From positions 1 to 40,388 of the forward strand of contig CALDPP010000045.1 in NCBI GenBank assembly GCA_937911345.1: DNA of 40,388 nucleotides. The letters run 5' to 3'. The translations under genes and the position numbers were made by a program. The DNA is from an uncultured euryarchaeote. GTDB taxonomy: Archaea > Thermoplasmatota > Poseidoniia > Poseidoniales > Poseidoniaceae. Under the pieces are notes generated by a model. The model was not told the DNA's origin, did not search any database, and saw nothing but the letters and a program-made list of their open reading frames with translations. Of the stretch, positions 1 to 40,388 are shown one piece after another. How positions within the stretch are numbered: position 1 is the stretch's first letter; every line of letters begins with the position of its first letter.

Positions 1-2
1 AC

Positions 3-1070
3 ATAACGTCACTTACTGAGGTTGATGGCAGTCAAACCTTCGCCGAAATAGAAGCCGGTCTTGCCATGGCAATGCGCCATGAATATGACGATATGAAGGC
101 GAACTGGGTTGAATTCAATGGTGACACAGATGAAGAGATTAACGCTTGGTTAAACACTACCTTTGATGGTGATTACCGAGATGACGTAAATCGTCTCAAG
201 AATATGACACTTGATCCAATCTTTACCTCCGGTGACGACCGCTACTTCGATGTAATCAACCGTTCAACTCATGCAAACTATCACATTGACTTAACAAAAT
301 TGTATGACAACTACTACACTGTTGAAATGGTAAATGGAGATAGAACTAATGTCAACATTCAACTCCCAGATGACAACACTAACACAGGAGGAAATAACGG
401 CGGCACCGACAACAATGGTGGCTCCAACAATGGAGGCTCTAACAACGGTGGCGATACGACAACTCTTCCTGGCCCAACTGACAATAACACGGATGATGAT
501 GATTTGTTTGGCGATTTGCCAGATGACCAATTTATTGATGAAGCAGAGGCAGATGAATCAACACAAAATCAACTTAAACTAATTTTATTGATTATTGTTA
601 TTGCTCTACTATTCGGCCTGTATGTCATAAGTCGTACCAATGACAGTGATGAACTACTCAGTTCTCAAACTACGGTTGTGGATAAGATTTGGGATGACGA
701 TGAGATCAATGAATCGTTAAATGAAACCTCCTCAAAACCTAGCGAACCTACTGAAAGTGGTGAATCGATCGACATCAAGGATAAGGTGGCAAGCGCCATG
801 AAGTCGTCAGGACTTTCTGCTGTTCGTTTGTTTACTGCTATTGACCAAACCGATGATGGTTATGTTTCAAGAAGAGAGATTCGGACAGCAGTCAACACAT
901 TGCTCAAAGATTCGGTCAAGGTTTCAGATATTGACGCAATGCTAGAGACATTTGACACCAACGGAGATGGAGTAATCAGCCTAGATGAATTCCTCTCAGT
1001 GATGGAAAAACATCAGCCAGCACAATTCGTACCGGTATTACCTGACTTGAAACCACCAAAGAAGGACTAG
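3..1070 (+). CDS. Single-pass membrane protein with Asn/Gly-rich linker and C-terminal EF-hand pair (5' end outside window)
   Basis: Frame is open to the window edge upstream of the ATG at 66 (ITSLTEVDGSQTFAEIEAGLAM...). TM segment LKLILLIIVIALLFGLYVIS. EF-hand loops DQTDDGYVSRRE and DTNGDGVISLDE. Confidence 0.85.
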   Translation: MTSLTEVDGSQTFAEIEAGLAMAMRHEYDDMKANWVEFNGDTDEEINAWLNTTFDGDYRDDVNRLKNMTLDPIFTSGDDRYFDVINRSTHANYHIDLTKLYDNYYTVEMVNGDRTNVNIQLPDDNTNTGGNNGGTDNNGGSNNGGSNNGGDTTTLPGPTDNNTDDDDLFGDLPDDQFIDEAEADESTQNQLKLILLIIVIALLFGLYVISRTNDSDELLSSQTTVVDKIWDDDEINESLNETSSKPSEPTESGESIDIKDKVASAMKSSGLSAVRLFTAIDQTDDGYVSRREIRTAVNTLLKDSVKVSDIDAMLETFDTNGDGVISLDEFLSVMEKHQPAQFVPVLPDLKPPKKD

Positions 1071-1077
1071 TTGGAAT

Positions 1078-2577
1078 CTACTGTAGTTCCCAAGAGGAAC
1101 CATCGGCTGAGTCTGTGACAATGACTCCCATCGACTTTAATTCGTCTCTGATTTGGTCGGCTCTTGCCCAATCTTTGTTCGCTCTTGCTTCGCTTCTCTC
1201 AATCAATAATTGTTCAACACGGGGAGCAATTTCAGCTCTGCGCGGGTCTTCCTCTGGCTCCAAAAGAGCGAATTCACGAGTGGGTAAGATGCCAAGTACA
1301 GCACCTGCAGACTCCTCCAACCAATCTACAGCATAGTGAGCGAAGGCATCTCTGTCTGCATCGTCTAGGCCACTCGACAATACCTTGGAGATTTCTCTTA
1401 CTCCACCAAGAACTTTAGCAACTGCATCTCTAGAATTAAAATCATCATCCATGGCTTTGGCGAATCCTTCTCCCATCTTCTCCAACATGGCAAGGGACTT
1501 TATCAGCGGTTGTTGCGAAGTAATGTCTGGTTGCGGTAAAGCAACAGGTGAGTTAGACGACATCCCTTTCAAGGCATTGATATAACATTCTAACACTCGG
1601 TTATAGTTACGTTCTGCATCTTTTAGTAATGATTCGTTCATATCAATTGGAGAGCGATAGTGGGCATTGATTAAAGCAAATCTTAGGACCATTGCGTCTA
1701 CTTGTTGCAGGATTTCTTTGATTGTCCAAAAGTTGCCAAGCGATTTACTCATCTTTTCGCCATCAATATTTACGAAACCGTTGTGCAACCAGTGGTGAAC
1801 TATTGGTGAACAGCCAGTATGGCATTCACCTTGGAAGATCTCTGCTTCATGATGCGGGAAACGTAGATCATGCCCTCCCCCATGAATATCGAACTGCTGA
1901 CCAAAATGATCAAGCGACATTGCGGTACATTCGATATGCCAACCAGGCCTTCCAGGCCCCCACGGAGATTCCCAAGTTGGCTCTCCCGGTTTTGCTGCTT
2001 TCCACAATGCGAAGTCCTTGTGGTCCTTCTTTCCTGAACCAGTATCATCTACTCGTCCTCCAGCACCTGAGCGTACTGCGTCAATATTTTGGCCGGTCAA
2101 TTGACCATATTTTTCCGGTGCTGATTCAACATGGAAGTATACGCCGTCTTTTGCTTGGTAAGCATGGCCTTTGTCGATTAGATCCTGAGTGATATGAATC
2201 ATATCATCAACATAATCTGTACACCGAGGATAATCATCGGCTCGTAAAATATTCAATGAATCCATATCTTCGTAGTAACCAGCAATATTGTTGTCCACTA
2301 ATTTTCTCCAGTCTTCACCAGTTTCGTTAGCTCTTTTGATGATTTTATCATCGATATCAGTAAAATTTTGAACATAATGAACATCAAAACCGGAAGACTC
2401 TAACCACCTGTGAATCAAGTCAAACGCTAGGTAACAACGAGCGTGGCCTAGGTGACAATTGTCGTATACAGTCACTCCACAGACATACATTGAGACCTTG
2501 CCGGGTTCCATGGTTTTGAATGGAACTTTTTCCCTGCGCCGGGTATCATGCACTCTTAGTGGCATTGGAAACAGCAC
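1078..2577 (-). CDS. cysS: Cysteinyl-tRNA synthetase
   Basis: Class I aaRS signatures CHLGHAR (HIGH-like) and KMSKS; MYVCGVTVYD N-terminus; HGGGHDLRFPHHEAE. The start may be internal (MPLRVHDTRR). Confidence 0.97.
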   Translation of the reverse strand: MLFPMPLRVHDTRRREKVPFKTMEPGKVSMYVCGVTVYDNCHLGHARCYLAFDLIHRWLESSGFDVHYVQNFTDIDDKIIKRANETGEDWRKLVDNNIAGYYEDMDSLNILRADDYPRCTDYVDDMIHITQDLIDKGHAYQAKDGVYFHVESAPEKYGQLTGQNIDAVRSGAGGRVDDTGSGKKDHKDFALWKAAKPGEPTWESPWGPGRPGWHIECTAMSLDHFGQQFDIHGGGHDLRFPHHEAEIFQGECHTGCSPIVHHWLHNGFVNIDGEKMSKSLGNFWTIKEILQQVDAMVLRFALINAHYRSPIDMNESLLKDAERNYNRVLECYINALKGMSSNSPVALPQPDITSQQPLIKSLAMLEKMGEGFAKAMDDDFNSRDAVAKVLGGVREISKVLSSGLDDADRDAFAHYAVDWLEESAGAVLGILPTREFALLEPEEDPRRAEIAPRVEQLLIERSEARANKDWARADQIRDELKSMGVIVTDSADGSSWELQ

Positions 2578-2596
2578 TCGGTGTTAGCCATCACAC

Positions 2597-3355
2597 TTGA
2601 AGGTTATAGATACGATTCATGTCGCTGTGCACGGTGTTACGATGAAGCATGAGGAAAACGGCATTCGCTTCGGTAGCATTCACGTGCCTGATGAACTAGT
2701 TGTTCGAACGAGTTGGCTTTTACCGGCTACAATCGTCCCGTTATCGATGGTAATTCATTTACTCAGTGGCAATTCCAGGGATTTCCCTTTCTTCATTTCA
2801 GAGGCTGATTATCCCGGAGTTGAACGATGGGTGTTTACTATTGGATTAGCTATCGCTGGATTGTTACAAATGATTTTTGCTTACCGTGTGTGGTACAAGT
2901 ATAAAATTCAAAAACCAACAAAATTACTGGTCCTGTTCCTAATGTGTGGTTTATGTGTTGGTGCCAATTTATTCATTATGTCATTTGCCAATATGTACGA
3001 CCATCTAAAGTTGCACGTCCTTACTGCATCTATTGTATTCCAACTTGGTATTGTTTGGGCTATTTTGTCACACTTCGCACTACCTGGCAAAAACAAACCG
3101 GGTAAAAAAATCCGGATTTACGCAATCCTAATCTCCGTGATATCTTACATTGTAATGTCCCAAGCGATTGCTAGGGCTGTTGCTGGCCTTGATGACTACG
3201 GCTTAGAAGATGATACTATATTCACTCTCGACCGAATACAATACGCAGTTGATGTTGCCGCTTACGCTGAGTACGCTCTATTTGTTGCCCTTATTATGTG
3301 CCTTTATTCAATAGAAAAAGACCTGTTAGCAGAATCTATGAGTTTAGAGGAGTGA
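2597..3355 (+). CDS. Multi-pass membrane protein, possibly Frag1/DRAM/Sfk1-like
   Basis: 252 aa, about 6 hydrophobic segments. 'FFISEADYPGVERWVFTIGL' resembles the N-terminal region of DRAM/Frag1 proteins. TTG start at 2597 or ATG at 2642. Confidence 0.65.
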   Translation: MKVIDTIHVAVHGVTMKHEENGIRFGSIHVPDELVVRTSWLLPATIVPLSMVIHLLSGNSRDFPFFISEADYPGVERWVFTIGLAIAGLLQMIFAYRVWYKYKIQKPTKLLVLFLMCGLCVGANLFIMSFANMYDHLKLHVLTASIVFQLGIVWAILSHFALPGKNKPGKKIRIYAILISVISYIVMSQAIARAVAGLDDYGLEDDTIFTLDRIQYAVDVAAYAEYALFVALIMCLYSIEKDLLAESMSLEE

Positions 3356-3988
3356 ATCTTTGACGTTGATGAGTTGCTTTGACATATCGAATACCTCCGA
3401 TTCCTCTCTCGTCATATCACCAAGTCTCAATGCTTCAGATAAAATCCTTGAAGTCGCCTCAGGATGGTACTGAACGGTTCGTATCGGTCTTGTCGGATGT
3501 TGGCACGCAGCGATTGCGCAGTGCTCTGCCGAGCCAATTACTTCGAGTTCGCCAGCGTCAACCACATGGTCTTGATGAGTGAACACCGCATTTACTACTG
3601 AGCCATCGGTGTAATTTACTGCGGAAACAAAGTGACTACCCTCTTTTGCTCGTTCAACCCTACCTCCTAAGGCAGCGGCAATAATCTGGTGACCAAAGCA
3701 TATTCCAATAATTGGCACTTCAGCGGTCCGAATTAATTCTGCCACGTCATCCATCCACGGCTCCCAGGAACTTACATTGCGCCGTGACCCAGTTATTGCA
3801 ATGTAGTCGCAATCAACAGGTTCTGAGACCACTGTGCCAAAACCATATTCTGTTCTTTCGCTGGTGTGAGGGGACCAAAGAAATACTTCTGGGTCATCGA
3901 AATGAGCAACAATCTCTCTGACGCCTTCCTTACCAAATGCCTTCCTTTCAGCCAATAAGTCAACTACTAGTAGACGCATGTCAATCAT
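3344..3988 (-). CDS. Class I glutamine amidotransferase domain protein (stand-alone)
   Basis: Nucleophile elbow GICFGHQIIAAALGG and YHPEAT His/Glu dyad. Confidence 0.85.
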   Translation of the reverse strand: MIDMRLLVVDLLAERKAFGKEGVREIVAHFDDPEVFLWSPHTSERTEYGFGTVVSEPVDCDYIAITGSRRNVSSWEPWMDDVAELIRTAEVPIIGICFGHQIIAAALGGRVERAKEGSHFVSAVNYTDGSVVNAVFTHQDHVVDAGELEVIGSAEHCAIAACQHPTRPIRTVQYHPEATSRILSEALRLGDMTREESEVFDMSKQLINVKDSLL

Positions 3989-6033
3989 GCTTCTACAGCT
4001 TCTGAGGCCTCGACCTTCTTTGCTTCAATTGCAGCATCATTTGCTTTGAGTTGTTCCCAAACAATCTCAGCGATATCTTTCACTTCCATTTCTGAACCAA
4101 TTGCCGACAATCCATCAGTAATCATTGTCGAACAGAATGGACATCCAACAGCGACAGTATCAGCACCAGTTTCAGCCAGTTCTTTTGAACGAATTACGTT
4201 AACACGATCATATCCCTCATCGACATGCTCTTCCATCCACATTTGAGCACCTCCTGCACCACAACAGAACGAGGATTTACCACTTCTCTCGGGTTCGACA
4301 TCTACTCCACCAATTGCATTTCTTGGAGCATCTAATTCACCACCAATCCTACCGAGGTAGCAAGGGTCGTGATAAGTTACTGAACCATCATGCTTGGGGT
4401 CAGGTAATTTGCCTTCTGCCTGTAGATGATTAATCAATTGTGAATGATGCATAACCTCGATGTCTTCTCCACCATAGTCTTTGTATTCTTTACCGAGGGT
4501 GTGGAAGCAGTGTGGGCAGGATGCTACTACTTTCTTTACGCCGATTTCTTCAAACGTTGCTAGATTGGTTTCAGCCAGCATTTGGAATAGATATTCGTTA
4601 CCTGCTCTACGTGCTGCGTCACCACTACAACCCTCTTGCATGCCCAAGATTCCGACATCAAGGCCAGCTTCTTTCATTATGCTAATCGTATCTCTTGCAA
4701 CTTTCTTATTGCGCTCATCGAATGATGCTGCACATCCAGCGAAGTAGATGTATTCGGCAGGTTCAGCAACCTTGACATCAAGTCCTTCGGCCCAATCACC
4801 TCTTTCATGAGAAGGCAACCCGTATGGGTTCGAATCAGATTCAAGATTCTCTATGGTTGCCATTAGTGGCATTACAGTATCCTCAACCTTCTCGTCAAAT
4901 TCCATTCGCTCCATCATAAGATGTCGACGAGCGTCAGTCAATTTTGGCACATGGTCGATGTAAATTGGACATGCTTCAACACAAGCATGACAGGTGGTAC
5001 AAGCCCAAATTGAATCTTCGCCGAACTTTGCTATGATGTCTTGTTCTGGTGTTTCGCCAGCCATTAGAGTAGTATAGTTATCATTGGCATAATTTCTGAC
5101 ATCATGAATTATTTGCATTGGATTCAGTGCTTTACCAGAGGCGTATGCCGGACAGACATCTTGACACCTAGCGCATGAGGTACAGGCCCATCCATCAATC
5201 AGATTACGCCATGTCAAATCTGTGTAATTGGCCGTACCAAATGATTCAACATCTAGATCATCAAGTAATACTGCCTTGCCATCTTCTCCAACCTGCATTG
5301 GCTCCATGGTGGCCATTGGACGCATGTCGTGGAAGAATACGTTAGGGAATGCCATTACTAAGTGCATGTGTTTTGATAGTGGGATTAAGAACAGGAATGT
5401 GGCTATTGCCAACATATGAGCCCAGTAAGCACCAACTACAACATTAGTAGAAGGCACGATTGTATCAGCAACCCAAGCACCAATCGGCTCATAGGTTGAA
5501 GAAACACCTTCTTCACCTGCCTCAACAAAGAATGAGGTCACTGTGATTGTCATGATAAGTAATAGAATGACATTGCCCTCAAGCTGAGATTTACCCTTCA
5601 ACTTCTCCGGAGTGAATACTACTCTCCGAGTTAGTGCTGCAACGCACCCAACCAAGGCGATTGTGTAACCAGTTTCTACCATTAGGTTCCAAGGTCCTTT
5701 AACGACCTCAGGCAACAAACTGTGAGAAAACCAATTAGCGGTTGCTAAGTCAAACATATCTGTTGAAAGCATAAGGAAACCCCAAAACATCAACACGTGA
5801 ATTCCTCCAGCAATTCTGTCTTCCAGAACTTTTTTCTGGCCCAACCAACCAGTAGCGACCTCTTTTATTCTTGCAGGCCAGTTGTCAAACCTGTTATCCG
5901 GTTTCCCTAGCATAACTAAGCGTGTAGCTTTCCAAACTTGGTATGCAAAGAATGAGATTGATACCGCTCCGATAATTGCGAGTATTGCCCAGCCGGGTAT
6001 CGGCCCATAGTCCATCAATAACGGGTGTTCCAT
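3985..6033 (-). CDS. Membrane-bound Fe-S oxidoreductase: N-terminal heme b/NarI-like membrane domain, 4Fe-4S ferredoxin motifs, HdrD/GlpC-like CCG domains
   Basis: N-terminal TM helices; CTSCARCQDVCP and CTTCHACVEACP 4Fe-4S motifs; CCG-type motifs (GCSGDAARRAGNE; CYLGRIGG...FCCGAGGAQMW; CPFC). Confidence 0.9.
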   Translation of the reverse strand: MEHPLLMDYGPIPGWAILAIIGAVSISFFAYQVWKATRLVMLGKPDNRFDNWPARIKEVATGWLGQKKVLEDRIAGGIHVLMFWGFLMLSTDMFDLATANWFSHSLLPEVVKGPWNLMVETGYTIALVGCVAALTRRVVFTPEKLKGKSQLEGNVILLLIMTITVTSFFVEAGEEGVSSTYEPIGAWVADTIVPSTNVVVGAYWAHMLAIATFLFLIPLSKHMHLVMAFPNVFFHDMRPMATMEPMQVGEDGKAVLLDDLDVESFGTANYTDLTWRNLIDGWACTSCARCQDVCPAYASGKALNPMQIIHDVRNYANDNYTTLMAGETPEQDIIAKFGEDSIWACTTCHACVEACPIYIDHVPKLTDARRHLMMERMEFDEKVEDTVMPLMATIENLESDSNPYGLPSHERGDWAEGLDVKVAEPAEYIYFAGCAASFDERNKKVARDTISIMKEAGLDVGILGMQEGCSGDAARRAGNEYLFQMLAETNLATFEEIGVKKVVASCPHCFHTLGKEYKDYGGEDIEVMHHSQLINHLQAEGKLPDPKHDGSVTYHDPCYLGRIGGELDAPRNAIGGVDVEPERSGKSSFCCGAGGAQMWMEEHVDEGYDRVNVIRSKELAETGADTVAVGCPFCSTMITDGLSAIGSEMEVKDIAEIVWEQLKANDAAIEAKKVEASEAVEA

Positions 6034-6155
6034 GATATCACCTTGCCTGTGTCATTTAGTCCGATAATGGGACATCTATTGAAGTCACCGTATCAAAGCA
6101 CAAATAAAACAACATCATGAGCATGTCATACAAGCAGACCTAATGGAGGATTTTG

Positions 6156-7319
6156 ATGACCTTTATCTCTACGAGTGCCCCCGGAAAATGTATTCTTTTC
6201 GGAGAGCATGCCGTTGTCTATGGGCACCCTGCAGTTGCTGTGGCAATCGACCAACGAATCACGATAAGAATTCAACCTTCAGCAACTGGCATTTGGCTAC
6301 TCGATGGTGGAACACTAAACATGGCAAGGAATCCACATATTAAGGGATTAATTGACAAACTTTGGCCGGTATCTGAAGGAGCCCCTCCGCTATCGATCCA
6401 TATCGATGGAAATATCCCAAGGGCATCGGGACTTGGCTCCTCTTCAGCGCTTTCAGTTGCTTTTGCAGCCGCACTAAGACTGGCAAGAGGAAGATGGGTC
6501 GAAAATGAAGGCGACTCTAGCCAAAATAACTGGGCGGAAGGATTTGGCTCAAGTGTCTCTGGCAGCGATGCTTATGGAGAAAGTAAAGGATTTTTTTCAC
6601 AAAATGATCAAGAGAAAATGTTTCTTTTAACCGGCGAAAATTCTGTTGACGCTGATGAAAACGCAATACTTGCACACAGTGTTGAAGCCGCAGCTCAGAA
6701 CGGCCGAGCATCTCCAATGGATTCCTCGACATGTTCTCATGGTGGTGTTGTAGTAATCTCCGATCAGATTGAAAGCGAACTAAGTTATCTTTACCGAAGA
6801 GAATTATCCATGCCGGATGGCAAACAGACTTGGCACATACATGAATTAGATTTGGGCGTGGTTTCTGATGATGTTTATCTCGTGATAGGCAGTACTGGAG
6901 TCAGTGCTCCAACCAGTAAACAGGTCGCAAAGGTTGCCAATATGTTGAAACAAAACCCGGATAGAATGGAAGAGATAGAGACAATTGGTAAAATTGCTCG
7001 GAGAGGCATTGATGCACTCATCTGTGGAGATTATGATGCAGTGGGCAGAACAATGACTGAAAACCAAATTATGCTGAAAAGCATAGGTGTTTCCAGCCCA
7101 GAACTTGATGCCTTAATCAAGGCGGCAGCGCCTTCAAGCCTAGGTGCTAAATTAACTGGCGCTGGTGGCGGTGGTTGCATGGTAGCATTAACAAAAAATC
7201 CTAAAATAACCAGTGATGCAATAGAACTTGCTGGTGGCCGTACTTTAATCTCAAAACTAGGTAGCACGGGCATGATGATTAACAGCCCTAATAACGATGC
7301 ATTTTGGACAAAAAAATGA
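6156..7319 (+). CDS. mvk: Mevalonate kinase (GHMP family)
   Basis: APGKCILFGEHAVVYGHPAVAVAIDQR, PRASGLGSSSALS, KLTGAGGGGCMVAL. ATG at 6156 with GGAGG at about 6145. Confidence 0.93.
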   Translation: MTFISTSAPGKCILFGEHAVVYGHPAVAVAIDQRITIRIQPSATGIWLLDGGTLNMARNPHIKGLIDKLWPVSEGAPPLSIHIDGNIPRASGLGSSSALSVAFAAALRLARGRWVENEGDSSQNNWAEGFGSSVSGSDAYGESKGFFSQNDQEKMFLLTGENSVDADENAILAHSVEAAAQNGRASPMDSSTCSHGGVVVISDQIESELSYLYRRELSMPDGKQTWHIHELDLGVVSDDVYLVIGSTGVSAPTSKQVAKVANMLKQNPDRMEEIETIGKIARRGIDALICGDYDAVGRTMTENQIMLKSIGVSSPELDALIKAAAPSSLGAKLTGAGGGGCMVALTKNPKITSDAIELAGGRTLISKLGSTGMMINSPNNDAFWTKK

Positions 7320-7358
7320 GACTGCGGCCCATTTAATTTCTCAAGCGAAATGCTGTCA

Positions 7359-7366
7359 TTTATATA
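7359..7366 (+). promoter_or_regulatory. Putative archaeal TATA box for the TBP gene
   Basis: TTTATATA starts 31 nt and ends 24 nt before the ATG at 7390, consistent with a leaderless transcript. Confidence 0.6.
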
Positions 7367-7389
7367 CCTCTTATAAGTCGCTTATAAAC

Positions 7390-8004
7390 ATGACAACTGA
7401 TGAAGAACGTCTAACAGTAGTAAATGTAGTAGCAAGCACAAGGGTCGCAGAAGAACTCGATCTGCCAGATATCGCAATTCAACTTAATTGCGAATATGAA
7501 CCTGAACAATTCCCTGGTGTGGTCTACCGTGTAACTGACCCAAAGTTAGCGATTCTTATGTTCCGCTCAGGAAGAGCCGTATGCACCGGTGGTAAGGATG
7601 AAGATAATATCCACACCGGAATTGACAGAATGATTTCTGACCTTCGTGGCGCTGGAATAAAAACTTGGGACCTTGCCGATGTTGAAATCGAAGTACAAAA
7701 CATGGTTGCAACCTATGCTCTTCACTATCCTGAAGACTATGACGGTAACGACAAGTTTACCGGAGAACCATTAGCTGGTGTTCCAAGAAAGTTGAATCTA
7801 AACAACCTAACATTCCACCTTCCTTTTGACAAGGTAGAATATGAGCCTGAGCAATTCCCAGGTCTAATCTACCGACTCGACTACCCTAAGGTTGTCTGTT
7901 TGATTTTCGGCAGTGGTAAGATGGTTATTACCGGTGCTCGCCACAAAGATGAGATTCTTGAAGCAGTTGAAATCATCAAAGACGAGTTAGCAGACTTACT
8001 TTGA
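7390..8004 (+). CDS. tbp: TATA-box binding protein
   Basis: Two-fold repeat EYEPEQFPGVVYRVTDPKLAILMFRSGRAVCTG / EYEPEQFPGLIYRLDYPKVVCLIFGSGKMVITG. ORF-track start (7297) trimmed to the ATG at 7390. Confidence 0.95.
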   Translation: MTTDEERLTVVNVVASTRVAEELDLPDIAIQLNCEYEPEQFPGVVYRVTDPKLAILMFRSGRAVCTGGKDEDNIHTGIDRMISDLRGAGIKTWDLADVEIEVQNMVATYALHYPEDYDGNDKFTGEPLAGVPRKLNLNNLTFHLPFDKVEYEPEQFPGLIYRLDYPKVVCLIFGSGKMVITGARHKDEILEAVEIIKDELADLL

Positions 8005-8019
8005 AATTAGACCTTTGGA

Positions 8020-8036
8020 CTCCTGTTCTACAGGAG
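8020..8036 (+). other. Perfect 7-bp hairpin downstream of tbp
   Basis: CTCCTGT-TCT-ACAGGAG, 15 nt after the tbp stop. Confidence 0.5.
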
Positions 8037-8071
8037 AAGTGTTCATTGCCTACATAGTGCGTCGCTAAAGC

Positions 8072-11000
8072 ATGCGGAGCATTGCCAGTCGGCAAATCAA
8101 AGCGGTGTCTTTGATTATTATAATGCTCATTTCTACAACCTTGTTGTATGAACCACCTAAACAATTTGAACAAGAAGATTATTTTGAAAGTAGTTCAAAG
8201 TCTACCGCAAATGCTGCAGATGTACCTGTTTGGCGAGTTGGAGATAAATGGAAGTATGCAGGAACATTTGACCCTACACAACTGGTTATCGACTCAGGGG
8301 TTGAGGCCAATGTTGGAGAGATAAATGGTGATTCAATAACCGAAGTGTTATCGATTACTGAGCAGAATGTCGCTGGGATTCCAACGTTAGTTTACACTGT
8401 TAGGACCTCGGCAAATTTCGATAAATCAGGCGTATCACTAGATGCATTTACCGGGGTTGCAGAGATAGAATTTACTCAAACGGAGGTATTACGAGTTAGT
8501 GATTTAGCCTCGCTGCGTAGTGATTTAGATTTGTTCATAGAATTCACTCCAAGTGGAATTAGTTTCTTGAAGCAAACTGTTGGAGACATCACCATCTCAA
8601 ACACCTACACTCCGCCAAGTGAGAACTACGATTTTCCATTAAGAGATGGAGATCGGTGGACAACAACAGTAACATCTACCTCACAATGGTCTGGTTCTAG
8701 CGACTACATCACACCATTCCCACCACCAACAACAGACACCAACACCTCTACCTATGAAGTAACTAATGTGGGAATTCCGACCAATGATTTTGGGCAATCT
8801 ATCAACTACGGTGGATGTGATAATTCCTACGAGGTAACAACATTCAATTCGGATGGTGATGAAGCAGGTTACACATGGTATTGTCCAGAAGCACGTAATT
8901 TTGCTTGGAAACACACTGAAGATGATGTAGGGTTAACTATTGATTTTAGATTGAAAGAATACATGCCGAAAGATTCCTCAGGAGTCAACATATACAATGA
9001 CCCAGGAAACAGAGAAGATTGCTTAATTATTGAAACTGAAAATGATGTAACTGCATTAGACACACCAATTGATGTTTGGGTAAACGCCTCTTCTGCCACC
9101 GGTTGCCTCGGTAGTACAAGTGGAGTTTCTCTAGAATTGCGTCACGAGGCAACTGGTGAAATTCAATCACTAACCACTGCAGCCAACGGTAGCGCATGGA
9201 CCAGTATTGACATCGGTAATTCGGAGGATGGCTCGACCACCTCGACCGATTGGGCAAGTCATGGTTTAGTTGCAAGAACAACCAGCGGTAATCTAGTAGG
9301 TGCCAAAACAATAACTCTCGATGACGACTTAGTTGTCTTGGATTTATTTGCTGACGCTGAACGAGCCATAATTACTCGAAACAGAGATGGAGAATTAAAA
9401 CAATTGAATGCCCTCTCTGGCTATGATGTACTCCCAGGAGACCAATTGATTGTTGAGGTTTCAATTCAAAATAATGGGATAACCAACAGTATTGCAACCG
9501 ATTTGCGAATCTATCCGCCTACTGGCAACAGTTTCAATCTACCAGTTCCATCATTATCAACATATGAAATTTACAAAACTAACTTTACTTGGAATGTGCC
9601 GGAAAATCAAGCAATCGGTAATATTCCAATCTCTTGGGAAGCAGACCCAGATGAATTGAACACTGCTGACGCTAATCCAAACAATGATTTTGCCATCATT
9701 GAATTGTTTGTCGGCCGCTTACCAACACCGGTAATCAATCATGTTGTTGAACAAACCAAAGTTGAGGTATTCATTAATGCCAGTTCATCATATGATGAAG
9801 ATGGAGGAGATGTATCATGTATTTTCAGGATACCTTACGATGATGGTAGCCGGTCTTGGGCATACATCAAAGTGGTTTCATTGAGTTGCCAGACAAATTG
9901 GACTTGGACAGACGATGGGAATTATCCAATCGAGGTAACAGTCATTGATGAAGAGCGTGATGAAGTTGAACAGATAATGTATGCTAACATCACAAATAGA
10001 GCCCCATTGTTAGAGATTCGAAGTATGCGTAATGAAGCTAGAGTTGAACACCCAATTACGCTGTATGCATTTGGTAATGATACTGACTCTGAAGATCCGT
10101 TTCCCGGAGTTGTTGATGTATTCTGGCCTGATGCCCAATGTATGGAAGGATACTATACCAAAACCTGTACAACTACCGCACCTACTGAAGGATATCACAC
10201 CTTCAAAGCAATCGGAGTTGATGATGATTTAGCGCAAACTGAGGCTAGTATTGACATACTGTTTACTAATATCGTACCACACAGCACGATAATCAACCTA
10301 TACGAAAACGGCGAGATAATTGAAGCAGATGAGCAGCAAATTTGGCAACTCGACGAAGACCAAATTGTCACCATCAAAGGACAAGCAGAAGATTCAGTCG
10401 ATGATATCGAACAACTATCGCACACTTGGTGGCCCGATAACAGACAAAATGATCTCATATTGTTCTTGACGGGAAGAGTAACCGAATTCGAAATGGACTG
10501 GGAAACCTCGGGATTACATACAATTAGGCTTGATGTTACCGATGATGATGGAGCCACCAGTGCAACTAACGAACGTTGGGTAAACATTCGAAATGTGCCA
10601 CCAGTGGTACAGCCTTTAGATTCAGTTCTGCCGATTGCAGAGGGGCAATCAATCACTATTACTGGCAACTCCACCGATACGAAGAGTGACCTTCCAACAC
10701 TGGTGAAATGTTGGGATGTGGACCCTGGCATAGATAGCGATGGAATGGGTGGTGCGAGTGATGATTGTGACATAATCGGCGATATATTCACCTATGCATG
10801 GAACCGAAGTGGTTCTCACACAGTGGTCTATCACGTCACTGATGATGATGGTGCAACAACAAGTGAAATTGTCGTGGTGGAAGTCGTAAATATCCCTCCT
10901 ATCGTCCGATTAAATTCGGTAGATTGCCGTGCATATGAAAACTGTATTTTAGATGCACGCTCAACTATTGATTCGCTAAATGACCTTGATGGACTGAACT

Positions 11001-11593
11001 ATGTTTGGGATACTGATGTTAATTTTGACAGTAATGGCGATGGAATAAAGGATAATGATGCAGACCTAGTAGGGGCTAGAGTTGAACACATTTTCAAACA
11101 AGAAGGTAAGATTACCATCAAAGCTATGGTTTGGGACGAGAATCCCGAGAAGCCCGGCTCCAAACAGTTAGTAGTCAATGTAGGTCCTGCAGACCGCACT
11201 ATTTTGGAAGACGCAGGAGCATTACTTGCGGGTGAAGATGCTAATCCTATTGCTCAGTTAGCACTTGCTTTGGTGGTGATTCTACTATTGGTACTGGTCG
11301 GCCGAAGAAGAAGTAACAATACTAAAGTAAAGAATTGGGAAAGAGATGAACTTGATGAGGCTTTTGACAGAGATGGAAAATTGAATTCCCATTCTCGTAA
11401 ACCTGCAGCACCACCACCCGGATTTGTTTTTGACCAAGCCTTGCAATCCCCGGCAAATGTTGTTAGTCCTGACGATATCTCAATCGATGAATTACTAGCC
11501 GCTCCAAAACTCCCAGAAAGTGGTCTGCCAGAGGGTTGGACTATGGAGCAGTGGAACTATTATGGCCATGAATGGTTGAAAGCCCAAGAGTAG
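8072..11593 (+). CDS. Large PKD-type surface protein with C-terminal TM and cytoplasmic tail
   Basis: N-terminal signal-like helix, repeated TDDDGA-type PKD repeats, TM (PIAQLALALVVILLLVLVG) followed by RRR, tail motif GLPEGWTMEQWNYYGHEWL. Confidence 0.85.
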   Translation: MRSIASRQIKAVSLIIIMLISTTLLYEPPKQFEQEDYFESSSKSTANAADVPVWRVGDKWKYAGTFDPTQLVIDSGVEANVGEINGDSITEVLSITEQNVAGIPTLVYTVRTSANFDKSGVSLDAFTGVAEIEFTQTEVLRVSDLASLRSDLDLFIEFTPSGISFLKQTVGDITISNTYTPPSENYDFPLRDGDRWTTTVTSTSQWSGSSDYITPFPPPTTDTNTSTYEVTNVGIPTNDFGQSINYGGCDNSYEVTTFNSDGDEAGYTWYCPEARNFAWKHTEDDVGLTIDFRLKEYMPKDSSGVNIYNDPGNREDCLIIETENDVTALDTPIDVWVNASSATGCLGSTSGVSLELRHEATGEIQSLTTAANGSAWTSIDIGNSEDGSTTSTDWASHGLVARTTSGNLVGAKTITLDDDLVVLDLFADAERAIITRNRDGELKQLNALSGYDVLPGDQLIVEVSIQNNGITNSIATDLRIYPPTGNSFNLPVPSLSTYEIYKTNFTWNVPENQAIGNIPISWEADPDELNTADANPNNDFAIIELFVGRLPTPVINHVVEQTKVEVFINASSSYDEDGGDVSCIFRIPYDDGSRSWAYIKVVSLSCQTNWTWTDDGNYPIEVTVIDEERDEVEQIMYANITNRAPLLEIRSMRNEARVEHPITLYAFGNDTDSEDPFPGVVDVFWPDAQCMEGYYTKTCTTTAPTEGYHTFKAIGVDDDLAQTEASIDILFTNIVPHSTIINLYENGEIIEADEQQIWQLDEDQIVTIKGQAEDSVDDIEQLSHTWWPDNRQNDLILFLTGRVTEFEMDWETSGLHTIRLDVTDDDGATSATNERWVNIRNVPPVVQPLDSVLPIAEGQSITITGNSTDTKSDLPTLVKCWDVDPGIDSDGMGGASDDCDIIGDIFTYAWNRSGSHTVVYHVTDDDGATTSEIVVVEVVNIPPIVRLNSVDCRAYENCILDARSTIDSLNDLDGLNYVWDTDVNFDSNGDGIKDNDADLVGARVEHIFKQEGKITIKAMVWDENPEKPGSKQLVVNVGPADRTILEDAGALLAGEDANPIAQLALALVVILLLVLVGRRRSNNTKVKNWERDELDEAFDRDGKLNSHSRKPAAPPPGFVFDQALQSPANVVSPDDISIDELLAAPKLPESGLPEGWTMEQWNYYGHEWLKAQE

Positions 11594-11638
11594 TCAAAAA
11601 ATCGAGTCTCTCAAGTAATAGAACTTCGTCGCCTAACC

Positions 11639-14600
11639 ATGTTTAAACAGCAATGTTTGGCTGTACTTTTGATTTCGATTCTGTTCATCGCACCATTGGC
11701 GAATTTGAATGATGTCGAGGAAACCGGGGAACTAATCGACACCACGATTAGTGAATCCGGCACATTGAACGGATGGCCTGATGTACCTACATGGCGAATT
11801 GGTGACAAGTATACTTACGAAACCCAATTCGATGTACAACAACTGATACAACAAGCTAACGTTGCTGCATCGCTAAATACGCTTACCGGTGACACGGTTT
11901 ACGAAATTACGGACATATTCTTCATTAATGTTGACAACATACAAACACTGGCTTACAAAATGGAAATTGAAGGTGATTTCAGCTCAGGAAATAGTGGAGC
12001 AACCTTAGAAGGAGTAAGTGGAAGGCTAGATATCGGCTATTCAGGGGAAGATATTGTTCGTGTTAGAGACATGGCGGTAATCAATTCTGAATTTACCCTC
12101 GATGTCAGATTCCTACCCTTCAACCTTGGATTCTTAGGACAGGATATTGCAGAAATCTCATTTGATACATCATACTCTCCACCAAAAGAAAAGTATGATT
12201 TCCCAATTCACACCGGTGATCAGTGGTACATGGACTTCTTTGCATCAACCTCAGTTAGCGGTGACTCAGACTACTTCGACCCATCCGAATTTGACACTGC
12301 TGGACCTGAGAACAACAGTTGGCAAATTACAGCAAACGGTGTGCCAACCGAAGACGGCAAGAACATTGCTTACAGCGGTTGTGCAGATTCTTACAAAGTC
12401 AATGAATGGAACCAAACTGGAGTTTCTCAAGGATTCAACTGGTATTGTCCTGATGTAAGATACAATTCGTGGATGAGAGTAAGCAATGCTGCTGGATTTA
12501 CTATTGATTGGTTACTGAAAAGATATGAGCCAGCAGGTTCAAGCGGCGTTAACCCAACTTCAAACCCGGGCACTAGAGACATTGAGATAGATATTGGATT
12601 GCAAGGTATTGCAACACTACCTAATGTGGAGCAAACAATTTTTGTCGATTACAGTGGCTCAAGCGGAACTCAACCAAATACCAATCTTCAACTAAGATAT
12701 GAGATGGATAGCACATTGCTTAATCCTACAACTGATGCCAACGGTCAAGCAACTGTGGTACTGAATTCCTCTGATGTGGTAGATACCACGCCTTCTAGCG
12801 ATGATTTCTCAAGTAATGGATTGATTATATGGGACCCACAATCTGAAATTATTGGCGCTGCAACGATTGTCATTGATTTATCACTCACCCCAGTTGATTT
12901 AATTGCTCAATCTGATGCAATTATCGTAACTAGAACAAGAGATGGTGTAGATTCAATCCTAACGAAATCAATCGGATATAATGCCTTACCTGGTGATTTA
13001 CTATCATTTTCAATTCCAACTCAAAATAGAGGATTGCTAGCATCCCCGGCAACAGAAATAGATGTCACCACCCCTAGCGGCACAGTGATTACTGAATCGT
13101 TGCCATCAATTCCATCGTATGGGGAAGCTAGGATAGATGTTGAATGGACAGTACCAGCCAATGAACCGATAGGTTATCAGAATCTGATGATTGAAGTTGA
13201 CCCGGATGAAATTGTCACTGAAGATTCAAACAGAACCAACAACATGGCAAATGTCGAGGTGTTCATTGGTAGAACCCCGACTGCTCAAGTAAACGTCACT
13301 GATGGTGTTTACACCTTCGAAAATGTCACCATTGATGCTTCTGGTAGTTTTGACGATGATGGCGGTAGTGTCACCTGTCGATTCTCGGTTGAAAAACAGC
13401 CTGGTCTAATTGACAATGTTGACAGCGAAGATTGTATCATTGAATATAATTGGAGCGATGGAAGGGCTTGGAATATACAGGTAATTGTTACCGATGATGA
13501 ACTTGATACTGACACGATTGACGTTACTGCAACTGTTATCAATCGTGCACCTTTCATGAACCTCTCAGTAATCGAAACCATTGACGTTAATCAATTCGTT
13601 TTCGCAGATGCAAGCGATAGCGGCGATGTCGATACAATATCTCCATCCGGACAAGAAGTAACCATTACATGGCCTGGGCTGAATTGTAATGAAGGAACGA
13701 CACAACCAACTTGTACATTCCTCGCTAGTGAAGAAGGGCCACTTACTGTAACCGCAGTTGCAGAAGATGATGACGGAGCAATTACTACCGTTACGACAAC
13801 AATTGATGTACTGAATGTAGCTCCATCATTGGCTCAGCCTGAATTGTGGAAAGCAGGTCAGAATCAATCCACTGATTCAATGGGTTACTGGAATTTGAAT
13901 GAGGATGAGACTGTTATTTTGCGAGCCGTAGCGGATGATACTCCTTTGGATAAAGACACTGTAATTATTGAATGGACGCCTTCAGATTTGGATGAAAATT
14001 GGACTATTACCACCGTTGGCCCATCATCACAGACCACTGTCTCTTGGCCTACATCAGGACTTCACACCCTCACTGTTGTAGCATATGATAACGACAATGT
14101 GAAGTCAGAGATTAGAACAGGAATAGTAAACATATCAAATGTTGCCCCTACTATCGCTACCCTAGGATCTACCCAACCGATTTTTGAAGATAATAATATT
14201 ACATTCACTGCTGAAGTAACAGACACTGCATCTGATTTTGATACTCTGGAAGTATGTTGGGACTTGGATTCATTGAGCGACGCTGATGAGGATGGGTTTG
14301 CCGACAATGACTGTGATATTAGCGGCTTTGAAATGACTGCATCATGGCCTACTAGTGGCGTAAGATGGATAACCGCCACTGTTACAGATGACGATGGTGC
14401 TAGTGACTCTACTAGCATAAACGTCAGTGTTATCAACACTGCACCAAGAGCCAAGATAACGAACAGTACAGATGTCTTAGCATTGAATGAAGGAGACAAT
14501 CTTACCTTATCAGGAATTACAACTACAGATACTGCATTTGACAAACTATCATTGATTTATGCTTGGGATAGCAATCATATAGATTCTGACTTAGATGGTG

Positions 14601-15349
14601 ATAATACCGGAGATGTCGACCACTATGGTGCTGAATGGGTCATAAGTGACTTGCCACCAGGAACATGGCTGATCACTATGACCGCTACTGATGATGATGG
14701 GGAAAGCAGTACTGCAACCATTGAAATTGTTGTAAAAGCAAAGCCAGCAGACGGCTTCCTAGAATCAATTACTAGTGCCGTTGGTGGAGTTGGAACATTG
14801 GTCATCGGAATACTCGGAATAGTGGTAATAGGTTTGGCTGCATTCTTACTGTTTACTAGAAATTCAGGTAATTCATCTGACAAATATTCTGACTTCAATT
14901 TACCAACCACTCCAGGCAGCCAGTTTAACGAGCCCATTGCAACTCCTGGTGCTGATGCTGGATTCGGTTTATATCAACAAGATACTGTTCAGTCAGATCC
15001 ATATGCAGCATACAACCCTCAACCACAGGCTGATCCATATGCAGCATATAACCCTCAACCGCAAGTCACCTCGCAACCGGACCCATACGCAACATACGAT
15101 GCTACAGCACAACCAGTCAACGAAATTCCGGTAAATCCACAACCTGCTCCAGTTACCAACCAAGGCCCACCGCTACCTGCAACAGGCTTGCCAGAGGGTT
15201 GGACTATGGAGCAATGGGGATATTATGGCGCCCAGTACTTAGCCGCACAAACGCCTAATATTTCTCAAAGTCAACCAACAATTACAGATACTACTTCACA
15301 ATCGGCATCTAATTCTCTGAACGATGTTTTAGATGATTTAGATTTGTGA
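11639..15349 (+). CDS. Large PKD-type surface protein, tandem paralogue of the preceding gene
   Basis: N-terminal domain alignable by eye to the upstream gene (VPTWRIGDKYTYETQFD vs VPVWRVGDKWKYAGTFD; YSPPKEKYDFPIHTGDQW vs YTPPSENYDFPLRDGDRW). PKD repeats, TM, shared tail motif GLPEGWTMEQWGYYG. Confidence 0.88.
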   Translation: MFKQQCLAVLLISILFIAPLANLNDVEETGELIDTTISESGTLNGWPDVPTWRIGDKYTYETQFDVQQLIQQANVAASLNTLTGDTVYEITDIFFINVDNIQTLAYKMEIEGDFSSGNSGATLEGVSGRLDIGYSGEDIVRVRDMAVINSEFTLDVRFLPFNLGFLGQDIAEISFDTSYSPPKEKYDFPIHTGDQWYMDFFASTSVSGDSDYFDPSEFDTAGPENNSWQITANGVPTEDGKNIAYSGCADSYKVNEWNQTGVSQGFNWYCPDVRYNSWMRVSNAAGFTIDWLLKRYEPAGSSGVNPTSNPGTRDIEIDIGLQGIATLPNVEQTIFVDYSGSSGTQPNTNLQLRYEMDSTLLNPTTDANGQATVVLNSSDVVDTTPSSDDFSSNGLIIWDPQSEIIGAATIVIDLSLTPVDLIAQSDAIIVTRTRDGVDSILTKSIGYNALPGDLLSFSIPTQNRGLLASPATEIDVTTPSGTVITESLPSIPSYGEARIDVEWTVPANEPIGYQNLMIEVDPDEIVTEDSNRTNNMANVEVFIGRTPTAQVNVTDGVYTFENVTIDASGSFDDDGGSVTCRFSVEKQPGLIDNVDSEDCIIEYNWSDGRAWNIQVIVTDDELDTDTIDVTATVINRAPFMNLSVIETIDVNQFVFADASDSGDVDTISPSGQEVTITWPGLNCNEGTTQPTCTFLASEEGPLTVTAVAEDDDGAITTVTTTIDVLNVAPSLAQPELWKAGQNQSTDSMGYWNLNEDETVILRAVADDTPLDKDTVIIEWTPSDLDENWTITTVGPSSQTTVSWPTSGLHTLTVVAYDNDNVKSEIRTGIVNISNVAPTIATLGSTQPIFEDNNITFTAEVTDTASDFDTLEVCWDLDSLSDADEDGFADNDCDISGFEMTASWPTSGVRWITATVTDDDGASDSTSINVSVINTAPRAKITNSTDVLALNEGDNLTLSGITTTDTAFDKLSLIYAWDSNHIDSDLDGDNTGDVDHYGAEWVISDLPPGTWLITMTATDDDGESSTATIEIVVKAKPADGFLESITSAVGGVGTLVIGILGIVVIGLAAFLLFTRNSGNSSDKYSDFNLPTTPGSQFNEPIATPGADAGFGLYQQDTVQSDPYAAYNPQPQADPYAAYNPQPQVTSQPDPYATYDATAQPVNEIPVNPQPAPVTNQGPPLPATGLPEGWTMEQWGYYGAQYLAAQTPNISQSQPTITDTTSQSASNSLNDVLDDLDL
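14996..15067 (+). repeat. Two-copy 36-bp in-frame tandem repeat (DPYAAYNPQPQ[A/V])
   Basis: gatccatatgcagcatacaaccctcaaccacaggct (14996-15031) followed by a near-identical copy (15032-15067). A third degenerate copy (DPYATYDATAQ) starts at 15080. Confidence 0.9.
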
Positions 15350-15358
15350 AGTGGAACT

Positions 15359-15940
15359 ATGGTTAGTCTATGGGGGTTTTTTGGATTACCTGACCCTGAT
15401 GGTGTACAAAAACCAAGTCAGCCCAACGTCAAACCGGTTGAAAGCCAACCAGACGTCGAAGAGAATAATCTCACTCAATCAACCCTAGATACTGAACAAA
15501 CTGAATCATCACAAGAACCTTTGAGCGATTTACCAAAAATTACGACTAATCACACACCAATCTCACCACCGCAAAATTGGCAAGGACCCGTTACTGCAGA
15601 TGGTGAGCCTTTTCATGACATGGGTGTGCAAACCCAAGTTCGTCGTTCATTCCCAACAAGAGCGCTGAGATATGTCTCCCCTGATGAGATGAAGCGGATA
15701 CCTACCAGAGGTATAGCTCAACGAATTGCTAATGGCGACACGGTAATTGTTGACCTACGAGGGTTAGTTCACATGGATTCACATCAAAACGCATGCCGAA
15801 GAGATTTGAAAATGATGACCGATGAAGTGGGTGTTGGTGTATTTGCTCTTGATCAAGAAGACAAGTTACTGATGATTCCGGGAACTGATGTGATGGTTGA
15901 TGTTGGGAATCATAATCTTGGCATTAATCCCCTAATGTAA
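15359..15940 (+). CDS. sepF: SepF-like cell division protein (DUF552 family)
   Basis: C-terminal TVIVDLRGLVHMDSHQNACRRDLKMMTDEVGVGVFALDQEDKLLMIPGTDVMVDV resembles the archaeal SepF fold. N-terminal MVSLWGFFGL is a plausible amphipathic membrane-targeting helix, followed by a disordered linker. Confidence 0.65.
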   Translation: MVSLWGFFGLPDPDGVQKPSQPNVKPVESQPDVEENNLTQSTLDTEQTESSQEPLSDLPKITTNHTPISPPQNWQGPVTADGEPFHDMGVQTQVRRSFPTRALRYVSPDEMKRIPTRGIAQRIANGDTVIVDLRGLVHMDSHQNACRRDLKMMTDEVGVGVFALDQEDKLLMIPGTDVMVDVGNHNLGINPLM

Positions 15941-15991
15941 TTTGAATAATGTCGGAAATTTGCTTAAAAGGGGCATTCTTTTGGATTAAGT

Positions 15992-17281
15992 GTGGCCGGA
16001 CGATTTAAAGTTCCATTCTCTGGTTTGAGTGGTTCATACATACCTCATTTCGCATCGTCGATGGTCATGATCGTCCCATTTATGCTCACAGTAACTTGGC
16101 TATCGGCTACTGAATCAGACTATTCATTTAGACAGGACAACTATCGGCTTGAAATCGCATTTATCCTTACTGCACTGATTTCATTTGGATGGCTAATGTC
16201 AATGGTTGTTGGTGTCGTGTTTGATTTATTCCCGTTAACTCATGATAGTGAGGCATACACTCATACTCACTCAAATCAATATCTATTGATAAATATAATT
16301 GGACAGACATTGATTATGGGTGGAATTTTTTCCAACAACCTAAACCTAATGTTTGAGATGGTAACTATTGGTTTAGTCCTATTATCTTGGGGTTTGATTT
16401 CAATCGCTTGGCCTAGTTGGAAGTTGCATTTGGATTCAATTGAAAATGAAAAAAACTGTGGCAATGTTGCGCTAGTTCCTGCATTGTTAATTCCTGCTTC
16501 TGTTTTGATTGTTTTAGGTTGTTGGATCTTTAGACAAAAGACCGGAATGCTGGAATTCGGCTTTTCGTTTAATGTAGTGGTGATGATGGGAACTATCGCA
16601 TTAACACTGATTCTTGCTCACTTTAATCGCCGATTATCTTGGAATCTAGTGAAATTTAATGACTTTAGGCCAGTAGTAGCGATTTATCTCGTATTGGCAT
16701 TGGTACACTGCTTCTCAGTAATTATGTACGAACGTGGACAAATTACCGAAAATTTGGCAAATGTTACTCAATCATTACCATTCTTCTGGGCGTTCTTTTC
16801 AACCAGACCATTCAAGATGTTGAATAAAGCGATTGGCAGTAATCGTCAGCCGCATTCAGCATTGATTGGTTCTGCACAATGGTATTTTCTAGTCGTTGCA
16901 ATAATGTCAATTATACCTGATTTTGATGAAGGAAAATTCATCAATATCTCTTATGTTACTCTAATATTTTCCACTGTTATGCTCTCGATTTGGGGCTCTG
17001 GACTTTACCTCCATTACGACCACTTGCACAAATCGATACATAATCGTTCGAAGCATCATAGGTTGCTAGTGTTTAATGCTGTAGGTGTAGCATCGCTATT
17101 TATGATCGGATTCAGAGTTACAATTTTTGGTGATAGTACTGATCTCGTCTACTACGTAATGAGAAATCTGGCTTTGTTTTCCATGATGTCATATATGCTA
17201 ATTACTCTATTCAAGGATTTAGTAATATCACTAGATACCTGGCATAGAGTACCAATGCATCATGAACGCTATGTCTCATAA
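15992..17281 (+). CDS. Polytopic membrane protein, function unknown
   Basis: 429 aa, many hydrophobic helices. GTG start at 15992 with TATA-like TTAAAAG at 15964. Confidence 0.75.
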   Translation: MAGRFKVPFSGLSGSYIPHFASSMVMIVPFMLTVTWLSATESDYSFRQDNYRLEIAFILTALISFGWLMSMVVGVVFDLFPLTHDSEAYTHTHSNQYLLINIIGQTLIMGGIFSNNLNLMFEMVTIGLVLLSWGLISIAWPSWKLHLDSIENEKNCGNVALVPALLIPASVLIVLGCWIFRQKTGMLEFGFSFNVVVMMGTIALTLILAHFNRRLSWNLVKFNDFRPVVAIYLVLALVHCFSVIMYERGQITENLANVTQSLPFFWAFFSTRPFKMLNKAIGSNRQPHSALIGSAQWYFLVVAIMSIIPDFDEGKFINISYVTLIFSTVMLSIWGSGLYLHYDHLHKSIHNRSKHHRLLVFNAVGVASLFMIGFRVTIFGDSTDLVYYVMRNLALFSMMSYMLITLFKDLVISLDTWHRVPMHHERYVS

Positions 17282-17841
17282 TCGCTAAGTTCTACTAAGC
17301 GGGACATTGCGTCACTAGCAATGCCAAGAACTGTAGCCTCATCGCCTTCTACCAGTCTAGCATATTCGCCCATTTCGCCAGCTAAGTCATAGGAGCCAGC
17401 TTTTCCAACCCATGAATTACTAAGCACTAATTCGACTAATACTTCATCGGATAATTCATCAAATTCTACAATTGCCTGATTCAGATGAAATTCCCAACTA
17501 CCCCGATAACACACGCCGGTAGCAGACCATACTCTGTGCCTGCGCCCTGACAATCGATGTAACATAGCAGCTGCCTCGATAGCATCATTCGCCTTGCCCA
17601 TCGCAAGAACATCGACATCCGGATCCTGCAGCATCGTATCGCTAACAATCACAAGATCAAAATTAGAATTGTTTGTTACGGCTGATGCCTTCTTTTGGCA
17701 GATTTCTAATACCTTTCTTGAAACATCTGCCGCTGAGGAGGTCTCATCTACTGAATCGATTCCTTTACAGGTCAAATTTGGAAATATTTGGCCTAACATT
17801 TCAGCCCTACGGGTTGACTGGGAGGCAAGCCAAACTCTCAT
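17269..17841 (-). CDS. Maf-like nucleotide pyrophosphatase
   Basis: LASQSTRRAEML N-terminus, VIVSDTM, SGRRHRVWSATGV, GKAGSYDLAGEMG. Confidence 0.88.
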   Translation of the reverse strand: MRVWLASQSTRRAEMLGQIFPNLTCKGIDSVDETSSAADVSRKVLEICQKKASAVTNNSNFDLVIVSDTMLQDPDVDVLAMGKANDAIEAAAMLHRLSGRRHRVWSATGVCYRGSWEFHLNQAIVEFDELSDEVLVELVLSNSWVGKAGSYDLAGEMGEYARLVEGDEATVLGIASDAMSRLVELSDYET

Positions 17842-17942
17842 CGAGGTGCAATCTTTCCGTCAATCAATCAACCTTACGATTTTCAACCAAATTTTTTAGA
17901 CATATTCAAGTGATTGATAACAATCGGATAATCGGTGCCCGA

Positions 17943-18662
17943 ATGTCTGGACTAGAGAGAATCCCCACCCACATCGAAGGATTAGATGAAAATATGCAAG
18001 GCGGTATACCGCAAGGCCACATATGCTTGGTCGCCGGTGCGTCTGGAGCAATGAAATCGAGTTTAACTTTCTCAATGCTTTACAATGCGGTGCTCTATGG
18101 TGAGACTAGTGGAATCTACATAACTCTCGAACAAGGTAAGGAATCACTTCGAGCCCACATGAGTAATATGGGCATGAATGTTGATGACCCGCGAGTTAGA
18201 AATCGCATTGCTATTATCGATTTAGTTGACTTAAGAGTTCAATTGGATGAGCAAGGAATGAGTAATCGAGTGGATTGGATGGGTCAGTTGATTAAACAAT
18301 TAACCTCATACCGACAATCAATTGGATTTGAGTTACTTGTCTTCGATTCCTTGGGTGCATTCTTCACCTTAACCAAGATGGAAAATCCTAGAGATGAGAT
18401 ATTTAGATTATTTGAAGCGGTTAGAAGGCTTGAGTTGACTTCATTCTTTATCTGTGAAATGACTGGAGAAGATCACAAGCAGTTTGGTGAATATGGCATT
18501 GAAGATTACTTATCTGATGGAGTCATACACCTAGTCATGGAACGCTCGGCCGATGATGTAAGTAGGAAAATGAGTGTCATAAAGATGCGCCATACTAATC
18601 ACATGTTGGGTTACAAGCCCTTCAAATGGAAACCGGAAGAACAACGGTTCACCACTTTGTGA
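17943..18662 (+). CDS. KaiC/RAD55-like RecA-superfamily ATPase
   Basis: IEGLDENMQGGIPQGHICLVAGASGAMKSSLTFSMLYN (Walker A GASGAMKS), LLVFDSLGAFF (Walker B). Start trimmed from 17673 to the ATG at 17943. Confidence 0.85.
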   Translation: MSGLERIPTHIEGLDENMQGGIPQGHICLVAGASGAMKSSLTFSMLYNAVLYGETSGIYITLEQGKESLRAHMSNMGMNVDDPRVRNRIAIIDLVDLRVQLDEQGMSNRVDWMGQLIKQLTSYRQSIGFELLVFDSLGAFFTLTKMENPRDEIFRLFEAVRRLELTSFFICEMTGEDHKQFGEYGIEDYLSDGVIHLVMERSADDVSRKMSVIKMRHTNHMLGYKPFKWKPEEQRFTTL

Positions 18663-20483
18663 TTACTCAACAGTAACAGACTTTGCCAAGTTTCTAGGCC
18701 TGTCAACATCACAACCCAGTGCTAAGGCAGCATGATAAGAAATCAACTGTAGTGGCAATACGGTTAACATTGGTGAAAGGTAATTGTTGACTTTCGGAAT
18801 TGCGATATTGATATCTCCCTCATCACTTATGTCATCACCTTGTTCGTGAATTAGGATGATCTTTGCACCTCTAGCCCGGCATTCGTGAATTGCTGAACGT
18901 GACTTTTCCTTCACATGGTCGTTCGGGACAATGAAAATCACTGGACTACCTTCCTCTAACAGAGCGATAGGACCATGCTTCATTTCACCAGCTGGATATG
19001 CCAGGCAGGGGATATATGCTACTTCCATCAACTTTAACGCACCTTCTTTGGCTACCGGAGCAGAAATTCCTCTGCCCAAGAATAGTACGCTTTTCGCATC
19101 TTTGACTAAATCCACTGCTTCCATAATTGGACCTTGGTTGGCAAGATATTCTTCGATTAGATGTGGAATCTGTTGCAAACCATTGATGATTTCTTTGCCC
19201 TTTTCCTTACTGAGTGAGCGAGATCGAGCAACCTGAATCGAGAAAATGGTTAGAGCCGCAACCATATTTGAGAATGCTTTTGTTGACGCTACTGCTTGTT
19301 CTGGACCTGAGTGGATGTAGACGCCTTTGCCACATTGCCTGGCAATTGATGAGCCAACCACATTTACTACACCGTGTACAGAGCCACCTTTTAACTGAAT
19401 TTCTTTCAATGCAGAGAGAGTATCTGCAGTCTCTCCAGATTGTGAAATAGCAAAATGCAATGCATTTGGATTAACAACTGGTTCATTGGTTCTAAATTCA
19501 CTTGCAATATGGGCAACAGAGGGCACCCTCGCTAATGATTCAATTAGTAGGCCACCGATTTCTGCAGCGTGATATGCGGTTCCACAACCCAACAACCTCA
19601 CGTGCGGTAATTTAGATAATTCGAGTGGTGTTAAATTCAATCCACCGAGCCTTCCGTTGCCTCTTACACGGTCCAATCTGCCGTTGATGCACTGTCTTAG
19701 CGAGTCAGGTTGCTCATAAATTTCTTTGAGCATATAGTGTTCAAATTCACCAAGCTCTGCTTCCTCCCATTCTTCTTCAAGTACCGTAATGTCTGTATCG
19801 AAGGAATCACCGTGGATATTACTCATTGTGATTTGATCTGTTGTCAAGGTGGCAATATCTCCGTCATCCATAAACACAACTCGCTGAGTATGAGTTGAAA
19901 GTGCATGTGGGTCACTAGAAACAAAGGTCTCTCCATCGCCCTGGCCAATAATCAATGGCGATCCATTTCTTGCACATAACATTACATCATGGTCTAAGAA
20001 AATCGCACATAGGCCCCATGTACCAACCAATTTACTCAAGGTTCTTCTAAGTGCGTCGGTAGGTGAATTATCCCTGTTGAGTTCATACTCGAGGATGTGT
20101 GAAATTACCTCAGAGTCTGTTTCACTGTTAAACACAACACCTTTCTTTTTCAGTAGGTTACGCAAGGTTCTAGAATTTTCAATAATCCCATTATGAACAA
20201 TTACTACCTTGCCATTTTCGGATAGATGTGGGTGAGCATTGGGGTCAGTAACTCCACCATGAGTAGCCCATCTTGTGTGAGCAATCCCTACATTACCGTG
20301 TAATTTTTCTGGTAAAATGGACTGAAGTTCTACAACCTTACCAGTTTTCTTATAGATGCTAAAATCACCGTTCTTTAAAGCAATACCAGATGAGTCATAT
20401 CCTCGATATTCTAATCGACGAAGCCCCTCAACAAGTATTGGAGCGGCCTGCTTTGGCCCCATATATCCAAAAATCCCGCACAT
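18663..20483 (-). CDS. glmS: Glutamine--fructose-6-phosphate aminotransferase (isomerizing)
   Basis: MCGIFGYMG Ntn nucleophile N-terminus, HTRWATHGGVTDPNAHPH, two SIS domains, C-terminal PRNLAKSVTVE. Confidence 0.97.
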   Translation of the reverse strand: MCGIFGYMGPKQAAPILVEGLRRLEYRGYDSSGIALKNGDFSIYKKTGKVVELQSILPEKLHGNVGIAHTRWATHGGVTDPNAHPHLSENGKVVIVHNGIIENSRTLRNLLKKKGVVFNSETDSEVISHILEYELNRDNSPTDALRRTLSKLVGTWGLCAIFLDHDVMLCARNGSPLIIGQGDGETFVSSDPHALSTHTQRVVFMDDGDIATLTTDQITMSNIHGDSFDTDITVLEEEWEEAELGEFEHYMLKEIYEQPDSLRQCINGRLDRVRGNGRLGGLNLTPLELSKLPHVRLLGCGTAYHAAEIGGLLIESLARVPSVAHIASEFRTNEPVVNPNALHFAISQSGETADTLSALKEIQLKGGSVHGVVNVVGSSIARQCGKGVYIHSGPEQAVASTKAFSNMVAALTIFSIQVARSRSLSKEKGKEIINGLQQIPHLIEEYLANQGPIMEAVDLVKDAKSVLFLGRGISAPVAKEGALKLMEVAYIPCLAYPAGEMKHGPIALLEEGSPVIFIVPNDHVKEKSRSAIHECRARGAKIILIHEQGDDISDEGDINIAIPKVNNYLSPMLTVLPLQLISYHAALALGCDVDRPRNLAKSVTVE

Positions 20484-20491
20484 GACTACAC

Positions 20492-23400
20492 CTACAATTC
20501 AACTACAGCACTGCAGATTGGACACTTAACCTTGGTCAATCGCAAATCCTTAATCGTGAACTTCGCTGAACATTCTGTGCAATTAGCCTCTTTCTGAGGT
20601 ACTGGAATATTTGGTAATGGCATGCCCGGAAGAATCGCATCAGCAGGCGGTGGCAAGTTAGGCAATGCGGGAACCGGTAATACTGCATCAACTGGTGCGG
20701 GAATTGCTTCAATTGGTTGGGGGATGTTGTTGATCATTTTTTCAGTCATCTCAACCAAATCTCTCTGCTGTTTACGTTTCATTCTGCGCTGAAGTCTTGA
20801 ATTTCCTTCCCCAGATTCAACTTTAGCAGTTAATGATTCTTGCAATGTTTCTTCCTCTTCATCGACTATCACGGCTTTTGGAGAGACTACAGATTGAACA
20901 ACCAATTCCTCTGCGTCCATATTAATCGCCATTGTTGGTTCATCATCACTTTCAATGTCTACCATAATTTCGATATCGTCTTCACTTGTAGCTACTAAGG
21001 AGGCCGACAAAATTTGCTCTTCAACTTCTTTATTCGTTCTGCGTAATGAAACAACAAGATACATGAATATCAATGAAATGATTAGTGCAACGAAAATCAG
21101 CATTACTGCTTTGGTGGTCGCATCACCGGGTAGTGGTTCTAGCAATGTCTCCAAGAATGATTTCTCCTCAGTATTAAGTTGCTCAACTTCTAACGATACG
21201 ATGGTTTTGAAAGAGAGTGTGCCACTACTTGATGAAACTATAATTATTGATTCTTCTTGTGTAGATGCGTAACCTGATGTGAATCCCTCGGCGATTAAGT
21301 TAGATAAAGCGAAATCATTGTTTTCTTCATCAATTATTCCATAACGTGTCATCGGCCCATATACATTAATTTCATCATATACCAGCGATATTTCTTCGCC
21401 GTAAGACGACATAACCAGATTAGTTACTCCTGCAGCTATGATATATTCCGGCTCGTCAGCAGACCAAGAATTGTCAGTCATAACATAGGCTATCTTTGAT
21501 TCTCCACCAAAACCTTCTACCCATGTAGCAGCGAGAACATCTCGATCATTCTTCTGATAAACCTCTAACTGCGCGTTGGAAGCATAATCACCAACAGAAT
21601 ATCGGAATGACCACGAAGGAAGCCATTCTTTTCCATGCGCATACATCAATCCAACACGTTCGATGCCTGTCACGTCATCTCTCAGTTCTTGATACAGAAT
21701 ATGCATGTTTTCTTCACCCAAGGCAATTGCTAATGAGTCGCCTTGTGTTGGTTTGATGTCAACATTAGCCAGGATGTAACTTGAACTCCAAGAACTCTGT
21801 ATCAATGGAGTGTCTGACATTAAAACAAAAATCGAGGTTATATCGTTGTACGAGCCACCCGTTGCAATATCTCTGTGATATCCTGCTAAGACAATTCTAT
21901 CTCCTTTCTTCGCCATATCAAGTCCCCAGTATCTGCCTTCTGATAGTTTGACAGCTTGCATATGAGTTTGCTTTTCGGTGGTTTCACCTGCGCTAGTAAT
22001 CGAGGTCATAGCGATGTGAGACAAGAAATAGCCTTGTTGATCTAAAACATTCTCTGTCCAAGCAGCATGTACTAAACCGTCATCTCGAAGTATCGCAGTC
22101 AATTCTCCTGCCCAAGAATCTGCCAGTTTTTCATCAGCTAATGTGGCCCATGCCCCAGATGATGATTCAGTAACTGTTCTAACGTGTAACTCTCCGTCTA
22201 CTGTAGTAAACAATAAACCGCTTTCCTCCATTCCAATAAAGTCGATTATCTCTTCACCTGAAAGCAAATTTAGTCGTACTGGTGAATCTAGCCCGACGTT
22301 ATTAGCAACCACTGTGAAACGTAGTTCGTTGAATTCTGATTCTACTCCGTCACCCGACATGGTCACTCTGAAATCTGTTCCTCCTAGAGTTGATAGGTTT
22401 CCGGGAATAATGAACCTAGCTTCATCGTAACCAGAACTTGAATCAGATCCAGGTATCACAGTTATTGTATCTTCACCGATTGGAGTCCAGCCTACATCTG
22501 CAATCTTAGAGAATAGTGTCAATGTCAAACCTGCTGCATCATTTTGGCCCAAGTTGTCGACTCGAACAATTACTGTATACTGTTCGCCAGGAATTGGAAT
22601 TAGAGGAAGTGTTTGGTAAGCCCCTTGCATGAAACGTAGGGTGGGTTCCACCGGACGTTCCTCGACTTCGAATGAGAAACTGTAAGAATTGTCTTCTGGG
22701 TTTGGATCATCATAATTCATTGAAGGATCTATCGACAAAGTCACGCTATGCGTCCCAACTTCTGTCGCCCACCAATAAAGTGTAATCTCTGCCTCGTCGC
22801 CGTCATCTAGGTTTGAGATGGTGATGTCCGAGGGATAAACATCAGAATTGTCCCCAGGGGCATTAAGTTTGATGAAAACATCATCTGCATCTAAATCGCC
22901 GACATTTTCAATCGTGAATTTTATTGTTAGAATCGAACCGGCTACTGCAGATTGTACTGGCAATCCTACTTCGTCAAGAACCTCCACAACGCCAGTAAAG
23001 ACAAAGTCTGGTGCAGCGGGCATATTGTCAACATCAATAGTACGTCGAATGTCGTCTGTTTTCACGCCAGATTCATTTACCATACGGAAACTCAACCGAG
23101 TCGAACCATCAGACACTGTGGTGGAGTCCCAGTTAAAATTCCAGTCTTGACTACCGACTTCTAATTCGGGTAAATCTGTGGCAAATTCCCATGCTCCATT
23201 ATCCACTTTGTACTCTATGAAATCATGTTGGACGCCATCAACAGTACCACTAAATTCAACCATTCCACTAACACTCTGTCCAACTGTTGGGCTGGCAATC
23301 GTAACTTTCATTCTAGCCAGATTTATGACCCTGAAATCTATGTTTGATTCGGATTGAGTTGCTGTATCATACAATTTAACGCTGACAATTACGTATTCCT

Positions 23401-25450
23401 CGTCAGCCTGTATCCAGTCTTCTAAGACATTGACGTTAAGATTCCAATTATCAATATCTCCACCCGCTATCGTCCATGGTTTCAATTCACGTTCAGTTCC
23501 AGATTCTAGGAATTGTGCTATCCGTACTTGGACCTGATCGAATTGTTCACCCGGCGGGAAATCGGTAGTGCCTGAAATCGTCGCAGTATTGCCTTCCAGC
23601 CACCACGTATCGTTTGATGGTTGGCTAATTGATACGAAATCGCCAGAACCGTTACCACTTGGTGGAGGGTTTACTACTCCTGTATCCTCCAATGGAGTAC
23701 AGGGTTGGTCAAGGGCAAAATCAATAGCACAAGATGCATCAATTAACCCGAAACCCCATTTCTCATGCCATCTATCTGAAATTGTATTTGCCGGCTTATC
23801 TCTGATTTCTGATGAATTTCTGATAACATCCATAACTTCGAAAGCATCCAAAGAAGGGGCTGCCTCTCTAACTAATGCGACAATGCCCGAGGCAATCGGA
23901 GTTGCCATACTTGTACCGTCTTTTTCATCGTAATCCGAATCTGCCTCAGGTCTTGGAGCGCCGGGGAAAGAAGTCCCAGTTGCCGCAGTGGCGGATATTA
24001 TGTTGGAGCCGTAAGACGAAATATCTGGTTTGAGTTCATCCCACTCATTATCGTCTCCATCATCGAGTCTTGGTCCATAATTGGTAAAACTCGAGATGCC
24101 ATCATTGGTTCTGTTCGTTGTGCCAAAATCTGAAGCTGATGAAACTGCAAAGCCCATGTCTGCACTTGCTGGAGAAGGCACTCTCTTCGAGCCATCATTG
24201 CCCATGGCAATTACACAAACAATATCTGCACTTTCGGTGGCGTTGTTGATAAGTCGAGCTTCTCCACCGGTCCCATTGTCACCCTCATCTCCAGGATTTA
24301 ACGGTGAAGAGACTGAGCCGAATGACATGGATCCAATTTGAATACCTCTACTAGAGGAATTGTGTCCCCAATCTGTGTCAGCGTTATTTATCATCCATTG
24401 AATTCCACTGATTGAGTACTGTGAGTTGGTTCCACCCGCATCTGTTAGCACCTTAATGTCAACAAGATAAGCCCCCGGTGCTGTACCCATGTGGACTCTA
24501 GATGAATCTCCGGTTCCAAGCGCCGAACCTGCTACGTGTGTGCCGTGACCTTGTCCGTCATCCGGGTCTTGAGAACCGTCTGCATTTGCTGCAGCAGATG
24601 TGGCATCATATCCAGCAACCCACTTGTGATCATCATAAGACAGCGGGTTGGTGTCTGGCGCGTCATTTTGGTCGTCGAAATCGTTTAGAGAACGATGCTC
24701 ATTGTCAACCCCTGTATCCAAAATAGCAATAACAACACCATCGCCGGTGTATCCACGCTCGTATGCAGTTTCAGAATAAACCTGTGATGGCATAGCTCGA
24801 GTAGCTTTTCCGGCAACGTCGTTAGATGGAACCATGACATTTTGCATCTCTATGACTACCACGCCGTTTAGATGATAGATATCCATCAAAGCACTAACTG
24901 GGACCTTATCGACAACAATTGAATCAATACTTTCCGGTTGATCAAACCAAGCACCTGATTCTACTCCCATCCAACCGTGAAGATTGAGTACTTCTTGCAA
25001 AGCATCGACCTCAGTTTCAGTTGGATGCCAAGCATAGTCGACTACGATTGCGACTGTTTTCTTACCATCCTCGCCTACAACTGCAGTTGGAGAGATTGAA
25101 TCAAAACCTGCAATTACTCTTTGAAGACGATCATCCATGCCGTTCCAATCTAAATCTGGACCATAGGCAAGCCACCAACCGTCTTTTTCTGATGCAGGCA
25201 TATCTCCTCTTAAATCAAGCCTAAGAGGTCTTTCGCACAATTCCTCACCACACATCAACGGTGGAAGACCGTCGACTAAAATTGGCTCTCCGTGAGTGAT
25301 TGGGGCCACAGCATTACGATTTTCATCGTTGTTTGGAGCCAATGCTGATGCGGCAGAACTGGTACCAGCAATTAAGAAAATCAAGGCGATAAAAATCGCT
25401 GAGCGGCGTAAACCTGGTGTAGAACTCATTGAAATAAACCCCTTCGACAT
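20492..25450 (-). CDS. Giant membrane-anchored subtilisin-like (S8) protease with CARDB-like repeats and C-terminal zinc ribbon
   Basis: Catalytic triad VAILDTGVD, GHGTHVAGS, GTSMATPIASG. TM (AVMLIFVALIISLIFMYLVVSL). C-terminal CTECSAKF...VKCPICSAVVEL. Confidence 0.93.
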   Translation of the reverse strand: MSKGFISMSSTPGLRRSAIFIALIFLIAGTSSAASALAPNNDENRNAVAPITHGEPILVDGLPPLMCGEELCERPLRLDLRGDMPASEKDGWWLAYGPDLDWNGMDDRLQRVIAGFDSISPTAVVGEDGKKTVAIVVDYAWHPTETEVDALQEVLNLHGWMGVESGAWFDQPESIDSIVVDKVPVSALMDIYHLNGVVVIEMQNVMVPSNDVAGKATRAMPSQVYSETAYERGYTGDGVVIAILDTGVDNEHRSLNDFDDQNDAPDTNPLSYDDHKWVAGYDATSAAANADGSQDPDDGQGHGTHVAGSALGTGDSSRVHMGTAPGAYLVDIKVLTDAGGTNSQYSISGIQWMINNADTDWGHNSSSRGIQIGSMSFGSVSSPLNPGDEGDNGTGGEARLINNATESADIVCVIAMGNDGSKRVPSPASADMGFAVSSASDFGTTNRTNDGISSFTNYGPRLDDGDDNEWDELKPDISSYGSNIISATAATGTSFPGAPRPEADSDYDEKDGTSMATPIASGIVALVREAAPSLDAFEVMDVIRNSSEIRDKPANTISDRWHEKWGFGLIDASCAIDFALDQPCTPLEDTGVVNPPPSGNGSGDFVSISQPSNDTWWLEGNTATISGTTDFPPGEQFDQVQVRIAQFLESGTERELKPWTIAGGDIDNWNLNVNVLEDWIQADEEYVIVSVKLYDTATQSESNIDFRVINLARMKVTIASPTVGQSVSGMVEFSGTVDGVQHDFIEYKVDNGAWEFATDLPELEVGSQDWNFNWDSTTVSDGSTRLSFRMVNESGVKTDDIRRTIDVDNMPAAPDFVFTGVVEVLDEVGLPVQSAVAGSILTIKFTIENVGDLDADDVFIKLNAPGDNSDVYPSDITISNLDDGDEAEITLYWWATEVGTHSVTLSIDPSMNYDDPNPEDNSYSFSFEVEERPVEPTLRFMQGAYQTLPLIPIPGEQYTVIVRVDNLGQNDAAGLTLTLFSKIADVGWTPIGEDTITVIPGSDSSSGYDEARFIIPGNLSTLGGTDFRVTMSGDGVESEFNELRFTVVANNVGLDSPVRLNLLSGEEIIDFIGMEESGLLFTTVDGELHVRTVTESSSGAWATLADEKLADSWAGELTAILRDDGLVHAAWTENVLDQQGYFLSHIAMTSITSAGETTEKQTHMQAVKLSEGRYWGLDMAKKGDRIVLAGYHRDIATGGSYNDITSIFVLMSDTPLIQSSWSSSYILANVDIKPTQGDSLAIALGEENMHILYQELRDDVTGIERVGLMYAHGKEWLPSWSFRYSVGDYASNAQLEVYQKNDRDVLAATWVEGFGGESKIAYVMTDNSWSADEPEYIIAAGVTNLVMSSYGEEISLVYDEINVYGPMTRYGIIDEENNDFALSNLIAEGFTSGYASTQEESIIIVSSSSGTLSFKTIVSLEVEQLNTEEKSFLETLLEPLPGDATTKAVMLIFVALIISLIFMYLVVSLRRTNKEVEEQILSASLVATSEDDIEIMVDIESDDEPTMAINMDAEELVVQSVVSPKAVIVDEEEETLQESLTAKVESGEGNSRLQRRMKRKQQRDLVEMTEKMINNIPQPIEAIPAPVDAVLPVPALPNLPPPADAILPGMPLPNIPVPQKEANCTECSAKFTIKDLRLTKVKCPICSAVVEL

Positions 25451-25497
25451 ATACCCTGAGAGTTCACCATGTTTTCATAGTATCCTTTTCTCGAGTA

Positions 25498-25527
25498 TTC
25501 CCCAACCCCCTTAGGGGGTTTGGGGAA
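25498..25527 (-). terminator. GC-rich hairpin downstream of the rhomboid gene (putative terminator or 3'-end structure)
   Basis: TTCCCCAACCCCC-TTA-GGGGGTTTGGGGAA on the + strand: near-perfect inverted repeat with one bulge, ending one base from the rhomboid stop codon (25529-25531). Confidence 0.6.
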
Positions 25528-25528
25528 A

Positions 25529-26569
25529 TTATGGCCAGTTGAAATGCTCAGGATTGTCAGAACATTGTAAGTGAGGGCCATCCGAGCGTTCGATTACTCC
25601 AATCTTATTCTCACAAACAGGGCAAGTCGAGATGTCTGCGATGTGTTCCATCCAAGCCTGTCTAGTTTCAGGCTCATCGCTTGAATCCATTAGGCTCTTT
25701 ACTGGTTCCCTAAGGTGCCTTGGCAACTCAAAACCCTGTGACTCCCAAGGATCGCCTGATTGTGAAACATCTTTCATCTTGTTTTTCATTTGCCTCAAGC
25801 GATTAATTACCTCACTAGATGATGATGGTCCCCCATCTTCGATGCCGAGTGGGACTGGGCCCCCTTTAGCAACTAGTGGTAGCATAACATAGGCCAATAA
25901 AAAGCCGCCTAAATGGGCCATGTGTCCAATGTCACTAGGCCTATCCAAACCATATGTCGAGTATGCTCTTACCACCTCAAGGCCAAAGTAAATCATAGCT
26001 AGATAGAATACCGGCCACTTTCTAATCAAGATTAGAGGGAATGGAATCTCATCTTTTGGCCACCCTGCCAAGTACGCTCCAAACAGACCAAATGCGGCAC
26101 CTGAAGCCCCTAAGGCGGGCCTTGACGAGTCGATGTTAAACATGAACCAAGCGATTGAGCCCCCAATTAATCCAATAAAGTAGATCATAGCAAATCTCGT
26201 TCTCCCTAACCTTTGTTCAAGCGGAATACCAACCAGAGAGATGACCAGTATGTTGCCTAAAACGTGAGTAGCATCAAATTGGCTATGAAGGAAACCGGCC
26301 GAAACAAATGTTATCCAACCCGAGGGTTCCTTTGCTTCCGTCGGCCTCATCCAGAGGTCTTCCCACAGCCATAAAGAAACTAAATCAAAATTGTAGAACA
26401 AAGACCAGATGACTTGGACTAAATAACCCAACAGTAGTCCAACTGTCATTGACAGCGCGAATGAGGTTTTATGGCGATATGAGTAGAATATTGGCCAAAA
26501 AACAGCGACTAACCACACAATAAACAGGCAACTCTCAACGACGCTAAACTGCGTATATTGGGCCGCCAT
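25529..26569 (-). CDS. Rhomboid family intramembrane serine protease with C-terminal Cys-rich (zinc-ribbon-like) tail
   Basis: Catalytic LGASGAAFGLFGAYL and GHMAHLGGF. Tail CPVCENKIGVIERSDGPHLQCSDNPEH. Confidence 0.92.
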   Translation of the reverse strand: MAAQYTQFSVVESCLFIVWLVAVFWPIFYSYRHKTSFALSMTVGLLLGYLVQVIWSLFYNFDLVSLWLWEDLWMRPTEAKEPSGWITFVSAGFLHSQFDATHVLGNILVISLVGIPLEQRLGRTRFAMIYFIGLIGGSIAWFMFNIDSSRPALGASGAAFGLFGAYLAGWPKDEIPFPLILIRKWPVFYLAMIYFGLEVVRAYSTYGLDRPSDIGHMAHLGGFLLAYVMLPLVAKGGPVPLGIEDGGPSSSSEVINRLRQMKNKMKDVSQSGDPWESQGFELPRHLREPVKSLMDSSDEPETRQAWMEHIADISTCPVCENKIGVIERSDGPHLQCSDNPEHFNWP

Positions 26570-26657
26570 GACACTGGTTAGGGCTTACCATTTTTGAACT
26601 AGTGGAGAAATGTAGCAAAAAGGTAGGATTCATTGCTGTTTAGCCAATCGCACAACC

Positions 26658-27875
26658 ATGGCAGAGCCTATCCTCGAGTTGAGCAACGTAACTGTTCGAC
26701 GTGGCATGGGGGTTGTTTTACAGGATTTTTCAATGACGGTTAATGCTGGCGAATGTGTAGTATTGCATGGTGAAAATGGCATCGGCAAATCAACGATAAT
26801 TGAGACCGCTGCACGCCTGTTGCCAATCGAAAGTGGTTCGGTAAAACATCACGGGAAAGTGGTATGTGACGGAGAAGGAAGAAGGGCTAATCCAGCTAAA
26901 CCATTTGGCCTTACCTTACAAAAAAATTGCCTTGTTCCAAGCCAAACAGTTCAACAGCAGGTAGAAAATGTAATTGCTTTGTCCGGAAAATCATTCGACT
27001 GTAAATCTATTTTCGACAGTTACCAGTTAGCCAATCGTCGTAACGACAAAATTGCCTACCTATCTGGAGGACAGCAAAGAAAGGTAGCAGTAATTAGTGG
27101 ACTTATTGCCGGGATGATAGACAAAGAGAATACACTAATTTTACTTGATGAGCCAGATTCTGGTCTAGATGACGCTTCTGTTGAACAATTGGTAAAACAC
27201 ATTCACATGCTAAGAAATTTAGGCCACGGAATTGTAATCGCTTCACATGACAAAAGGCTGCAAGAATGCGCTACATCTCTCCATGACATGAGTGAAGTGA
27301 GCAAGCAAGAGCCTAGTTTTAGCGAAATTTGGCAGGTTAAATCAACAGAAAAAAACTATCCAATGCTAAAGACCAAAATTGGCTGGAAACTAAACCTCAA
27401 CACATTAGTATCAGTTCAAAGAAATTGGCTAGCAGCACTACTTGTGATGGGTGGATTGTTATCAATTGTCGACCCATTAACACTATCCGACAATCATACA
27501 TTGTTGATGGGTTTCACACTCGCCCCAGCGTTTACCATGGGGTTAGTTGGCGATCCGGTGTTCAAAATACTGAATGAACAGAGATCAATAGATTGGTGGC
27601 GAGCACAGGCCAACAATGTACCAAACTCATACCTTGAAAGCCTCTTGAGTGGTTTCATTATTACCACTATTGCTATTCAAATTTTTATTCAATCCGTTGA
27701 TTTTAGAATAGTCCTAGCAGGAGGGTTTATCACTCTATCCACCTCTTTTGCTGTTCGATTCTTACAGATGAGCACTGTTAGACTGGCTCGCAGTAATGCT
27801 GTTTTCATCAGGCTGCTAACCCCGATTCTAATACTGCCATGGGGCCTTATTGTAGATTATTGTGCAAAATTATAA
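26658..27875 (+). CDS. ABC transporter ATPase (CcmA-like) fused to a C-terminal membrane domain
   Basis: Walker A GENGIGKST, signature YLSGGQQRKV, Walker B LILLDEPDSGLD, H-loop ASHD, then about 170 aa with several TM helices. Upstream of ccmC-like gene. Confidence 0.8.
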   Translation: MAEPILELSNVTVRRGMGVVLQDFSMTVNAGECVVLHGENGIGKSTIIETAARLLPIESGSVKHHGKVVCDGEGRRANPAKPFGLTLQKNCLVPSQTVQQQVENVIALSGKSFDCKSIFDSYQLANRRNDKIAYLSGGQQRKVAVISGLIAGMIDKENTLILLDEPDSGLDDASVEQLVKHIHMLRNLGHGIVIASHDKRLQECATSLHDMSEVSKQEPSFSEIWQVKSTEKNYPMLKTKIGWKLNLNTLVSVQRNWLAALLVMGGLLSIVDPLTLSDNHTLLMGFTLAPAFTMGLVGDPVFKILNEQRSIDWWRAQANNVPNSYLESLLSGFIITTIAIQIFIQSVDFRIVLAGGFITLSTSFAVRFLQMSTVRLARSNAVFIRLLTPILILPWGLIVDYCAKL

Positions 27876-27912
27876 CCTTCAACTTCAATAAGGAGGTTTT
27901 CGAGCAAGCAAC

Positions 27913-28611
27913 ATGCGAGTAAAGGTAGGAGAGTTACTACTCGCAATTGGATTCATTGGATTGATGGCAACACTTTACCTTGCCTTTAATTGGGCACCTA
28001 GCGTGAATATCAATGCTTTTGAATCGCCTGAAGCTCAACGAATATTCTATTGGCATGTCCCAGCAGCATGGGCAGCATTCATTGCCTTTGCAGTATTGTT
28101 TGCTGGTTCAGCGTTATGGATGTTCAAGCGTAGTCCACTTGGATGGAAACTCCATGTCGCTGGGTCTGAGGCTGGATTGGCGTGTGGTTTGATGGCCGTG
28201 TGGTCTGGATGTGTATGGGGGGCTGCAGAATGGGGCACTCCATGGGACTGGGAAGATTGGCGTCTCAATACATTCGGCTTACTTACTCTACTTGCTTTAT
28301 TCCTGGTTCTTGGCCGGCAAAGTCAACCCGATGGTGTTGAGAGTAGAGATACATTCTCAACCTTCGGTTTGTACGGCTTTGTACTTGTCCCTTTGACTTA
28401 TGTGGCAACAAGAATATGGGTAATTCGACATCCAGGTCCTGTGATTGCTGGTGAAGAAGGTAGTTCAATATCTGGTGATATGGCTTTAGTGTTAATGATT
28501 GGAGCACTTTCATTTACCATCTTAATTGTTGGCCATATCATTACTTCAATGGAAATTACCAAATTTGAGCAACGATTGGAAAGATTGCAAAAGAGATTGG
28601 ACGGTGAGTGA
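27913..28611 (+). CDS. ccmC: Heme exporter / cytochrome c maturation protein CcmC-like
   Basis: YWHVPAAW and the Trp-rich WGAAEWGTPWDWEDWRL motif, with multiple TM helices. Confidence 0.88.
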   Translation: MRVKVGELLLAIGFIGLMATLYLAFNWAPSVNINAFESPEAQRIFYWHVPAAWAAFIAFAVLFAGSALWMFKRSPLGWKLHVAGSEAGLACGLMAVWSGCVWGAAEWGTPWDWEDWRLNTFGLLTLLALFLVLGRQSQPDGVESRDTFSTFGLYGFVLVPLTYVATRIWVIRHPGPVIAGEEGSSISGDMALVLMIGALSFTILIVGHIITSMEITKFEQRLERLQKRLDGE

Positions 28612-28800
28612 ATGGATGACAAAACATACCTATCAATTGCGTACCTAGGGATGATTTTTGCGATTGCTATTTGGACATGGACGATTGTATCTCGAAGTAG
28701 AACACTAGAGCAGAGGATAATTGCGATGGAAGAAAGCCTCAATGTTGATTCAATCCCAATCGATTCGATAGCTGAGGTAAATGATACTGGTGAAGAATAA
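28612..28800 (+). CDS. Small single-TM protein, CcmD-like
   Basis: 62 aa. TM YLSIAYLGMIFAIAIWTWTIV followed by Arg-rich stretch. ATG directly follows the ccmC stop. Confidence 0.65.
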   Translation: MDDKTYLSIAYLGMIFAIAIWTWTIVSRSRTLEQRIIAMEESLNVDSIPIDSIAEVNDTGEE

Positions 28801-28823
28801 TCTTGGCACAAATTCAAACCAAG

Positions 28824-29921
28824 ATGTACCTACGGCGGGTTGGTGATGGCATGTCAGAACTAGGTTCAGAATTTTGTCTTGTGTGTGGCTCACCACCGCC
28901 GTTATTTGGTGACCGCATGTGTGAATCATGTTTGCGCAAGCGTATCAAGCTAGCAGAAGTACCTGAAAATGTTCCATGGGTAAGGTGTGCAAGATGTGGC
29001 ATTGTGGAAATACAAGGCAAGTGGGTTAACATTTCCGAAGATGAGGTGTGGGATGAGTTGATTCAACGCAATCTAAAATTCCACATTGATGCTGAGGATA
29101 TTGCCATTGGCGTTGAGACAAGAACCGTATCTGACAGGCACACGCTAATCTATCTTCAATTAGAAGGAGTGATAGAATCATTACTGTTCCAAGAAGAGCA
29201 CACGATGCGTGCAAGAATGGCCAATGGAGTTTGCCTTACTTGTACTCGTAGAGCAGGTAATTACTATGAAGCAACTGTCCAACTTCGCTCAACTGGTAGA
29301 AAATTAAGCGAAGAAGAATTTCAAAATCTACGTGCTACTCTTGATACTGTCAAGGAATCACTATCTGATGACCCTATGTTCTTCATAACCAATGAAGGTC
29401 CTGTAACTGGAGGATATGACGTGGTAATGGGTAGTAAGGGACTTGCAAGAGCATGGGGCAGGCACCTCACTAAAGAGTATGGAGGACAAGTTGTTGAAAC
29501 AAATTCCACTGTTGGCCGAAAAGACGGAATTGATGTTACCAGATTGACTCTACTTTATCGAAAACCTGGTTATGAATTAGGAGATGTTGTCAGATGGCGA
29601 GATAATCACTGGAGACCTGCATCATGGACCAAAGATGGGGCAATATTGGAACGTGTAGACCGACAAGAAAGAACTGGTGCAACTTGGCGAGACCTAGAAT
29701 CTTCGCAAGTCAAATCCAGAATGTCAGAGCATATTGTAGTTGATTTAATCAATCAAGATTCTTCAGTTGGTGAATTTTTAGACCCGACTACTTGGGCTAT
29801 GGCATCCGTTAGATTACCATGGGATCATAATGGGAGAATATCGATTAGAATTGCACGTATTGACGGTGAATGGATTGCACTGCATAGCATGGCAATTGAT
29901 GAAAATAGTAGTATAGAGTAA
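28824..29921 (+). CDS. NMD3-like 60S/50S ribosome export/maturation factor homologue
   Basis: N-terminal zinc motifs CLVCG..CESC..CARC. C-terminal VGRKDGIDVTRLTLLYRKPGYELGDVVRWRD. Start uncertain (TTG 28803, ATG 28824 or ATG 28851). Confidence 0.82.
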   Translation: MYLRRVGDGMSELGSEFCLVCGSPPPLFGDRMCESCLRKRIKLAEVPENVPWVRCARCGIVEIQGKWVNISEDEVWDELIQRNLKFHIDAEDIAIGVETRTVSDRHTLIYLQLEGVIESLLFQEEHTMRARMANGVCLTCTRRAGNYYEATVQLRSTGRKLSEEEFQNLRATLDTVKESLSDDPMFFITNEGPVTGGYDVVMGSKGLARAWGRHLTKEYGGQVVETNSTVGRKDGIDVTRLTLLYRKPGYELGDVVRWRDNHWRPASWTKDGAILERVDRQERTGATWRDLESSQVKSRMSEHIVVDLINQDSSVGEFLDPTTWAMASVRLPWDHNGRISIRIARIDGEWIALHSMAIDENSSIE

Positions 29922-29943
29922 AAAGGATGAGCCACACCACCAA

Positions 29944-31026
29944 ATGATGGCGGATATCAATCTTAGTGAATTGGCAACAACCCTCGACAGTGAGGATATG
30001 ATTGGATTCACTAGAGTATTTGTTGAAGACATACGCCGAGGTTTCAACAATGTCACCTTGGAACGCTATCCCTGGATGGAAGAAATTGGCAATACAGAAT
30101 GGAAGGGTGTTTTGGCACTTGGCATGGGAGGTTCAGCGGCCGGTGGCGATTTTCTATCAGCCTTGTGCAATCTTAAGGGAAAAGTACCCGTCGTAGTTCA
30201 GCGCGATTATGTCATCCCATCTTGGTGGGACGAGAAATGGTTGGTCATTTCTACATCCCACAGCGGGAATACAGAAGAGGCAATTGAGGCAACAGAAATT
30301 GTCCTAAAAGCCGGTGCTACTGTAATTGTTATATCGACCGGGGGTATCCTTTCGGGACTCGCAGAACTCCACTACAACTGTTACTTCATACCCTCAATTG
30401 GCGGCCAACCACCCCGGTCTGCATTTGGACACATTTTTGCCAGACAACTTGCTCTATTCAGAGGGATTGGAATTTTACCAGATGATGAAGATAATGAAGC
30501 AATGCTTGAGCGTTTACAATCCGTTGTCGATGATTACGACTTTATTTCCAAGCAGGACTCTGAGTTCATCGAACTAATTGCATTTCTAGCAACTCAGCCT
30601 ATTGCTTTACTAGGGCCAACTGAATTAATGCCAGCGTTAAATAGATTCAAGAACCAACTGAACGAGAATTCTGCAAGATTTGCCAGAATTGGAATCTATC
30701 CGGAGATGAATCATAATGAAAGTGTAGCTTGGGGCGGGGTAGGAGATGATGCTGACTTTAGTGTTGAAGAACAAGTAGTGCTATTCCTGACATGGAATGG
30801 TATGCATTCAAGAGTAGTCAAGCGTTTAGAATGGATGATTGCTCATACGCCTAGTGAACTCGCCTGGAGGATTCATGGCGAAGGTGAATCTTTACTCGAA
30901 GCCTTACTTCATCTATGCATAATCATGGATTGGACATCTATCGCACTTGCATTAGTTCACGGAAAAGATCCATCCGCAATTGGGCCAATCAATTCTTTGA
31001 AGAAATTCCTAGCAGATCAAAACTAA
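29944..31026 (+). CDS. Bifunctional phosphoglucose/phosphomannose isomerase (SIS domain)
   Basis: GMGGSAAGGDF, STSHSGNTEEAI, GGQPPRSAFGHIF, EMNHNESVAW. Confidence 0.92.
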   Translation: MMADINLSELATTLDSEDMIGFTRVFVEDIRRGFNNVTLERYPWMEEIGNTEWKGVLALGMGGSAAGGDFLSALCNLKGKVPVVVQRDYVIPSWWDEKWLVISTSHSGNTEEAIEATEIVLKAGATVIVISTGGILSGLAELHYNCYFIPSIGGQPPRSAFGHIFARQLALFRGIGILPDDEDNEAMLERLQSVVDDYDFISKQDSEFIELIAFLATQPIALLGPTELMPALNRFKNQLNENSARFARIGIYPEMNHNESVAWGGVGDDADFSVEEQVVLFLTWNGMHSRVVKRLEWMIAHTPSELAWRIHGEGESLLEALLHLCIIMDWTSIALALVHGKDPSAIGPINSLKKFLADQN

Positions 31027-31647
31027 TCAGTAAATCTGACCGAGAATTAATCTCGGGTCTAGATAAGTGGCTAATGCCTCGTCTCTATCAGATAATTTGA
31101 CCACGCCTGGCAAGTCATTGTCTATTGGTTCAATCAGTGAGATTTGAAGGTGAATGTGAGGTGGCCAACCACCGTTCTCGTCCTCGTCGCCGATTGTTGC
31201 AATCAATTGGCCGCGCGACACGCTATCACCAACGTCTACCATATCCAATGATTTGGTGGATAAGTGACCGTGTAAAACCCAAAATTTGCGTATATCTGTC
31301 AAATCTTTTGACCCTACAGAGGCCGGGAGTTGTAACTCATGTTGCGTAATTATGGTAGGTCCATAGGATCCGTCCTCTGGATTGATTCCTTTGCTGAACA
31401 CCACGCCATCTGCAAAACAAAAAACCGGCGTATCTACTGGAGCTCCGATATCAAGTCCAACATGTAAGTCTCTCTCACCTGAAAATATCTCGCTAGTATA
31501 CATTCCAGGGCGATGTTCATCATACCTACCAATCTGGTAATCTAAAGGACACTGCCAGTCTGATTTGACGCCCTTTGTGAAGTCAAAAACCCAGTATTCA
31601 CTGGGCAACTTGACTACAGGATGGAATAGCATTCCATTTTCTGCCAT
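31027..31647 (-). CDS. M23 family (LytM/lysostaphin-like) metallopeptidase domain protein
   Basis: HVGLDIGAPVDTPVFCFADGVVF, LHGHLS, PPHIHLQISL zinc-ligand motifs. Confidence 0.85.
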   Translation of the reverse strand: MAENGMLFHPVVKLPSEYWVFDFTKGVKSDWQCPLDYQIGRYDEHRPGMYTSEIFSGERDLHVGLDIGAPVDTPVFCFADGVVFSKGINPEDGSYGPTIITQHELQLPASVGSKDLTDIRKFWVLHGHLSTKSLDMVDVGDSVSRGQLIATIGDEDENGGWPPHIHLQISLIEPIDNDLPGVVKLSDRDEALATYLDPRLILGQIY

Positions 31648-31661
31648 GGTGTTGCTAATCG

Positions 31662-34037
31662 ATGGATATTATTGATTATTGGCCGAAAAGTCAAGACCCT
31701 AATGCCTTAGGACAACGTATGTTTGTGGCCACTGCTGTATTGCTGGCTATTAGCATCATACCCGGTTACGCTCTTTGCAAAGTCCTAGATGGTACTGCAG
31801 ATAAATGGCGCAAAGCCATGCTTAGTCCGGCATTAGGTCTATTACTTGTTTACGGTGTTTGTGGACTAGTTGTTTTATCTGGTTTATGGACATGGGGATT
31901 TGCCTCAGCAGTCATCTTGCTGTTGAATACATTGGCTATCGCTCATTTAAAGCGTCGAATCAACGAAGAAAAGGGCCTTACTCAATGGCAGAAATTAGAG
32001 GCTGCAATGCACGGCATGGTTATGGAGAGTGATGACCAAGACATTACTGATGAGGTTGCAGCCCAACAATGGTTTCAATCTCACAGAGGCAAGTTGGGAT
32101 TCACTGTAGGAATGATTTTGTGTTTTGGAATCATTCTGTTACCAGTTTTTCAAAGGTTACCATTTGGCGTAGATTGGATTGGATTTGCCGTCTTAGCAGG
32201 CCAGATTAGTGAACATGGCAATATGTTGCTCACTGGAGTAAATGAGGGCTCATGGACATATCCTCCCGCATTTCCTGCACTTGCGGGATGGTTAGGGGAT
32301 ACAATAGGATTAGATTCGGGTCAAGCGGTATTTCAACTTGGACATTACTCATTAGCCATCTTGCTTATTGGTGCTGCTGGTGCAATGGACCATCATGGAG
32401 CTGGTGGACAATTTTTTGTTACGGCAGCCTTAGGTTTCGGATTGTTTGCCAAAGCTTATGATTCGGGTTACCCAACTGTTGCCAGTCAATTGGGCATTGT
32501 AGTTGGCCTGCTAGTATTGTTACGGCCCTCCTCTAGTAGAGGGGCTCACCACACAAGAGGATTCATACTTGCAGTTTCATGTGTGGCACTAATTCACCCA
32601 ACTGGTATGATATACCTTGGCATGTTAATGATTGCTCATGTTGTTATTGGCCTAAGTCTCAGAGAGGAGTACGGAGAAAATCTTCAGAAGTTACTGCTTG
32701 CCTGTTCAATAATCATAACCATTGTAGCCGCTATTTCGATTATTTTCCTCGCACCAAGAATGTTGGATGCGGCAGTATTTGCTGAATATGGTTGGCAAGG
32801 CGGCCGCCCTCTACTCACGTTCAACGGTTTACTACTTGCCTTTGCAATTGCGGCAGCGTGGAAATTAAGGAAAACTGTCGAAGGGAGGTTGTTAGTATCA
32901 TGGATTGCCTTGCTCTGGGTATTAACGTCTATCCACCTTATCGAGGGCTTGCAGGACATTCCGGTTTTGTCTTTGCTTTCCTACACATTATATTCAATGG
33001 GGTTACACGCATTCCACATACCTTTAGCCGCATTAGGTGCATTATGGCTCAGCCCTTCAACCGGATTAAATTCACTGGATTCTGAGCGGGGGTTACTGGC
33101 AGTAAACTGGGATCCTGCAACAAATCAAAAGATTTCGAAGATTCTTAGTTCCGCAGTACTTGTAGGAGTTTTATTAGCTAATATTATTGCACTTAACATC
33201 GCTAATCATGATGAATTAAGACCTGTCACTGACGGTGACTTGAAAATTAGAACGGCATTAGAAAATCTGCCCGAAGATAGCATTATTTACACAGAGAACA
33301 ATCATTGGGGACACATTTATGATTTACCAAGTGATTACCAAAGTACAAGCATTCCCTCCTTGGGTTTGCTAAAGATTGATTCAACGATTCACCCCTTGGC
33401 AACCTCTGCAATAAAACATGACAACATCACCCGGATTACTGAGTTAGGGATTAACTATGCAATAAGTTCCCCGATTGGTACAATTGGTTGGCGGCTTGCA
33501 GAATCAAGGTACTGGAGTATAATTGAGGACTTTGAAGGTAGCAGATTGTGGCAATTTAATCCCGCTGGTAATTCACAACAATCAACATTAGCCCCTGTTA
33601 ATGATACATCTTGCAAAGAAAATTGTGAGATGCGCCCCGCACCTTGGCGTGACAATCGATATGCTGCTTTAGAAGGAATGAATCCTAATTCTCGAGCCTT
33701 TATTGAAGAGGGTGAAAATTCCCAAATTAGGTTTGACTTAATTAGAACAGCGTTTGTTGGATCAAAAGCCTGTATGTTCTTCGAATCCGTGGGTGACATA
33801 GACGAGTTTACCGTCTTAGCCAACTCTCAATCTTTCACGGTAAAAAATACTGATTCTGGTTGGCACAATCATTGTTTCATCTTAAACGAAACATCTAACG
33901 TAATAGCCATGGAGATTTTCTGGCATGATTCTACATCACCCAGTACCTGGCTTAACCCATCTGGACTTTCAGGTCGAGGAGACAGAATAATTGATACCAC
34001 GGGAATTAGACTACATTGGATAGAAATTGATGTTTGA
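31662..34037 (+). CDS. Large polytopic membrane protein with C-terminal soluble domain (GT-C glycosyltransferase-like?)
   Basis: 791 aa, about a dozen hydrophobic helices, then about 250 aa soluble. Followed by a GT2 gene. Confidence 0.6.
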   Translation: MDIIDYWPKSQDPNALGQRMFVATAVLLAISIIPGYALCKVLDGTADKWRKAMLSPALGLLLVYGVCGLVVLSGLWTWGFASAVILLLNTLAIAHLKRRINEEKGLTQWQKLEAAMHGMVMESDDQDITDEVAAQQWFQSHRGKLGFTVGMILCFGIILLPVFQRLPFGVDWIGFAVLAGQISEHGNMLLTGVNEGSWTYPPAFPALAGWLGDTIGLDSGQAVFQLGHYSLAILLIGAAGAMDHHGAGGQFFVTAALGFGLFAKAYDSGYPTVASQLGIVVGLLVLLRPSSSRGAHHTRGFILAVSCVALIHPTGMIYLGMLMIAHVVIGLSLREEYGENLQKLLLACSIIITIVAAISIIFLAPRMLDAAVFAEYGWQGGRPLLTFNGLLLAFAIAAAWKLRKTVEGRLLVSWIALLWVLTSIHLIEGLQDIPVLSLLSYTLYSMGLHAFHIPLAALGALWLSPSTGLNSLDSERGLLAVNWDPATNQKISKILSSAVLVGVLLANIIALNIANHDELRPVTDGDLKIRTALENLPEDSIIYTENNHWGHIYDLPSDYQSTSIPSLGLLKIDSTIHPLATSAIKHDNITRITELGINYAISSPIGTIGWRLAESRYWSIIEDFEGSRLWQFNPAGNSQQSTLAPVNDTSCKENCEMRPAPWRDNRYAALEGMNPNSRAFIEEGENSQIRFDLIRTAFVGSKACMFFESVGDIDEFTVLANSQSFTVKNTDSGWHNHCFILNETSNVIAMEIFWHDSTSPSTWLNPSGLSGRGDRIIDTTGIRLHWIEIDV

Positions 34038-34087
34038 CCAGTTATTCTATCGAAGGCATCAAAACCGTTGAGATAGTGACGATACCA

Positions 34088-34822
34088 ATGAAGAATCTTG
34101 TAGTGATGCTTCCCACATTGGATGAGGAGTATGGTCTTCGAGAAATTCTACCACTAATTCCTAAGGCAAAATTGGTCCAAATGGGCTGGAATACTGAGAT
34201 TTGGGTCATCGATGGAGGAAGTAAAGACCTGTCGGTTGAAATTGCTGAACAATATGAATGTGAGATAATCAGGCAAGCTGGTTATGGTAAAGGTGCAGCA
34301 ATGAGGACAGGATTTAACAAATTCATTGCTCTTAACAAAGATGCGTTAGTAATGTTAGATGCAGATGGGACATACGACCCCGCAGAAATCCCAAATTTTG
34401 TTAAGCATCTTGATTCGAATGATGTGGTTATCGGGGATAGATTACATGGCACAATAGAGCCGGGTGCGATGACAAGAATGAATTATTTTGGCAACCATAT
34501 GCTGACTTGGATTGCATCTGCATTGTACGGGACATCGAGTAATGATTTGTGCACTGGTTATTGGGGCTTTACAAAATCGGCAATTGCTAGATTGAAATTA
34601 AATTCAATGAGATTTGAAATCGAAGCAGAAATGTATGCTTCATGTGTAAGAGAGGGCATCAACATCAAATCGATACCAATAAATTATCGAGCAAGGATTG
34701 GTGAAGCAAAACTTGGTTCAGTTGTTGATGGATGGATTATTTTCAAAAAATTGCTGCTTAGACGAATTTTTCCTCATCCAGTGGAATCTATTACAGGTAA
34801 AGGAAACTTCGACATGGATTAA
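34088..34822 (+). CDS. GT2 family glycosyltransferase (dolichol-phosphate mannose synthase-like)
   Basis: VMLPTLDEEYGL, EIWVIDGGSKD, ALVMLDADGTYDP. Start trimmed to the ATG at 34088 (alternative TTG at 34034). Confidence 0.88.
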   Translation: MKNLVVMLPTLDEEYGLREILPLIPKAKLVQMGWNTEIWVIDGGSKDLSVEIAEQYECEIIRQAGYGKGAAMRTGFNKFIALNKDALVMLDADGTYDPAEIPNFVKHLDSNDVVIGDRLHGTIEPGAMTRMNYFGNHMLTWIASALYGTSSNDLCTGYWGFTKSAIARLKLNSMRFEIEAEMYASCVREGINIKSIPINYRARIGEAKLGSVVDGWIIFKKLLLRRIFPHPVESITGKGNFDMD

Positions 34823-34858
34823 GCAAGGAATCAAATTTGATGACTTTGACCTAGCATC

Positions 34859-35914
34859 ATGACCCGACAAAAGTGCCTAATCCTTGGTGCTAGTGGATTA
34901 GTCGGTCAAAGACTGCAACAGCGCTTACACAATCACCCACTGTTTGAAATTACCGCGGTAGCTGGAAGCCACGCAACTGCTGGAAGAAAGTTATCATCTC
35001 TTGAATGGAGACTAGAAGGCGGCCGGCCGGAATTATCAGACCTAACAGTGTTAGATACAAATGCACATGACCTAATTGAAACGATTCAACGATTAGATAT
35101 CAATATTGCATTTTCTGCACTACCATCAGAGGTTGCATATGAGGTTGAAAAAAGGCTGGTCAAGTCTGGAATCATGGTGTTTTCCAATGCTAGTTCGTAT
35201 CGAAGAACTGCAGGCGTACCAATGATAATCCCGGAAATCAACCCCCAACATTTCTCAAAATCAATGCACTATTGTGCCACTAATTGTACATTGATTCCAC
35301 TCGCTATACCTGTTTCTGCAATCAATGAAATCGCAGAAATAAAGTCTGTCAAGATGCGCAGTGAACAGGCTTTGTCCGGCGCAGGCTGGGAATTACTGTT
35401 TGATGAAGCTGCGCTTAGTGGAAATGTCAACCCTGAAATCGATGGTGAAGCCGAAAAAACTGGTGCAGAATTACTCTATGTGCTAGGCGATGAAAATTCT
35501 GGTACTGTCTCACCCGCCATCTTTGAGATTGATATGATTTGCAAGAGGGTTTCCCGCAGGGATGGACACCAAGTTTTTGTTGAAATTGAATTAGACAGGA
35601 AACTTAGCATTGAACAGATTCACCTGTGTATGGAATCAATAATTACCAATCAATCTCTTCCCAGTAGCCCGAGAAATGCAATTCACATTGTCGAACATAT
35701 TGAACCACAGCAACATCTTTGGAGTGATGGCATAACATTCGCAAGCAATCCAGATTTACTAGATGATTTGAAAACTGGAATGGCAGTTGTAGTCGGTGAT
35801 ATCATTATTGAGGAAAACACTGTATCGTTTAGTGCGTATTCCCATAATACCATTCGAGGTGCTGCTGGCGGTGTGGTGTATTTAGCCGAATTTGTTATGG
35901 ATAAATTATCGTAA
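34859..35914 (+). CDS. asd: Aspartate-semialdehyde dehydrogenase
   Basis: LILGASGLVGQRL, MVFSNASSYRR...VPMIIPEINPQH, YCATNCTLIPL active-site Cys, RSEQALSGAGW. Confidence 0.9.
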   Translation: MTRQKCLILGASGLVGQRLQQRLHNHPLFEITAVAGSHATAGRKLSSLEWRLEGGRPELSDLTVLDTNAHDLIETIQRLDINIAFSALPSEVAYEVEKRLVKSGIMVFSNASSYRRTAGVPMIIPEINPQHFSKSMHYCATNCTLIPLAIPVSAINEIAEIKSVKMRSEQALSGAGWELLFDEAALSGNVNPEIDGEAEKTGAELLYVLGDENSGTVSPAIFEIDMICKRVSRRDGHQVFVEIELDRKLSIEQIHLCMESIITNQSLPSSPRNAIHIVEHIEPQQHLWSDGITFASNPDLLDDLKTGMAVVVGDIIIEENTVSFSAYSHNTIRGAAGGVVYLAEFVMDKLS

Positions 35915-35967
35915 TATCTAGACGGTATGCCTAAAGTATTGTTCGCATTGCGTAATACTGGTGCGCT

Positions 35968-36987
35968 ATGGGAATCACGGCAATGATACCAGACATGACC
36001 ATTGGCCAACTCCATGTTGAAGCAGTATCTAGATGGGATGAAATCTGGGATGAAAAGGCTGCAAGAATGATGATTTTACTCATGTTTCCCCGGAAACATC
36101 GTAAAATGATGGAATTGCACGGTGACATGGTAGAACACGGACAACCGGTAATGACGGTTTTTCACCGTCCAAGAGATGAAGCAAAACTACTGGAAGACCA
36201 AGGTTTCGATCCACGCTCAGCATCATTCCAATTTGTTGATATTGCTAGCCTTGATTTGGGCCCATGGATGCAGCATCTAATTGGCCAAGAAAAATGGCTT
36301 CGGGGAACAATTGATGTTATGCCAGTACCGTTTTCCATGGGCTTACCCGCTCAAAGAGCATTCGAATCGATGAATATTCTGTGCTTTAGGCACCCTGAGG
36401 TAGATAAACTGGAGAAATATTACCTCCCATTCCCGCCAAAATCGATTCCTGGCAAATGTTTTGTCTCACTTCCAAGACGTCAAGCTGCTGAATTGGCAAG
36501 GCAACAAGCCGAGGTGCTGGGTGTCGGAAGATTGGTCAAGAAATCACAAATTACTGAGCAAGAAGCACCTGTTGAGGCCTTGCCTCCACAGATTAAATCT
36601 CAAGATGAAGCAACTCTAGATGCCGTTTTAGATAACTTTTCGGATCAAATGATGGAAGAAATCACCACCCAAGCAGAGGAAGTGGTCAACGTGCAATTGC
36701 CAACCACCAAGGTAGAAGAAATTCCTGTTATAGATGAAGTAGAAATGACACAAGCCCCACTACCAACTGAAAATGTTGAGATTCCAGTCATTGAAGAAGA
36801 GGAAGAAACTGTCGAAATGTCAGATGTTGAAATTGAATTTAGGGCGCTGGTTACTGAATTAATTGAGGCCGGTGTTGAGCCATCTGAGATGATGGATGAC
36901 CCTCGATGGGAAGACATTAGCGAACGTGCAATGGCAACTGGCTTCGAAACTTGGCCGGTATTCTTGCAACTAACGGCAATGCAATGA
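35968..36987 (+). CDS. Conserved hypothetical protein with acidic Val/Glu-rich linker
   Basis: 339-aa ORF. Start 35968 or ATG 35986. No family recognised. Confidence 0.7.
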   Translation: MGITAMIPDMTIGQLHVEAVSRWDEIWDEKAARMMILLMFPRKHRKMMELHGDMVEHGQPVMTVFHRPRDEAKLLEDQGFDPRSASFQFVDIASLDLGPWMQHLIGQEKWLRGTIDVMPVPFSMGLPAQRAFESMNILCFRHPEVDKLEKYYLPFPPKSIPGKCFVSLPRRQAAELARQQAEVLGVGRLVKKSQITEQEAPVEALPPQIKSQDEATLDAVLDNFSDQMMEEITTQAEEVVNVQLPTTKVEEIPVIDEVEMTQAPLPTENVEIPVIEEEEETVEMSDVEIEFRALVTELIEAGVEPSEMMDDPRWEDISERAMATGFETWPVFLQLTAMQ

Positions 36988-37026
36988 TAACGGATGACTC
37001 AAATATAACGGCGGATAGGGATAATC

Positions 37027-37296
37027 ATGGGCTTCTGTATTAACTGCGGCAATCAACACCATGATGGTGTTAGGTTCTGCCGATTCTGTGGCACTGGACA
37101 GCCTAGCGAACAATTGCTAGCCAGACTCCGTGCGGAAGCAGAACAGATTAGATTGCTTAGAATGCAAATTCAGCAGCAACAAGCACATGCTCAAAATGAT
37201 GCTTACGCTAGACTTGAGGCTATGCGACAACAGGCAGAAGCTGCCGCTAGAATGAACAATCAGCAGAATCAACAGTATAGGCCACCGGGTTGGTGA
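37027..37296 (+). CDS. Small double zinc-ribbon protein with Gln-rich coiled coil
   Basis: MGFCINCGNQHHDGVRFCRFCGTGQP then LRAEAEQIRLLRMQIQQQQAHAQ. Confidence 0.85.
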   Translation: MGFCINCGNQHHDGVRFCRFCGTGQPSEQLLARLRAEAEQIRLLRMQIQQQQAHAQNDAYARLEAMRQQAEAAARMNNQQNQQYRPPGW

Positions 37297-37300
37297 TGTC

Positions 37301-37954
37301 TTGCGACCTAAGCATTTGGCAATCGAATTGTCAAAGTTATCTCCACACCCGCAGCATGCTGTTGGATTAGAACAGTATGCTACTGAGGGCGACTTGGCGG
37401 CTTTTTTCGTGTTAGCCATTGACCAGCTTGACACTATTGATGGGAAGAAGATTGTAGATATTGGTGCTGGAAATGGCGTACTTGGCATAGGCTGTGGAAT
37501 CCTAGGTGCCAAGAATGTTACTTTGATCGAAGGCGATAGCGAGGTCTGCGAAATTGCCCAACAAAATAGTTCAGCAATCATGGAAAAATACCCAACAAAA
37601 CTTACTACCATTAACTGCATGATTGGCGTAGATGAGGCACCAAAAAACGTCACTTGTGATATTGTAATTATGAACCCACCTTGGGGATTTCAAACTAGTA
37701 AAGCAGATCGTCCGTTAATAGAGTATGGATTTATGCTGAAACCCGACTCACTATACATCCTGCACTCTGCTAATGCAACCCACCTAGAACAACTTGGAAA
37801 AGCGAACGGCTATGATTGTGAACTTGTGTTTGAAAGCAATTTCAGATTGCCGCCAAAATATCTGCATCAAAGTAGGAAGATGGGTGAAACAGAGGTTAGA
37901 TGTTGGCGGTTCCACAAACCTGGTGACGCTAAAATCAGCACAATCGATGATTGA
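37301..37954 (+). CDS. METTL5-like RNA adenine N6-methyltransferase
   Basis: SAM motif DIGAGNGVLGIGCGILGAKNVTLIEGD and catalytic MNPPWGFQTSKADRPLIE. TTG start. Confidence 0.82.
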   Translation: MRPKHLAIELSKLSPHPQHAVGLEQYATEGDLAAFFVLAIDQLDTIDGKKIVDIGAGNGVLGIGCGILGAKNVTLIEGDSEVCEIAQQNSSAIMEKYPTKLTTINCMIGVDEAPKNVTCDIVIMNPPWGFQTSKADRPLIEYGFMLKPDSLYILHSANATHLEQLGKANGYDCELVFESNFRLPPKYLHQSRKMGETEVRCWRFHKPGDAKISTIDD

Positions 37955-38063
37955 TGTATTGCTAAAATCCGTATGGGGGATTCAAAAGGGATTAACCCGC
38001 CCATCAACACAAGCGAAGATTGTGCGACCTATACCGGGCCACAATTGCTTAGGAAGTAATACA

Positions 38064-39461
38064 ATGACGGCGAGCCTCGTCACCCCCGGAATGCAAGTAT
38101 CTACCACCTCCGATTGTGAGGCTGGTGAAGGAACAGTAGAAGTCGACGGTCGAATTTTGGCGACGATGATTGGAAATTTCACCATCAATGATGGCATTGG
38201 AACTGTTATCGCAGTCAAAGAAGTCTTGACGCCAAGCGTTGGAGATACGGTTATCTGCCAAATTGAGAAACTAAATGAAAAAAATGGCGAAGCAAGAATT
38301 CTTTGTATTGAGGGGAAATCTGGCGATTTATTGCCCGAACATTTGTACGGGCATTTCCACGTCACTGGCCTTGTAGACAGATACATGCACCAAACGGCTG
38401 ATGCCGTACGCCGCCGAGATATTTGTCGAGCACAAATAAAAGAAATCGCTCCAGTTGTACGAATCGACTTTAGAGAACGTGATGACTGTGGCGTTCTTCA
38501 TGCAATCTGCCCATCATGTGGCGATACGCTAGTTGCTGAGGCGCAAGGCGATTGGAATGTCAATTGTAACAGTTGTGAATATCGTTCGTTTAGAGCACTC
38601 GCCGATAACTTTGCAGCTGGCTGGGCTGAACTTGACCAAGGTGCTAGCGTACTGAATAACTCCGGTAAGCGTTGGGGCAGTGAGGCTGAAGCACTATTTG
38701 CCAAAGGACCATCCGGAAGAGCCACCTTCATCGCTGAGGACTTCCGTGAAGATGGTAGAGAACGCAATTACTTCAGATTTGAAGGACAACAGTCAGGCGG
38801 TGGCCAAAGACAGAAAGCTAAGCCTGGCTGCAAATTATTCGTTGGCGGCCTACCAAGAGAAATCGGCACTGAGGAACTTCGTGAAATGTTCTCTAAATTT
38901 GGTGATATGGCAGATTGTTTCGTTCCAACTGATGACAGTGGAGCTAACCGAGGATTTGGCTTCGTAACCTACCATGAAAAATCCGTTGCTGAGGCTGCAG
39001 CAAAAGAACTAGATGGTCATAGAATCAATGGTCGCAGAATTGGCGTTAGAGATGCCGATAGCGACGACAAGAAAGGTAAGAAAAACAACCGAAGAGATCC
39101 TGATGGAATGAAATTCTATGTCGGAAACTTACCCTTCAAAGCAGAAGATTCAACTCTAAAAGAATTGTTTGGCAAGTTCGGCACAGTAGTTGATGTCAAT
39201 ATCATTACTGATAATGGCGGCAGACCCAAGGGCTTTGCATTTGTCACACTGAAAGAGAAGGACAAGGGGGATGAAGTAATCCAACAACTCAACGGTACTG
39301 AGGTATTGGGTAGAAAAATCCGTGTTGATGTTTCACAGAAAAAATCTGGTGGCCAAAAAGATGGCAAGCCAAAGAAAAGTTCCCGTGAATTAAGAGCTAT
39401 GCGTGAAGAGTCAGAAGATAGCAAAAAGCGCAAGCGCAAACCAAGACACAAGAAGGATTGA
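38064..39461 (+). CDS. csl4: Exosome subunit Csl4 fused to two RRM domains and a basic tail
   Basis: Csl4 N-terminus (VTPGMQVSTTSDCEAGEGTVEVDGRILATMIG), S1-like region, zinc ribbon CPSCGDTL...NCNSC; RRM1 LFVGGL...RGFGFVTY; RRM2 FYVGNL...KGFAFVTL; tail KKRKRKPRHKKD. Start trimmed from 37794 to the ATG at 38064. Confidence 0.9.
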   Translation: MTASLVTPGMQVSTTSDCEAGEGTVEVDGRILATMIGNFTINDGIGTVIAVKEVLTPSVGDTVICQIEKLNEKNGEARILCIEGKSGDLLPEHLYGHFHVTGLVDRYMHQTADAVRRRDICRAQIKEIAPVVRIDFRERDDCGVLHAICPSCGDTLVAEAQGDWNVNCNSCEYRSFRALADNFAAGWAELDQGASVLNNSGKRWGSEAEALFAKGPSGRATFIAEDFREDGRERNYFRFEGQQSGGGQRQKAKPGCKLFVGGLPREIGTEELREMFSKFGDMADCFVPTDDSGANRGFGFVTYHEKSVAEAAAKELDGHRINGRRIGVRDADSDDKKGKKNNRRDPDGMKFYVGNLPFKAEDSTLKELFGKFGTVVDVNIITDNGGRPKGFAFVTLKEKDKGDEVIQQLNGTEVLGRKIRVDVSQKKSGGQKDGKPKKSSRELRAMREESEDSKKRKRKPRHKKD

Positions 39462-39486
39462 AAATCTCTAACTGTGAGAGTCAATC

Positions 39487-40388
39487 ATGGTCGAGCATAG
39501 TTCACCCAAGTGGTTAGTGCTTGACGGTTATGAGGATGAGCCCGCAGCATTTGGTGTTCCACCATATGTTGGTTTTCATATCAGATATCTATGTGGGGTA
39601 TTAGAGCAGCACAATATTGACTATCGATACATGACGATTGATCAGTGGCGAGAATTCGTTAGACAAAAAGGTGAATCTGGTATCGAGAATTTAATGCGTT
39701 CAATCGATGGTTTTGCCTGCATTGCAGGTGCTGTAGTCCCGGGAAAATACCTACGCGGCACGCCCATTTCTATTAATGAAATGTCAAATATCGTTCGTAG
39801 TTTACCAATTGGTATTCCAGCAATTTTAGGAGGATGGGCAATCCGAGGCTGGCGCCAGCAAGGATGGAATCCATTGCGTAAGAATCTGTTTTTGGCTGTT
39901 CAAGACACCGACGCAACGCTTGATAATTACTTGAACAACGGTCAATGGAAACATTGCCGCAGAACTCCCGAACAATGGACTAATTGGGCGCACTTCGGTG
40001 CTAACAGCAAAGCAGTAAAATTTCATCCCGACCTTGGTAATGCTGAAAATCCAGGTCCACTGACTTATGAGGTCGAAGTGTATCAAGGCTGTGTTAGATA
40101 CAAGAGAGGCTGTAAGTTTTGTATCGAGCCAAAAAAAGGTGTACCAATTTGGCGTAGTCCTGAAGACATTATCGAGGAAGTTAGAATTGCTCACGACCTG
40201 GGGGTAAAACACGTAAGACTTGGGGGCATGACCGACACATACACCTACATGGCTGATGGCGTTAAGGAGTTAGAATATCCAATACCAAATCCGGAACCTA
40301 TTGCCAAATTATTGCACGGCTTAAGAGAAGATGAAAGATTAGATATTCTACATACTGATAATGGCAATCCATCGATAATTGCTGAAAA
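39487..40388 (+). CDS. Radical SAM protein (COG1031-like), 3' end outside window
   Basis: Open frame from the ATG at 39487 to the window end (absent from ORF track): MVEHSSPKWLVLDGYEDEPAAFGVPPYVGFHIRYLCG...YEVEVYQGCVRYKRGCKFCIEPKKGVPIWRSPEDIIEEV...HVRLGGMTDTYTYM. Confidence 0.82.
   Translation, partial: MVEHSSPKWLVLDGYEDEPAAFGVPPYVGFHIRYLCGVLEQHNIDYRYMTIDQWREFVRQKGESGIENLMRSIDGFACIAGAVVPGKYLRGTPISINEMSNIVRSLPIGIPAILGGWAIRGWRQQGWNPLRKNLFLAVQDTDATLDNYLNNGQWKHCRRTPEQWTNWAHFGANSKAVKFHPDLGNAENPGPLTYEVEVYQGCVRYKRGCKFCIEPKKGVPIWRSPEDIIEEVRIAHDLGVKHVRLGGMTDTYTYMADGVKELEYPIPNPEPIAKLLHGLREDERLDILHTDNGNPSIIAE

Follow-up and report, generated by a model that had tools for sequence, protein, structure and literature searches.

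What has kept a short stretch of two otherwise diverged surface proteins so alike, and what is that stretch for? This question is raised by two giant proteins, PKD1 and PKD2, encoded in tandem in the window, i.e., the whole stretch of 40,388 nt that was analyzed here. Both share one layout, consisting of a signal-peptide-like N-terminus, PKD/CARDB domains, a single transmembrane (TM) segment, a basic stretch, a Pro/Gln/Ala-rich linker and the motif, and they are paralogous over their full length (Table 1). The preliminary description of this locus had noted a near-identical motif in the two tails and had proposed strong selection or gene conversion at a short docking site. The motif itself is confirmed, each protein having one TM followed by it. 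The identity given as about 26 nt (at about 11528 and 15188) proved to be an exact one of 25 nt, TGCCAGAGGGTTGGACTATGGAGCA, which occurs exactly twice in the window (11526–11550 and 15189–15213; zero copies expected from shuffles) and reads in frame as GLPEGWTMEQWNYYGHEWL in PKD1 (nt 11522–11578) and GLPEGWTMEQWGYYGAQYL in PKD2 (nt 15185–15241). The form common to both proteins is P-x-[LIV]-P-x2-GLPEGWTMEQWxYYGxx[WY]L. Thus, both indeed carry the motif, but it is not specific to this pair (see below), and conservation reaches further upstream, over the P-x-[LIV]-P. It lies 18–20 aa before the C-terminus in most proteins and 49 aa before it in PKD2. A conserved acidic LLDDLD[FL] closes the PKD2 orthologues (window 15320–15346), and LDDL-like ends are also found on other giant surface proteins of a complete relative, G002.

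Table 1. Coordinates of the tandem PKD genes, their tail elements and the adjoining gene in the window.
Feature	Position	Strand	Basis and remarks
PKD1, giant type I surface protein, 1173 aa	8072..11593	+	ORF; Pfam PKD_4, PKD, CARDB; kept in relatives
PKD1 transmembrane segment, then basic stop-transfer RRR	11249..11302	+	Hydropathy, sequence
PKD1 cytosolic linker, weakly conserved	11303..11503	+	Orthologue identity 0.30 in linker vs 0.69 in motif
Tag copy 1, PKLPES-GLPEGWTMEQWNYYGHEWL	11504..11578	+	Motif, sequence; AF2-predicted helix M-to-Q after T N-cap
PKD2, tandem paralogue, 1236 aa, architecture as PKD1	11639..15349	+	ORF; full-length 32% identity to PKD1
PKD2 transmembrane segment	14786..14854	+	Hydropathy, sequence
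PKD2 cytosolic Pro/Gln/Ala-rich linker, DPYAAYNPQ repeats	14855..15166	+	Sequence
Tag copy 2, PPLPAT-GLPEGWTMEQWGYYGAQYL	15167..15241	+	Motif, sequence
PKD2-specific C-terminal extension, end VLDDLDL (orthologues LDDLDF/L)	15242..15346	+	Orthologue comparison
SepF homologue, 193 aa, directly 3' of PKD2	15359..15940	+	AF2 core pLDDT about 90; Foldseek

Selection on the peptide versus exchange between the genes

For 158 pooled orthologue pairs, which are not independent of one another, dN/dS was lowest for the motif (0.027), followed by the ectodomain (0.055) and the linker (0.131), values that are to be read as relative only because dS is saturated; saturation was equal in the three regions (pS of 0.74, 0.72 and 0.71, respectively). 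In six orthologue families, identity amounted to 69–80% in the motif, 40–61% in the ectodomain and 28–43% in the linker. As judged from these substitution patterns, they show selection to act on the tag peptide and not on the DNA. The lowest ratio in the motif (about 0.03 against 0.13 in the linker), together with the occurrence of the peptide on membrane-protein tails far beyond this pair, supports the earlier proposal that a short docking motif is under strong selection.

Recent duplication of the tandem PKD genes, or conversion of one by the other, would also give nucleotide identity, and the exact run speaks for it (P = 0.007 for a run of at least 25 identical nt in the window pair under codon sampling). 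Against it, the 22 loci with both paralogues had 129 codon matches at identical residues versus 128.4 expected, and motif identity between PKD1 and PKD2 was 66.5% within the same genome as well as between genomes, lower than among orthologues. Moreover, the exact nucleotide identity recurred in none of the related genomes, synonymous divergence in the motif was saturated as elsewhere, and the peptide is also present on unrelated proteins elsewhere in the genome. Within the window pair, 11 residues are identical and 9 of 16 codons are shared versus 5.9 expected (P = 0.08); the 25-nt identity can thus be explained by the 11 identical residues plus chance codon agreement, and would represent a chance extreme (P about 0.01) or at most a local event. 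As a general explanation, duplication or conversion is already refuted; at most, a local event may have occurred in this one genome, and we regard it as extremely improbable that such an exchange underlies the likeness of the two tails.

Distribution and carriers of the tag

The core of the motif, hereafter the GW-EQW tag, comprises about 25 aa and reads P-x-[LIV]-P-x2-G-L-P-x-G-W-[TS]-M-[ED]-Q-W-x-[YH]-Y-G-x2-[WY]-L, with its invariance being somewhat overstated because the loci were retrieved by pattern. A profile search of the window's own genome gave seven tagged proteins at E ≤ 1e-7 and no further match at E ≤ 10; all seven ORFs, one of which (C192) has an incomplete N-terminus, combine an ectodomain-like part, a TM, a linker and the motif 18–49 aa from the end. 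Proteome-wide counts were taken from the complete relative G002 with naive ORF calls (g1226/g1227 there being two overlapping frames) and revealed exactly 10 tagged proteins at E ≤ 2.2e-11, followed by the next match at an E of about 0.1. None of these 7 and 10 proteins is soluble, every one having an upstream TM. The motif search beyond the pair, as suggested in the preliminary description, thus found the motif elsewhere, always in membrane-protein tails and never in soluble proteins.

The carriers belong to at least 12 unrelated ectodomain families, including subtilase, arylsulfotransferase, propeller, PKD and TSP3. Those of G002 are the PKD pair, a subtilase, a beta-propeller-like protein, TSP3 and NPCBM/CARDB proteins and others, all with unrelated ectodomains and among them a choice-of-anchor-V-like one with CxxCH; further carriers in other genomes are an arylsulfotransferase family and a type II protein with a SAP domain. 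No recurrent gene neighbor was found beside the 10 tagged genes of G002.

On the scale of the order Poseidoniales (Marine Group II [MGII] archaea), reported to outnumber all other archaea in the plankton of surface waters and without a cultured member (PMC6461757), the tag was present in 292 of 293 genomes and in 22/22 genera, including all 35 high-quality genomes. Genomes of family f1 contain 5–13 copies and those of family f2 usually 1–7, with none in one incomplete f2 genome. The full-length tag was absent from about 210 other genomes of the phylum, which gave one partial match (E = 0.006), and a broader 25-row profile, applied to 73 of those genomes (6 of them from the sister order in the same class), returned partial matches only, at E-values of 0.01–0.1. 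Going by these E-values, partial matches outside Poseidoniales appear to be about at chance level. Named matches in GTDB r220, among the best 80 listed, were MGII/Poseidoniales or unclassified marine Euryarchaeota MAGs, on which the assignment of the searched order to Poseidoniales is in part based. Across the genomes sampled, the tag is specific to the order Poseidoniales. Viral mimicry was considered and rejected, as viral contigs gave no confirmed match and phage records a chance match only. An order-wide cytosolic tag defines a set of proteins (extracellular proteases, sulfotransferase-like enzymes, adhesins) that probably act together.

Orientation and predicted structure

All 147 unique C-terminal copies have a TM 40–307 aa upstream (median linker 67 aa), and the 12 aa following this TM contain 2.8 Lys/Arg on average, i.e., the arrangement is positive-inside. 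In type II proteins of family f2 (L097, L100, L131 and L277), the order is SAP domain (a Pfam match above cut-off), tag, TM and ectodomain, so that the tag is N-terminal here; as the TM is inverted as well, the tag is therefore predicted to be cytosolic at either end. Based on hydropathy, charge rules and the type II case, the tag is thus predicted to face the cytosol always. The f1 orthologue of the type II protein (G002 g61, 54552–56699) has a SAP-like N-terminus without the tag, and the f2 PKD protein upstream of SepF is devoid of it in G001, G003, G005 and G017 and tagged in G007. As orthologues differ in this manner, the tag is gained and lost independently of the ectodomain. As a separate point, the cytosolic N-terminal SAP portion of the type II protein and of g61 might be a nucleoid-to-membrane tether.

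For the window peptide (39-aa input, 16-row alignment of the window peptide and 15 homologues), AF2 predicted a helix (H24-38, pLDDT 85–89) that begins just after the Thr. One helix face, formed by M7, W10, Y13, G14, W17 and L18, reached a mean of 3.9 bits per column versus 2.5 on the back, at a hydrophobic moment of 0.44 and a net charge of about −1.6. The model gives an N-capped amphipathic helix whose conserved side is the aromatic/Gly face.

Two domain assignments were tried and rejected. A WW domain has a three-stranded beta fold with two spaced Trp; only the first 9–11 residues of the tag are WW-like (PF00397), and AF2 predicts a helix. A UBA domain was likewise discarded, as the tag peptides had no Pfam match and a separate GY module (see below) alone is weakly UBA-like.

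Relation to known signals

No match to the tag was found in Pfam, NCBIfam, the PDB or open-access papers, nor the string GWTMEQW in open-access papers, and term searches within MGII genome papers brought up no such tag. Like the tag, the PGF-CTERM, PEP-CTERM and LPXTG signals (archaeosortase, exosortase, sortase) are short, lineage-specific C-terminal elements of many unrelated surface proteins. CTERM/sortase signals, however, carry their signature motif outside, ahead of the TM, and end in the basic cluster. The tagged proteins of Poseidoniales instead run from the TM through the basic cluster and a linker of 40–307 aa to the cytosolic motif; the motif followed the TM and basic stretch in 147/147 copies, rather than lying outside just before a C-terminal TM. 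NCBIfam CTERM models did not match the tails of the two window PKD proteins. Some tagged ectodomains resemble the choice-of-anchor T/V families and MYXO-CTERM MtsC, below the NCBIfam cut-offs.

Eukaryotic tail motifs (YxxPhi, NPxY, dileucine; integrin tails) are likewise short and lie in the disordered cytosolic tails of single-pass proteins that are not related to one another, with a single adaptor expected, as is proposed here for the tag; there is no homology, however, and the tag is longer, more invariant, helical and archaeal. SHOCT (PF09851) is a short C-terminal helical element as well and has, by eye, a similar G-x-T-x-E-x-aromatic register, but only one helix is predicted over our motif, and neither SHOCT nor any other Pfam family matched two tag peptides at E ≤ 10. 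Peptide ligands of GYF/WW domains (PPGW, PPLP) share the Pro-rich lead-in followed by P-x-G-W, whereas the conserved unit of the tag runs on into the helix; in G002 and G000, WW readers were not found at E ≤ 1 and GYF readers not above cut-off.

A probable cytosolic docking tag and its alternatives

The tag is common to unrelated, mostly single-pass surface proteins and sits at the end of a fast-evolving linker. It has the attributes of a cytosolic short linear docking motif, namely a conserved peptide on a poorly conserved linker, the cytosolic side, unrelated carriers, and gain and loss on orthologues. We consider it probable that the GW-EQW tag is an order-specific module that serves docking or sorting on the cytosolic side and is read by one putative receptor common to its carriers. 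The T/S residue would N-cap the amphipathic helix, PxP-GLP-GW would form a rigid lead-in to it, and the invariant W-Y-G-[WY]-L face would fit into a groove on a single conserved receptor, located either in the cytosol or in the membrane and then facing the cytosol. Docking may then sort or cluster varied ectodomains (proteases, sulfotransferase, adhesins) in one shared place, or retain them there, such that the tag would play on the inner side of the membrane the part that CTERM/sortase signals play on the outer side. The sorting of archaeal surface proteins from the cytosol would then be open to testing, with the tag serving as a bait peptide of about 25 aa in the search for its receptor.

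The aromatic amphipathic helices might instead bind each other and co-cluster surface proteins without a separate receptor. The small (Gly14) and aromatic positions on the conserved face are typical of helix packing, f1 genomes encode several different tagged proteins, and a self-associating helix would give equal conservation. Some f2 genomes (G001 and G028, 89–94% complete), however, have a single tagged protein, so that hetero-clustering would be purposeless there, and the invariant Q9 and the PxP-GLP lead-in exceed the needs of a self-packing helix; we consider homotypic assembly rather unlikely.

According to another possibility, the tag would bring surface proteins to the SepF/FtsZ division machinery, with SepF as the receptor. 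SepF is the archaeal FtsZ anchor, and the archaeal sepF gene is reported to have a variable context (PMC8178401, PMC8187382). The core fold of the homologue encoded next to PKD2 has 3zig/3zie (archaeal SepF-like) as best PDB hits in Foldseek, followed by 3zii (prob 1.00, TMt 0.69–0.79); Pfam SepF matched 2 of 16 homologues (best E = 0.0096) and not the window copy. SepF was found in all 8 genomes tested and comes right after PKD2 in 50/50 loci that hold it, with the f2 homologues also following a PKD protein, and an FtsZ-like GGGTGTG protein was detected in G002 (g927), by regex only. The N-terminus of this divergent SepF homologue, NLWQFFGLPDPEG, may form a membrane-targeting helix. Constant adjacency and the role of SepF as FtsZ anchor would be in line with division-site docking. 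Yet, in the four f2 genomes with an untagged SepF-linked PKD protein, other proteins are tagged, which makes SepF unlikely as a universal receptor; in addition, no other tagged gene of G002 lies near SepF, and the f1-specific SepF block (W.GPVTPDGEPFHDLG) is missing in G007, whose PKD2 is tagged. Division-site docking with SepF as the receptor is thus distinctly improbable.

It is very unlikely that the tail folds back onto the inner leaflet through its Trp/Tyr residues: the hydrophobic moment and aromatic face would suit a membrane-binding helix, but the negative net charge is unfavorable for acidic archaeal lipids, and lipid binding does not require W, Q, Y and G to be strictly identical. 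The conserved aromatic/Gly face and the net charge are thus more in keeping with docking than with lipid binding. We likewise give very little chance to a degron, a signal for turnover or quality control that an AAA+ protease of the cytosol or membrane would recognize, to which the position at the end of a flexible tail and the LonB- and thermosome-like genes adjoining two tagged genes might point; such neighbors are not recurrent, and the tag is not a free-end degron because PKD2 carries it internally and type II proteins near their N-terminus.

Other tail modules

About 70 proteins of G002 have a signal peptide, a single TM and a tail, with recurrent tail types. A second, order-wide module, QQLxAQGYPxExARxYAQQY (GYPxExARxYAQQY; e.g., L321, L320, L322), was seen in 24/24 sampled genomes on carriers of about 1100–2290 aa; it is weakly UBA-like (Pfam E = 2e-4) and has no profile similarity to the tag. 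A third, FPxWxxEEIxxYxDQGWSxExLxxW (L300, L315, L149), was present in 15 of 24 genomes and aligns with the tag over 13 columns (hhalign prob 57%). Both also form cytosolic ends of giant surface proteins, but their sequences and carriers differ from those of the tag. About ten other surface tails end in a Trp-rich DUF2510- or WW-like mini-domain (G002 g293, g542, g918, g1488, g1554 and others), without a Pfam WW match in G002. On the minus strand of the window (20492–25450), a giant surface subtilase (Peptidase_S8) is encoded whose cytosolic tail (CTECSAKF...CPICSAVVEL) resembles a zinc ribbon.

Of the strictly conserved tail elements found here, the GW-EQW tag has the widest distribution; it may be a single word in a larger code of tails. 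We tentatively entertain, as a possibility with the odds rather against it, that Poseidoniales use an inside-membrane sorting code in which giant surface proteins would bear one out of a small number of conserved tail modules, each with its own cytosolic receptor, and extracellular enzymes and adhesins would thereby be organized from the cytosol; equally tentatively, its modules would comprise the GW-EQW tag, the GY/UBA-like, DQGWS and W-rich modules, the zinc ribbon and the acidic LDDL end. If true, prokaryotic surfaces would here be patterned in a way for which no precedent has been described.

At the start of the window (3–1070), a membrane protein is encoded whose cytosolic C-terminal tail looks like an EF-hand pair (DQTDDGYVSRREI, DTNGDGVISLDEF).

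Follow-up and report, generated by a model that had tools for sequence, protein, structure and literature searches.

Archaeal exosomes read RNA through the S1, KH and zinc-ribbon domains of their caps and through DnaG. Canonical archaeal Csl4, as represented by the A. fulgidus protein (AF_0206, PDB 2ba1) and the family NF034126, ends at the zinc ribbon after about 180 to 200 amino acids. This end has been extended by design: when the N-terminal, RNA-binding domain of DnaG was placed behind the C terminus of Csl4, the product bound RNA and still anchored to the ring, and the S. solfataricus exosome carrying it degraded poly(A) faster (PMC4227792). In eukaryotes, RRM-based targeting of RNA to the exosome is known from RBM7 of the NEXT complex, a separate adaptor that acts with ZCCHC8 and MTR4 outside the core cap subunits (PMC5146272). 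We found nothing relevant in the open-access literature on a fusion of Csl4 with RRMs or on the exosome of MGII archaea.

Domain organization of the extended Csl4

The window analyzed here, a stretch of 40,388 nucleotides from an uncultured euryarchaeote of the Poseidoniaceae, carries on its plus strand, at positions 38064 to 39461, a single uninterrupted open reading frame of 465 amino acids that starts with ATG at 38064, ends with the TGA closing at 39461 and contains no internal stop codon. The encoded protein consists of a Csl4 part, a conserved linker of about 60 amino acids, two RRMs and a basic tail, and thus exceeds canonical Csl4 by 285 residues. The Csl4 part (residues 1 to 180; 38064 to 38603, plus strand) comprises an N-terminal exosome-anchor domain, an S1-like region and a four-cysteine zinc ribbon, the domains by which a Csl4 is recognized. 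NCBIfam model NF034126 for archaeal Csl4 matched residues 5 to 183 with 94.4 bits (cut-off, 90), while the match to Pfam ECR1_N was below threshold. A profile built from this part and seven relatives matched the 179-aa A. fulgidus Csl4 over its full length (E = 1.2e-47; positions 7 to 188 of 189), with all three regions aligning end to end. The zinc-ribbon cysteines C149-xx-C152 and C168-xx-C171 (38508 to 38576, plus strand) are invariant in an alignment of 34 sequences and are present in both families of the Poseidoniales.

Residues 181 to 241 (LNNSGKRWGSEAEAL...DFREDGRERNYFRFEG; 38604 to 38786, plus strand) form a linker that is found in both Poseidoniales families and that, on sequence comparison, has no counterpart in the Csl4 of the sister order or of other Thermoplasmatota. 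Within the genus it belongs to the most conserved segments, and N198, G201, R203, W204, D226 and R228 are conserved across both families. This conservation suggests a role in docking or positioning. The linker is followed by a variable, Gly/Gln-rich and probably flexible segment (residues 242 to 255; 38787 to 38828, plus strand) with low pLDDT and, in several relatives, the highest dN of the compared regions.

RRM1 (residues 256 to 332; 38829 to 39059) and RRM2 (residues 348 to 425; 39105 to 39338) lie on the plus strand, as do the basic linker of residues 333 to 347 between them (39060 to 39104) and the Lys/Arg-rich tail of residues 426 to 465 (39339 to 39458), which has a pI of 10.6, a calculated charge of about +11 and a predicted helix, SSRELRAMREE. 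Pfam RRM_1 (PF00076) was matched twice (E = 1.8e-41; best stretch, residues 258 to 326), and the NCBIfam model NF058537 for RRMs of RNA-binding regulators covered both domains with 118 bits (cut-off, 100). AlphaFold predicted two RRMs of beta-alpha-beta-beta-alpha-beta topology with block-mean pLDDT values mostly between 69 and 86; with the shallow alignment of 34 close relatives used, the Csl4 part was of low confidence, and no confident Csl4 core was obtained. With this fold and with RNP2 and RNP1 motifs in each domain (LFVGGL and RGFGFVTY in RRM1, FYVGNL and KGFAFVTL in RRM2), both are RRMs. By sequence and by fold, the latter from Foldseek, the pair most resembled the tandem RRMs of Sex-lethal, HuD/HuR, hnRNP proteins such as hnRNP A1 and PABP, a generic RRM similarity that implies no orthology.

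The aromatic residues F259, F298, F300, Y352, F391 and F393 of the RNP motifs are invariant in the 34-sequence alignment, and the RNP aromatics are kept in every distinct domain examined (21 for RRM1, 23 for RRM2 and 19 for the RRM of the sister family); over about 60 distinct domains, the aromatic and basic positions of RNP1 and RNP2 are nearly invariant. An initial sequence-only reading of this DNA had described the RNP motifs as intact, which applies to these key aromatics, whereas RNP1 of RRM2 contains the two key aromatics but lacks the last one, a position held by V, I, L or M in relatives. The retained aromatics point to RNA binding by both domains. That a complete Csl4 continues in frame into two RRMs and a basic tail, the central claim of that reading, is borne out by the open reading frame and by the NF034126, NF058537 and Pfam matches.

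Since the sequences come mostly from metagenome assemblies and, among the relatives, one assembly is frameshifted locally around residue 400 (L007) and another has an N-filled gap (L043), a chimeric or frameshifted assembly was considered as the source of the fusion. The same single-frame fusion is, however, present in a chromosome record of 2,064,136 bp (CM001443.1; L049/L113), in AG-333-I22 (L061), an assembly without MAG label, and in a large number of other genomes. When the genomes of the class were searched with the linker-RRM part, a match was obtained in 316 of 347, and in 37 of the 38 of high quality; stand-alone RRMs from the sister order are counted among these matches. Codon comparison with 11 relatives revealed strong purifying selection along the whole protein, junction included: RRM1 and the junction linker are among the slowest parts (dN 0 to 0.2, with synonymous sites mostly near saturation), and RRM2 and the tail evolve faster. 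The fusion is therefore genuine; an artefact is extremely improbable, and the assembly join between zinc ribbon and RRM1 against which the sequence-only reading had cautioned is rejected on the grounds of the independent assemblies, the 2.06-Mb chromosome and the selection across the junction. An apparent third RRM in L043 turned out to be the N-filled gap.

Distribution, gene neighborhood and origin

The architecture differs between families in a way that the sequence-only reading had not mentioned, as it had not mentioned the conserved linker. In the family of the window (Candidatus Poseidoniaceae/MGIIa), Csl4 and linker are followed by two RRMs. In the sister family of the same order, which by its taxonomic rank is probably the MGIIb clade, the position of RRM1 is taken by a treble-clef zinc finger (CxxC-x17-CxxC; TIGR04272, PF23477), followed by one RRM. 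Both Poseidoniales families thus carry fused forms of Csl4, and no stand-alone RRM gene was found in the genome of the window or in the sampled Poseidoniales genomes. In a third family, from the sister order of the same class and, again judged by rank, probably Marine Group III, a short csl4 (open frame of 185 to 214 aa) and a gene for a single-RRM protein elsewhere (open frame of 85 to 105 aa) are separate. The finding that would have spoken against a fusion, separate csl4 and RRM genes in related genomes, was thus encountered in the sister order only, where it fits the fusion being the derived state. Two genera of this order differ in their zinc ribbon: Csl4 of genus g18 (L096, L095, L097) lacks most of the metal-binding cysteines (RCDVTHDILK...LWSEELRR), and that of genus g17 (L094) keeps its C-xx-C pairs.

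Outside the class, an RRM was found in 18 of 146 sampled Thermoplasmatota, in every case as a stand-alone open reading frame of 81 to 158 aa, and none of the 146 encoded a Csl4-RRM fusion; in this sample, RRMs are uncommon, as had been supposed for archaea at large. Csl4 likewise ends where expected, with just 9 to 24 residues beyond the zinc ribbon in most of the other Thermoplasmatota proteins retrieved. Long Csl4 open frames from other families in the phylum were rejected as further C-terminal domain fusions, because the extra length comes from read-through on the upstream side and Csl4 itself lies close to the C-terminal end. The exceptions are Arg/Gly-rich, RGG-like tails of 123 residues (L110:3082-4029, minus strand) and 60 residues (L108:2938-4017, minus strand), possibly another kind of RNA-binding extension, in view of which RNA-binding additions may have been made to the C-terminal end of Csl4 more than once.

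The csl4 gene occupies a single locus with conserved synteny. Upstream of it lies the gene for a small class-I RNA/protein methyltransferase (37301 to 37954, plus strand; PF05175/PF03602), and this order is common to the sister order and several other Thermoplasmatota, which indicates that the locus is orthologous and that the extension was added to it. The simplest course, we infer, is a single gain in the ancestor of the Poseidoniales followed by a change of module, for which the RRM tree of 79 columns is too short to provide proof. In this weakly resolved tree, the fused RRMs cluster apart from the stand-alone ones, with one long-branch exception. The latter, such as the 103-aa protein L100 of the sister order, match the same subfamily model, NF058537, but are single-domain proteins encoded by separate genes.

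Downstream, 25 bp after the fusion gene, a radical-SAM protein gene begins that is cut by the contig end (39487 to 40388, plus strand; PF04055). A radical-SAM protein of about 590 to 610 aa is encoded directly 3' of csl4 in both Poseidoniales families (L113:4713-6551, L118:4022-5782); no NCBIfam family matched it above the cut-off, and weak similarity to MiaB/RimO was seen in L113 and none in L118. The methyltransferase-csl4 pair is preceded by genes for a 339-aa protein (35968 to 36987) that matches no Pfam or NCBIfam family and for a small zinc-ribbon protein (37027 to 37296), both of which recur in other Poseidoniales loci.

The exosome partners are encoded in the same genome. Rrp4 and two RNase-PH proteins (Rrp41/Rrp42) lie together on one contig (C147, about 28600 to 31000; L002, L137), separate from csl4 and next to open reading frames that by eye resemble proteasome alpha and SBDS. 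DnaG, with its N-terminal region kept, is encoded on a different contig (C125). No second csl4 was detected in the genome, which is 86% complete; the only other Csl4-like match was Rrp4. We therefore rejected a replacement of lost DnaG or Rrp4 by the RRMs. While the fusion predicted from the sequence alone was confirmed, the role otherwise taken by DnaG or Rrp4 that had been assigned to the RRMs is not supported, and the RRMs probably supplement a normal cap.

Possible role of the RRM arm

We consider it likely that the tandem RRMs act as a tethered arm that captures RNA and feeds it to the exosome pore, alongside Rrp4 and DnaG. As in other archaea, the N-terminal domain of Csl4 would dock on the Rrp41/Rrp42 ring, with the zinc ribbon at the rim. 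From there, the conserved linker of about 60 residues and the short flexible segment would carry the two RRMs and the basic tail. Through the aromatics of RNP2 and RNP1, the RRMs would hold single-stranded RNA, so that substrates at the pore become locally more concentrated, are chosen more selectively, or both, in addition to the contributions of Rrp4 (KH/S1) and DnaG. This proposal builds on the retained RNP aromatics and on the engineered precedent, in which an RNA-binding-type domain was likewise appended behind the zinc ribbon of Csl4 (PMC4227792). By analogy, cap-borne recruitment of RNA by the fused RRMs is plausible. The engineered protein is artificial, carries a DnaG domain and works on a reconstituted exosome (PMC4227792), whereas the natural fusion, known here from its sequence, uses RRMs that are not homologous to the N-terminal domain of DnaG, and DnaG stays a separate gene; for this protein, we infer exosome assembly, RNA binding, sequence preference and an effect on degradation. 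Several points weigh against an RNA-capture arm: the ligand of an RRM can be a protein and not RNA, RRM1 as a whole has a slightly acidic pI of 5.3, the low-confidence Csl4 model provides no geometry relative to the pore, and with one RRM and a treble clef in the sister family, recognition by tandem RRMs is not essential to the conserved role.

Instead of selecting substrates by sequence, the arm might chiefly work as an RNA chaperone or a cold-type remodeller, so that structured RNA stays open to the exosome in cool marine water. In favor of this are the marine, non-thermophilic life of MGII archaea, the match of the RRMs to the Rbp-type model NF058537 and the basic tail, a typical feature of RNA-annealing proteins. 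A stand-alone protein of broadly this type, cyanobacterial Rbp1, is required for adaptability to cold (PMC9333190). The RNP motifs retained in each RRM, however, are of a kind fit for specific contacts with single strands, and we regard this role as unlikely, although it is a version of the recruitment idea and not exclusive of it. Less probable still are RRMs that hardly bind RNA and dock the exosome on the ribosome, RNA polymerase or a helicase. Some eukaryotic RRMs do bind proteins, and the conserved linker and the tail could be docking motifs; the near invariance of the aromatic and basic RNP1/RNP2 positions differs from what is seen in many RRMs that do not bind RNA. The separate genes of the sister order would also agree with mere co-expression, in which a captured free RNA-binding protein acts independently or is cleaved off. 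Such an arrangement appears very improbable, as the junction linker is highly conserved within the genus and kept in both families, both of which are fused and, as far as sampled, devoid of a stand-alone RRM gene.

Taking the RNA-capture arm as the preferred reading, we tentatively extend it to an idea that is possible but rather doubtful: the C terminus of Poseidoniales Csl4 could be a docking site at which RNA-binding modules are exchanged (two RRMs in one family, a treble clef and an RRM in the other, and RGG-rich tails in some other Thermoplasmatota), giving the archaeal exosome a lineage-specific, sequence-selective choice of substrates, while the invariant linker would serve as a docking or gating element of a new kind. 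If true, a single polypeptide would here correspond to the RRM adaptors of eukaryotes, NEXT among them, the likeness to RBM7 (PMC5146272) being a functional analogy.

With Thermoplasmatota as the genomes surveyed, the Csl4-RRM fusion seems to be undescribed, and its novelty is that of a new domain architecture in a known complex. It is a natural counterpart of a hand-built fusion that sped degradation, and it offers a clear example of RRMs becoming part of the machinery for RNA decay in a non-eukaryote. With an RRM-bearing cap subunit, fixed across a highly abundant order of marine archaea, substrate selection by the archaeal exosome becomes directly testable on one protein.
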